Assembly: GCA_947359465.1 (NCBI GenBank)
Contig: OX375872.1
Span: 77,791,100-77,855,099 of the forward strand
Length of the DNA: 64,000 bases
Source: Metellina segmentata
Lineage: Eukaryota; Arthropoda; Arachnida; Araneae; Tetragnathidae
Direction: 5' to 3'
A program made the translations under genes and the position numbers. This document shows, one piece after another, positions 1 to 64,000 of this stretch. The first letter of the stretch is position 1; each line of letters starts with the position of its first letter. Under the pieces are notes generated by a model. That model was not told where the DNA came from, made no database searches, and worked only from the letters and a program-made list of their open reading frames with translations.

Positions 1-212
1 TCCCCACAGAGCTTCGTTTCAGTTTACACACGCATTCGAACAGTACTATCGCACACGTTGCAATTATTTTGTTAATCTTCGTCTGACGTTGGTCTAGGTG
101 TAATTAAGGATATTTTAACTTGGTTAGTGTGATTATAATTCAATGTATCATATGTCAGTGCAAAATTTTGGTACCTACGTTTATTTATCGGCTTATCATA
201 ATAATTGCTGCG

Positions 213-402
213 TATCAAGACTTCAATTAGAAAATAGTGTTTATTAAATAGATGGAAATGGATGGGACTTGGCGACACACGCCGTTCACATGGACACAGC
301 TACATGAGCAAGATCAACAAACATAACAGAACATAGCTGTTGCCAGATACGTTGTATAGATTGGTGTTGCCACACAACAGAATTCAAATAATAATTTTCA
401 TA
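213..402 (-). repeat. 3' LTR of the copia element
   Basis: This 190-bp repeat matches 4,491-4,680 with no difference seen. On the minus strand it is the 3' LTR, preceded by the polypurine tract at 403-410. Confidence 0.95.
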
Positions 403-570
403 CTCCCTCCAATTCTGTTGTCCCTAGGTTTTACACATGATTTCATATATATGAAATTACAGTTTACATTAATAGTAGCTAAATAATATTGTCAGATTAT
501 AACATAAAATAAGCAATAGCATATAGGTGAAAAAGAAATCTGGGTTATTCACAAATGATAAATATAAAGT

Positions 571-3500
571 TCAGTTTGGTCCTTTAATGTTCAAAAGGTC
601 ACGACAGTTCTCAAAGGCCATTTTAGGCAGTGTTTTGGTTAAAATATCTGCCAGTTGCTTCTTTGATTCCACATATTTGACACTTACAGTGTCGTCCTCA
701 AGTTTCTCACGAATGAAATGATGACGAACATCAATGTGTTTGGTCCTTTTGTGATACACTGGGTTTTTGATGAGCTTGATAGCACTTTGATTGTCCACTA
801 GGAGGGGAATTGCATTCTTAATCATTGTGTGCTCACCCAGGTCTTGAAGTAATTGTCGAAGCCACACTATTTCCTTGACGGCAGTTGCCGCTGCAATGTA
901 TTCAGCCTCGGTGGTTGAGGTTGACACGGTTGCCTGTTTCTGGCTGCACCAGGTCACGGGTCCTCTGGAAAGCATGAATACATAACCAGATGTAGATTTT
1001 CTGGTATCAATGTCGTTGGCAAAGTCTGCATCGGAGTATCCTATTGGCTGCAAAGCAGCCTCAGGATCACAAAGATACTCAATACCATATTTCTTGGTAG
1101 CTTTCAGGTATCTGAAGATGCGTTTCACGGCATTCCAGTGGATCTGACCAGGATTTGATTGAAATCTGCTGACCAGGTTCACAGCAAAAGCTATGTCTGG
1201 TCGAGTAGTGCTGGTTAGAAACATCAGTGACCCAATGGCTTGCCGATAGGGGGTCCCTTCTGGAACAGGAATAGATTCTGATGACAGGATAGTACCAGGA
1301 TCAGCAGGTATGCTGTTGGGATGGGCATCTTCCAGGTGAAACCTCTTTAGGAGGCGTTCAATGTATCCTTCTGAGTGGATGAAGATTGAACCGCTGGGGC
1401 TGTGTTGGATCTGTATTCCTACGAAGCACCCGCTGTTGCAAATGGTTGCCTCGAATCTCTTTCCCAGGTCAGAGACTATTTCGTGGAGTATTTCTTCTTC
1501 TTCAGAAAGCAATAATGCATCATCCACATATAGCACTAGAATGACTCTTTTCCCACGAAAATTTCCAGCATAGGCACACGAGTCTGCAGCACTCTGCTGA
1601 AAGCCGAAGCTTGTGAGGAAATCGGAAAAGGTGCGATTCCAGCATCTTGACGCTTGTTTAAGTCCATACAGAGACTTGTTCAGACGACACACTAGGTTAG
1701 CTTCAATATCCAGGCCCAGAGGAGGTTCCATGAAAATCTCCTCCTTTACCTCTCCATAAAGAAAAGCTGTTTTGATATCAATTTGTAAGATGGACCATTT
1801 TCTCTGCACAGCTAGGGCAAGTACTACTCGAATGGTGTCGAATCTTGTTGTGGGTGAGAAAGTCTCTTGAAAGTCGACTCCCTCCACTTGTGCAAATCCC
1901 TTGGCACACAGCCTTGCTTTGAAGCGTTCAATGCTTCCATCAGGGAGTTGTTTGACTCTGAATACCCACTTTGAACCAATGATGTTGGCATTTTCTGGAG
2001 GAGTCACTAGATCCCAGGTGCGGTTTCTGTCAAGGGAATTTAGCTCATCTGTTATTGCAGATTTCCAGAGCTCGGCCTCGGGAGATGTGACTGCTTCTTC
2101 GTAGGTTGAAGGAGTCACAAGGTCAGCAATGTTGACTTCATACCGAGCTGGCTTTCTCAGTAGGTTCCTTGGGCGAAGACCATATTCATCTGTTTCAGGT
2201 GTTGGAATATCAGTTGCCCCTTGACTGTCTGTCACCTCCTGTTCACTCTCAGTAGTGATCTCAACACGAGATGTTGGCGATGGAATGGGTGAATAAGAGA
2301 TGTCTTCATTGAAGGTTACATCTCTGGACACCTTAACAGTCCTTGTGTTGGGATCAAACAGTCTATAGTTTGTGGAGTCTTTCTCGTAACCCACAAAGAT
2401 AATTTTCCTGCTCTTTGGAGCTAGTTTTCTTCGAAGGGCATCAGGAATGTGCATGTAGGCTTCACATCCAAAGACTCGAAGATGATTTAGCTTGAACATC
2501 TTTCCTGTCCATAGTTGGAAAGGAGTGGAGTCTGGTGCTTGAGTAGTAGGGGTCCTGTTGAGGATGTACACAGCAGTGTTCACAGCTTCTGCCCAGAGAT
2601 ACAAGGGCAGGTCTCTGGAGTGCAGCATGGATCTGGCACTCTCTACTATGGTTCGAAGATCCCTCTCAGATCTACCATTTTGCTGAGGGGTGTAGGGTGC
2701 TGTTGTCTCAAATTCAATGCCTTTACTTTTGAGATAGTCACTGAAGTTCAGGTTGGTGTATTCTGTACCGTTATCCACCCTTAGACCCTTTACATCATGT
2801 CCAAATTTGTTGTGACACAGCTGTACAAATTCCTTAAACATTTTTAGAGTATCACTCTTGTGTTTTATAAATCTCACTACTCGGAAACCACTGTAATCAT
2901 CTTTAAAGAGTACAAAGTACCTTGCACCTCCAAGAGATTGTGTTGACATAGGTCCACACACATCACTGTAAATGAGCTCTCCAGGTTTGGTAGCCTTGTG
3001 ATCCCTCTGCTGGAAGGGAAACCTGTGCTGTTTGCCATATTGGCATCCTTCACAGAAAAACTCGTCTTTAGATGAAAAGTCAATCTTTTCAATTACACCC
3101 TTTTTACTTAACTCATAGAGAGATTTGATGTTAAGATGACCAGTCCTTTCGTGCCACAGCTTTAAGCTGTCTTTGGCAGCAGCATGAGCCTCATAGGATC
3201 CAACACATCTGAACAGCATGATGTAGAGGTTGTTGCTAGAGCGTACAGCTGTTCCAACCAACTCGTTGCCCTCATGGATTTTTGCACTATCAAGGGATTT
3301 CGTGATTTCCATTCCTTTGCTGGCGATCACACCCTCAGAAAGAAGATTTCTTTTGAGGTCAGGAACATAGAGGACATTATGAATGGCCCCTTTTTGCCAT
3401 TTTCCAGCAATGAACTTTTCTATATGAATGTTACCCTTGCCCTTGATTGGTAACTCTTGGTTGTTTCCAAGACGAATGCTCTCTTTGGCATCACACTGAG

Positions 3501-4386
3501 TTATGGTTTCAAACATCTTAATGTCATGGCACATGTGGGCAGATGCCCCACTATCAAGAATCCATTGCCCTTCAGAGCTGTCTGGCATTTGGTTCTCCTC
3601 TGCTGTAAAAGCACTGTAACTGGATCTGTTAAATGCACCTTGCCCTCTAGGCTTGGACCTGCACTCACGGGCATAGTGTCCTTTCTTGTGACAGTTGTAA
3701 CAAGTTATTCTTGACTTGTCATTCCCTTTTCTTTGTGCCGGGGGTTCTTGATAAGCAGCAGGTTTACGAGTTCTAGAAGTGATAAGGGCTATGTCAGCTT
3801 CCTCATTCTGCGTTAACGACATCTCCTCATCAATCAATCTTGCTGCGAGGTTGTCCATCGTTTGTCTCTTCTCATCGAGTGATAGCCATGCTTGGCGGAA
3901 GTTTCGGTACTTCGTCGGGAGAGTTCCGAGTATTTTGGCGATGATCATGTTGTCGCCAATTCTTTCCCCACAGTCCAGAATTTGGTTGGCTAGGTTTTCA
4001 ACCCTAGAGATATACTGCATAACACTCTCGTTGGACTCCATTTTTAACTGGTGAAATTTATCAAGCAACAGCATTTTGTTGTAGTCCGACTTCATTTTGT
4101 ACACCGAGTCCAGCTTTGAAAGCATATCGCGAGATGAATCACAGCTTTCGATAAGCGTGATCTGCCGGAAATCCATGGCCGACGAGATGGTGAACATCGC
4201 CACGGCGTCATCTCGTTCCCATTTCTCACGCTCGGCTCCGTCAGTGGCAGGTCGCTCCCTGGTTCCGTTCGCGGTGGAGAAAACTCCTTTTGCTTTCAGC
4301 GCGCATGTGATTTGGAATCTCCATTGTGAGTAGTTCTGTCCATTGAACTTGTTTATGGACGAAACATCTACACCAGCCATTTTCAA
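571..4386 (-). CDS. Copia gag-pol polyprotein, 1271 aa
   Basis: A single uninterrupted frame encodes the whole polyprotein. The N-terminal gag domain (about residues 10-200) is of the UBN2/DUF4219 type. A CCHC zinc knuckle (CYNCHKKGHYAREC) lies at 229-242 and the aspartic protease motif DSGA at 278-281. A GAG-pre-integrase domain follows at about 408-460. The integrase core has a D475, D538, E574 triad. Reverse transcriptase runs from about 790 to 1030 with YVDD at 953-956. RNase H runs from about 1115 to 1240, with candidate acidic residues D1119, E1162 and D1198. The domain order protease-integrase-RT-RNase H is diagnostic of copia rather than gypsy. Length and motifs are normal for the family. 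The start is the first ATG after the 5' LTR and primer-binding site. No premature stop or frameshift is visible. Confidence 0.97.
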   Translation of the reverse strand: MKMAGVDVSSINKFNGQNYSQWRFQITCALKAKGVFSTANGTRERPATDGAEREKWERDDAVAMFTISSAMDFRQITLIESCDSSRDMLSKLDSVYKMKSDYNKMLLLDKFHQLKMESNESVMQYISRVENLANQILDCGERIGDNMIIAKILGTLPTKYRNFRQAWLSLDEKRQTMDNLAARLIDEEMSLTQNEEADIALITSRTRKPAAYQEPPAQRKGNDKSRITCYNCHKKGHYARECRSKPRGQGAFNRSSYSAFTAEENQMPDSSEGQWILDSGASAHMCHDIKMFETITQCDAKESIRLGNNQELPIKGKGNIHIEKFIAGKWQKGAIHNVLYVPDLKRNLLSEGVIASKGMEITKSLDSAKIHEGNELVGTAVRSSNNLYIMLFRCVGSYEAHAAAKDSLKLWHERTGHLNIKSLYELSKKGVIEKIDFSSKDEFFCEGCQYGKQHRFPFQQRDHKATKPGELIYSDVCGPMSTQSLGGARYFVLFKDDYSGFRVVRFIKHKSDTLKMFKEFVQLCHNKFGHDVKGLRVDNGTEYTNLNFSDYLKSKGIEFETTAPYTPQQNGRSERDLRTIVESARSMLHSRDLPLYLWAEAVNTAVYILNRTPTTQAPDSTPFQLWTGKMFKLNHLRVFGCEAYMHIPDALRRKLAPKSRKIIFVGYEKDSTNYRLFDPNTRTVKVSRDVTFNEDISYSPIPSPTSRVEITTESEQEVTDSQGATDIPTPETDEYGLRPRNLLRKPARYEVNIADLVTPSTYEEAVTSPEAELWKSAITDELNSLDRNRTWDLVTPPENANIIGSKWVFRVKQLPDGSIERFKARLCAKGFAQVEGVDFQETFSPTTRFDTIRVVLALAVQRKWSILQIDIKTAFLYGEVKEEIFMEPPLGLDIEANLVCRLNKSLYGLKQASRCWNRTFSDFLTSFGFQQSAADSCAYAGNFRGKRVILVLYVDDALLLSEEEEILHEIVSDLGKRFEATICNSGCFVGIQIQHSPSGSIFIHSEGYIERLLKRFHLEDAHPNSIPADPGTILSSESIPVPEGTPYRQAIGSLMFLTSTTRPDIAFAVNLVSRFQSNPGQIHWNAVKRIFRYLKATKKYGIEYLCDPEAALQPIGYSDADFANDIDTRKSTSGYVFMLSRGPVTWCSQKQATVSTSTTEAEYIAAATAVKEIVWLRQLLQDLGEHTMIKNAIPLLVDNQSAIKLIKNPVYHKRTKHIDVRHHFIREKLEDDTVSVKYVESKKQLADILTKTLPKMAFENCRDLLNIKGPN

Positions 4387-4476
4387 GTTGCCGTTAGGTT
4401 TGAGTTCGCAGATTTTTTTTCAGACAGTGTTTTCTTTTTAGCAACAAATGCTTCCGCTAGTTATTGGCGCGTAGAT

Positions 4477-4490
4477 CTGGGCCCATAACC
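4477..4490 (-). promoter_or_regulatory. tRNA primer-binding site of the copia element
   Basis: On the minus strand the bases right after the 5' LTR read GGTTATGGGCCCAG. Drosophila copia has a very similar site, which pairs with the anticodon-side end of a cleaved initiator tRNA-Met. The match is from family knowledge and was not tested against this genome's tRNAs. Confidence 0.75.
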
Positions 4491-4680
4491 TATCAAGACT
4501 TCAATTAGAAAATAGTGTTTATTAAATAGATGGAAATGGATGGGACTTGGCGACACACGCCGTTCACATGGACACAGCTACATGAGCAAGATCAACAAAC
4601 ATAACAGAACATAGCTGTTGCCAGATACGTTGTATAGATTGGTGTTGCCACACAACAGAATTCAAATAATAATTTTCATA
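4491..4680 (-). repeat. 5' LTR of the copia element
   Basis: This is the second 190-bp LTR copy. In the minus orientation it supplies the promoter and lies directly upstream of the primer-binding site. Confidence 0.95.
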
Positions 4681-4748
4681 CTGCGCCTAGTAATCATCTG
4701 TTTGTAGCACATATACCCAATTAAATATTTACGAAATTTGAAATAAAA

Positions 4749-5025
4749 ACCCGGCCAAGTTCGTGTCTGACCACGCACAGTGTAGGGTTCCGTAGTCAGT
4801 ACAGGCTATACAAAATTCTTACAAAACATCTGAGCCAAAACTCTATGTATTTTAGAAATACAAATTTAATTTTACAGTTCATTTATACGGAATTTCTATA
4901 AACTTTTTACAGACTCAATTACGCGATTAAGTGGGTGGATTATTACTCGTAAACTTGAAAAGCCTACTTATAGCTGATAGCATAAATTCAAGACGAGTTC
5001 AATTTCTGTAGATCAATATTTATAT
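4749..5025. repeat. Probable invertebrate interspersed repeat
   Basis: The segment opens with CCCGGCCAAG, followed shortly by a GGGTTCCGTAG block. This resembles a short repeat consensus common in insect and other invertebrate genomes. No termini or coding sequence could be defined, and the family is uncertain. Confidence 0.35.
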
Positions 5026-5034
5026 GGTAACTAG

Positions 5035-5255
5035 CCACTGCTTGGCCAGCATTGCGTTGCCCGTGACAGTTCTTTTCGTGGGGTCAGGTGAGACCACTGC
5101 TCGCTAACCCCCTTTGATTGCTACGAATTCCCATTTGGTAAACCAACACCACGAGCAACGCCGTGATGGCCTCGTCATTGCCAGATGCGGCCAAATTCGA
5201 ATTGCGAAGAAATCCAATCGACATGACGTCACAATCACACAGGAGGCGGCGTAAT
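5035..5255 (-). repeat. Helitron-like repeat, 3' part
   Basis: Read on the minus strand, this copy contains the block GTTAGCGAGCAGTGGTC, then CCTGACCCCACGAAAAGAA and CTGTCACGGGCAACGC. The same run ends the copies at 48.5-49.0 kb and 61.3 kb. The neighbouring part, with GACGAGGCCAT and a GCAATTCGAATTTGGC-like block, matches 48,840-48,970. Only the 3' part is present here. The Helitron assignment is tentative. Confidence 0.6.
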
Positions 5256-5259
5256 TGGT

Positions 5260-6555
5260 ATTGCACACAGGCGTTCAAACAGTTAGCGGCGGGCCTGGTC
5301 CAGATTCATGTCAAGCTTGGCCTTTTATATTCCGTCGGGAAAAAATAAAACCTTTTTTGACCTTTGATATTAGATCAGATAAGACAAAAAATTTTCAAAT
5401 AATTTTTCTTACCTTTTTGACCGACGGGCTATAAAAGGTCTCGGGTCCAGAAAAAGTTTTCATACCCTTTTATGATTTTGGCTGGTAGCTATACATTGTA
5501 GTTTTCTATAACTACTGTTTTGCCATAAACCCTGTTTCGCGGTTTTACCAGGCATCTGTCTATCCTCAAGGGATTTGCTTTGTGAAAGGCGATTGTTCGC
5601 TATTCAACAGTGTAGTATTCGTTTTTTTCACGATAAAATTTAATATGATTTGAAAATAAGAATCGTTGAAAACATAGCATGACTTTTTTTATTTGATTTT
5701 ATTGCTGTATTTAATAAAAAAAATAGAGCATCTTTTGTGCATCATATAAATAGATTACAATTCCTATGCGCTAAGTTCTTGTGTTTAATTAGCGTAGCAC
5801 AAAGATGTTATTTAGTTATGTTTACACATATTTGAGTATGTATTGAACTAACAATTCATTGAACGCGATTAACACTCTATTAAGGACATACTATTTTATT
5901 TTAAAACAACCAGTTTGTAACTACAGATTACGTAGAGGATTTATTCTTTTAAAAAAATCAGGGTCATCGTAGTTGTTAACCTTTACTCACCATATGCAGA
6001 TCCCTTGTGAAATATAAAAGGACAACTATACTAATTGGAAATAATTAACTACAGTATTGTTTGAAAAGTGCATGAGTACGAGTACTAAGGAACATAACTA
6101 GAGTTTTTATGAAAAACTACAAATTAGAGCAACCAAACCGCAGGAAGAGTTCTTAGACGTGAATGGAAATATTCTACAATTAACTTTAAGTTTAAAGGGG
6201 CTTATCACAATTTCCACAGAATACCTAATGTGGCGTAGTGGAAAGTATTTTAATTAAAACAAATTTGAAGAGAAGAATAGAAATGAAGCACAGGTTGTAT
6301 CTATTATTTCGAAAGTATCGCCAAGACATATTGTGAGGAGTACTAGAGTTTCGAGAGGTTTCCATTGAAGTGTGTGTGTGTGTTGAATTCTTGAGTTATT
6401 GGAGTCTTGTTTAGCGATTCATAGAAAATATAATCGTCAATAATCCATAAATAAAATTTTAAAACAATAAATATCAAAACTATATTTATTTCCTTTGTGG
6501 AGAAGGAAATCCGCGTAGGGCCCCGGATTACGAAGTGGCCCACGAGGTCTTAAAA
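5260..6555. other. Gene-free AT-rich stretch
   Basis: No coding signal was found. A small imperfect inverted repeat pairs 5,321-5,339 with 5,420-5,438 and may be a tiny foldback element. Confidence 0.5.
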
Positions 6556-6559
6556 TGTC

Positions 6560-7070
6560 TATTCATTAGTGTTCGAGGAAAGATGTGACAGCGTCTTTAC
6601 AATGTGCTTCTATAAGTTCAGTGAAAAGAGTTTCTAATATACGAGATGATCAGCAAGAGGGGCAGATGCTGTATTAGCTGTAAAACTTCGTTTCAACCAT
6701 AGATGTAAAAGAGGCTTTAACTGGAAGTTGGATAAAAAACTATAAAAATATATAATTTACAAAAATGCATTGATGGTAGTACTTTTGAAGATGAAGTTGA
6801 CAAGTTTTTAATATTTCTAAAAGGAAAACGAGGAGACCATAAAAAGCACACCAGACATCTATCGAGCCTTCAAAGAAATGTTTTGCACAGTTGCGAATGT
6901 TGAAATATTATTAAAAATTTTTTTAACAGTTCCCTTATTTGATGGGCGTTAGGAGAGAGATCGTTTTTTGTTTTAAAGCTTGTAAAAAATTAATACTATG
7001 GGAAAAGAAAGATTAATTAATGTGCCCATTCTGTAAATAGAGCAAAAAATTTAAAACCGAATTTATATCA
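6560..7070 (+). pseudogene. hAT transposase C-terminal remnant
   Basis: Broken plus-strand frames resemble the end of a hAT transposase. One segment reads TVANVEILLKIFLTVP, matching the start of the C-terminal dimerisation domain. After stops and frame changes, MGKERLI and a following IEQK-type segment match the end of that domain. The conserved SFSSL core is damaged. No TIRs or target duplication were located. Family knowledge supports hAT, but the extent is approximate. Confidence 0.5.
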
Positions 7071-7079
7071 TCACCGAAG

Positions 7080-7165
7080 GGCCGTGATAGCCTGTTTGCT
7101 AGAGGAGCGGATTAGCAATCAAAAGGTTTGGAGTTCGAAACTCGAACCAACCAAAGGCTTCTTCG
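7080..7165 (+). mobile_element. SINE head fragment, second tRNA-like type
   Basis: The sequence starts GGGCCGTGATAGCCTGTTTG and continues with GCGGATTAGCAA and a GAGTTCGAAACTC block resembling a B box. It matches the heads of the SINEs at 8.0, 12.0, 43.1 and 58.9 kb. The SINE body is missing, so the copy is truncated. Confidence 0.55.
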
Positions 7166-7532
7166 GAGGCTTTCCTTTTGGTTTGTGTCTGTTTGGGGAC
7201 ATTCAAATGAGAGAACAGTAAAGTGTGTCATAGTTATCGTGCATTCTCTTGAGAAGAACGTGAGAAAGTGTGATGTGAAAAAAACAAAACACTACACGAA
7301 ATATGGCATTGGGACTATCATTTTTTCCCACGAAGAATTCATAAGAAAGCTAGCTCCATTTTGTTTATGAAATAATAAAATTCATGTGTTTACACTTTGT
7401 GTTTCAACACTCTTCCGAAATATTATGAACATCTCTTCCTAGACCGGGATTCGAACCAAGGACAAAGAAGACGTGCGTGGATAAGGGATTATTCCAATTT
7501 CCGATACAGTTACGCTCCTTCATTACTCGCCG

Positions 7533-7783
7533 ACACTAGATCAGTTCTCATTTACGCACACACACAAAGAATTGTGTAATTTTTCAGACGTTGATTAATA
7601 AGTTTAGTTTTGAGATATTATTCCACATTAGAGTAGTGCTTAGAGATTTTGAACATTTGTTTGAAATGTCATACCCGGTAAGTTTAGTTTGTTTAAAAAA
7701 TACTATAAAACGTCATTAATTGTTGTTTGTGATGCCTCTACCCATTAACTAAAGCAACTTCAAATAATAAAGGCGAGAGAAAC
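7533..7783 (+). repeat. Interspersed direct repeat, copy 1
   Basis: About 250 bp starting ACACTAGATCAGTTCT and ending near GCGAGAGAAAC recurs at 8,494-8,737 with scattered substitutions. No coding potential or terminal structure was seen, so the family is unknown. Confidence 0.75.
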
Positions 7784-8032
7784 TTTACAAACTAACCCTG
7801 TGGTTAGGATGGACATGTTTAAACCATTCATAAATTTCTATGGAAAGGGGACTGAGGGGAGGGGAATTATTAAATTATGAGCCAAGGTTTCTTTTATCAT
7901 ACAGAAAGGCGGCATATTACAGTATAGTCGGGGGGTCTCCTTCTAGTATTGGTTTGTTATTTTTATATTATTAAATTAAAACAATCAAGGCTTTGTAAGC
8001 CGTGGAATATTTTTTTGTAATGTGTGGGGTTG

Positions 8033-8345
8033 GTTGTTGAATTTACCTCGCACTGGAAGCAACAAACACACGGGTTATTGGCGACAGTCCGGGATCCATC
8101 GCAAAGGGAAAGATCCGAGGGCGATACTTGGGTAATTTTGAGCCACGGTCCGATGACGAGGTGAACACCTGAGTTTACCCACTCTCCGAAGTTTTACACC
8201 TAACCAAAATTCGAAAATTTGAGGCCACGACAGTTTTAACGTGCACGAGTCCCAACCTGCACGACGGTCTTTTAGTTAGTTGGAATTCCCAACCCTCCGT
8301 TTGCTAATCCGCGACTCTTATCAAACAAGGTTACCGCGGCCCCTA
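8033..8345 (-). mobile_element. tRNA-derived SINE, second head type
   Basis: On the minus strand the head (GGGGCCGCGGTAACC, then GCGGATTAGCAAAC and GGAGGGTTG) is followed by the shared body with the GACCGTGG and GATCTTTCCC blocks. The tail has the GTTGTGTTGCT-like end in diverged form. It belongs to the same family as the cluster at 18.5-21.4 kb and is an older copy. Confidence 0.7.
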
Positions 8346-8370
8346 CAAGGCGGGCTATGATAAAGAAACT

Positions 8371-8391
8371 GTGTGTGTGTGTGTGTGTGTT
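8371..8391. repeat. GT dinucleotide microsatellite
   Basis: A short run of GT dinucleotides lies between the SINE and the second direct-repeat copy. Confidence 0.9.
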
Positions 8392-8493
8392 TCTAATACT
8401 TTTAAAAACCTTCTCGTAGTCGCATGGTTAGCCGTGTTACACATTTCCAATGAGAAGACAGATAATTTGTTTTGGCATCCCGTGAACTCGACA

Positions 8494-8737
8494 ACACTAG
8501 ATCAGTTCTTGATTACGCAAACTCACAAAGAATTGTGTAATTTTCCCAGACGTTGAGTTATAAATTTAGTTTTGAGATTTTATTCCACATTGAGTTTTGC
8601 TTAAAGATTCTGTACATTTGTTTAAAATCTTACTTCCGGTAAGTTTAGTTTTTTAAAAAATACTATAAAACGTCATTAATTTGCGATGTCTCTACCCCTT
8701 AACTAAAGCAGCTCCAAATAATAAATGCGAGAGAAAC
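8494..8737 (+). repeat. Interspersed direct repeat, copy 2
   Basis: This is the second copy of the repeat at 7,533-7,783, in the same orientation about 960 bp away. A SINE and unrelated DNA lie between them. Confidence 0.75.
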
Positions 8738-8984
8738 AAAACTTAAAAATTATTCCGATTGAACGAAAGTATAGTATGGATAATTGTTGAGACATTTACT
8801 TTTTTCAAATTAAACGTAACGTCAAATTATTTTAACAACAATCATCGAATCGGTCAAGCTCTTGCACATTTTCTCAGACGGTTGTGGGGCAAACACAAAA
8901 AAATCCATTCCATTGTTAGCACGTGCTTTGCATTAGTTTCTCAGAGACATTCGTTTCTACCTTGTGACCGCGATTTCGCAGTTC

Positions 8985-9245
8985 CATGTTGCTACCAATG
9001 GTCACTTACGCTAGTCCTGTATGGGGATTTCCTGCGCTGAAACTCACGTGAAAGAACAGCATCACTCCAAAACATCACCCTTCGAATAGCTACAGACAGC
9101 CCATTATTCTACCGCAATATAAAAATTAGGGAATAACTAAACATGTACGCGAGATCAAAGAGTTTATAATTAAACTCAATACCAATTTCTACGCAAAACT
9201 CTCCAACCATAATATAACGAAGCTATACTCCAAATCCCAGATACG
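8985..9245 (+). pseudogene. Non-LTR retrotransposon (LINE) RT 3'-end fragment
   Basis: Plus-strand frames give MVTYASPVWGFPAL, the conserved RT block usually written TYASPVWG, and then, after a frame change, LQNITLRIATDSPLFYRN. That motif follows in Jockey- and I-like LINE reverse transcriptases. Further residues (LNTNFYAKLSNH) match the extreme C-terminus. The rest of the ORF is absent, as in a 5'-truncated and decayed LINE copy. Confidence 0.7.
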
Positions 9246-10935
9246 ACTACCGCAGAAAAAAAAGTTGTTCAACAAACGAGATCCACTCTAAATAAATCAA
9301 ATTGATGTTTGTTCATTCCTTTTCCTTTTCCTCTCCAAAATTGATTCAGAGTATGCCCTGATTTTTCACGTTCTGCCCCGGGCTCAGTAGCACCGACCGG
9401 ATGTACAATTGGAATCTTTCCCAATGGGGTTTCAGAAGATTTCTCAGAAAAGTGTCTACTTAGGTCAGCCGTCCAGCCTTTTGTCAAGACAGCTGCGGAC
9501 ATCCATCCCCGTAGGCAATAGCTCATTCTTCCTGCACAGAAGTTCCAAATTTCGTGTCCTCTAATGAGACCCCCCCCCCTTATGTGAGGGGTCCGGATCT
9601 TAGGAGAGATAAAGATCCCAATCCCGGCATTCCTGTCTTTGTTAGCTCTAGTTGCATTTGCTGCTTTGCACCGGGATCGTCTAGACTAGATTAGAATTTA
9701 GGTTGGTGGTTAACTGGTTATTATAGTTGCTTGCTCGTTTTCAACTACGTACGATGCGAACTGAAGCGTATGTAACTAACGGTTAGATAAAAACATAAAA
9801 TTGTTATATATACATCAATTTTATACATAATTATACATATGGTTTATACACTGGGTTGTACTGAATAAAAATAATACTGTCAATTTTTAATTTCTAAAAT
9901 GGACAGTTAATTTTTATGACTGTTTTCAATAGTAGTGATCAATTAACAAAATTTTGTATTATAAAACCAGTTACATATAAACAGATGGGGCATTAAATTT
10001 CGTTTTTATTTAATTTTGGCTTATGAATGGACGAGGATTGGATTGGATGTTAGGGCTTTAAGACGCAAGGATCATATTTGTCCAGACAACATCAAATAAA
10101 TGAAAGTACATGTGAATTTTTACAAATGCAGATGAAAGAAATACTCCCGGAGTAAGTTACAGTAATCAAACCAGCATCGCCTACAACTCGTAGTTTACAA
10201 GAACAGTGGGTAAATTACTAAGCCACGGTGGAACTCAAGGCTATGGAAGGGAAAGGAAGTCTATAGGCACAGAACACACAAAAGAGGCACAATAAATCTG
10301 TGTCAGAACTGATGAAATATCAAAACTATATTTGTTCAAATTCAATTCTTATAGGTTCTTCGAATTCAATTTTAAAATAAAAAGTATTTCGATAATTTAA
10401 GAAATTTCTACAGAAATACTATTAATGGATCAAAGTGTTGCATATTTGAAGATATAATGACAGTGATTGGAAATTTTCCTTCCCACTCGCTCAGATTTCA
10501 CTATTTGTTTTTGTATAAAATTATAGTGTTTGGGGGAGTGCTTCTTAGACAAACTAAGATGTTTATTTTGGATTTCATTTCTTCATGGCCATTGTTTAGA
10601 GTGTCCACAGAAAAAGTATTGAAAAATCAAAACAAATCCTTAACGGCAATACTTAAATGTTCGATGCCGTCATATAGTAGTGTTAAAAGTAAACTTCTCC
10701 ATTTGAACAGCTGAAAGAACATCGGATTAGCAATGGAATAAATAGAAATTAAATCGAAATCAGAATATTTAACTTCGAGAGTTATCGAAAATAAGTATCA
10801 ATTCGATTTTTATTTTGAAGTAGTGATGCAGTTAGTTTATTTCTAGTCAAGATACCTATATCTTGACCTTTAGGTAACAGTTAAAGGGTAGCACACGTTG
10901 ATGGATGGTCCCAACGTGGGAAAATTATTAGGGAA
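9246..10935. other. Gene-free stretch
   Basis: A more GC-balanced segment at about 9,300-9,720 could be LINE 3'-UTR, but no motif proves it. The rest is AT-rich with no recognisable gene or repeat. Confidence 0.4.
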
Positions 10936-10941
10936 TCCCAA

Positions 10942-10965
10942 ATATATATATATATATATATATAT
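10942..10965. repeat. TA microsatellite
   Basis: A run of about a dozen AT dinucleotides in otherwise unique AT-rich DNA. Confidence 0.9.
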
Positions 10966-11370
10966 GTATTTTGTAAGGTGAAGCTATGTAGAAAGTGTGG
11001 CCACTGAATATGACACATGTCTATTATTGCAGTAAGGCCTGACACCTGCTGAAAATGTTTGAAGGGGTCCTATAGATTTAACATTTTACATTTGAAGGTA
11101 AAGACACAGACCAAAGAAAAGCATATATGAAATGATACGCTCTTGCTCTACTCACAATACTATTTCATTGCAAACAGCCTATGATGCCTCATCTTGAGGG
11201 CGACCCCATGAAAAAGCATGGGATTCAAATTTTATCAATGACAAATTTGAACAAGTAACAGTGCAAATAAACGATCTGGGAGTGTGTACAATATAACATT
11301 TTAAGTAATTACTGGGACAATAGTAGTTATTTTTTGTTTAACCCTCCAAGTGTGTGTGTGGTGGGGTTTC

Positions 11371-11600
11371 GACGAGATATCTCGTTCATCATCAAGAGTT
11401 AACTAATTTTGCCAATGACGATAGATTTGACGAACTGACAAATTTTGAAAATGACGCCTTCAACAGCTGACCACTTTTTCTAGTGGCAAGATACCTCGTC
11501 CATCAAGAGCTGATCAATTTTGCTAATGACGAGATATCTCGTCCATTAAGAGCTGACCAATTGTGCCAATAACGAGTTATCTTGTAATCAAGATATTGTA
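11371..11600 (+). repeat. Degenerate minisatellite with palindromic core
   Basis: About 43-46-bp units start with GACGAGATATCTCGT (11,371 and 11,528; diverged at 11,485 and 11,572) and continue with CATCAAGAGCTGACCAATTT-like and TGCCAAT sequence. Two shortened units lie between. The unit start is self-complementary (ACGAGATATCTCGT). Confidence 0.75.
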
Positions 11601-11939
11601 TTACCGATATTTTTGGATAGGAGATCAAGATCTGAAGACTTTTCTTACAATGATGAAATTTTTCGTCCGTCGGTTTTGCTACTAACGAGGTACCTCATTG
11701 AGCAATCGCCAGAAGGGTTGAGTGTGTACATCTCCCTACCCATGTTATCCATGCCTTTCTGCATAAACTATAAAAATATTGGGATTGGGCAAGGAGTTTG
11801 GACCTCTTAAATTTGTACCGCTGTCGCCGGATACAATGGCTTTACGACCTATTGAGTAAAGTCTTCTCTATGTTTGGCTATTCATATTACCCGTATATTT
11901 GCAATACTCATTTATTTCATAATTAATTTGATGAGGCCG

Positions 11940-12200
11940 ATCCCATCAATAAAAGGTAGCCCTGTTGGATAAGCAACGGATTAGCAAACTTTGAGCTGCG
12001 AATTCGAAACTTGTTCCAGTCTCAGACCGTCATCTACACGTTAAATCTATCGTGGCTGAAATGTCCTGGCTTGGTATGAAAGTTTAGAGAGTGGGGTGCC
12101 AGCTGAAGTGTTGTCATCATTGCAAGGCGTTATCCTTGGACTTTTCCTTCGCCAATAGGTCGTTGAGTTGTTTCAGAGGGACGTTAATTAACTACCCACC
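11940..12200 (+). mobile_element. tRNA-derived SINE, second head type, diverged
   Basis: The head shows GGTAGCCCTGTTGG, ACGGATTAGCAAAC and GCGAATTCGAAAC. The shared body follows with GTGGGGTGCCAGCT and GTCGTTGAGTTG. It is an older copy of the family clustered at 18.5-21.4 kb. Confidence 0.7.
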
Positions 12201-12274
12201 TATCCATCCATAAAGATATTGGTGAGGCAAAGGGGTAGGGTCCCTAGGGTAGGCATCCTTGCTGTTGACGTAAT

Positions 12275-12560
12275 AACATCAGGTCAGATTTGATCTAAGC
12301 GGATTAACAACCCGAGGGTTGCGAGTTCAAATCTCTATCCAACTAAAGACTAGTGAACGTAGGGGCTGGTACATGTTAAATCTGTGGCCTCAGATGTCCT
12401 CACATTGGTATGGTGTCTTAGTTTGGAGAATGAGGTACCAGCTTAGGTGTTGTTCTTGTCTTCTGACCGTGGTTCAAAAGGACGAAGCGTTGTCCTAGGA
12501 TTTTTCCTGGAACATCGCCAATAGTGCGTTGCTGAAGTGAGACATTAATTAACCTCATAT
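12275..12560 (+). mobile_element. tRNA-derived SINE, second head type, 5' truncated
   Basis: The copy starts inside the head (GCGGATTAACAACC, GGGTTGCGAGTTCAAATC). It continues through the shared body with CTGACCGTGGTTCAAAA and GTTGTCCTAGGAT to a TTAATTAACC tail. Confidence 0.72.
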
Positions 12561-12564
12561 TAGG

Positions 12565-13190
12565 TTCATATGTCATATACAAATTGTCGAAATCTCTCTC
12601 GGGTGTATGAATTGTCAAATTAATTGTCGTCATGAAACTCTAGACATAAACATTTGTAATTTTTTCATTGACGAATTCTTGTTTCATTCTCGCAAAAATG
12701 TTCTGGTTTTTGGTTTAAAAAACAAAACACCAGTGCTGTTTATAAAACTATTTGAGACTTGTGGAATGTGCTTTACTTCCATGTTGCGGCGTTCCTTCTG
12801 AAGTAACAGAAAGTGTTTTGGAATCAATTTTATATTTAATTTCATGTTAGCTGCCTTTCTGGCTATTCAATAATGACCTGAAATCAAAGAAAATAAAACT
12901 GATTATTTTCTCGCAATTTTTCAAGAAATAGAAATAAAACATTTAATAATTTAGTGGATGCAAAACATATTCATACCCCAAAGAAAGCATGTAAGGTGTT
13001 TTTTCAATATTAAACACTTACCTGTCCGATAGTGAGGCATAAGTTAATGGAGGACTTACATAAGCGTTCTTATAAAACTCGCGATTTCTCGTTATTTCTG
13101 AAAATGAAGAATTTGGTCTGATTAAATAATTGTATCGTTTCTTAACTCGTAGCACCGTTTGAACACAAAACGCAAAAAAAAAAAAGGATT
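12565..13190. other. Gene-free AT-rich stretch
   Basis: Short frames here have no family resemblance. No repeat was recognised. Confidence 0.4.
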
Positions 13191-13191
13191 A

Positions 13192-13969
13192 TAATCTACT
13201 TATATAAAAAAAGGATGTGTTTGTGTATATTTTCCTTACAAATCTACTCCGTTTGACTAATTCACACCAAATTTGGCACATTTATACTTTATAGTACTGA
13301 AGATAATGAGACGTTCCACCACCCTAAAAGTATTAACATTTTTACCAGTCTTATACTAAAAACTTATGCTAATGACCTTTAAGGAGTGATTAAACCAAAA
13401 GCTGGTTCGTTACATACCTGTCTTTAAAATTCTTTAACAGCATGCTAGCAGGTGACTAAATTTTTAAAAATCTGAATTCCTCAAATCAAAAGTGTAAGCT
13501 TTTTTTATTTTATTTCTGCCATATACTACCATTTAATTATAAACATTTCAGTTTCAGATAAGAAGCAAAATATGTTTCAAGATAAATTTGTCGCATAATG
13601 CCTCAAGGGGATACAGCAGAGTTGACGTCTCTCTGTCCTCTATACAGATCTACACTGTTTTGACCAGTCCACTCCAAATTTGGAAAACACTTATTCTTCA
13701 TAACTCTGGGGGTAACGTAGGCAACATATTAACCCCAGTTCTATTTGACCTAGGTGTTCAGTGGGATTTAAAAACAATTCGAAATCCTCAAGGGAATTAC
13801 ATTTTTAGATTATTTTTACGATCACTGAATAATTCACACCAACTATATGGTAGGTACATTCATCCTGTAGAAAACATTGGCTCTTATATATTAACCCCTG
13901 TTCTATTTTTCTTAGGTTTTGAGAGGGGTAAAACAATTCCGTGATCCAAATTGGAATAAAATATTAAAG

Positions 13970-14000
<31 letters not shown>

Positions 14001-14180
14001 AATTCGACCAATTCACAACAAATTTGGTACACTCATTATTTGATTACTGTGCTTAACACATGCTATATACAGTTGCAGATTTAGGGAGGCTGTAGTCAAA
14101 AGCTGCTATAAGTTTACTTTCTAAAATAACTTATTCAATTTGAAGCTTTGCACTATTATGTGATAAATCATTATTGCCTT
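13192..14180 (+). repeat. Unclassified Helitron-like interspersed repeat
   Basis: The segment starts with an AATCTACTTATATAAAA-type motif close to the TCTACTATTATAAAAGGAA start of the repeats at 45.5, 46.5 and 60.5 kb. Inside, a degenerate unit recurs around 13,650, 13,810 and 14,000: a phrase like AATTCACACCAAATTTGG, then ATATTAACCCC and GTTCTATTT. An open frame at 13,588-13,944 is a by-product of this non-coding repeat. An AT microsatellite occupies 13,972-13,996. Confidence 0.5.
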
Positions 14181-14795
14181 TGTATTTCTGAAAAGGTGCT
14201 ACATGCAAAATATAAAACCTACCGAATATACCACCAACTAATAATAATCAGTAAGCTGTCTGCTCCCTTAACCAAATGAGGAAATAATATTTTGCCGAGT
14301 AGTATGTAATGAGTGAAATGATCAGATGTTTATCAATGTTGCACTTCTATTATGATTATCTAAACCAAAAGAAATTCATTATTGATGACATATGAAATGA
14401 TCACCAAAAACAAACATCATTTAGTTGGAAACATAACAGTTGTTTTAATGAAAAAGTCAACAATGTGAATTTATAATCATGGTGCAGGGAAATTCTTTAC
14501 AGGCTCAGGTGAATTGTTCCTGAATTTGCAAAATCTTTTACTAGCCATCTTACGTAAAGGAAATTTATTATTCATAAATTCAATGATACAAAGCTCTGGA
14601 GTTGCATCCTGAAAAAGAATCATTCTGTTTACCCTTATCCTGAAAGAGGAAAATTAATTATGTTTCCTCTTGCATAAAAATACAAATTTTTCCAATAGAA
14701 TTTTAAAAACAAGAATCGTTTCTTTTTACACACGGATTTTTTTTTTATAATTACACTCAAGTAGTTGCCATGTTTTTCACCTACCTGAATTTTAA

Positions 14796-15175
14796 GGGCA
14801 TATCTTGAATGGCTACATCTCAAATTTCCCACTTAAAATCATAGCAGTAGTGAGTATTATGAATGTTTGAGATTACTTTAAGATAATTCGTATTCACTTC
14901 CTACTTATGTGAAATATTTCTTGACAATTTAATCCAACAATCTTGACCTCATTACATCTTATAATCATCACAATGCAAATGATTGGCATATTTTGAAATC
15001 GCTACATATCGAATTTTCCACTTTAATTCTTAGCAGTAGCTAGACTAAAGAACATGCAAGATTACTGTATCCATACTTATTTGCTGCTTAGTTGAAATAT
15101 TTCTCGACAATTTTTTTAAAATTCAATAATCTTGAAGTTTTATTACATTTTATGATCTTGACAAAGCAAATTATT
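14796..15175 (+). repeat. Diverged tandem duplication, about 190-bp unit
   Basis: The blocks GGCATATCTTGAATGGCTAC, then TCTTAGCAGTAG-like, GAAATATTTCTTGACAATTT and TAATCTTGA-like sequence occur twice in the same order. The first unit starts near 14,796 and the second near 14,986. No coding sequence is recognisable. Confidence 0.65.
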
Positions 15176-15944
15176 GAAGTAAATATTTACAACCAGAAGC
15201 TGTCTTGTATTCTCAACATTTAATTAAATTAATTTATTGCTAGATGGGTAATCAGTAGCTACAGAGTTTAGTTCTATCTGTCTGGTTAAAGTGAGGAGGG
15301 CATGAAATCAACCAATCTTCCAGAAGATTTAAAGCTTTACATTCAATTACGGAAAAATCAAATCTGTAATCTTTCTAATTTTGAGCAGAAGTTGTACAGC
15401 AGGGTTCATAAAAATGAAACTTTTCCAACCAATAGAACCCAGATTATTTTCATTTAAAGGTATAAATAAATATTCATTATGGGGAAATTGTTCTCCAGCC
15501 AATTGAGATAATATTTCCTTAGTCTTGTAGATATAATATGTTTCTAAGCACCTGGCAGCTGAGGAATTCGTGCCAGAAAGAATCATAAAAATCCATCAAT
15601 AACACTGTCAGGAAAATTTGAGACTCCTCAATCCTGGAATGCTTTGACAAAACAGTGATCCTACCTCCAGGGTTCTTACTACTGGAAGGCTATATTGTTA
15701 CATTGAAAACTAGGAAGTTTAGTGAAAAAAAAAGAACTTGTTATCCAAGTCTCATCTAAAGAATGAATATGGAAACAATGTTACACATTTAATAATATTT
15801 GATGTACAATATTATAGAAATTAATACCTGCATTGAACAGAACCTTCTGTAACAATTGTAGAATTCAGTTCAACAGCCTTGGGCTCAGGTGGATCACAGG
15901 TTGAATTAAACTCTCAGATGAAGAATTGAGATGTAAACTGAGCA

Positions 15945-16220
15945 GCCTTGCCATACTACCTTTCCAAGTGACTGGGCCTTGCCATACTACCTTTCCAAGT
16001 GACCGGGTCTTGTCGTACCACCTTTCCAAATGACTGGGATCTACAAAAAGAAATATCTTGCTTCTTTTGCCAGTAGAAAAATAGCCTGTGGTTTAGAAGA
16101 TAATTTTTTGTGCCATACTACCTTTCTAAATGACTGGGATCTACAAAAAAAAATATTTTGCTTCTTTTGGCAGTAGAAAAACAGCTTGTGGTTTAGAAGA
16201 TAATTTTTTGTGTTCACTTT
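15945..16220. repeat. Two-level tandem repeat
   Basis: A 34-36-bp unit containing CCATACTACCTTTCCAAGTG occurs three times at 15,947-16,037. A larger unit of about 115 bp, with GACTGGGATCTACAAAAA and GTGGTTTAGAAGATAATTTT, then occurs twice at about 16,025-16,220. Confidence 0.8.
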
Positions 16221-16833
16221 CTGAAGAAAAGGTCTCATAGCTTGCTTTTCAAGGGAGAGGTAGTTATCGGGAGATAATATAGCTGAAATCACAATGCCCG
16301 TCTCTTGATTACAGTTTATTATGTTTTGCAACAGGTCCTCAAATTTTGAGAAGCATTTCTCAAGGCAATATAGGTGTTATTGGTACTTACATGAACCAGA
16401 ATCAAGTCACGATTCTTTTAAAGATGAAACCTTTTCTGTTACACGCTCAATGGTGATTCCTGGAAAAGCTAGAATATATATTACATTACCATGTCATTGT
16501 GATGGCAAATACTGATTTTGGTGGAGTGGTCGCAAACGCGACTGTAGCGCCAAGGCGTTTGTTTTGGTCGCCAAACCAAGATGGCGGAGATCGCCATAAC
16601 AAGATGGCGCGGTGTCCATGTAGCAAAATTCACACTGTGAACCTTTGCATAAATAGATTTGATAGCAATTTCTATGGATTTTATAGTAATTTTTTGCGAA
16701 ATGGTATAGAAAAATGAAACTTACCCTCATTTTGTCGCCACATTATAAATCGCTAGAAAATTCGATGCACGAAAGAATATTCGTATTTTAACGGAGGAAG
16801 ATGCCCGGATAGTCTCTCTCAACAACCTCAATG

Positions 16834-17157
16834 TCACCGTGTTTTAGCGGCAGCAAGTACATCTGCAAATTTGCTACTGCCTACATTAGTTGCGGGAAGA
16901 GTACCAAACTCCTTGAATATACCATCCTTTCGGCAATATGCTGCACATTCCGCTGGTGATCCACGAACAGCTTCAAAATGCGAATCATTGTCAAGCTTCT
17001 TGATCTCGGATATTCTACGCCGTTGTTTAAAATAAATATAGCCCTGACAATGGACGCGTTTAGTCTTCGGACAGATCTCCCTACCGAAGCAAATATATTC
17101 ATGGCAATCCGAGTTAGCGAACGGCTCATTCTCAACTTGAAAAAAAGTAAACACCAA
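16834..17157 (-). pseudogene. CRESS-DNA virus-like Rep (HUH endonuclease domain)
   Basis: The 107-residue frame resembles the N-terminal catalytic domain of circular Rep-encoding ssDNA virus initiators. It has an FTF-type motif I near residue 3, an HCQGYI block matching the metal-binding HLQGY motif II near residue 36, and YCRKDG matching motif III with the nicking tyrosine near residue 74. The spacing is right for the family. The frame stops at 16,834, where a frameshift seems likely, because Rep-like residues go on in another frame for a few tens of codons. The SF3 helicase half is absent, so this is a truncated, broken relic. In viruses this domain nicks and joins the origin during rolling-circle replication. 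Function here is not claimed. Confidence 0.8.
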
Positions 17158-17180
17158 CCTTTACACACAAAAAAAAACAC

Positions 17181-17233
17181 GGTAATTAACTGGTAATTTT
17201 TAGTTAACGTCGTACTAGAGTAACACAACGGGA
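17181..17233 (-). mobile_element. SINE tail fragment inside the Rep element
   Basis: The words GGTAATTTTTAGTTAACG and TCGTACTAGAGTAACACAAC, followed by GGG, match the inverted 3' tail of the SINEs at 20 kb. The fragment lies within the TIR element, upstream of the Rep frame. Confidence 0.6.
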
Positions 17234-17559
17234 TTAAAAAAAAAACAAAAAAAAACGGAGTAGTTAAACAAGAAAAAAATGCACGAGGAACGATAAAACA
17301 CAGACCACGGTGAAACGATAAAAAACAAAGTGGCGGATTAAGCGTCGTTATCTCTTATCGTTAAACGAGAAAAAAAAAATCTAAACCAATCAGAGCACGT
17401 TTAATTTCACTTCAAAACACGGTTTAATTCCAATCAGATAACGTCTTTAAAATCCTAATCTTCTTAATATAGGGTTGCCATAAAAAAACCTAAAGGGAAG
17501 GTTACCACTTTGGCGAGAAAAAAGGACTGTCCCGTTTGCGACCACTCCACCCTGATTTT

Positions 17560-18530
17560 TCCATACTGATTTCCGATTTTACTCTGTATTTGACCATCGA
17601 ATCCACACCAGTAATTAAAACCTTCATAGTTACACTACAATTTTTGGACAATTTACAGACAGGAAGAGCAACTAAGAGAAGGGCAGAAACTAGTCAAAGA
17701 AAAAAAAAAAGACTGCACCAGAAATGAAAACTGCACTCAATTTTTAAAATGCAATATGAACTCATAAAATAATTCAACCAAGAGTAAAATTCACGAAAAC
17801 GAACAATAGAAACATAACAAAATGAAAAGCAAATAGTAAAAAAATTTGAGAACTGACAAACACAAGGAATACATATTACACAAAAATGAATATCATAAAC
17901 AAAATAACTTTTAAAATAACGTAATATTTTGTAAAAACAGGATTAACGATTCCAGGCAAGCTTCGCGATATCAAGGAGCGTAATCAAATCCACCGACAGG
18001 CACTGAGCGACGAGCGTCGTGAGCGACTGGCGTGATTTACCACTACAATGCATTCCAAAATCGAAATCGGCTTAAATCGAATTGGCTCCCATGCCAAAAA
18101 AGTTTTTGAGCCAAGACCGCGAATCTATAGCAACCTCCGAAATTCTATAGCAACCTAGTGTGCCCCTAGGCGCTGCATTTTCGCACCCAAAAGAAACTTT
18201 CTGAAAACACTGTGTACCGAAAAGAATAGCCAATTTATGCGAGCTGTAATAAGATTAAGCTCGTAAACGTTGTAAAAATTCCTGGGACGGTGTTCAAGAG
18301 TTTTTTTGGAAAAACTCTTAGAATAAACCTCAAGAAAACCGAGATTTTATCCTGGAAATGTGTGTTTCACTTAAGATTATTTATAATGCAAAAAATTTAT
18401 TTATTCTTTTCTAATTTGGTTGAAAAATAAATTTGGTCAAAATAACGAACAGACACAAAATGATAAAATAGTTTAAAATGTGCCTCTTGGATGACACCGA
18501 AAAGATATTTTAACATTTAAGCTTTTCATT
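17560..18530. other. Gene-free stretch
   Basis: Apart from the possible SGNH-like fragment to about 17,640, no gene was recognised. Two A-rich parts flank a GC-richer section around 17,940-18,180 of unknown nature. Confidence 0.4.
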
Positions 18531-18534
18531 TTGA

Positions 18535-18715
18535 ATTGCGTCACGTTGGCGAATGTGGAAATTCGGAGAAATGAGGTGCCAGCTCTGGCGTTGCATTGTC
18601 ATCTGACCGTGGCTCAAAATTACGTGGTGTTGTCCTCGTTTCTTTCCCGTTGGGATTGATCCCGAACCGTCGTCAATAACCCGATGTCTTGCTCCAGTAT
18701 AACGTTAATTAAAAT
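18535..18715 (+). mobile_element. SINE body, 5' truncated
   Basis: It starts in the body (TCACGTTGGC) and keeps CTGACCGTGGCTCAAAATTA, GATCCCGAACCGTCGTCAAT and an AACGTTAATTAAAATACC tail. The tRNA-like head is missing. Confidence 0.75.
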
Positions 18716-18912
18716 ACCTACTTACCATTTTGAATTGCGTTAAAATTTTTAACTACTCTTTTGCATGATACGGATCAGGGGGTTACTTCAAAATGTTGTT
18801 CATCGCCGTTTGCCTTTCAATGTAATTCGTGTCATTCAATTAACTATGGATCGTATCTTTTCCTTTCTTTCGCGCGGATCGTCGCGACTAGTGGTAATCC
18901 GATTGGAAGTAC

Positions 18913-19248
18913 GCCGACCAACCGGTATAGTGGTTAAGGTGTTAGCCTCTAGATCGGAAGGTTCCTGGTTCGAATCCGGGTCCGGGCATGGATGTTTGTA
19001 AACGTATGGTGTAGAGGCGGCTGGTGCACCTTAAATCTGTCGTGGCCGAAAGTCCTCACGTTGGGTTGGCGTGGAAGTTTGGAGAGTGGGGTGCCAGCTC
19101 AGGTGTTACTTCGTCATCTGACCGTGGTTCAAAATTACGAGGTGTTGTCCTCGGATCTTTCCCTTAAGGGACTGATCCCGGACCGTCGTCAATAGCCCGT
19201 TGTGTTGCTCTAGTACGACGTTAACTAAAAATTACCAATTACCAATTA
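18913..19248 (+). mobile_element. Full-length tRNA-derived SINE, first head type
   Basis: The copy begins GCCGACCAACCGG. Its A box lies within TATAGTGGTTAAGG and its B box within GGTTCGAATCC, so the head looks like a Pol III promoter of tRNA origin. The body runs to a TTACCAATTACC tail. A 14-bp target duplication CCGATTGGAAGTAC flanks it at 18,899-18,912 and 19,249-19,262, as expected for LINE-driven insertion. It is nearly identical to 21,048-21,379. Confidence 0.92.
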
Positions 19249-19262
19249 CCGATTGGAAGTAC

Positions 19263-19545
19263 AACGGTCTAGCAGCCGGAGGTTTGTAAGTTCGAATCAA
19301 ACCAAAGACCGTTAAGCACAGAGGGGCAGGTGCACATTAAATCTGTCGTAGCCACAAAAATATTCACGTTGGCGTGGTGTGGAAATTTGTAGTGGTGGGG
19401 TTACAGCTCAGGTGTGACCTCGGGATCTGGCCGTGGTTCAAAATTAAGTGATGTTGTCCTCCGATCTTTCCCTTCGAGGGTTGATCCCGGATCGTCACCA
19501 AAAGCCCGTTGTGTTGCTCCAGTGTGACCTTAATTAAAAATACCA
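19263..19545 (+). mobile_element. tRNA-derived SINE, second head type, partial
   Basis: The head shows ACGGTCTAGCAGCCGGAGG and AAGTTCGAATCAAACC, then the shared body and tail. The very start of the head is lost. It lies directly against the target duplication of the preceding SINE. Confidence 0.75.
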
Positions 19546-19815
19546 AGACCGTTGCCAATAGCCCGATATCTTGCTCCAGTGCGACGTTTATTAATTACCA
19601 ACCTACCATGAGAGAGTAGAGAGAAATGCAACCAGGATGGAATACACCTAACAGGAGCCTCAACTGTCGCATGTGAATTCGTAATTCTATCTTTGAAATT
19701 TCTATTCGTGAAAGAGATGTGACCTTGTCATCTAACCGTGGTTCAAAATTACTGTGTTGTCCTCGATCTTTCCCTTTGGGGGTGATCCCGCGGATTTTCG
19801 CCAATAGCCCGATCT
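19546..19815 (+). mobile_element. Two SINE tail/body fragments
   Basis: A tail piece at 19,548-19,590 (GCCAATAGCCCGAT to AATTACC) and a body piece at about 19,705-19,815 (CTAACCGTGGTTCAAAATTA to CCAATAGCCCGAT) are separated by about 115 bp of other sequence. Confidence 0.55.
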
Positions 19816-19879
19816 ATTCGCGAAGGGTAGTTAGGTATTTTTTTCAATAACGTGCCATTTGAAAACAGATCGGGCTATT

Positions 19880-20025
19880 GGTGATAAGGTGAGGTAAGGT
19901 AATTTCTAATTAACGTCGAACTAGAGCAACACAACGGGCAATTGACGACCGTCCGTTATCAATCCCCAAAGGAAAGACAACGACAAGTCCGATGAGAACA
20001 CCACGTAATTTTGAACTGCGGTCAG
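19880..20025 (-). mobile_element. Inverted SINE fragment
   Basis: Read on the minus strand this is the 3' half of the SINE. It has the GTTGTGTTGCTCTAG word and a tail of GGTAA-type repeats. Confidence 0.65.
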
Positions 20026-20216
20026 GTAATGGTAATGGTAATTTCAGTTAACGTCGTACTAGAGCAACACAACGGGCTATTGACGACGGTCCGGGATCAG
20101 TCCCTTGAGGGAAAGATCCGAGGACAACACCTAGAAATGTTGAACCACGGTCAGATGACGAAGCAACACCTGAGCTTGCACCCCACTCTCCAAACTTCCA
20201 CGCCATCCCAACGTGA
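20026..20216 (-). mobile_element. Inverted SINE fragment with TTACC-type tail repeats
   Basis: The minus-strand copy ends in GGTAATGGTAATGGTAATTT as seen on the plus strand, showing that the SINE tail is a short simple repeat. The body reads through to the CACGTTGGGATGGCGTGG block and the head is missing. Confidence 0.68.
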
Positions 20217-20299
20217 TGAACTGCGGTCAGATGACGAGCAGCTGTCGATCGGATCTTTCCCTTTGGGATAGAGCTCGAACCATCGCGAGCTGCAGTATA

Positions 20300-20560
20300 T
20301 AACCCGGTTGATAATGCAACGGGCTAGCAGCCGAAAGGTTGCGTGCTCGAATCCGACCAAAAACCGTCGTGTATAAGGGGGCTGGTGTCCGTTAAATCTG
20401 TCGTGGCTTCAAATGTCCTCATGTTGGATTGGCATTTTGGAGGGTCGGGTGCCAGCACAGGTGTGGTCTCGTCATCTGACCGTGGTTCAAAATGACATGG
20501 GATTGATCCCGGACCGTCGACAATAGCCCGTTGTGTTAATCCAGTGTGAAGTTAATCCTC
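20300..20560 (+). mobile_element. tRNA-derived SINE, second head type
   Basis: The head runs TAACCCGGTTGATAATGC to GGTTGCGTGCTCGAATCC, with the body and a short tail after it. The body has a deletion relative to the full copies. Confidence 0.7.
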
Positions 20561-20589
20561 TACTCTCGGGAATTTCCCACTGGTCCGGA

Positions 20590-21005
20590 GCCAACCAACC
20601 GGCATAGTGGTTAAGGTGTTAGCCTCTAGATCTAAAGGTTCCTAATTCGAATCCGGGCATGGATGTTTGTAAGCGTATAGCGTAGAGGCAATTTTTTTTA
20701 TTTTTTGGTAATTTTTTAGTTAACGTCGCGTACTAGAGCAATACAACGGGCTATCCAAACTTCCACGCCAACCCAACGTGAATAGCGTAGAGGCGGCTGG
20801 TGCACCTGAAATCTGTCGTGATCGAAAGTTTTCACGTTTTGTTGGTGTTGAAGTTTCGAGAGTGGGTTGCCAGCTCAGATGTTGCCTCGTCATCTGACCC
20901 TGGTTCAAAATTACGAGGTGTTGTCCTCGGATCTTTCCGTTAAGGGATTGATCCCGCACCGTCGTCAATAGCCCGTTGTGTTGCTCTAGTACGACGTTAA
21001 TTAAA
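20590..21005 (+). mobile_element. First-type SINE split by an inverted SINE fragment
   Basis: The head (ACCGGCATAGTGGTTAAGG, TAATTCGAATCC) and body belong to one SINE. At 20,690-20,781 a 92-bp SINE tail is inserted in reverse orientation. The 13-bp sequence ATAGCGTAGAGGC is duplicated on both sides (20,677-20,689 and 20,782-20,794). Confidence 0.82.
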
Positions 21006-21047
21006 AACTACCAGTTACCAATTCCCACTGGTCCGGTTCGTTATTGG

Positions 21048-21379
21048 GCCGACCAACCGGTATAGTGGTTAAGGTGTTAGCCTCTAGATCGGAAGGTTCC
21101 TGGTTCGAATCCGGGTCCGGGCATGGATGTTTGTAAACGTATGGTGTAGAGGCGGCTGGTGCACCTTAAATCTGTCGTGGCCGAAAGTCCTCACGTTGGG
21201 TTGGCGTGGAAGTTTGGAGAGTGGGGTGCCAGCTCAGGTGTTGCTTCGTCATCTGACCGTGGTTCAAAATTACGAGGTGTTGTCCTCGGATCTTTCCCTC
21301 AAGGGACTGATCCCGGACCGTCGTCAATAGCCCGTTGTGTTGCTCTAGTACGACGTTAACTAAAAATTACCAAAAATTA
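21048..21379 (+). mobile_element. Full-length tRNA-derived SINE, first head type
   Basis: This is the second near-identical full copy. It has the same A and B boxes and body as 18,913-19,248, differing at a few positions and in tail length. A 15-bp target duplication CCGGTTCGTTATTGG lies at 21,033-21,047 and 21,380-21,394. Confidence 0.92.
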
Positions 21380-21482
21380 CCGGTTCGTTATTGGCGTCCA
21401 CTATCTTCTAATTTTGGTTATTTTTTAATGTTCTTCACAATCTTGATCTATTTTGATAGCTTGTGCCCTTCTGTAGCCGAGT

Positions 21483-21506
21483 CGAGGCCAACGATCGTTG
21501 GCCTCG
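21483..21506. repeat. 24-bp perfect palindrome
   Basis: The sequence centred on ACGATCGT, with GAGGCC/GGCCTC outer arms, reads the same on both strands over 24 bases. No associated gene or TIR was seen. Confidence 0.85.
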
Positions 21507-21895
21507 GTCGAGAGCCCAAAATAATTTGACTAATTCGTCAGCTCTTAATTGAATATTGTTCGCTGAAATGAGCGGAAGGTCAGCATCGAAAGTTGTCCAA
21601 AATCCCCTGGGGGAAACGATTAAGGTGAATTCAGATGTTCCCAGAAAAACCTGTTTTTGAATTTACATGATCTTGTCTTCGATTCTCTCTTTTGACAATA
21701 TTGAATGATGGAATTTATTAAACACTTTCTGCATTTACTTAAACTTTTGCAGAATTTCACTTGATGCATATTAGAAGTCAGTTAAAACACAGTCTGTTCT
21801 TTTTAAGAAATAGAATTCGTTCTTGCACATTTAAATGTAGGAACATAGACCAGTCATGTAATGAATGCTTATCCTTGCAAAAGGAATATAATTTA

Positions 21896-22401
21896 CCCTT
21901 CCTACAATAATGGACCGGACAGCACGATGTGATGGTATAAGGGAAAGAATACATGCTTTAATGGGGAGATGGTCCCTACGTGCTGTAATTACACTAACAA
22001 CCCTTCTATGCATACTTTCAACAAGGTTTTGATACACAGCTATGGGAATTTGTGTCCATTCCTGCTGCAAGAATATCGCCAGCTCAGCTGTAGATTTTGG
22101 ACGTGATTCCCTGGTCTGTAAGCGTAGCTCTAACTCATTCCACAAATGTTTTATGGGGTTTAGGTCGGGACTATGAGCAGGGCATGGAAGGCGTTTTACA
22201 TCCATAACATTCGTTCATTCCATAAAATTGCTAGAGCGTAGGAAGAACCTGATTGTCCAAAATGTTCATGTAGGCGTCGGCGTTCAATTTACCAGCAACA
22301 ACATGCAAAGGTCCGAGGCCATACCACGAAATTCTCAGTCGAAAATGCAGTCGTATTTTATGCAAATACTCTGGCGTCCGGTCCATTATTGTAGGGTAGT
22401 G
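21896..22401 (-). mobile_element. Internally deleted Tc1-like element
   Basis: Inverted ends share CTACAATAATGGACCGGAC (left near 21,904, right near 22,377-22,394), and TA dinucleotides flank both ends. Inside, on the minus strand, an N-terminally deleted transposase starts almost at the right TIR. It shows GLGPLHVVAGKLNADAY and then, after a frame break, HSPDLNPIKHLWNEL, the C-terminal D[D/E]E region. The N-terminal HTH half is deleted, so only a non-autonomous derivative of about 506 bp remains. Confidence 0.82.
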
Positions 22402-22404
22402 TAT

Positions 22405-23430
22405 ATTGCATTTGCGGTAACTAATAAAGTTACTTTCGAGTCCTGCAGTCTTTAAGAAAAACAGCTTTTTGTTAACAGATTGAAAACACAAGAGTTTACA
22501 AACTTGATAAAAAAATACAATACACCATTATAATTTTTTAACAAACTGTGCAGCTTCTTGTAATATAAAATTCTGCATTGATAAAAAACCAACTACAGAA
22601 CTTAGGTCCTTGCATTAAACTATATAACATAAATGTTAAAGTTTACAAAGAAATAAAACAATTGAAGTTCGTAATTAATAATAGAACTTGGATTCCTCGC
22701 CTATTACCAACTTACAACATTTTATCGATTTCCACCCAATCACAGCTAAACAGAACCTCTAGGTAATTGGGGAATAAGTAGAAAAATACAAGGAGTTAAA
22801 AGAATAATCTTTTAACTTTTGTCCAATCTGGTTTTTGAAGACTTCTAAACTAAATCCAATACAAAGAATGTCCTTTCTTGCTATTACTAAATGTCAAATG
22901 CTATCACTGGAGCCCTGTAAATACTTACCGTGTCCTCCCAATTAATTTAAAAAAGTGGAAAGGATCAACTTTGTTTGTCTACTAACTTAACTAAAAAAGT
23001 CAATAGAACTTCTGGAACTAAATACTAATGTAACTAAAATTTAACCTAATTTCAATGAAGTAAACCTGTGTGTAGGCGATACCCCCTGGTCTGTTTTATC
23101 AACCAGTAAAAGAGTAGTTTTAGAATTTAAAAATGTTGATCAACCACAAATATAAAATTGGTTTTGTTTTGTTGCTTATTCGAACTCCAGTGATACATTT
23201 TGAACGATACAGAAAGCCTAATTCAGCTTTTGCTTATTTAGAACTATGGGTTTTTAAGATATTCCTTATTTTGTTTTCAAGTGCAAATTATACAGCAGTT
23301 AACGCTTAGACTCGGATGTCTTGGCAACAAACACTACATTCAAGAGTAACAAATTTAAAAATAATCCAGGATATGAAACCATTAATGCTAAATGCACACA
23401 AAAATGAACCAAACACACACATGAACTGCA
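22405..23430. other. Gene-free AT-rich stretch
   Basis: No coding similarity, repeat or structural motif was recognised. Confidence 0.4.
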
Positions 23431-23436
23431 GGGTCG

Positions 23437-24300
23437 AGTCACATTATTGACCACCTGCTAATATCCAGAATAACCGCTAGATATCCAGAAGCTGACGGCG
23501 TGGGAGTGAGTCTATAAGATTGCTGAAGGATTATACAGGTATCTGGGGCCGTGCAGACGGCAGTTCTTCCGACAGCAGCGGCAGGGTGCATGATAAAGTG
23601 TCCATACTACGAACATGGCGATCGATATGATCCCAAAGTTGCTCAATTGGGTTCGATCTGATGAATTTTGGGGCAGCGGAGCACATCGAAGTTTTCGCCG
23701 TGCTCCTCCAAAGAATCGCAAACATTTCTGGACGTATGGCACGCCGCATAGTCCTGCTGAAAGATCCCATCCTTCTGAGGAAAAAAGTCAACATGCATGG
23801 GTGTACATGATCGGCAACAATGAGTACATAATCCAATCCGTTGAGTGTGCCTTCCACAGGTACGAAAGAACACAGACAATGCGATGAAAACATTCCTCAC
23901 ACAGTAACACTGCCACCACCATATTGTGTTTTTCCAGCAATGGTTGCAGGTCTAATTGCAGGGTGTTCGTTCTCGGACGTTTATCATCGGACAAGGAACG
24001 TCCATCCGTTCAATAGAGCAGAAAACGTGACTCGTCGGAGAAGGCAACCTTTTGCCAATCAGTAGCAGTCCAGTTCTGGTATTGCAGCGCAAATTGAAGC
24101 CGTTTTTGTTAATGCAACTTCGTCAGAATGAGGGCAGTTACCATTCGTCTGCTTCGGAGCCCCATACGTAATAGGGTTCGTTGTACTGTCGTATTGGTGG
24201 CTTCACACCAACGGCGACAGCGACTAAACACATGTATCTTCGCTATTGCGCATGCGTATTACAAACACATTTTGTTTCTCCCGGTTTGTCTCTGTCGCTG
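23437..24300 (-). pseudogene. Decayed Tc1-like transposase
   Basis: Three reading frames on the minus strand each hold pieces of a Tc1 transposase. One has the FQQDYAACHTSRN block of the second catalytic aspartate. Another has SNPIEQLWDHIDRHV, equivalent to the SPDLNPIEHLWD block. A third has the region around LSDDKRPRTN. The left edge near 23,440 carries a TATTGACCACCTGCTAATAT word like a known Tc1 terminus. The right terminus was not found. Many frameshifts mark an old copy. Confidence 0.75.
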
Positions 24301-24426
24301 CGCTTTCAAGTCTTGTAGGTGTAATATCCTAGTTACAAATATCCTATGATAGACAATTGATATTGATGTGTCAAGATTGATATTAGAGACATGCTACAAG
24401 CTCTAGCTCCAAGTGTGATCTGACCT

Positions 24427-24518
24427 GTGAGTCAGGATCACTATATTTATTGAAATACTTCGTGGCGCCATCTATTGATAGATTACATAATAACATCACA
24501 ATAATAACATACATCACA
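24427..24518 (-). repeat. LTR-like 92-bp repeat, left copy
   Basis: On the minus strand it starts TGTGATGTATG, directly after a purine tract, and contains an AATAAA signal, as expected for a 3' LTR or its first part. It may continue leftwards, but nothing on the other side allows comparison. Confidence 0.75.
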
Positions 24519-24617
24519 TGCCCTTCTTTTAAAATGAAAACACAGTATACAATTTTTTTTAAAGTTAAAACAAGCATGTAATGTTTTACAATAATATAAA
24601 AGCTTAAATTTTTACGT

Positions 24618-25511
24618 TTATTCGTAATGGTCTCTATAACGAGTTGGTTTAGTGATTGTTCTTGTGGACCTCCTCACCACAGTTTGGGAACACGAATTTC
24701 CACTCACCTGGTTGTCAGTCCCATCCGTCTGGTGTGGGTCACTATTACTACCATACAAATCTTCCACAGTCCTTGCATGGATAACACCAGTCGGCATTGA
24801 GGTGTCTTGACGAATATGAATTATATTACGTTTGTACTGTCTACCGCCTGTGTCTTCTACCATATATGATATGGGATTTGGTCCAACTTCAATGATGGTA
24901 CCTTGTGTCCATGGCTCATTCATTTGCTTACGAAACCATATCTTTGTGTCTTTTTTAAATTGTGGATGACTCTTTGTGTGTTTGTTTCCATGCAAACCCT
25001 GTATCTTTTGCCTATTCTTTAGAGAAATTTTTGCATCCTTGATTAGATAGTTGGGTTCAAGGCGATCTGGGTGAGATGGCAAGAATGACCGCAATCGCCT
25101 GCCCATTAGTAGTTCAGCCGGCGAAGGAAGATCAGGTGCTGGCTGGATCCTGTAGTCGAGTAAAACAATATACAGATCTTTACCATCCTGTTCTGCTTTG
25201 ATGAAAGTATTCTTGAATGTTTGTATGGCTCTCTCAACCTGTCCATTTGCTCTGGGAAAATGTGGTGAAGTTATCTTATGTGAGACACTCCACTCGTGAA
25301 AGAATTCTCTAAAAGCTTCCGAGTTGAAAGGGGGTCCTCCGTCACTCACTAATTCTTCTGGAATACCGTGTCTGGCAAAGATAGATTTCATGGCTGTGAT
25401 TACTGCCTGGGCATTGGTGCTGTTCATGTGTTGAACTTCTAAGTATTTCGAGAAATAGTCTATCATGAGGAGGAAGTAACGACCTTTGATCTCCAGAAAA
25501 TCACACGCCAC
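24618..25511 (-). pseudogene. Gypsy integrase core and C-terminus
   Basis: This frame of 297 residues starts inside the integrase core at ACDFLEIKGRYFLLMIDYFS, which has the first catalytic aspartate. LVSDGGPPFNS has the second, and FPRANGQVERAIQTFK has the catalytic glutamate. The C-terminal chromatin/DNA-binding part continues to the stop at 24,618. The upstream HHCC part lies in other frames at 25,584-25,971, cut off by a tandem duplication. Confidence 0.88.
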
Positions 25512-25636
25512 AAAATGATTACTGCCTGGGCATTGGTGCTGTTCACATGTGTTGAACTTCTAAGTATTTCGAAAAATAGTCTATCATGAGGAGGAAGTAA
25601 CGACCTTTGATCTCCAGAAAATCACACGCCACCTTC
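25397..25636 (-). repeat. 119-bp tandem duplication within integrase
   Basis: The stretch starting TGATTACTGCCTGGGCATTG at 25,397 repeats from 25,516. The second copy has two extra bases (TTCACATG against TTCATG) and an A for a G. It duplicates part of the catalytic core and breaks the frame. Confidence 0.9.
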
Positions 25637-25971
25637 TGCCATGGCCGCTGAGGAGGATCTTGCTGTAATAAAGTCTCTTTTTGATTTGCACGTTGGTATT
25701 TCTGGCAAATTTGACACTTACCAACAAATAACTCAACATCTCTGTTGATGCTTGGCCAATAAAAGTACTATCTGGCCTTTGATTTACATGCAACGACTCC
25801 TCTGTGTGATACATGTATTTTTTGTAGGACTTCTTCTCTAGCAAGTGATGGGACGATGAGACGTTGGCCTCGACAAAGTATGCCATCCTTGGTGCAGTAG
25901 AGTTCCTCTTTACAGTGCCAGAAGGCTTGTGCAGCATGTCTTGTTTTGGCCCTGTCAGGCCACCCATTCAT
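25584..25971 (-). pseudogene. Gypsy integrase N-terminal part, frameshifted
   Basis: Overlapping frames hold the zinc-binding integrase region, with HAAQAFWHCKEELYCTKDGI and EEVLQKIHVSHRGVVACKS. In family members the latter is the H of the HHCC motif. Stops and shifts separate it from RNase H on one side and the catalytic core on the other. Confidence 0.7.
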
Positions 25972-26187
25972 AATGTGGAATGTGACATCTTGTAACTCTT
26001 GATCACTAGCTGTTAGTTTAGAGTACTTTTCTTATTGAGATGAGGTCGCAGATGCCAGAAGACATAATGTTACATGTGCCTTATGATCTGTTACTTCCTT
26101 TCTTCATGCATAGCATCAGTCAGCTGCGCTCTAGACAGTGCAACAGCAATTAGCAGCTGTTTTCCTGGAACATAGACCAAAGTTATC

Positions 26188-27687
26188 TCATATCGATTGA
26201 GTCGTAGTAGCATTCGTTGGTCTGGGTGATATTGTGTCATATGGCTTCTTGCTTAAGCCCAATAGTAGTTTGTGGTCAGTTTGCACCACCACAGGTCTCC
26301 CATAGGTGTAGTAATTGAAGTGCTCGAGCCCATAGATAACTGCAAGCAGCTCCTTTTCAATTTGTGCATAACGTTGTTGCGTTTCTGTCAGAGACACTGA
26401 ACCGTAAGCAACAGGTTGGGAGTCTTGAAGCAACACGGCTCCTATACCATACTTGCTGGCATCCACAGATACTGTCACTGGTTTTGCAACATCAAAATAT
26501 TGTAGACATGTTGTTTGCACAATTTGTTTTTTAATTAAATCAAAGTCTCTTTCAGTGTTTTGATCCCATAACCATGGAGTATTCTTCTTTAATAGCTGAC
26601 GTATTGAGTGTGTTAAGTTTGACAGGCTTGGTATGAACTTGGCCAGGTACGTTACCATTCCAAGGAATCTTTGCAAGTCTTCACGACTTTTTGGCACGGC
26701 AAACTCATCAATTGCTTTTACTTTTTGGGGGTCAGGTTCAATACCTCTTTGCGACATCACATGACCCAGGTAATTCACTTGGGTCAAAGCAAGCTGTTTC
26801 TTCTCAATATTGAACTTCAGATTCGCTTCTCTAGCAATTGTGAGAGTTCTGCGCAGTATCTGGCAATGCTCTTCCATCGATGATGAACCCAGTGCTATGT
26901 CATCAAAGTATGGGTTTACTGCAGGCTCCTTGTCGAAGATTTCATCCATGGTACGTTGAAATTCTTCTGTAACATTATTTAGGCCAAATGGTAGGACAAG
27001 AAAACGATACCTTCCCCACGGCGTGGTGAAAGTGGTTAAATATGAAGAGTCTTTGTGCAACGGGAGTTGCCAGAAACCATTCTTAGCGTCTAGGATACTA
27101 AATATCTTGCTACCCTGAAGTTTCGTTAAGAGGCGATCAGCAGATGGGATTGGGTAGTGGGGTCTTTGTATAACCTCATTTAACGGCCTTGGATCCAGAC
27201 AAATTCTCAGCTTTTTAGGGGTGTTGACAACAACCATGTTATTAACCCATTCAGTAGGTTCATCGACTTTTGTGATGACACCTGATTCCACCATGTGCTG
27301 TAGTTCTTCTTTAACTTCATCATGTAGAGCTAATGGTATTTTACGTGGGGCAGCTACATTTGGGATGTAATTTTCCTTCAATTTAATTTCTACCTCACGA
27401 TTCAATCTTCCCATACCACTGAACACATCAGAAAACTCTTTGATGATTTGTTGAGGTGTTTCTACTATTCTACTACAGCCTGTGCTTTTTTTGACATTGT
27501 ATAAGCGCTTAATGAGTCCTAACTGTTCACAAGCAGATAAACCTAGTATAGGACTTGACTCAAGAGTTGTCACAACAAATTTCAAATCCTCTTTAACTTT
27601 ATTAGTTTTGCAAGTAAGTGAACACTCACCCATGATTGGAACTAAATTATTACAGTAATCCAGCACTGGTTGTTTTGTATTTTTCAC
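26188..27687 (-). pseudogene. Gypsy reverse transcriptase and RNase H
   Basis: This open frame of 499 residues starts after the protease and ends in RNase H. RT landmarks are LRICLDPRPLNEVI, FSILDAKNGFWQLPL with the first catalytic aspartate, and YFDD in place of the usual YxDD. RNase H shows VSVDASKYGIGAVLL, EKELLAVIYGLEHF and VQTDHKLL. The frame itself is intact, but stops on both sides detach it from protease and integrase, so the element cannot make a full polyprotein. Confidence 0.88.
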
Positions 27688-27976
27688 CAGTGGTTTTTTT
27701 CCATTTTAAGAGTTCACTTTTAGGGATGACGTTTACTTGAGTACCCGTATCCAATTTGAAAACAACATCATTTTCGTTGACGGCGATTTTTTGATACCAA
27801 ACATTGCGTGACCTGTCTCCCTTTAAAGACTCGACAGTTTTTATCTCTCCTAAAAACATAAATTCCGAGTCGCTTTCGCCATCGTCCTGTTCAACAGCAT
27901 TGATTCGGCGGCTGCTTTGTTGATAATTTGAACGCACTTTCGATCTGCAAACGGAAGCCCAGTGATTTTTTAACAA
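27650..27976 (-). pseudogene. Gypsy gag zinc-knuckle end and aspartic protease
   Basis: The frame begins at the end of a CCHC-like knuckle (LLKNHWASVC; its first cysteines are just upstream). It continues to VFKLDTGTQVNVIP, with DTG as the catalytic site. It overlaps the start of the RT frame by about 38 bp in another register, so a frameshift separates protease from RT. Confidence 0.8.
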
Positions 27977-28084
27977 ACATTTCTTACACTTCGTTCCAAA
28001 GGCAGGACAATTGCGAGGTTCGTGAACACGGCCGCGATTCCTGCACTTAAATTCGTTTGGATATCTTCCGGGACGATCGGGAAT

Positions 28085-28836
28085 GTTGTTTTAATTTTTT
28101 CGTGATGACGCATTCCGAGATTTGGCGCGATTTACGGCGTCAACTGCTACTGGTTGGCTCTCATTGATTTCCCGGGCTTGTGCTTTGCTATGTTCGGCGG
28201 CTTTGCAATCACTGACTAAATCTTGTAAGGTCTTCGCTTTTCTAGCAGTTTCCCTTATTAGTCTTTCTTGCAAAGGCTTGTCAAGTAGTCCTTGAATTAT
28301 TTTGTCGCGAACCATGCGTTCTGCAAAAGTTTCGTAGTTATATTCCGTAACTGCACTTCTCAGTCTGGAATAATAGTCCGAAAATTTCTCGTCTCTTTCT
28401 TGCTTCATTTCCAAAAACTTGAAAGATGCATAAATCTCGTTCTGATAATCTTTTAAAAAGTTATCGAATTCGTCAAGAATCTGTTTTAGGGTGAACTCCG
28501 TAGTGGCTCCTTCGGGTTTCAGGTCGAACGATCGGAATTATTTCTTCAATTCGTCCCCGCAAATATGACAAAATAATGCTGTTTTCGTCCTTTCCGGCTC
28601 TTTGCTATATCGTAGAGCTTCAACATAATCTTCAAAATCTTGTCTCCAGTGCCTCCATGCTTCTTGTGGATTTGTTCCGGATTCAAACGGTGGTATCGTC
28701 GTGAGTCAGGATCACTGTATTTATTGAAATACTTCGTGGCGCCATCTATTGATAGATTACATAATAACATCACAATAATAACATACATCACAGGAGGAAG
28801 TTCAACTTTCGTCTCTGTCGCCATGCCGACAGCCAA
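28085..28836 (-). pseudogene. Gypsy gag, interrupted by a 92-bp LTR copy
   Basis: The apparent gag start MATETKVELPP lies just upstream (minus strand) of the 92-bp repeat at 28,701-28,792. Gag-like sequence resumes after it with NPQEAWRHWRQDFEDYVEAL and continues, with a stop near 28,540, into MKQERDEKFSDYYSRLRSAV. The repeat therefore splits gag. The part downstream of 28,414 is open for 107 residues. Confidence 0.75.
28701..28792 (-). repeat. LTR-like 92-bp repeat, right copy
   Basis: It matches 24,427-24,518 with one substitution noted. It lies inside the gag N-terminus instead of upstream of it, and no clear 5-bp target duplication was found. Confidence 0.8.
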
Positions 28837-28892
28837 TTAGAATAAAGCCTAATCCGATTTCGGTTGAAGTTTTTCACTCAGCAAGCTAAAAA

Positions 28893-29149
28893 TTAATAAT
28901 ATCGAAATCCCATGGGCTCAGGATAGAAGACTCACATGGAATCAGAACACAAAAAACGTTATCCATAAATTCCGAGACGTAAAACGTAAACTTTTCCACC
29001 TAATTGCTCGGAATTCGCCAATGACTATTGAAAACCAAATACTCTTGTACCTAAACTATCTCAGACCAGTAATCACATACGCAAGCCAAATTTGGGGATC
29101 TACTAATAACAAAAATATAAATTCACTTGAAATCCTTCAAACTTCCACA
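28893..29149 (+). pseudogene. LINE reverse transcriptase, part 1 of 3
   Basis: Plus-strand coding similarity reads RKLFHLIARNSPMTIENQ and YLRPVITYASQIWGS, then NSLEILQTSTLRT. These are the C-terminal blocks of a Jockey-like non-LTR reverse transcriptase. The protein is cut by the hAT element at 29,158 and resumes in the same sense at 38,094. The N-terminal part is missing. Confidence 0.85.
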
Positions 29150-29296
29150 CTACGAACCACGGGCGCCGACTTTGGAAAAATATTGGGGGGGGGGGGGAGT
29201 ATCCGTTGTTTGGGGTGTATCCCCCTTGAAACTAAAAAAATCCTCTTTTGACCAAAAATGCAACCCAACATCCCTTCCGAATTGTTTTCGGCTAAG

Positions 29297-29368
29297 TCTC
29301 TGGGAGGGAAGCTAATACCCGGCCACCAATAAAAATTGGTGGCCGGGTATTAGCTTCCCTCCCAGAGA
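29297..29368. repeat. Perfect hairpin, 34-bp arms and 4-nt loop
   Basis: Left arm 29,297-29,330 and right arm 29,335-29,368 are exact reverse complements around the loop AAAA. The sister element's matching position (about 30,720-30,760) has the left arm only. Confidence 0.95.
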
Positions 29369-30070
29369 AGAAATAAAAATTGAAAATTTGAAATTGAAAA
29401 AATTGAAAAAACGAAATAAAAATTGGTGCATTATACTAATTTGGGACCGTTGCTGAACTTGCATGGCACAGGTAACATTTTGTAAAAAAAAATCATATTT
29501 TTAAACCTCTAATTCTTTTAATACTTTAAAAAAAACTAAAAAAATTTCGAAATCCTTAAATACTATTCCAGGGAAATAAAAATTTATTTTAGAAAATTAT
29601 TTTTTAGTTTTAAAAGAATGGATTCAGGATTTAGAATTTCATGTCTGAGTGATTGGTGAACTTCGTTTAATATTTTTAAACATTTTTCTCCTCAAAGTTA
29701 GGTAAATATTAATTGTACAATGTTTGTTCAGCGAGTCAATAAAAATATATTTCACAACACTAGGATATAAAGATAAAAATACAACAATAAAAATGAATTT
29801 GGAAACAATAGATCAAGATTTGTAAACCCAAATTTTTTTTGCTGATTTAAAATCAGATTTTGCCATAAAAAATACTCGTATATTATTTGAGAAATTTTAA
29901 CAATTTCATACTTAATATGACAAAATTTATGTAAATTATAACAATAATAAAATATTAGGTACAATAGATACCAACTTAGGTACACTAAATAAAAATAACT
30001 TTAATGAAAACCCCAATTTAAAACTCAAATCTTTAAAGAAAATCATCTTTATCTTAATTAAAATTTTAAA

Positions 30071-30581
30071 TTAAAAAGCAGCAAATGTAGACTTTCGTAT
30101 TTGATTTCGTCCAATGAATTCATTCACGAGAGGTCTAAGATCCAATTCGTCTAAAACTGTTTGATGCGTATTTAGTATTGCTACATAGTTAAGTCTTTCT
30201 TGTCCCATTGTTGATCTTAGATAGGTTTTAAGACGACGAAGAGAGCTAAAAGATCTTTGAGCTGTACAAGTTGTCACTGGAATGGTTTGCAACAGTTTCA
30301 AACATTTTTTTACTTCTGGAAAGAGATCTCCAAGAGCTTTGTCACTTAAAATGAACTCTTTCAAATTTTTAATTGAATCCAGCGAAACATTTCTTTGTTT
30401 GGAAATATCATGCAACATATTTAGATGCAATAACAGCCGGTCACAATCCAAATCATCTTTGAAAAACTCTTTAGCACTTGGAAATTCCCCAGTTCCATTT
30501 TTCGCTGCTTGAACACACTCTTCTTCGATGGTAACTATATTTTTTATTGCTGAAGATTCAAACCTTTCATTGAGGCAATTT
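30071..30581 (-). pseudogene. Outer hAT transposase, C-terminal dimerisation domain
   Basis: The frame has CDRLLLHLNMLHDIS, the signature TAQRSFSSLRRLKTYLRST and MGQERLNYVAILNTH, ending at a stop at 30,071. These are the hAT C-terminal dimerisation motifs. The N-terminal remainder continues on the far side of the nested element, at 34,445 and above. Confidence 0.88.
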
Positions 30582-32515
30582 CAGGGGCGCCGACTTCGGA
30601 AAAATATTGAGGGGGCCCAGGGAGTATCCGTAGCTTGAGGTGTATCCCCCCCCCCCGAAACTAAACAAATCCTCTTTTGACCAAAAAGGCAATCCAACAT
30701 CCCTTCCGAATTTTTTTCGGCTACGTCTCTGCGAGGGAAGCTAATACCCGGCCATCAATAATAAAAAACGAAATAATTGGTGCATCATACTAATTTGGGA
30801 CCGTCGCTGAACTTGCATGGCACATGTAACATTTTGTAAAAAAAAAATTTCATATTTTTAAACCTCTAATTTTTTTAATACTTTTTTTTAAAAAAAACTA
30901 AAAAAATTTCGAAATCCTTAAATCCCATTCCAGGGAAATAAAAATTTATTTTAGAAAATTATTTTTTAGTTTTAAAAGAATGGATTTAGGATTTAGAATT
31001 TCATGTCGTGAGTGATTGGTAAACTTCGTTTAATATTTTTAAATATTTTTCTCCTCAAAATTACGTAAATATTAACTGTACAATGCTTGTTCAGAGAACC
31101 AATAAAAATATATTTCACAACACTAGGATATAAAGATAAAAATACAACAAAAAACTGAATTTGGAAGCAATAGATCAAGATTTGGAAACCAAAATTTTTA
31201 TTTGCCGATTTTAAATCAGATTTTGCCATAAAAAATACTTATATTATTTGAGAAATTTTAACAATTTCATACTTAATATGACAAAATTTATGTAAATTAT
31301 AAGAATAATAAAAGATTAGGTACACTAGATACCAACTTAGGTACACTAAATAAAAATAATTTTAATGAAAACCCCAATTTAAAACTCAAATCTTTAAAGA
31401 AAATCATCTTTATCTTAATTAAAATTTTAATTTAAAAAGCAGCAAATGTAGACTTTCGTATTTGTATTTGATTTTTCGTATTTGAACGTATAGATAATTA
31501 AATCATTAATAATGTACTTTACCTAATTCGACCAAAATTTTTTTAAAAAGCACTTTTACCTTGATACCACGGAATTCTTTTTTTTTTTTCATATTATTTT
31601 CATTCTTAAAACTGTTTAAAGGTTTTGCATATTGATGTTTTGGGCTGTACTGTGTAAATATTTTATTAAAAAAAAATATAACATTGTTATGTCTAAAAAA
31701 TAGCTTGCTTAAAATTTAAAACAAATCATTTCTAAAATAATGAATCATCATTACCTTTAAACATGGCATAAAATTAGAATTTTCTAAGAAGTATTATTGT
31801 AATGGAATAAAAACCAGTACAAGATTTTAATATGTTTTCTATATAACGCCATTTAAAAATAATGGGCGCCGGGAACAACCCCCCAACATTATATTGTCGT
31901 AGGGGGCAGTGTAATGGTGTGTAAATATTCACACGCACCAATACACTGCATTATAATTTCAGTACTAATTTTATTCATAAATATTAAACCCAAATTCTAC
32001 ACTTGGCTTGTACTATTTTCTTTTATTTCAAAGAAAATTAAAATAATCCTAATTTAATACTATTTTATAGAGAATTTTTAAATTTTGATAGTTTTAAAAG
32101 TAATTGCACTTAAAATGTTTCATTCAAATGTTGGTTTCGGATAACCATGATCATAAAATATTCGTTCTTTTTCACAAAAACAAAAGTTTCGACAATTTTT
32201 TTTAGAAAGAAAATGTTACAAATTTCAAGAGATATTTCATTCAAATAAAAATATTCATAAAAATCCATGCTTTATAATTTAAATAATTTCTACTTCATAC
32301 CTTTCGAATTTTAAAATTAAATGTTGACAGTGGCGGATCCAGAATGTTCCTACCTTTTCGACTCAGAAAGAGCACTCGTTTTTTTATTTTTACTAGTTTA
32401 TCAATCTCTATTTAATTTAGTCATACAGCTCTATTTCATATCTGGAATGCCTGAATGACTATTCGCGGATAGATTCTGATCTGATATTCTTCTGATCTTC
32501 TGATATATTCTGAAC

Positions 32516-33687
32516 CAGTGGCGTATTTAGGAGTTTATTTCGGGGGGTGTCAAATATTATTGAAAGCAATTTAGTATACATCATACAAATGTATTAATTT
32601 TGGGGGAAGCAAACATTCCAAAGCTATTTAGGACTTCAGGATATCAATTTGAATAAATAATAACAATTCAATATATTTCCAACAACAATTTGAAATTCTC
32701 AAATTGTTTAAAATTTATTTCTAAAAATAGGTAGTTATGCATTTTAAATAATGTCAGTGTATATAATAATGACTAAAAACCTGCATGGATATTAAAAGGA
32801 ATAGAAGGTCAGACACAGATTTAAAAAAAAGAACAGTTTAAATGTATTTTTAGAAATTGAGAGATATAATTTTAAATATTACTTTTATAGTGAAATATGC
32901 ATTTCTTTAATTGGAAAAAAGTAACTTGTTTACTTATTTAAAATATTCTATAATTCGTTCTTATATACAGGGGGCCCACTCTTAAAGTTGATGGATAGGT
33001 AATTTACTTTTAATTACTATCTCAATAGAAATTTCTTTGTTTAATGTATGAGTATCTGGATATTAGTTTACTAATGACTGATAGAACTAGAACACGGAAT
33101 AAAAATTTTAATTTTGTTTTCTTTTTTAATTGAGAACTTTTTTACCCAAAACGTTTCAAATACATTTTGTTCCTTTCCAAATTTTTATTATTGAAAATAT
33201 GCATATATAACGAATGGTTAACGGTCGTTCGTTCCACAACATTATAATTTCTAAGGCTGGGGTCGTAAAACAAGTGAAATGCCCAAGAGGTTGTTTGGGA
33301 AGCTAGACAGAGGGTTTTTTTACCTCGCAAAGTCGTAAAACTGTCGGGGGTGTCCATTGGATTCTGCAGGCAGCGGAAGAAGAAAATGTTCCCTGTTAAG
33401 AGGCGCTCTCACAACCACGTGGTCACAGCACACCTTTCATCACCCATCATAAATTTTGGTGATCCCTGTATCCAGCCCACTGTGTTTACTTTACTCGGGA
33501 AAGGAAATAACTTCTCTGTTTAGTTTTAAATGTGTCCAAATAATAAAAAATTTTAAGAAAATTGTTTCCGCCAGGAATACAAATTCGATTTCAAAAAATT
33601 CAAAATAAAAAGTTACTATGATTGAGCTTAGTCAAAATTTCGGGAGGGGCCCGGGCCCCCTCGGCCCTCCCCTTATATACGCCCCTG
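32516..33687. mobile_element. Third-level hAT-type MITE
   Basis: The ends CAGTGGCGTATTTAGGAG and, inverted, CAGGGGCGTATATAAGGGG are hAT-like. The flanks TTCTGAAC (32,508-32,515) and TTCTGATC (33,688-33,695) form an 8-bp duplication with one difference. No coding sequence was recognised inside this 1,172-bp element. Confidence 0.85.
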
Positions 33688-33691
33688 TTCT

Positions 33692-33745
33692 GATCTGATA
33701 TTCTTGTTCCGCGAATGACTATTCGCGGAACAAGAATATCAGATC
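33692..33745. repeat. Perfect hairpin, 25-bp arms and 4-nt loop
   Basis: Left arm 33,692-33,716 and right arm 33,721-33,745 are exact reverse complements around GACT. It directly adjoins the right target duplication of the third-level MITE. Confidence 0.95.
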
Positions 33746-34444
33746 TCACATAAAACAGAACTTACCTTTATTTCACAAGACCAAACGCATATTCCGAGAG
33801 TGTAGCTTTCTGAAGAGAAGAGAGTAAAAAGGACACAGAGCAACAAATACAATCACGTACTGTGACAAAAACAACAGCCTGAACCGTCGCTGGACTCTAC
33901 GATTGGAACTAATTGACCAAATTTCCCCCCTTAGGTCCCCCATCTTCTCGGTTTTCCCGGATGTCCATTCGTCCATCTTGTAATTTCTGATAAGAAAAAA
34001 ATTCCGTCCTTCCTTAAACTTAGTCGGACAACTTTCTGGAGTTCTCAGAACAGAGATAATGACCACCCCACTAGTAAAGAAACCCCACTCTACGCTTTGG
34101 GGATCATCCCAAGCAGGTACCGATGAGTGACATATCTAATTGTCATCTTTTGAAGTGGAACTCCGGAAGCCGGCTCGCTGCAATTCATGGTCCCCACATG
34201 TGGTCAGCCGACGGCTACCCGTTAGCGGTAACACTTTGTAGATAAAGTTTGGTGCCATCCACTATCGGTGCAAATGGAATTCGTAGAGATACAGATACTC
34301 AGAAAATCCATACTGAAAACGAAACATTACTTTAAAATTATTGAGGGGGCTCAGCCCCTCCTCTTAAAACATTGGAGGGGCTCGAGCCCCCCCCCCAAAA
34401 AAAAAAAAAAAAAAAACTATGAAGTCGGCGCCTATGGGCAATTT

Positions 34445-36162
34445 AGTACAGTATCAGCAACTTCCAGATATAGCTGTCTGTAAAAATCCTTTGGACTTGA
34501 AAATTTAAAATTCTGCGTTGAACTAAAGTTTTCTAAACGCTTTGGTACACTACGATGCCGAGGGAGTTTTGGTTCATCCACAACACTATCCTTTTCAATG
34601 ATACATTTTTCCCAAAACCTCTCAAAATTATCCCGTTTTTCATTAATTATTTCTGACAAACAAATACTTTTTGGTTAATCTTGGAAGCCCCTATCTGAGA
34701 AGACTGTATCTGTTGGTTTACTTCTTCCACAGGGCTCATCACATGGCTGTATAAAGAAAGGGAGAAAAATGTTTTGAAATCGGACATATTTTCTAGATAT
34801 CCGGAGCATTTTGCAGCAACATCGGAACTATCCGTTTCGGAGAAAACTTCGAAAAATTCCGCTAAATTAGAGTAATTTTTAATAATAGAATTGATGCTTG
34901 ATGCTCTAATTGTCCACCTAGTTGGGCAAAGTGGCCGTAATCCAGTTTTGGAATGGTTTTGGGTGGAAATCCTTGTCAAAAGCTCCATTCTTTTAGGTGA
35001 TTCCTTTACCGTCTGAATTAAATCTTTCGACAGATTCATTGCATCCCTCATAGCAGAAAGATGCTTTAAACAGTCCAAAACTGCTAAATTCAAACTGTGT
35101 GCAGCACAGTGCACATAACGTGCTTGATGTTGAAGGTCTTTTACGAGCTTTTGCAACCCCTTAAATTTACCTTGCATTTGTGCGGCACCATCGTAGCACT
35201 GCCCTCTTAATTTTCGAACTTTAAACCTAAATGTGTGAAGGTATCCTTCACTATTTCAAACAGAGTTTTGGCTTCAGTATTTGGAGTAGTGTAAAAACCA
35301 ACAAAGTCCTCACAAACTTTTTAAGTTTTCATCCACAGTTCTTAAGCACACACTCACTTGTTCGCGTACTGATAAATCTCACGTTTCATCAATCATAAGC
35401 CCAAAATATTCCCTTTCTAATATTTCTTGTGCAACTGTTTTTAGCACTGATCGTCCCAAAATTTCTATTATCTCATTCTGAATGTCATGTGACAGACATT
35501 TATAATTGGAACGCTTGAGCCAATCCTCCAATTCTGGCCTATCTTCTTTTCTTAAGTTAAGAAGTTGATGAAAATTCGAGGAAGAATCTTCATGACCTCC
35601 AATTGAAAGCCCTTGTCTGCATAGAAACCTCAAAGAAAAAATACTTAATACTATTGAACGTGCTTTTTTCATTTCTACCAGTACTTTATCATTCATTAGT
35701 GTGCATACATTTTGTGTTGACGCTATTCTTAAAGTGGTTCTTTGTGCGCAAGGGTATTTTCATGGATTTTGAATTTCTCCATAGTTTTTTTCGAACTTCA
35801 ATATCCAACAGTTGTAAAAGCGTCCTCCTTCTTAGTACTGAGGGTAAGAAGACCCTTGACTAAAGCTTCTTTGCACGTCTTACAAAATGCCTTTTTTTCT
35901 TTACAGTCAAATTCCAACCAATTAAATTTGGTAAGCCATGTCAACTGAAAGGTTCTGCCAGCTTTCTTTCCTTCTGGACAAGAAAGAGATGGAGAATGAA
36001 GGGGAGTCGAGGTTGATTCTTGGGTGCTACTAGGAATATTTCCGTCTCCACCTTTTCCAGGTTTTTCAAGACGAGTTTTTTAATCAAGAATTTATCCATC
36101 AGATTTCTCTCAACCGATTTAAAATATTGTTTAATAACAGACTGGGTAGTTGGTACCTGCAA
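34445..36162 (-). pseudogene. Outer hAT transposase, N-terminal and catalytic part
   Basis: The minus strand holds successive broken frames. The N-terminus MQVPTTQSVIKQYFK is followed by a region with KEREYFGLMIDET-like sequence (the first catalytic aspartate block). Then come VHCAAHSLNLAV and LCPTRWTIR, typical of the ZMYM1/DUF4371-like hAT transposases. Several stops and frame changes occur. The gene stops being readable at the nested insertion and resumes at 30,581. It cannot make active protein. Confidence 0.85.
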
Positions 36163-36344
36163 TAAAATCGAAATACGAACTACTTATAAAACTGCGAATT
36201 AATTATACTAAATTTCATTTTATCATCTGATCTGATATTCTAAACATAATCAGAATTACTAATTAAAAACACGATGAATCCTTTGCATTTAGAAATTTAT
36301 CAGTCCGACAAATACTTACGAGGCAGGTAATCAAAACCGTTTGA

Positions 36345-36374
36345 GTAACTTCCATTTTTTAAAATGGAAGTTAC
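36345..36374. repeat. Short perfect hairpin, 14-bp arms
   Basis: GTAACTTCCATTTT at 36,345-36,358 faces its reverse complement at 36,361-36,374 across two T residues. Confidence 0.9.
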
Positions 36375-36740
36375 AGAATATCGGCATTAAAAAACGTAAG
36401 CTGCATTTAAAAATACGTAAGAATTAATTATGTATATCTTTAATACTGATTAAAAAATATAAAACGCATAAAACAGAACTTACCTTTCTTTCACAAGACC
36501 AAACGCATATTCCGAGAGTGCAGCTTCCTGGAGAGAAGAGGGCAAAAAGGACACAGAGCAACAAATACGATCACGTACTGTGACAAAAACAGCAGCCTGA
36601 ACGGTCGCTGGACTCTACGATTAGAACTTCTCGACCAAATTTCCCCCTTTAGGTCCCCCATCTTCTCGGTTTTCCCGGATGTCCATTCGTCCATCTTGCA
36701 ATTTCTGATAAGAAAAAACTCCGTCCCTTCCTTAAACTAA

Positions 36741-37721
36741 CGGCCATATTCACAAGTCTCGAGTTAACTCGAGGATCAGTTGATCCGCGAGTAAGAGTTA
36801 ACTCGAGGATTATCAAAAACGGTATTCTCAAACGGCGTGTTAAGTGATCCGGGGATTAAAATGAGACGCTCGCTATGATTGGCTCCTCACGATCACATGA
36901 TATTTGTTTACATTGGTTAGGACGCCCGAATCTGCATTCATACTGATCAAGCCCGTACTTCGCCGTAGAATTGATTCCAAATTGTGAATAAATAGGACTC
37001 GCACAGCATTTTAATATGGGTTTGGGAAAAGAAATGCAAAGGTATTTAATCACAAATTGAAATTTTATGGAAACCTAAATTTGGCAAGAAAGAATTGTAC
37101 ACAATGTCTTGACAGATGTATGTAATCTGATTATCTTTGTACTTGTCAGTATGGGTGTGTGTTGGTGTCGTGACAAGTAACTTGCATTATCAATTTTCTT
37201 TCATTCGTAGTAACTCAACAGAATAATTTTAATTCTACGACGAATTTGTATCTGCCATGGTCGTTTTCTACCGTTCGCTCTCTTCGGCTTAGAGGACAGA
37301 GGTGGCGCCATCTATCTTTTCGCTAAGCTGCTTGGTTAAGATTACGCAGCTATTTTTTTTTCATTTTTCATTTGAATTTCAATAAAAATATGTTTAAATT
37401 TTTCCATTTAAGCAATTTTATTATGAGGAGATTAGCTGCTATGAAGTAGGTGCTCCGTAATGACAGATCCAGTTCAGTCGTCGCAAGAATTCTGTAATTG
37501 AGCATAGAATGAAATGTGTCCTCCATTTTCTTTTTCCAAAAAGATGGTACTGCGCATGCGTTAAATGTAACTCGCGAGTTAACTCGCCGATTTCGGAGGA
37601 TCAAAATGTAACACCGAAACGGCAGTTTAAACCACGGATCAGGACTTGTGAATACGGTTTTTTCGATAACTCGCGGATTATCGTTGATCCTCGAGTTAAC
37701 TCGGACTTGTGAATACGGCCG
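36741..37721. mobile_element. Harbinger-like MITE, copy 1
   Basis: The inverted ends read CGGCCATATTCACAAGTC and CGGCCGTATTCACAAGTC, followed by a CTCGAGTTAACTCGAG-type palindrome. The flanks TAA (36,738-36,740) and TTA (37,722-37,724) fit a 3-bp TWA duplication with one change. The related hAT copy at 34,015 keeps the uninterrupted site. TWA duplications and ATATTCACAA-type ends are typical of PIF/Harbinger. There is no transposase inside. Confidence 0.88.
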
Positions 37722-38093
37722 TTAGTCGGACAACTTTCTGGAGTTCTCAGAACAGAGATAATGACCACACCACTAGTAATGAAACCCCACTCTCCGCTTT
37801 GGGGGTCATCCCAAGCAGGTCCCGATGAGTGACATATCTAATCTCCGCCATCCTTTGAAGAGGAACTCCGGAAGCCGGTTCGCTGCAATTCATGGCCCCC
37901 ACATGTGGTCAGCCGACGGCTACCCGTTAGCGGTAACACTTTGTAGATAAAGTTGGTGCCATCCACTATCGGTGCAAATGGAATTCGTAGAGATACAGAT
38001 ACTCAGAAAATCCATACTGAAAACGAAAAATTACTTTAAAATAATTGGTGGGGCTCAAGGCCCCCCCCCCCTCCCATGAAGTCGGCTCCTATG

Positions 38094-38263
38094 CTACGAA
38101 CCATAACCAAAGCAAGATGGTTCCAACGAAACACCGAAATTACAAGACACGATCTTAGAATTACCTCCCTTAAAACCTATATCGCTAAACTTTCGAAAAA
38201 ATTCTAACAACACTTGTACAATATCGATGTCTCCATCCAGCAGATCCCCAACTACGATACTTA
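38094..38263 (+). pseudogene. LINE reverse transcriptase, part 2 of 3
   Basis: The LINE resumes with ITKARWFQRNTEITRHDLRI, SLKTYIAKLSKKF and VSIQQIPNYDT. This matches the extreme C-terminus of Jockey-like RT (usually an APWYVRN-like phrase followed by a coiled end). It is cut again at 38,264 by the second Harbinger-like MITE. Confidence 0.8.
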
Positions 38264-39297
38264 CGGCCATATTCACAAGTCTCGAGTTAACTCGAGGATC
38301 AGTTGATCCGCGAGTAACGGCCATATTCACAAGTCTCGAGTTAACTCGAGGATCAGTTGATCCGCGAGTAAGAGTTAACTCGAGGATTATCAAAAACGGT
38401 ATTCTCAAACGGCGTGTTAAGTGATCCGGGGATTAAAATGAGACGCTAGCTGTGATTGGCTACCTCACGATCACGTGGTATTGTTTACATTGGTTACGAC
38501 GCCCCAATATGCATTCGTACTGATCAAGCACGTACTTCACCGTTGAATTTATTCCAAATTGTGAATAAATAGGACTCGCACAGCATTTTAATATGGGTTT
38601 GGGAAAAGAAATGCAAAGGTATTTAATTTCAAATTGGATTTTTATGGAAACCTAAATTTGGCAAGAAAGAATTGCACACAATGTCTTGAAAGATGTATGT
38701 AATCTGATTATCTTTATACTTGTCCGTATGGGTGTGTGTTGGTGTCGTGAAAAGTAACTTGCATTGTCAATTTTCTTTCATTCGTAATAAATCAACAGAA
38801 TAATTTTAATCTACGACGAATTTGTATCTGCCATGGTCGTTTTCTACCGTTCGAATCTCTGGTTTATAGGAAAGAGGTGGCGCCATCTATCTTTTCGCTA
38901 AGCTGCTTGGTTAAGATTACGCAGCTATTTTTATTTTCATTTTTCTTTTGAATTTCAATAAAAATATGTTTAAATTTTTCCATTTAAGCAATATTATGAT
39001 GAGGAGATTAGCTGCTATCGAGTAGGTGCTCCGTAATGACAGATACAGTTCAGTCGTCGCAAGAATTCTGCAATTGAGAATAGAATGAAATGTGTCCTCC
39101 ATTTTGCTTTTCCAAAAAGATGGTACTGCGCATGCGTTAAATGTAACCCGCGAGTTAACTCGCCGATTTCGGAGGATCAAAATGCAACACCGAAACGGCA
39201 GTTTAAACCACGGATCAGGACTTGTGAATACGGTTTTTTCGATAACTCGCGGATTATCGTTGATCCTCGAGTTAACTCGGACTTGTGAATACGGCCG
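38264..39297. mobile_element. Harbinger-like MITE, copy 2
   Basis: It has the same ends and interior as copy 1, with exact TTA duplications at 38,261-38,263 and 39,298-39,300. Its first 54 bp are tandemly duplicated (38,264-38,317 and 38,318-38,371), giving two left termini in a row. It lies in the LINE C-terminus. Confidence 0.92.
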
Positions 39298-39350
39298 TTA
39301 ATGCAGATAGCTGATTAAAATCTAACCCCTCCTTGAAGACATTATAAAGT
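39298..39350 (+). pseudogene. LINE reverse transcriptase, part 3 of 3
   Basis: A short continuation (about NADS, then KSNPSL after a stop) follows the MITE in the expected sense. Similarity fades after about 39,350. Confidence 0.45.
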
Positions 39351-39475
39351 CGCACTTAGCACTATTTTTTCCTTGTTGAAAAGCAACTCCTTTTTAAATA
39401 TTCACCATATACCAGCAATAAGCTGGAACAGTCAGCACAACAACGTCCCAAATATGTCATTATTTTTAGGCATCT

Positions 39476-39524
39476 CCGGTCGCGGTCAGTACTTGGGAGG
39501 GTGACCACGCAAGCTCCCGCGACC
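39476..39524 (+). other. 5S rRNA-like fragment
   Basis: The words CGCGGTCAGTACTTGGGAGG and GTGACC resemble the 3' half of animal 5S rRNA, around internal promoter box C. The rest of the 5S sequence and its usual end are absent, so this is a fragment or a 5S-derived repeat, not a working gene. Confidence 0.45.
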
Positions 39525-39729
39525 GGCAATCTGTTTACTGATGCAATAGTACTTTTTAAACCTTTATTAAAACTTCTTAGCAACTTATTTTATTTTATTT
39601 CTACTATTTTTTAAATTATGGGAATTTTATTTTAGAAGTCACTCCACCAAAATTGTTCTACCGGAGATTAAGGCCGCTACTGAACGTCCAACAAGAATAA
39701 AAGGAGTTTTATCAAAGGCGGATGCAATC

Positions 39730-40193
39730 TGTCAGCCGTCTTGCAGACTCAGAAATAAATGTTTTGCTTTCGAAAAAGAAGATTATGCGCATGCGCAAAT
39801 AAATTGCTGTTAGCGGTGTGAAGGCTTTTTTTAGAGCAAGAGACGGGAGACAAAATGTCGCCTGTCTCTGTAGCTGTCGCCGTTGGTGTGGAGCCATTAG
39901 ACACACGTCTGGAAGTTCCCCGATTCGTTTGACACGTTAGTTGCTCAACTGTAGCATGTCGGTTCAGTCCTCACACACCATCGAAACCGACGTTCACCTC
40001 TCACATCAATGACACGTGGTGTATAACGCAGTTTCCAAGCCGCTTATTTTCAATGGTGCCGTTACTCCAGTCGCGGTACACTTTCACTACAACAGCTCAC
40101 AAACTGTGCAGCTTCCGACATACTGCTGCGCTTGGTGCGAAAGCCAATGATTACCACCTTTTGAAAGTCAGATAAATCACATGTTTTACCCAT
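39730..40193 (-). pseudogene. Tc1-like transposase N-terminal fragment
   Basis: The minus strand starts MGKTCDLSDFQKVVIIGFRT at 40,193, the Tc1 N-terminus, and continues through the first helix-turn-helix. After frame changes VIDVRGERRFRWCVRT matches the second HTH region, and a WLHTNGDSYRDR-like piece follows. The catalytic domain is absent. Several frameshifts are present. Confidence 0.72.
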
Positions 40194-40299
40194 CACATCA
40201 ACGAAGGCTATGTTCCAAGATAGCCTACGCATCTAACTTTTATACCCATCACGCCGTCTAGTTCCACGTACCGCGCTTTTGGCTTTGCGCTGTTGGACG

Positions 40300-40311
40300 T
40301 GTGTGTGTGTG

Positions 40312-40368
<57 letters not shown>

Positions 40369-40370
40369 TA
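40300..40370. repeat. GT-AT-GT compound microsatellite
   Basis: A run of GT, then about 18 AT dinucleotides, then GT. Its translation accounts for several spurious open frames here. Confidence 0.95.
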
Positions 40371-40374
40371 CTCG

Positions 40375-42112
40375 ACTCGACTCTGTAGTACACAGAAAAA
40401 TGAACCACTCAACACATTTGCATTTGGAAATTTCATGACTCAATCAACCCCATTGCAGCAAGTTTTCATAACATTTTGCTGTTTCTCTAGATATTGATCA
40501 AAATCCTCTATACAATTAACAGGTCTTGAATTGTATCCTTTAATTCCTTGTCACACTTTTTAGATCTTAGCTTTGAAAAGTTTTATTTGATTAAAATCAT
40601 GATTAGAAATAGCATTGTTTAGTTTATCTATTTGGTTTGTTGTTACTTCACACTCTTTCCCAACAAGTACATTTTTTAGAAGTTCTACATTAAAAAGAAT
40701 ATATGAGAATGCATTTAGATGTAGCCAACTCAAAACACACATTGGCATAAATGTAATTTTGAATAATTTTATGCAAATAATCGAATTATAGATCACAGTG
40801 GATAGAAACTCCAGCTTGAATGACCAAATAAACGAGATACAAAAGTGCAATAAAACACTCAAGGCTAATTGACTGTACTTTTAAATAAAATTTACTAATG
40901 CATTAATAGGAACAAGAAATACTTAGCTAGACCTCCCTCATTGAGTGTGACATATGATGAAAGCAAATAAACACAGAAGTGAACAGTATTGTGTTGCACA
41001 AAACAACAGAGTTCCATCTGTTGTAAATTGAAACAGTATGATGTCTTGACACAAAATGCCTCTACATACAAAAATGGTTTTAAGATGTTATATATTATAA
41101 AATGAATGACTTTATAATAATTAATATAAGTAAAATAAGAAGAAAATAGTTAAATATTTAGTTAATATTTCATGTTTGGCATTTGGTTAGTTTAATTTAA
41201 AATAAGTGTTGGAAAGAGACTAAGGTAGAAAAGATTCAGCGGCTCACGTTTTTCTTCTGAAGCCATTGTAACAAGATTTCTTTACATTTCCTCCACAGTT
41301 AAGTAGTAAATTTGTCTTTACCACAATGGAGATTTACAGGTTATGAAGGAAGATTTTATCTAGATTTCTTGATTGCTGTCTAAATTATATTTTTTTAAAT
41401 TAATTAACAGTTATTATTTAACATGCTTTGTAAAACGATTTAAGCAAGTAAAAACCTAATGAAATAAAAATGTATTTAAAACAGCAACCACATCTGATAC
41501 TTTAGTCCTTCAAGAAACATAAACAAGTTTATTACTATAATTCAATTTTATTATAAAAACGGCAGTATTTAGTAATTCATAATTACTAAAACAGTATTAT
41601 TAAAAATATATATCAAGATTCACAATATCAGTAAAAATTAGATGCAAATGATAAAAATGGTAAGAGAGAGATATAAAAATACATCTAAATAAAAAGAAAA
41701 CAAGTATAAAATATTTATAAATGAACATAAAACACATTCAAATGTCTTGCAAAAAAGATTGCAAACATCAAATTATACAAAATATATACTTGACTTACAA
41801 GTGAAACACACTAAATCCAATGTTTAGCTTAAAGAGTTTTAGTAGGTCTCCTACTGTTTTAATCTCAAATACTTAAGCTTTGACTTAGTGAATTTCACCA
41901 GTATAAATATCTTTATGCAGGACAGGTGTCCTGAAAAATGTATAAAATAAAAATTTCAACAGTCACTTGTAAACAATGTATATGTAATTAATACATAGAA
42001 AAACCAATTTTCATTTTATTATAAGTTTTACAGTAAGGTTCAGTACATTGTAATGTAGTAAAATCCAAATATCTTCTAAATTTAGAAGAATTTTCTAAAT
42101 GTCCTTATTATT
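40375..42112. other. 3' flank of the ClC gene
   Basis: AT-rich with no confirmed gene. On the minus strand an AATAAA signal at 42,015-42,020, about 95 bp after the ClC stop codon, is a candidate polyadenylation site. A 100-residue open frame at 40,560-40,862 has no recognisable domain. Confidence 0.5.
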
Positions 42113-42328
42113 TCAACTTCTAATGAAGTTTTGTTGACATAGTACTTTCTGCAATTTTTCTTCTATGTTATAACCCATTAAATCTTTACGGGTAATTATT
42201 CCAATGACTTGATTCTTTTCATCAATTGCAACTAAATGTCGCAATCCCAACGAACGAAATATTATATAAGCACGATGAAGTGAAAATTCTTTATGAACAC
42301 ACACAGCAGATTTGTTTGCATATGGTGC
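42113..42328 (-). CDS. ClC last exon (second CBS domain)
   Basis: This exon encodes APYANKSAVCVHKEFSLHR, IFRSLGLRHLVAIDEKNQVI and GIITRKDLMGYNIEEKL, then the stop at 42,113-42,115. GLRHL and the ITRKDL end are diagnostic of ClC-6/7 CBS2. Confidence 0.96.
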   Translation of the reverse strand, partial: APYANKSAVCVHKEFSLHRAYIIFRSLGLRHLVAIDEKNQVIGIITRKDLMGYNIEEKLQKVLCQQNFIRS

Positions 42329-45300
42329 CTGTAAAAAATAACATTAGCTGAAAATATATTTTCTGAAACTTTATGATTATTTAGATTTTTCTATGCATCT
42401 GCGAAAATATAAATTTACAAATGCTCAATACAAAATTGTCACAAAATTCCACAACCAAGCTTAATAATAATGATTTTAGAATAATAAATGTAGTTTATTG
42501 TTCTTTATCATGGGCAAAAACACTTTATGTAAGTAGAAAAATATGCTTATAAAATAAATTTAAGCAATTTTTCTAGATTATTAATGTTTTTCAATAAACT
42601 AGAATTGTAGTGAACCTTCCAGAAAATTAATTCCGAAGTGTATTATAAACAAAATGCACCGAATGTGTGTATGATATTGAATTCAAAGTCTAAAGCTTTG
42701 AAATTAACTCAATAGGGCTCACACAATAAATATTACTTTGATAAATTAATACATCTATGGTAATTTGTTTTTTAAATTTTAACTTCTGATGAGTAATTAC
42801 ATCTTTAACATTAAAAACGACTCATTATTTTAACAAATTTTTCACACATGTAAGATATTTGTTTCTTACCAAGTTAAGGTATCGTTGAGAATATTCTTCT
42901 GTGGCTAGATTTGTTAATAAATGCAAAAATCTAGCAGATCTTCCAAGTTTTTCTACATCTTCATCACAAAACTAAAGAAACAGAACAAATTTCATTTTGA
43001 TTAAACAGTAAATTAATTTAAGAATAACAATCACAATTAATTAAAACTAACAATTAATGATCAATTCACAATTAATACAGCTTATAATTATTAGTTACAC
43101 AGTAAGCTTTAAGATATTTTAATTAACATCACACTGGAGCAGCACATTAGGCTATTGGTAACGGTCGGGGATCAAACTCCAAGGGAATGAATGATCTGAG
43201 GACAACGGCACATAATTTTGAACCACGGTCAGATGACATGGTCATACCTCTCCAAACTTCCACATCATACCAACGTGATGACATCTAAGGCTACGATAGA
43301 CAGAATGTGCACCCCCTTTGCAGACGATGTCTTCGGTTGGATTCAAACTTGCAACCCTCCAGTTACCAATCCATTACTCTAACAACCGAGCTATTGCAGT
43401 CCAGTAAGTTTGATGTGTACAAAGGTTGTAGGGTAATAAGTTTAAAGGTTTATATTATTATAGGCCTTTTATGCCAATTAAAGCATTTACAAAAATTATA
43501 GAACAGTTTAATTAATTTTATTCACTTTTTTAGCACAATTAAATAAGCAGCATTGTATATTATTTAAGATTTTAATATTCTTCACAAATACTGATGAACC
43601 TATTTCAGAACAAGTCTCAAAGAAAAATGACAAATACACTGCAAGATTTTAAACTGCAAAATATGCCCATGAAACCATCATTTTCTTGAAAGAAGGTACT
43701 GTGGGCTTAATGCTACAACAAGGGTCATTGAAGAAAAGTCTAATTTTTACACAGAATTCATGTGTCCATAGTGACAATGTCAGAAAGCATAGCATAGGCA
43801 ACTGCCTAAACTTAGTGTGCCTAACTCCTTATTGTTATGATCTTTACTTCATGCCAAACGAAGTTAACTCCAAATAAATAAGCATTAAATATTTTACATA
43901 TACCATGACAACAAAAGTGTTATACAGGTAATCTTACTATAGAAATTCTAACACATCAAAACATTCCACCATGCACATTACAAAACACTGAACCATAATA
44001 CATTTGAACATAATATAGTGTTTTATTTTTATCCAGATATTTTACCAAAATTATTACTTTCCCAGAAAACTCCCGTGGCTTATCAAGTTGCTTTTTGAAT
44101 TTTGAAAAAATATGTTCAGGGTTTTGGAAATTTAAAAAACATTAGTGGCTTTCAAAATGCTGTTTTTGTTAGGGATTGCAAAGATAGATATATAAGTATT
44201 TTACTTGAGAGTATTCTACACCCAACATTGGTGACTGTAGGTCAGCATCAAATATCTCCTCATGACAAAGGAGTACACTTAGTTCAGTTCTACAAGGAAA
44301 ATAAAATAAGACTTTAGATCCAGATATACTTATTTATCTGGAAAAAAAATTCAAATTCCTACAATTTAAGGCAAATAAACAAAATTAATAAAACATTGCG
44401 ATAAATGTAAAGCCAAAAAACTTTCAAGTCCTTTTAAATTAAGTGACTTTTTAAGATTGCATTACAAGGGAGAACATACACAAAAAAAAAGCGAAACTTA
44501 AACTTTTATCAATTAGTTCTATTCTTATAAGGGTAATGCAAAATTTCTACTTTGAATTCTGTATGCATATTTTTCAATTTATGCAACATAAATAAAATTT
44601 TTAGGAGAGTTCATCTTCATTAATGGGAAACATTATTCTGTTTTCTTCCAATAGGTCTTAACTGATATTAAACAGAAAGTGAGATACAATTTCTTTTTCT
44701 TACTCAGTATGCTTCTACATGCTTACATTTAAGCTTTTGAGAATGCTTATATTATGGCTATTCGAATTCTGAATTATAGAAAGATTCAATAGTAAGTAGT
44801 AATAGTATAGTAAATTTTCTTACCCTAAAATGAAATTATTCACTACTCAATTATTGGTTATTATGAACAAATATTTACTAAAATACATTTAATGATAAAA
44901 ACATATTTTATAATAAACTTCTTAGATATTGAACAAATACTGTAAAAATGTAATTTAATAAGCAGTTTAAAAAAGAAAATTTAAATTAAAAAGAATTTAA
45001 TGGTTTAGGTAATAAGCACATTTAACAATATCAATATAAACATAGTATGCTTAAAATAAAAATAATTAATAAGTTTAGACAAATCATAAATTAACAATAA
45101 TATAGAAAAATAAACTAACACTATTTGTACATACACTGCAGTGAAATAAATTCTAACCTAGTTATGAGACCATAAAATCTTGATATATTTTCATACTGCT
45201 GCACAATAGGAAATCCACAATGCTTTGTTTCCAAGAGAAGCTTTGCAACATACGACACAGATACTTCCGTTCCTAATGTTGTAACAGGACTGGACATAAC

Positions 45301-48300
45301 ATGGCATACTTCAAATAACTCAAGATTTAAACTGTAAAAGAATATATTGTAAATGGTTGTACATCTATGATAAATATAAATTATTTCTTAAATTGCATAT
45401 TTTAGAGAGGATACTTTACTATGTTAGACGTTTCCTTAACCCAAGACGATTTAAATGTATACAGCAAATAAAGAATGAATCTCTACTATTATAAAAGGAA
45501 GTGTTTCTTTGTGTGTATGTGTATTGTCCTGACAAATCTATGGCATTTACAATAATGAAATTTGGCACACAGGTAGTCCCAATTTTTCTATCACGCCCAA
45601 ATTTTAAAATCTTAACTAGAACATTTTAAAATTAATCTATTGGAATTTAATTATTATTGTTTTCCTTAGAATGTCCCGTTTCGTTTGATTTTCTGAGAAA
45701 CGATTTCAGCGGACGAACAAAACAAATAAAATTTTAACTGGAGTTAAGCAGTTCTTTTTTCTATTTCCTAGATTGTTAAGGTAGGTATGTATTTTTTAAT
45801 TAACGTCGTACTAGAGAAACACTACGGTCTATTGACGACGGTCCGGGATCAATCCCCTAAGGGAAAGATCCAAGGACACCACCAGGTAATTTTGAACCAC
45901 GGTCAGATGTCGAGGCAACACCTGAGCTGGCACCCCACTCTCCCGACTTCCACACCAACCCAACGTGAGGACGTTCGATTACAACAGATTTAAGGTGCAC
46001 CAACCACCTCTACACTATACGCTTACAAACATCCAAGAACTGATCCGGATTCGAACCAGGAATCTTCCAATCTAGTAGCTAACACCTTAACCATCAGGCC
46101 GGTTGGTCGGTCCTAGATCGTTAAAGATAGAGTAAAAATTTCAACGGATTTGAAATCTGCGGAAAGTTTTATGTTATATCGATATCTAAAAATATGATTT
46201 TCTTTAAATAAACCATTTCCAAATTGTAACTTTTATTATATTATTTCCTATACGAATTTCATCTTCGTTATCGAGAAATCAGATTCCATTTCCTGTGCTC
46301 ACACAATTCCAGCGAAGGGAAGCAAAACAAATATTTTTTGTTTGACTGGCATTGTTTTTTTATTGTAAAATCGGGATTGTTAAAGATAGAATAGAAAATT
46401 TCAACGAATTTGAAATCTAAGGAAAATTTTACACCAGATAGATACCTTACATTTGATTTTCTTAAAAAAAAAAAAAACCTTTCAATTGAATAACTCTACT
46501 ATTATAAAAGGAATTGTTTGTGTGTGTGTCCACCTCTGTGCAATATCCTGACGAATCTACGGCACTTGCAATAATGAGATTTGGCACAAAGGTACTCCAA
46601 TATTTTTTGCAATTTTTCTGTCGCTTCCAAATTTTACCTAGAACATTTTAAAATTAATTTATTGGAATTTTATTATTTTTGTTTTCCCTAAAATGGCAAC
46701 AGTATAAAGAGATCACAGATTCTAAATTTATTTTTTCGGTTTAATTTTCCGAGCAACGATTTTGTCGACGAACAAAACAAAAATAAAGTTTTAACTTGAG
46801 TTATGTAGTTCTTTTTTCTATCTACTAGATCGTTGAAGATAGAGCAAAATTTCAACGGTCTTGAAATCTGCGGAAAATTTTACATTAGATTTATACCTTA
46901 TATAGACTCATATCCATAAATTAAGGATAATGCCAGCAAATAAAGGTTCAGAAACAAAACAAACTTGACATATTCATAAAGCCCATTTATTAAACAAAAG
47001 ATAAAGAACAAAAAAGATGGTGTATGTATGATACTATTCATAAAAACTACGACTTTTGCTCACTGGAGCAATTACAAAAAATATCGACCTTACAAAAACT
47101 TAACATGACATAGTTGGTATGATGGTTAATACATTGTATGTCTCCCAGACGATGAAATACAGTCCGTACAACGCCTAGGCATGCTGAGGATCAAATTATC
47201 GAGCTGATCTTGGGAAAGATCACTCCACTCATCAAGCAATGCTCTCCGAAGTTCCAGTACACGTGTAGGAGGTGGTTGACGGACTGCAACTCGTCGGCCA
47301 AGCATGTCCCACACATGCTCTATCGGATTTAAGTCAGGTGAGAATGTTGACCATTCCATACGGGTGATATCCTCAGATTCAAAGCATTCGTTTACAATGT
47401 TTGCAAGGTGAGGACGGGCATTGTCATACATAAACACAAATTCTGCGCCCATGGCACCCCTAAACAAAGGTACATGTTGTTCCAGAATGATGTCCCGATA
47501 AATTTGTCCTCTCATAGTTCCGATTTGAACATGTAGATATGTTCTGGAGCCCAGTAAAATTCCGCCCCAAACGAGCAATCCTGCACCACCGTAACGGTGT
47601 CGTTCAATGATGTTGGCTTGGTGGTAGCAGGTACCTGGCGTTCTCCATACGCCGTGAATCAGACTGCAAGTTAAACCTGGACTCGTAGGGAAACATCACA
47701 CAAGCCCACTGTGACGATGTCCACATCGCATGTTGTCTACTCAAGGCTAATCGCTGGCGACAGCGAGTTGCCATGAGCGGAACACATCTGACAGGCCTGC
47801 GAGCATATAGACCAACATGTCCCAAACGTCTGTAAACGATTTGCCTTGAAACTGTCGTACCCGTGGCTGATGATAGCTGACGAGAAAGGTCGGATGCTGT
47901 GCTCCGTCTGCTTCTTTTTTGCAGTTACTGCCAAATACCGGTCGTCATTCGGCATTGTAACTAGGGGGTAACCTGTAGTGTAACGTCTACTGACATTTCC
48001 ATCATTTTGGAATCGTTGCCAAAGCCAGATATGACACTTTGGGCGATTCCAAGTTCCCTTGAAACTTCCGTCTGAGTACGCCCACATTCTAGGCAACCGA
48101 TAATTCTACAAAGTAAAAAAATTAAGCAACATGCGTTGTCTGTGCCATAACTATTCGGTTGTGGCACTGAGTGGCTTACAGAACATGTGCGAACAATTTT
48201 ACTTCTTTGCTACAATTCCTTATATACACCTCTTCTTACATTCTCGTCATTGTGACGTACAATCGGCGTCATCTGATGGCGTCCTGTAATTTGGATATTA

Positions 48301-51300
48301 TTCTTGAAGATGTGTGCGATAATTCTACAGGTAAAATCTTTACTTTCGAGTTCGATTTCCGTGTGATTCTGAATTTTCTTTAATTTATGGACATGAGTGT
48401 ATTATACATGAGTGTATTATACATAAAAAATAATTTTTCAATTGAATATCTTTTATATTTTTGCAAAAGATTGTGACATCATGCCTATTGGATCTCTTCG
48501 CAAATAAATGGGAATGCGTAGCAATCCCATTTATTTGGTTAGCGAGCAGTGGTCACACTTGACCTCACGAAAAGAACTGTCATGTGCAACGCAGTAGCTA
48601 GTACCGCATATATAATAGTCAATAAAGCTTCAGTTAAAATTGCAAGAAACAGAAATTATTTCAAGATAATTAAAATACTTTTTTGTCCCATCATAGAGTT
48701 GGCGAGCATTAATGAACAGTGGTCACACCTGACCCCACAAAAAGAACTGTCACAGGCAAGGAGAATTGTACATCAGATCGATACCTTATAAGTTTAGTTT
48801 TCTTTTGATAAATAATTTTTCGAATTAATATTTATATTTTCGCAAGAGATTGTGATGTCAAGCTGATTGGATCTCTTCGCAATTCGAATTTGGCTACAGT
48901 TGACAATGACGAGGCCATGGTGTGGTTTGCGAAGCAAATCAAATTTGAATTCATAGCAATCACCGGGGGGTTAGCGAGCAGTGGTCACACTTGAACTCAC
49001 GAAAAGAACTGTCATGTGCAACGCAGTAGCTAGTACCGCATATATAATAGTCAATAAAGCTTCAGTTAAAATTGCAAGAAACAGAAATTATTTCAAGATA
49101 ATTAAAATAATAAAAATACTTTTTTGTCCCATCATAGAGTATAACTGGTTCAGAATCCAAAAATGGAATGCACTTCAACTCCAACTGTGCATGATAGAAA
49201 GGGTGAGTTATATAATCACCAACCCATTTAGATACCATTATAGCAACCATAATAAGAAGGAGAAATTGAACATCATTTGTTAATTCAACCTATAATTGAA
49301 AGACTCAAATTAGTGAACAAAATAAATTTCTACACAAAATAAAAATATCTATTTTAATGAAAATGTTTTGCTAGAAATTCATAAACATCTTACTTGTCTC
49401 CTTTACCAAAAAATTGTAAATACAAAAAAGAGTGTGCGTTTTAAGTCAATAAAATCGATTAAAAGTTTCTGAATATGATATAGAATATAGCTCTGGATTC
49501 AAGGCAGCTTCAAACAAAAATGTTAAACAAATGTTTTTGGCTTTGGTAAAGAGAAAAAGAAACACGATTTGTCTAGGAGTTTTACTCATATGGTAGAAGA
49601 AATTAAGTATTTTTGAGATAAACATAGGAATGAACACACAAACACACTAATAGAAAGACATTTACATCATAACTGTTTACATACATCATAGTGGCAAAAT
49701 TTATAAAGGTAAAAAGCATATCTATTGCAATTAATGTGTTACATTAATATTGGGGCTAAATATTATTTGTCAACAATATCATTGATACTTTCGGCATTTT
49801 CTCAATTTTGAAATAAATCCACTGAAATATGAAATCAAATATGTTTTTAACTGTGGTGAACAGCAATTTCATAAAAATAGAGTTGTAACACTATTTAAAA
49901 TAATGCCTTTATGCTGTCATATCAAAACCTTTTTTTGGGGGAGCATACTTTTCTAAACTTTGAAGCGGATTAAGGGTTCATATTTAAGGTCTATTTGACT
50001 TGTAAATCTTTGAATTTTCAATTACTTTGGTACAATTGGTTTTTAGCCGCAATTTTTACACACTCAGTGAGTATACATAAAAAAGTTTTTTTTTAAATTT
50101 AATTGTCAGCACCAATTCCTTTTTAAGGACTTCAGTTAATTAAATTTATTCCATAGATTAAGTGCATTGGTTCAAATGGCAATCAATATTTATTAAAACA
50201 TGCAAAATTTAAAATGACAAATAAATTAGTCCAACCAACCATTATAACAGTAAGTGACATAGTGAGACGAGATACTCCACCAAAAAAAGCGGCAGCACCA
50301 ATCAAAGCAAAAGCACCAGGATCCATCCAAGACCAAAATGGATCAGTGTGGATTCCAAATATAGAAACCATAGTTCTTCCAACAATACGACCCATCAAAC
50401 CACCAATAAACCTTTAAAGTAAAAATGCTCATAAATAAGGAAACAATGTTTTATTCAAATCACTGAAAACCACTGACCTGAACAAACACTTAGTGAGTCA
50501 TCATAAAGACTTATGCACTAAAGAATAGAAGACAGTTTACAGATAATATTTATCCTTTAGATTACGGCCGGTACAGCAGTTGTACCTTAAAGGCTATAAG
50601 AATAGTGTCAATTATATCTATAGCCATAGTCAAAAGGTTAATATAAGGTAATACATTTTCAGAATATAAAAAATGCGCACTAGATTGTTTTTAAAGAGAA
50701 ATATTACCTTGAGAATAATTACTCATTCAACTTTTCAATAACTTACAACTCACCATATCATGATCAAGTAAACTCATTGAAAGTAAGGGAAAAGGAGACT
50801 TAACTTCGTGATTAAAATATAGGTAGGATTAAAGTGAATTCCAAACTACTTTTCAATTCTCACTACACTGATGCAGTATATGCTCCAATTGAAGCTTAAA
50901 GTGTAGTAATAAGAATTCCATCTTTCTTAGAGAAATTGTTTACGTTTTTTCCTGAATAGTTTGCTAAGTGGAATAACCTTTGCTTTACAAGCTAATTTTT
51001 CAAAGAATCAGGTATGGAAGGAAGAGGAGCACATTCTTACTTTTTCCCATGATATCAAGCTAATCATTTATACAAATAAATTTAATTGCAACAAGTGCAT
51101 TAAAGGGGATAGAAGTGAATAAAAAAAATATTTTTTTTTAAATCTTATTTTTTAATTTTAAAGTTAGTTTTCCTAAGCCCGAGTACAGTAAATGAATTGA
51201 TTATTTAATGCTAATTCAGTTTAAAAAACTATGACAAAAAAGAAGAAAGTGTAGATGTGGTGTCAAATAAATTACTTTAAATCAATTTTTAGTGGGTAGA

Positions 51301-54300
51301 CTGGTAGATTAATACATTTCTATTGTTCTTTCACATGGTAGATCTGCTCATTAAATCGAGTGCAACGATTGACCATCTACCATTTACAAGTCACACCACC
51401 TCACCAACCAATTACTTTCTTAGGCAGGTGACCGATGGGGCGATTTGGAAACTGCAACCCAAGTTTATTTTTTCAGCCTGACAGGGAAACAAACTGTTTG
51501 AACAGATTGGAATGTGCCACTAGGTTGCAAGCCAACTCACAACAAAAAGTATGAACAAAAAGTATGAGTAAGGTCACCATCTATAAGACAAAAATTCATT
51601 CTCATTGGTCAACAATGTTTGGGCCTTAGTGACAAGATATTGAAGCAAATTGACTGTATAACACCAGTTGAATGAAAGTACGAATTTTTAATAATTTTAC
51701 TGAATGAATAATACATAAAAAAAATAAAAATGACACTAGAATGACTTTAATAATTATTTAGGCCCATAGGCCTATTTAAAAAAGCTTATGTTTTGAGAGA
51801 CAAAAATTATGAGCTATTTAGAAGGGCTAAAAGTTAAACCTATCTCTGTATTAGCTCAGATTCGATTTAATATTTTTCAACTATGATTTAATGAATGGAT
51901 AGCAATATATTGAAAAAATTATACATACATTTTAGGAATAACAACTCCACTTGAAATAGAAGTTCCTGCAGCCCAGCAGGCAAGAATAAAATAACAGAGT
52001 AGAACAACTAACAGGGAAATAAAATTAAACTCCAAATGAGTTTCTCTGGAAAACAGATGATGAATAGCTCGTTCGCCAGTTGAAAACAAAAGGGTTGCCG
52101 CTGAAAGAAAATTCTTAGTCAAATAAAAAATTAAATACTCCTTACATATCTATAAATTAAAAAAATAATCGGTCTCACAGTTTAAATCATATATGGGCAA
52201 CCCCCGGCCTCCGGGCCGGATGTGACCCGTCCCGGCTTTTGATCTGGCCCGTGAAACATTTTAAAATTGCGCTCGAAAAAAGTAAATATTCTCAGTTCTC
52301 GCCAACAAGAGAGTGAGAGGTGGGAATAAAAGCCTGAACTACGAGTATCAGTGTTTCTCAACCTTTTTTAGTTGACTGCACACTAAAAATATCTTGAATC
52401 CTTTGCGGCACAGCTGAGTATAAAAATGTAAAAGTAGGTATTTCCAATACTTCCTTATATAGTTATTATTACTAATAAAATTAGTATTGGATATATGAGA
52501 TGCCAGAGCCTGTTTTCTTGAACAAATTAAATCAAAATGAGGTTTTAAAGTCGCCAGATAAGTTATCGGCGACACATCACGCCACTCAATTCCACGGATA
52601 ATCGAGAATAATAATTATAAATTTCGTTGTTGATTGTATCTGAGAAACGGCCTAACACTTCTTGATTCCATTCCTTACCAGCGGATGTGATTGTTAAAAC
52701 AACACTGATACAAATCACCAATACTCGGATTTCTGGCCTCTAAAAGGGATCACTACTGGAAAAGATATTTTTCATGAGGTTAGTGCTATTGAACAGCATG
52801 GTTTACAGTGGTGCAAATTAATTGGGGTTTGCACAGATGATGCACCTTCTATGATCGGTTCACGACAAGGTTTCATCGGAATTGTGAAAGAAAAAGCAAT
52901 TGACTTGAATGTGCAAAAAAAAAAAAAAAAAATAATAATAATAATAATAATAATAATAATCCTACATTGCATTCCACCAACCACCAACAAAACTTGTGTT
53001 CTAAGTCCATCCAATTGCAGAACGTTATTCATGTGGTAATAAAGACAGTCAATATTATTCAATTCCGCACGCTTAACCTTTGCCAACTCAAAGCATTTTT
53101 GGATGACCTTTCTTCAGAACATGGTGATGTGACATATTTTTGCAAAGTAAGGTGGTTAATCAAAGGCAAAATGCTAAAAAGATTTTATGATCTTAGACAG
53201 GAAATAGCCAATTTTATGGAAATCAAGGAAAAATCATTGCCTGAAATCAGAGATCAGAAATGGTTATGTGATTTAGCATTTCTAGTTGACATCACAGGTC
53301 ACTTAAACGAGTTGAATTTGAAGCTTCAAAAACAAGGTTAGTGGGTAAACGAATTATACAGCCATCTGAAAGCGTTTCAAAACAAAATTCGCTCGTGGGA
53401 AACAGAAATGCGATCTGGAAGCTGCTATTATTTTTCAACACTATTTAGTCACGAAAATATTGATTACACTCAATATGCTGAAGAACTAAAATCACCTTCG
53501 GAACAGTTTTTTAATAGATTTTTCGACTTTGAAAACATGGATAGCTGCTTTAACCTTTTTGCTACTCCGATGAAAAGTGACGTAGAGAAGGCTCCTACAC
53601 ACCTACAAATGGAGTTGATCAAGCTTCAAGAAGACATACATTTGATGTAAAAATTTGGAGACGTAAAGCTAAGGGATTTCTACAGAACATACCTTGCTGA
53701 AGAAAAGTACTCAAAGCTGAGAGCATTTGCAAGAAAAATGATTTGCGCATTTGGAAGCACTTATAAATGTGAACAGTTCTTTTCCATGATGAAAACTAAT
53801 AAATCGAAGTATAGAACCAGGCTTACAGATGAAAATTTAGAAAACGCTCTGCATCTGTGTAATAGTGGGTTTGATCCCAACATTGATTTTCTTGTTCCGC
53901 AAGTTCAAGCCCAAACTTCAGATTAATTTCTGGTGATTTTAAGTAAATACTTAATCAATACGATATTATTCTGTTCATATAACTTTACCATTCTACTTTA
54001 TAAATATGTAAAATAAAATAAACCTTATCATTATTACTTTTTCATAACTACCTATTATCTACGGCTTGCGACTTCCTTAATATCCTAAAGTTTAGCCCGC
54101 AACTTTCCAAAGGTTGCCCATACCTGGTTTAAATGCTGAATGTTTGATATAATGAAAGACACAGAATGCCTGCAATTCGATAGACAGTTTCAACAAATTC
54201 ATTTAGATTATAACACCAGAAGGCATAGTCTCTAAAACAATAACTTGCTGCAAAACATTTACTCCAAGATTAAAAGGTTATCTAATGTCAAAACAAACAG

Positions 54301-57300
54301 TGAAATTTCCAAAGCAGACTTCATCCCACTTCGATACTTCAAAAAATTTGATGACCCCCATAAAAGTAAAAGCAAAAAGAAAGGATTGGGATTGTTTTAG
54401 TACAAGGAGGAACTGCACATATATAAATTATACACGTTAATCTTTAGTAGTTATGGTAAGCACATTCAAACAATTTAAAAAGCTAATTGCTTAAGATTAT
54501 TAGCATATGACATTAAATAAATTTGAAAAAGTTTGTAATAATCATTGTCAAATAAGAAAATTAAAGGATGATATTATAATAAGTCATTTGAGATGAGAAA
54601 GGCCACTAGTTTAAAACATTATAATTAAAACAAAAATATTTAAATTTTTTTACACAATATACAAGAACATACCTTCATTGTAACTTATGTTGTAGATGCT
54701 TGTTTCAGACATATGTTGATTTTGACTAGGACAATTATACTGTTCAATACTGTCTTCAATAAGTATTCTATCTTTAAGAACACAGTAAGATTTTTCTTTT
54801 TTTTCACAGGTAAAATTTGTGCACGGAAGCAAAGTGGGGAGAAAAACAGACATAGTTCCCATAATAACCTTTAACAAATGATACATTTCATTTAAGAAAG
54901 AAACAATTTAATTGAACCTAAATAAGCACACATTTTAATCGATCTAATATGAACTTCATATTTGATTACAATAATTTTGTTACTTTGGAATAAATTAACT
55001 AATATTTTACTAATCATACAAATTACCGTTGGAAGAATATAGATACTAATAATTACAATGTCAGAAAATTTAAAATGGTACAAAAATATCAGACTCCAAT
55101 TTAGTAACCGTAAAAATGCAAAGATGAGCACAAAATAAACTGAAAAAATCATAACACAAACGAAAACACAATTATAGCAGCTAATCAAATTGTGCAGGTC
55201 AGTACCATTTTATTTGAACTCGTACAGTATACACTCTATAACAAAAAATCGATGCACCAAGGAGTTCTAATGAAGTTTTGTATGCAAAGACATTTTTAAC
55301 GAACATGCAAATGATTAATATTTGGTGTCCAATGAATGAATAGTGGGAGCTGCAGCTCATTGGAACTGCGCATTCAGCAGGTGTATACAAGGAGCGATTC
55401 TCAATCTATGGTCAAAATTTCAGTTGCAATTTGACTGTGGATATGTTACGTTGACTATAACAATGCCATGCTGAAACATTTGTGCTCATTACGAGCATAT
55501 GTCAGAGTTTGAAAGAGGGCGTGTTATCGGATTGAAAGAGGCTGGTTGGACAAATCGAAGAATCGCTTGACATGTGGGTCGAAGCAATGTGACAATTAGA
55601 CAATGCTGGCAAGAGTGTGTCAAGAATGGCAGATGTCAGCATCAAGACGGCAGCAGTCGACCTAGGGCCACAACAGAACAGGAAGACAGTGATTGTCACA
55701 GCATCGGATTTGTCATTAGCAACTATCCAACAAGTGACCCGCAAACGTGTCCAACATGACCATCCCTCTGCAGACAACTGAGAGAGTGGAATTTACGAGA
55801 CTCAGCTCTCACGCCTGTTCCCCATCAAGTCCGATTACAGTGGTGCCTGGCTCAATCAACTTGAAACGGCGCACTGTTGACGTATAGTCTTAATGGAGAC
55901 CCGTAAGGAAAAACCCAAAATTCTTATTATTTATTTTACATAACAAATTTGTTTAGAGATAATTAAGCACATATTTTAAATCAATAATCAATAAAAAAAT
56001 TAGTTTTTGTTTTCAATTATATTTTATATTACGATTTTGATATGTTTTTTAAGCTGAAATACACATTTTTTATAAACCCTCCTCTGTCAATTTTCCATAT
56101 TTTTGTATGAAATAAATTTCTACAATATGATTATAGTATATGCAAAATACCTAGGGAGAGTTTTTCTAAAATTTATTTACGAGTTTTCATAAAAAAATAC
56201 TTTACTCATTACATGTTAAATTTCCATAAAACTTTCCAATTTTTAATGTTTATTAATTTTTATAAATTTTTCTGAACTATTTATTAAAAAAAAAAAAAAA
56301 ACTTTCCCTGTGTCTATTAAACAGTTATTCAAGACTTAAAAAATGTAAACAGTTTAACTCTAAGTGCATACATAAAAAAGCATTAGTACTTTGAACTTTG
56401 GCAAAATTGCAAAAAACTGATTTTGAGATAATTGCATTTTAAGTACAAAATACAACAGAAGTTGACGAAAACAACTTATTTTTTGCAAGTACTATTTTTT
56501 TAGTAATTTCTATTACATTAAGACTCTTATTAAAACAAGAGTTTTTACCGTAAACTCATATATATTTTTTAAAGTCAGTTTTATCTCCGATGACAACTGA
56601 GTGATTTGTGATAATTCACTGAAAAATTATACATTTCTTGTTAAATGGATTTTTTCAAAATTTTTTTTTTATTGTATCAGTACTATTTTTAAAAAAACCA
56701 CCACTGTATAAACCACACCTTTTTTCTACAGCTATTTTTTTTCTGTAAGCGAGCTTTTTTTTGTAGTGATACGCATGCGATGAAATTAAGCGCTATTTAT
56801 TCAATGTGTTTCCTTCAATGGCGTCACCACATGTTTTACATGAGGACTTGTATTTTGTCATTTAGCTTTTGCCGATTGATAGAACAACCAGGAGTCTACA
56901 CTTTAAGGGTATTTAAAATGTTTGGAATGATCATCGGTAGATACACTATGATATAATGTTGCATAAATGGAGGTTTTCATGGAAACCGAAGCCAATGGTT
57001 GGCAGTCGATTATGCAGTTGGAAGGTCAAATAAAAGTTAAAAAGCAGCTGGTAGCAATTTCCTTTGACTCTGAAATTTTGTTCATTTGTTCTTGAATATC
57101 TGATGCATTGTTTTATCCAAAAAAAACCAAAAAAACACTTTTTGAAAAAAAAAAAATCTCGAAATTTGTGGTTTGGGTCTCCTTTAAGTGACGAGTCCTG
57201 TTTCCAACTGTGTCCTGAAGACTACCGTAGATGGGTCAGGAGACGTACAGGGCGGCGTGAGGATCCTGTCCACATACCACACTTGCCCACAAGAGGGCGT

Positions 57301-60255
57301 TATGATCTGGAGTGCTATATTCCATGATAGCCGGACCTCCTTGTTAGTCATTTCTGGCACACATGCAGCACAGCGGTACATAGACAACATTCTATGACCG
57401 GTTTTGTTACTTTTCCTTTTGCGACACCCTTGACTTACTTTTCAACAAGATAATGCCTGGCCGTACATGTTGCTATGAATTGTCTTCAAGCTCTTACAAC
57501 ACTTCCTTGGCCAGCTAGATCTCCTGACCTCTCTCCCATAGAACACATTTGGGATGTTATGGGAAGGCGTTTGCAACCATCCCAGAATGTTGACCATTTA
57601 GTCCGACAGTTGGAGACAATTTGGCAAGAGAAATTCCGAAGGACACCATCCGGGAACTTTTTCAGTCCATGCCACGCCGGGTAACAGATTGCATCCAGGC
57701 CAGAGGTGGATCAACACCTTATTGACTTCCTCCCTTTGTAACAGTCAAACTATGTATGTTCTTCACATCCACCAATTTTTATTGCAATCGGACAATTCCT
57801 TCTTGGTGCTTCGATTTTTGTTATAGAGTGTATGTTATTATATAAACGTTTTATAAAACTGTTATAAATTTAAGCTTGTTAAATGTAATTTAATAATATA
57901 AGTTGATTTATATCACAAATTAACTGTAAATAAATTTTGATAAAGTATCAAATTTTCAGACTGAAAGTGTTCTTGAAATTCATATGATTTCATTCATGAG
58001 GGTACATTTTAAATGGATTTTAGATTTGTCTTTATTTTCTACATTTCCTTTAACACAAAAAGTATGTCTTACAAAAGCATATCCTTAACATTACTAGTCT
58101 AAAGAAAATTCAAGGGTAATAAATTAGAAATTCTAACTATGCCATGTAAGATGAATAATTTTAAGTTTTTTTAATAATTGACCTTTTTTTAAAGGAAAAT
58201 AGGATTTAAGAATTAATAAAAACAAATAATCCTATTTTATTTAAATTACAGTTTGTTGCAAGGACAAAGGCTTTCACAGATCTAATAACATAATCTTTAA
58301 AAATAAAATATTAATTCATATAGGTTCAGGGAATAAACATAAAAGATATATTTGATTAAAAATTTATTTATATACTGGAAGATAATCACATTTTGTTTAC
58401 CATTATAAGCAGAGGCTCTGATATCTGAAGTGTTTTTTTAATTGCAAGAGATTTTATTGATGACAGCATTTTTCTCCTAGCTCTGGTGATTTTTAGGTTA
58501 AGAAATGTAAAAGCAGCACCAAGAAATCCACCCAATACTCCAACCAATGCAGCTGGCAACACAGCTATAATATTCAAATCAATTCTTTTAACCACCTGTG
58601 AAGAAAAATGAAACAAAATATTTGTAACATTTTCATATATTGATGTGCTGTAAGAGAACCACATTTTAACAATTTAAAACAAAAGAGATGAACTAAAACA
58701 TAAAAGCATCAACTTAAAAATTCACTTAAGACTTCAACAACTGCAGCCAGTGTGATAGCTATTTCAAAGACTAAGAACCACATAATCTCAACTCTTGTAT
58801 ATAATCCTTATACATACACTTGAATACCTGTGTTAATTTAAGTACATATTCAAATATTTAAAATAGATAAGATCAATTCAAATAGTTAGTGCAAAGCCAC
58901 ATGTATGAACCAATCAGAGTATAAGTTATTTCAACTTGAAGTATGGTGTTTTTGATTAACGTTGGACTGGTGCAACACTGTAGACTATTGGAAACGGTCC
59001 AGGATCAAACCCAAAGGGAGAGATTGAGGACAACACCACATAATTTTGAACCATGGTCAGATGACAAGGCAACACTTAACTGGCACCCCACTCCAAACTT
59101 CTACACCATGCCAACATGAGAACATTTGAGGTCTTGAAAGTTTCAATGTGCACCAGCCTCTTTTGTATACGACGGTCTATGGTTGCATTCGAACTCGCAA
59201 CCCTTGGTTGCTAATTTGCTACTCTTCCAACTGGGCTACAGCAGCCCATATTTCAACTTGAAAAGAAACAGTGCTTGAAGTGGCACCTTCAATTGGTGTG
59301 CATGTGTCGCTTTGCACCCTGTGTGCCTTATTTTTAATTCAGCTTTACTCAATGGAATTTATTTGATAATTAGTAGCTGATATACAAGGTACCTATTATG
59401 TCATGTTTCAATTTTCAAAATTCTGACAGTTAAAAAAGTTATAAGATTTGATATTCTTTTAATCACATGCGGATATCAATAACAATTGGAGTTTAGAATG
59501 AAATTAATGTTAATTTGAAAAAAATATCCTAGTGTAGGAACCTACAAACTGTTAAAATTCAATTAGTCTTAAAATGAGAGCCTGATGATAGATTAGTAAT
59601 AGTTTTATGTTGCCTATTTTAGTGATGTAACTCTAAATCTGAGAAGGAGAAATTTTTAAGAGAGTGCACTTTTCTCCAAGAAATGTAAAGTATATTGTTT
59701 AAAACTTCTTAAAATTTATGCAACAAATTCCAAACCACGATTCAAATTAAATTTCAAAAATGAACATCCCTCAGAACTGCACAGAAATCTCAAAAAAGGT
59801 TAAGACATGTCAACTCTAAATTTCATGCCATGGGAACACAAAAGGCAAAATGACAAATGTTCCCATCAACTGATTTTGAACTTTACTTATGGTGGTTGGA
59901 AACAATGTAAGAAAATAAGTGTATATACTTAAATTAGAGAGATTATTAAACAAAAAGCAAAAAATAAAGAAAATTTAGCTGTAAAAATTTTGAAATTTGA
60001 CTTAGTATTACCTGAAATAATATATATTTCTCAGTTTTAAATAATCCAAAATTTCCTTGATAGTGAAATGCAGTGAAAGCAGAATTCAAAAGATCAGAAG
60101 TAAAAGTAGAAACCATGCAGCAGAAAAAAGTTTGCCATGACAACCTCATATTCCAAAAAGATGATACTTCTTCCATAGAAAACAGTAAACCACCAACTGG
60201 AGACCCAAAAGCAGAAGCTACACCAGCTGCAGCACCAGCAGATATAAAGTTTCTC
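42113..60255 (-). CDS. ClC-6/7-type chloride/proton exchanger, C-terminal ten exons
   Basis: Exons on the minus strand, in coding order: 60,012-60,255; 58,401-58,595; 54,673-54,868; 51,929-52,100; 50,240-50,411; 49,120-49,289; 45,158-45,331; 44,205-44,289; 42,870-42,971; 42,113-42,328. All have GT and AG splice bases, and the phases fit into one frame of about 574 residues with no stop. The protein is an intracellular 2Cl-/H+ exchanger of endosomes or lysosomes. Visible landmarks are SAGAAAGVASAFGSPVGG, FSMEE with the proton glutamate, DPGAFALIGAAAFFGG in a late membrane helix, and two CBS domains (VMSSPVTTL; GLRHLVAIDEKNQ). The N-terminal part with the GKEGP gating motif is not in the window or was not found. 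It could be orthologous to ClC-7 or a sister class. Confidence 0.93.
42870..42971 (-). CDS. ClC exon i
   Basis: The 34 codons from FCDEDVEKLGRSARFLHL to QRYLNL form the linker between the CBS domains. Acceptor TTTAG, donor GTAAGA, both in phase 0. Confidence 0.9.
43125..43400 (-). mobile_element. SINE, second head type, in a ClC intron
   Basis: On the minus strand the head reads GACTGCAATAGCTCGGTTG, then GGGTTGCAAGTTTGAATCC. The shared body follows with CTGACCGTGGTTCAAAATTA and a diverged tail. Confidence 0.72.
44205..44289 (-). CDS. ClC exon h
   Basis: This short 85-bp exon encodes TELSVLLCHEEIFD to LGVEYSQ, matching the family's SELxxLLxHK segment after CBS1. The acceptor is TTTCCTTGTAG and the donor is GTAAAA. 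Its phase is the only one that links exons g and i. Confidence 0.88.
45158..45331 (-). CDS. ClC exon g (first CBS domain)
   Basis: This exon encodes LNLELFEVCHVMSSPVTTLG, VAKLLLETKHCGFPIVQQ and FYGLITR. Acceptor TTACAG, donor GTTAGA, phase 1 in and phase 2 out. Confidence 0.92.
45478..46493 (+). repeat. Helitron-like repeat A, 5' part, in a ClC intron
   Basis: It starts CTCTACTATTATAAAAGGAA, followed by a GT-rich run and ATGAAATTTGGCACACAGGTA. The same start occurs at 46,497 and 60,548. It is split by a SINE at 45,781-46,111 and lacks the 3' end. Copy B follows directly. Confidence 0.7.
45781..46111 (-). mobile_element. First-type SINE inside Helitron-like repeat A
   Basis: On the minus strand it has the head GACCGACCAACCGGCCTGAT with CTGGTTCGAATCCGG and the full body. 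A 14-bp duplication CCTAGATYGTTAAR lies at 45,767-45,780 and 46,112-46,125 and belongs to the host repeat. Confidence 0.9.
46905..48399 (-). mobile_element. Decayed Tc1-like element, 1.5 kb
   Basis: The ends GACTCATATCCATAAATTAA and, inverted, CACTCATGTCCATAAATTAA match, with TA on both sides. The minus-strand transposase is broken. The HTH piece reads GRTQTEVSRELGIAQSVISG. The catalytic end has FVFMYDNARPHLANIV (second aspartate) and FSPDLNPIEHVWDMLGRRV (third acidic block) at 47,126-47,578. Frameshifts divide the N-terminal half. Confidence 0.9.
47126..47578 (-). pseudogene. Tc1 transposase catalytic C-terminus
   Basis: An open frame of 150 residues covers WGGILLGSRTYLHVQ to the stop. It keeps YDNARPH and SPDLNPIEHVWD. 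The first catalytic aspartate and the HTH region lie upstream in other frames, so no complete protein can be made. Confidence 0.88.
48537..48700. repeat. Duplicated Helitron-like end plus ClC exon f boundary
   Basis: This stretch repeats at 48,969-49,139, a shift of 432 bp. It has the GGTTAGCGAGCAGTGGTCAC block, intron sequence, and on the minus strand the last bases of exon f (CTATGATGGGACAAAAAA) with its GTATTT donor. The copy at 49 kb belongs to the real exon and this one is orphaned. Confidence 0.85.
48701..48985 (+). repeat. Further Helitron-like 3' fragment
   Basis: A second GTGGTCACACCTGACCCCAC block, the GATCGATACCTTATAAG block and GACAATGACGAGGCCATGG precede the copy of the shared end at 48,969. 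All match the minus-strand copy at 5.0-5.3 kb and copy C. Confidence 0.7.
49120..49289 (-). CDS. ClC exon f
   Basis: This exon encodes VELTNDVQFLLLIMVAIMVS, KWVGDYITHPFYHAQLELKC and FLDSEPVILYDGTK. It ends in phase 2 at a GTATTT donor. Its last bases and the donor are also present in a nearby duplicate (see 48,537-48,700). Confidence 0.92.
50240..50411 (-). CDS. ClC exon e
   Basis: This exon encodes FIGGLMGRIVGRTMVSIFG, DPGAFALIGAAAFFGGVSRL and SLTVIM. The donor at ATG/GTTGGT is supported because the next exon starts VELTND. Confidence 0.95.
51929..52100 (-). CDS. ClC exon d
   Basis: This exon encodes ATLLFSTGERAIHHLFSRE and CYFILACWAAGTSISSGVVI, the family's LACWxxGxxxxSGxxIP helix motif. 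It ends in phase 2 with donor GTATGT. Confidence 0.94.
52770..53926 (+). pseudogene. hAT transposase (GTF2I-repeat-type), broken
   Basis: The pieces in order are a CTDDAPSMIGSRQGF block, the microsatellite at 52,915-52,962, then FCKVRWLIKGKMLKRFYDLR, ITGHLNELNLKLQKQG with a stop, and NKIRSWETEMRSG. The C-terminal FGSTYKCEQFFSMMKTNKSK resembles the hAT SERxFS region. At least two in-frame stops (about 53,340 and 53,648) and a frame break at the microsatellite disable it. Confidence 0.85.
52915..52962. repeat. Poly-A / AAT microsatellite in hAT transposase
   Basis: A run of A followed by AAT triplets lies inside the coding region and produces a stretch of isoleucines in several frames. Confidence 0.95.
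54673..54868 (-). CDS. ClC exon c
   Basis: This exon encodes VIMGTMSVFLPTLLPCTNFT, a luminal-loop-like section with several cysteines, and ends YNISYNE plus one base. The following exon completes the codon to continue NEAATLLF. Confidence 0.9.
55500..57684 (+). pseudogene. Tc1 transposase interrupted by 1.29-kb insertion
   Basis: The HTH half lies at 55,500-55,890 and the catalytic half at 57,188-57,684. An in-frame TGA near 55,568 and frame changes in the catalytic half show independent damage. The third acidic block is SPDLSPIEHIWD. The insertion falls exactly in the conserved SDES block. Confidence 0.85.
55894..57183. mobile_element. TTAA-flanked (piggyBac-like) non-autonomous element
   Basis: The ends TGGAGACCC and, inverted, AGGAGACCC are flanked on each side by TTAA (55,890-55,893 and 57,184-57,187). 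With one TTAA kept, the flanking Tc1 codons read R-I-V-L-S-D-E-S. This shows the exact borders. No ORF was recognised in the AT-rich interior, so the element depended on another source of transposase. TTAA duplication is the hallmark of piggyBac. Confidence 0.85.
58401..58595 (-). CDS. ClC exon b
   Basis: The 65 codons from VVKRIDLNIIAV to SEPLLIM include the glycine-rich helix GVLGGFLGAAFTFLN, matching the GxxGGxLGAxFN segment of ClC-6/7. Acceptor CACAG, donor GTAAAC. Confidence 0.93.
58941..59249 (-). mobile_element. SINE, second head type, with target duplication, in a ClC intron
   Basis: On the minus strand the head reads GGGCTGCTGTAGCCCAGTTG, then GGGTTGCGAGTTCGAATGC, with the shared body after it. 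The 13-bp ATTTCAACTTGAA is duplicated at 58,928-58,940 and 59,250-59,262. Confidence 0.9.
60012..60255 (-). CDS. ClC exon a (proton-glutamate exon)
   Basis: This exon encodes RNFISAGAAAGVASAFGSPV to the FSMEEVSSFW block and on to LFKTEKYILFQ. The acceptor is TTTAG and the donor is CAG/GTAATA. The first base completes a codon from an upstream exon and the exon ends on a full codon. Confidence 0.93.
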
Positions 60256-60545
60256 CTAAATTTTGTACATAAATAATATCACTCAATAACCTTAAAACAT
60301 GTTAAATAATTCAGTTAAATACTATTTATCAATGAATAAACTCGTGATAAAAAAGATATAAGTTCATTTCAGCTTGAAAAATAAACTTCTTTTTTTTGAC
60401 AGAATTCCAGCATACACAAACTATTTTTGATCACAGTATCCAGACAATGAATATTTAGATCATTGTGATAAATTTTTTGATTGCTTATTAATGCATATTT
60501 ACAGTAATTGACAAAGAACTTTAATAATTTTGCTTTGCTGTTCAA
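60256..60545. other. ClC intron upstream of the first visible exon
   Basis: This is AT-rich intron sequence. No further ClC exon, in particular none encoding a GKEGP motif, was found between here and 64,000. Confidence 0.5.
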
Positions 60546-61345
60546 TCTCTACTATTATAAAAGGAAGTGTTTGTCTGAGTGTGTGGACTGTCATGACGAA
60601 TCTATGGCACTTACAATAATGAGATTTTGCACACAGGTAGTCCGAATTTTTTGCAATTTTCTACTGCGCCCGAATTTTAAAACTCAGTCTATAACATTTT
60701 AAAATTAATTCATTGAAATTTAATTACTATTGTTTTCTTTTGAATGGCAATACCATAAAGAGATGACAGATTCTAAATTTATTTTTTTTGTTAAAGTTTG
60801 ATTTTGCGGAGGAATGATTTCAGCCGACAAATAAAATAAAGTCTTAACTGGAGAAATGTAGTTCTTTTTTCTATCTCCTAGATCGCTAAAGTTACAGTAA
60901 AAATTTCAATAATTTTTAAATTGTAACTTTTTTATATTTTTTCCCATATGAATTTGACTTACGTTGTCGAGAAATCAACAGATTCCATTTCCTGCGCTCA
61001 AACAATTCCAGTGAAGGAAAAGAAAGCAAATAAAAGATTTTTTGAATGAAGACTTTTACATCAGATAGATACCTTATACGTTTGATTTTCTTTTAATAAA
61101 TAATTTTTCAAATAAATATTTATATTTTTGCAAGACATTTTGACATCACTGCGATTGGATTTCTTTGCATTTCGAATTTGGCTGTATTTGACAATGAATG
61201 ATGACTGTTATCCAATAGGCTATGAATTCTCATATGGTTTATGTTGCAAACCAAATGGGAATAGGTAGCAATCACCGTGGGCTAGCGAGCAGTGGTCACA
61301 CCTGACCCCACGAAAAAAACTGTCACAGGCAACGCAGTGGCTAGT
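60546..61345 (+). repeat. Helitron-like repeat C, nearly complete
   Basis: It starts TCTACTATTATAAAAGGAAG and runs through GGCACTTACAATAATGAGAT, GATACCTTATACG and GCGAGCAGTGGTCACACC to CAACGCAGTGGCTAGTA. The CTAG end and TC start are compatible with a Helitron, but no convincing 3' hairpin was seen and no Rep/helicase is present. It serves as the reference for copies A and B. Confidence 0.68.
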
Positions 61346-61818
61346 AGTATATATTATGAGGATTACATACATTAGTACTTAGATATAAAGTTTGATTTTG
61401 CATTGTCTACTATTAATTAATGGTGTCAAAAGTAAAAAAATTGTATGTATGTATATATATATATAGTTTCCACTCTAAAACATTGGTAACTCTTTGAAAC
61501 TACCAAGCTTGAGAAAATCTTATTAGATTATTCGATGTTATTTAATGACTTACCATCAAGTTTTACTTTAATACATAAACAGACTTCATTAGCAGCAAAA
61601 AAGAAAGGAACTTTGTTATGAATGAATAAATTAAGTCAAGTAAACACACTGAATCATTGTGGAACAAGCTAAAAATTACATAACAATAAGTTTTCAAGAG
61701 AAAGAATCATTTTACAACCAACCAAAATAAAATATTAGCACTTTTTATCAGAAGCAGCAATATAAAATAATCTACGAATTTGAAACAAATTTTGTTGGAA
61801 AATTGTTAAAAACACATA

Positions 61819-63025
61819 CACTATCTACCAATAAGTATTTTGACACACATGCAAATGACGATATCTGCGGTCCTAATATACATCACGCCCTCTGCCGTTA
61901 AATATCGTGTAGGAAACAACATTGGCATTAGTCACACGCAAGATTGCAAGATGCCACGGAGTGCAGAGTTATCTGATTTCGAGAAAGGTGTAATCGTCGG
62001 GTATCACAGAAATGGCCAATCCTTAAGGAACATATCTAGCGAGCTGAACTACCCAAAATCGACAGATGCCTATGTGATTCAGTATTGGAAGGTGAGCGGT
62101 GATTGTCAGAATGAGCCCGGAGTCGGCAGACCCACGAAACGGGGAGATAGAGACCGATGGGTGCTGCCCAGAGAAATTCGGAAGAACCGCAACCAACCGA
62201 TGACCCACATACTCCAGGAGTTTCAACAAGCATCCGGGAGTGTTGTTTCGATCAATACCATCCATTAGGAAGCACATCTGCTTGGTTTTCATGGTCGTGC
62301 TGCCACCCATAAGCCTTTGATCACAAAGTCCAACCGCGCTGCTCGGTTAATGTGGTGCAAAGTAAGTCGGAAGTGGACTAGATCAGTTGAAACGGGTTCT
62401 CAGGAGCCACGAATCTAGGTTCACCCTCAACCGTTCGGATGGCAGGGTATGGCATCTGCCTGGAGAACACCTCCTGCCAGAATGCATTGTGCCCATAGTA
62501 AAGTTCGGCGGAGGTGGAAGTATGGTCTGGGGGTGTTTCTCCTGGTATGTGCTGGGACCCTTGGTCCAAATTCATGGTAAGCTCAATACCGAGGCCTACT
62601 GCACTATTTTGGATGACATTGTGCTTCCTACGTTGTGGCACTTTTATGGGTTGGACCCATGTTACTTCCAGGACGATAACGCCAGCTGTCATGTTGCGAG
62701 GTACACTATGGATTGCTATGGTGACAATGGGGTTAACCGAATGAACTGGCCTGCCCAGAACCCTATCGAGAACTTCAGGGACGAGTTGGATCGCAGAATT
62801 ATGGAGTGCAACAACCGTTCAAAACCGATGAAGGAAATTACATGTCTTCTCCAAGTCGAGTGGAAGAAATAACACTAGCCGTCATACAAGGATTCGTGGA
62901 AAGCAGGTCCCAGAGGGTTGAGGCTGTAATTGCCTCTCTTTCGGAGGCTCTACCAACTATTGAATATGAATACATTTGTTTTTCTTTTCTATCACATGTG
63001 TCCAAATTCTTATTGGTAAAAATTG
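61819..63025 (+). mobile_element. Tc1-like element, 1.2 kb
   Basis: The ends CACTATCTACCAATAAGTAT and, inverted, CAATTTTTACCAATAAGAAT match, with TA at 61,817-61,818 and 63,026-63,027. The plus-strand transposase fills most of the element, in two main frames. Confidence 0.92.
61954..62872 (+). pseudogene. Tc1 transposase with frameshift
   Basis: The protein starts at MPRSAELSDFEKGVIVGYHR, the Tc1 HTH start, and reads on to a TAG at about 62,266. Later pieces follow in another frame from 62,387: [17 protein letters not shown] with the first catalytic block, [18 protein letters not shown] with the second aspartate, and [15 protein letters not shown], where SPDLNPIENLWD is usual. It ends at 62,872. 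A stop and a frameshift inactivate it, but it is among the least decayed Tc1 copies here. Confidence 0.88.
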
Positions 63026-63059
63026 TAGTTAAGTTTGCAAAGTCTGGAGAGAATTTTAA

Positions 63060-63262
63060 GTTGTATACAAGTTTATGAATGGTACAAATTTTTTAAGCAT
63101 GATAGAGAATTGTTGAAAGGGATAAATGGTCAAGGAGGCAGGCAAGCAGCAAACATTGTCGAACTTGTACACACTCTACAGGAAAATCATCAAAACATTG
63201 GGTCATCTGGAAAGTTCTGCACGTTTTTTAAGATAATTTCAGATAAATTAGATAGTTAAGAT
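63060..63262 (+). pseudogene. Mariner-like transposase N-terminal fragment
   Basis: The frame reads QVYEWYKFFKHDRELLKGIN and GRQAANIVELVHTLQENHQN. The phrase YEWYKxFKxGRE is the second-helix region of mariner/SETMAR-type transposases. Nothing of the catalytic domain follows. Confidence 0.55.
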
Positions 63263-63496
63263 AAATTTCAACGAAACAGTACAAAAATATAAAAATTTTT
63301 TATTGAATTACATAAGCACAATTTTGTTCTATGAGTTTTTGCCATCTTTCCTGTTAAAGATATCCTGTTTATTAGAATCCCTCTTCACGTGTTTGCACCT
63401 CCTTCTTGTAAATGGTTATGATTATGCAAACATACAACAAACAAACAAGTTGAGTTGTCATGCTTTTGCGATTGGCCACAGTATGACATCACACCT

Positions 63497-63530
63497 ATAA
63501 ATGTGGGGTGGTCATAATATTATGGCCAAT
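63497..63530. repeat. Orphan Tc1-like terminus
   Basis: The word GGGTGGTCATAATATTATGG is a commonly seen Tc1-like inverted end. No partner end or transposase belongs to it in this window. Confidence 0.5.
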
Positions 63531-63826
63531 CATTTACTTAATGCAGTATTATGATTTTGTTTATGGCAGTCATTCTATTGAGATATTTATGCTAATTTCT
63601 AGAGATACAAGAAGTATAAAAGAGAAAGTTCCTTTCTTTCAGATCGCAATTTTTGTCATACATTGGACAGAGATGTATCTCTGGTTTTTTAATCTTTGTT
63701 TCTTTTCTGTAAATAGTTTTACAGCTTTTAATGAATAAATGTTTTTAAATCTTTGATTTATTTTTTACTCCACATATCACTGGGCACTTTGCTTCTCCAC
63801 AATATGTGGGACTGTGTTTCTTCATT

Positions 63827-64000
63827 TTAATAGGGTAAAGATTAAACTTTGTAACGTTGCTTATGCTCCTGAATTAAGAAGAAATTTGTTATCTGGGGCA
63901 TGTTTTGACAGAAAAGGAGCTAGTTTTAAGGGAGGCAAAGGAAAAATTGAAATGATTGATTGTAATGGCGAATTATTGTTTTCAGCTAAATTACTAAATG
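63827..64000 (+). pseudogene. Copia-like polyprotein fragment running off the window
   Basis: The plus-strand frame reads RVKIKLCNVAYAPELRRNLL, then SGACFDRKGASFKGGKGKIE. This is the segment between protease and the GAG-pre-integrase domain in copia (usual form NVLYVPELxxNLLS). It is a different, diverged family from the element at 213-4,680. It continues to the last base, so its state cannot be judged. Confidence 0.75.

Follow-up and report, generated by a model that had tools for sequence, protein, structure and literature searches.

The closest described system to the element considered here is a Rep-bearing transposon of the truffle Tuber melanosporum, which, in the accessible text of Liu et al., 2011, has a broken Rep and two transposase frames between 37-bp terminal inverted repeats (TIRs), with no obvious target duplication (PMC3198968). 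Multi-copy Rep was explained there by segmental duplication or multiple invasions, and most of the near sixty Rep copies each in the salmon louse and in Varroa were ascribed to multiple invasions; a possible self-mobilisation by Rep was also raised in the available portions of that paper (Liu et al., 2011; PMC3198968). In arachnids, 19 Rep sequences each are counted in Loxosceles reclusa (brown recluse spider) and Varroa destructor, in the part of the account at hand (Dennis et al., 2018; PMC6069186). For Merlin transposons, the marks given in the accessible sections of a published survey are TIRs that start with GG and are at least 24 bp long and a target-site duplication (TSD) of 8–9 bp; the same survey counts 112 sequences of this group in Araneus ventricosus, a spider (PMC8101967).

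We consider here a Rep relic in the genome of the spider Metellina segmentata, which lies in a window of 64,000 nucleotides of contig OX375872.1 (the window is this whole stretch, and positions are counted from its first letter). The first-pass annotation of the window had read a 1,032-bp unit as an insertion of the DNA-transposon type with a CRESS-virus Rep domain as its only gene-like content. It had offered two explanations, the capture of Rep by a Merlin-like non-autonomous element or the acquisition of TIR-based movement by a Rep-bearing replicon.

Structure of the element

The unit (16520–17551) is a transposon insertion between inverted repeats, and its features are collected in Table 1. 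The exact 19-bp TIR that had been noticed at once is the outer part of a longer pair of 26 bp, in which 24 of the 26 positions match; the TIR sequence, GGTGGAGTGGTCGCAAACG, starts with GG. Direct reading likewise confirmed the exact 8-bp TSD said to bound the 1,032-bp insertion, with CTGATTTT present at both flanks. At up to three mismatches, the TIR 19-mer occurs at two sites only in the 64-kb window, namely the two ends of the unit, and it gave 0 matches in 100 shuffles. A chance origin of the TIRs and TSD was ruled out by this shuffle control together with the random pairing of flanks described below. The pair of subterminal 19-nt direct repeats, of the TCGCCAAACCAAGATGGCG type, could possibly be a protein-binding site.

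Table 1. Features of the Rep-bearing element of M. segmentata, in window positions
Feature	Position	Strand	Basis
Target-site duplication, left, CTGATTTT	16512–16519		Direct reading; in the family, 46/52 exact 8 bp
Left TIR, 26 bp, outer 19 bp same as right	16520–16545	+	24/26 complementary; 0/100 shuffles
Two subterminal direct repeats of 19 nt, TCGCCAAACCAAGATGGCG type	16568–16609	+	17/19 alike
CRESS-type Rep HUH endonuclease relic, 108 aa	16837–17160	-	Pfam, PDB; stop at 16834–16836
A-rich segment, Rep relic to right TIR	17161–17525		Sequence
Right TIR, 26 bp	17526–17551	-	TIR alignment, shuffles
Target-site duplication, right, CTGATTTT	17552–17559		Direct reading

The Rep frame matches the Pfam family Viral_Rep (PF02407) over residues 4–78, with 43.9 bits against a cut-off of 26 (E 3e-11), and it also matches two solved Rep domains, PDB 2hwt and 6h8o, with a best E of 3.8e-7. 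These matches bear out the claim of a CRESS-type Rep, which had been drawn from HCQGYI and YCRKDG, both present in the frame; the conserved motifs are presumably the HUH-type and the tyrosine-type motif. As gene-like content the frame amounts to less than had been suggested: the endonuclease domain is real, but it is read from the minus strand, it comprises the endonuclease part only, and no methionine occurs in the window copy.

A Pfam scan of this frame and of two further frames of the unit found neither a superfamily 3 helicase domain nor a transposase, and no long IS1595-type frame was seen in the unit by eye. Viral origins carry a nonanucleotide of the NANTATTAC type, for which the element was scanned throughout; it has two one-mismatch matches and no exact one. 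A scripted scan of the element for an origin stem-loop found no hairpin of at least 8 pairs with a loop of 4–20. The search for close relatives of Rep gave one candidate in the protein collection, with none at E 0.001, and 15 pattern matches in viral contigs, none of them confirmed, so that no close relative was found in either. Against NCBIfam the frame had no match, and against PHROGs two, both at E 0.2. A continuation of Rep homology past the stop, in a different frame, was suspected by eye but found no support in databases and was dropped, and an AlphaFold model of the Rep piece made without an alignment (mean pLDDT 46) was set aside.

Other mobile elements are found in the window, each on the minus strand. 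At 571–4419 there is an open frame of 1282 aa in which the domains of a copia-type retrotransposon (gag, integrase, reverse transcriptase) were recognised, and the length of this open frame suggests a recent insertion. Another retroelement lies at 24618–27705, with an integrase at 24618–25559 and a reverse transcriptase/RNase H at 26188–27705. Two transposase relics follow, a hAT dimerisation domain at 30071–30580 (E 1.5e-9) and a DDE_3 transposase at 47126–47695 (E 2.6e-7), the latter of which we take to be Tc1/mariner-like.

Copy number and genomic distribution

The genome searched amounts to 1.67 Gb in 173 contigs. Candidate numbers, which are unchecked and not mutually comparable because the queries differ in length and kind, were 1681 at first look for the whole unit (best 40 scored, all full length at 97–100% identity), 382 for the Rep piece (best 150 scored, all 95–100% identical, on contigs C1 to C13) and 776 for the left end (best 40 scored, all at 99–100%); the scored rows are lower bounds. 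The frame has no internal stop in 115 of the 150 scored Rep rows and one or two in the other 35 (hand count), and the identical 108 residues are encoded by 25 of the 150, the window copy among them.

By hand count, 36 of these 150 rows belong to an array on C9, 14 to one on C12 and 4 to one on C11 (28.12–28.17 Mb), while about 96 lie outside these three local clusters. The C9 array (44.43–44.69 Mb; loci L009, L011, L014–L030 and L061) is a single insertion multiplied in a long array: its TSD, GAAAAAAC, is common to all 19 loci fetched there through the whole-unit search, and the spacings are about 2.0, 2.9 or 3.9 kb. In the C12 array (126.57–126.75 Mb; L062) the element recurs about every 6.8 kb, and its flanks, TAAGTTGA and GAATACTA, are not a duplication.

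Movement as a unit

Fifty-two distinct insertions were drawn from loci L001–L080, defined by distinct flank pairs and by a TIR pair with at most three mismatches and 950–1250 bp apart; their unit lengths are 1006–1202 bp. An exact 8-bp TSD flanks 46 of them and a 7-bp one a single insertion, with none at the remaining five. Loci L048, L067, L068 and L069, which lack such a TIR pair at 950–1250 bp, were dropped, and loci with the same flanking 8-mers were merged as one insertion, so that in at least one case (L031 and L040) a true pair was joined as well. When the right flanks were dealt out at random, the mean was 0.92 TSD matches, about the expected number of fixed points, and the largest 6, against the 46 observed. 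The TSDs of the family lean A-rich and then T-rich. Among the 11 loci from the whole-unit search that lie outside arrays, ten have exact 8-bp TSDs that differ from one another, and the eleventh lacks a TSD.

The left, Rep and right segments were all matched in 82 of 84 loci, most of which had been chosen by their match to the Rep piece or to the whole unit; the exceptions are L083 and L084, and the left segment is short or split in L048, L068 and L074. Rep moved as part of the TIR unit, a conclusion that is well supported. The first-pass annotation had placed the Rep sequence within a unit that moved in one piece, and the many copies with the same TIRs and Rep frame and different 8-bp TSDs agree with it; the search that it proposed with the 1,032-bp unit did return many copies in the host genome with TIRs, an 8-bp TSD and an internal Rep. 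Outside Rep, copies differ from the window copy by less than 1% to about 5% substitutions, and older copies carry many indels; this range and these indels make it probable that the family expanded in more than one period.

State of the Rep frame

The Rep frame is closed by the same stop in 51 of the 52 insertions; the HUH motif is not preceded by a methionine in 49 copies, and the whole frame is free of one in 48. Given the shared stop and the missing methionines, the breakage of Rep predates the spread of these copies.

Rates of change within the frame depend on how the copies were chosen. In 12 copies chosen by DNA score, a small set with one copy from the C9 array and with a whole-element score that includes the Rep part, Rep had 13 terminal changes in its 324 sites (0.040) and the remaining 708 sites had 27 (0.038); 9 of the 13 in Rep are protein-altering, where the absence of selection would predict 77% (p 0.52). 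In 40 copies chosen by protein score, Rep had 45 changes in 324 sites, and the rest of the element, homopolymers excluded, had 132 in 607 (p 0.009); 29 of the 45 were altering (p 0.08). Selection of the copies by protein score could be the cause of the fewer Rep changes in this set, or there may be a weak constraint on Rep. A separate count in 36 copies, mostly chosen by protein, likewise leaned to fewer changes in Rep. On internal branches 8 of 14 Rep changes were altering and 6 silent, where about 10 of 14 would be expected, a small count. A seemingly strong conservation of Rep in old copies was discarded, as gaps account for most of the low overall identity that L068 shows outside Rep.

Just beyond the Rep stop, at element positions 271–324 (about 16790–16843 of the window), some older copies diverge strongly from the window copy, with 9 of 54 positions different in L066, 6 of 54 in L074 and 5 of 54 in L064; L068, L070 and L079 differ at 1–3 of 45. 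This stretch perhaps marks subfamilies.

Origin and mode of spread

The element is probably a non-autonomous, Merlin-like cut-and-paste element of about 1.0 kb, which took up a broken piece of Rep and depends for its movement on a transposase from another source. An ancestral copy would have held part of a CRESS-virus Rep gene, the simplest source being an endogenous viral relic that the element picked up, and this part would already have been broken before the copies diverged from their common ancestor. The TIRs would be recognised by a transposase provided in trans, which would excise the unit, and reinsertion at staggered cuts 8 bp apart would give rise to the 8-bp TSD; Rep would be a passenger with no role in movement, spread along with the unit. 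A progenitor without Rep, which would document the capture, was not seen among the copies inspected. The exact 8-bp TSDs and the TIRs indicate such a cut-and-paste transposase acting in trans. The terminal marks of Merlin are all present (a TIR that starts with GG and is 26 bp long, and a TSD of 8 bp), and the mechanism is likely to be like Merlin's, an affiliation suggested by the start and length of the TIR and the length of the TSD.

A different history, which we consider unlikely, is that the 1.0-kb unit arose by internal deletion from a longer transposon, autonomous and encoding both Rep and a transposase, with Rep a regular gene of the family. The truffle would provide a precedent, since in the accessible account its 37-bp TIRs enclose two transposase frames and an interrupted Rep (PMC3198968), and the left end drew more candidates than the Rep piece (776 against 382), as if other contents could lie between the same ends, although counts from queries of such different length and kind are not comparable as copy numbers. 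Four left-end loci, picked by eye from the 40 scored and all outside the 150 scored Rep rows, speak against it: one is full length with a TSD, one is an internal-deletion copy with a TSD, and two match bases 1–448 and 1–281 only and continue as other sequence, in which no transposase was recognised among the listed frames (one frame was scanned, with no Pfam match). It is less probable again that the family descends from an autonomous animal transposon with a Rep HUH nuclease and a DDE transposase, in which Rep multiplied the copies and of which the 1.0-kb units are deletion derivatives. A functional Rep endonuclease that helps to move or copy the element, for instance through nicking and a peel-and-paste mode of copying, is more improbable still. 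The frame is open in 115 of the 150 scored rows and protein-identical in 25, the HUH-type and tyrosine-type motifs are kept in the window copy, and protein-chosen copies change less in Rep than outside it; yet young copies differ little, so that open frames say little, DNA-chosen copies change at the background rate, 49 of 52 lack a methionine before the HUH motif, and there is neither a helicase nor a viral origin among the features found. TIRs with exact 8-bp TSDs are moreover the products of DDE-type cut-and-paste and not of HUH rolling-circle transposition. A transposon powered by Rep is not supported and is improbable.

The family could also have arisen without transposition, from independent integrations of related viruses beside chance TIRs or from the growth of tandem arrays only. 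Arrays do exist on C9, C12 and C11 (36, 14 and 4 of the 150 rows), and the TSD of the C9 array is shared by 19 of 19 loci, but about 96 of the 150 scored rows lie elsewhere, ten of 11 non-array loci have exact and different TSDs, and in 82 of 84 loci, mostly chosen by Rep or whole-unit match, Rep is matched along with both ends. Such an origin is scarcely credible, and independent viral integrations were rejected for the dispersed copies on account of their different TSDs. A further question concerns the label only and is compatible with a captured Rep moved in trans: the element may belong to another superfamily with 8-bp TSDs, hAT or P, in place of Merlin, an assignment that is possible but doubtful. 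TSDs of 8 bp are common to hAT and P elements, and the window also contains the relic of a hAT dimerisation domain (30071–30580), though 12.5 kb from the element and with no link seen, and hAT and P TIRs usually start otherwise than GG. The GG start of the element is that of Merlin families, in the accessible text on these (PMC8101967). The capture of Rep by a non-autonomous Merlin-like element, one of the two explanations of the first-pass annotation, fits these observations. The other, a Rep replicon that gained TIR-based movement, is disfavoured because Rep is broken in a shared way, mostly without a start codon, with no helicase and no recognisable origin, and because it drifts like the rest of the element in the DNA-chosen copies.

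Significance

In this family, the TSDs are proof of movement, and a single capture followed by ordinary transposition would explain the 150 scored Rep copies and perhaps hundreds. Counts of endogenous Rep sequences can hence overstate the number of infections, as many look-alike relics need not mean many infections. For the multi-copy Rep relics of Varroa, the salmon louse and Loxosceles, TIRs and TSDs outside the Rep piece offer a simple test.

Comparison with known systems

Helitrons are eukaryotic mobile elements with an HUH-type nuclease domain, and they are not known to have TIRs or a TSD. The spider element has both, and differs from a Helitron in this. With Merlin, in the part of the description available, it shares a TIR that starts with GG and exceeds 24 bp and an 8-bp TSD, and it differs in carrying a fragment of viral Rep and no recognised IS1595-type transposase (PMC8101967). 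The endogenous CRESS or circoviral Rep sequences of arachnids are alike in that many copies of a Rep fragment occur in an arthropod genome; the stem ‘transpos’ is absent from the main text of the arachnid account (PMC6069186), whereas the copies described here sit in TIR units with TSDs. The accessible parts of two accounts of arthropod CRESS sequences likewise contain no TIR unit around Rep (PMC6186406; PMC4573495). In a literature search whose scope was short of most subscription papers and of Repbase entries, and which covered some sources in part, there was no description of the spider element and no Rep-bearing TIR element other than that of the truffle.

The truffle transposon is the nearest parallel, as there too a broken Rep lies between TIRs in dozens of dispersed and nearly identical copies in a eukaryotic genome. 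The first-pass annotation had set the spider unit against earlier views of Rep relics as random integrations; the duplication and invasion readings of Liu et al., 2011 do provide that contrast, but a Rep-bearing TIR transposon was already published in the same paper, as its accessible text makes clear (PMC3198968). From what is available of that description, the two elements differ in their termini, with 37-bp TIRs and no obvious TSD in T. melanosporum and 26-bp TIRs and an exact 8-bp TSD in 46 of 52 insertions in the spider, and in their contents, with a geminivirus-like Rep and transposase frames in the former and a Rep of the Viral_Rep (PF02407) type and no recognised transposase frame in the latter. 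The case belongs to a kind already known, in which a TIR transposon spreads a viral relic that it captured, and it stands out by unusually clean TSDs.
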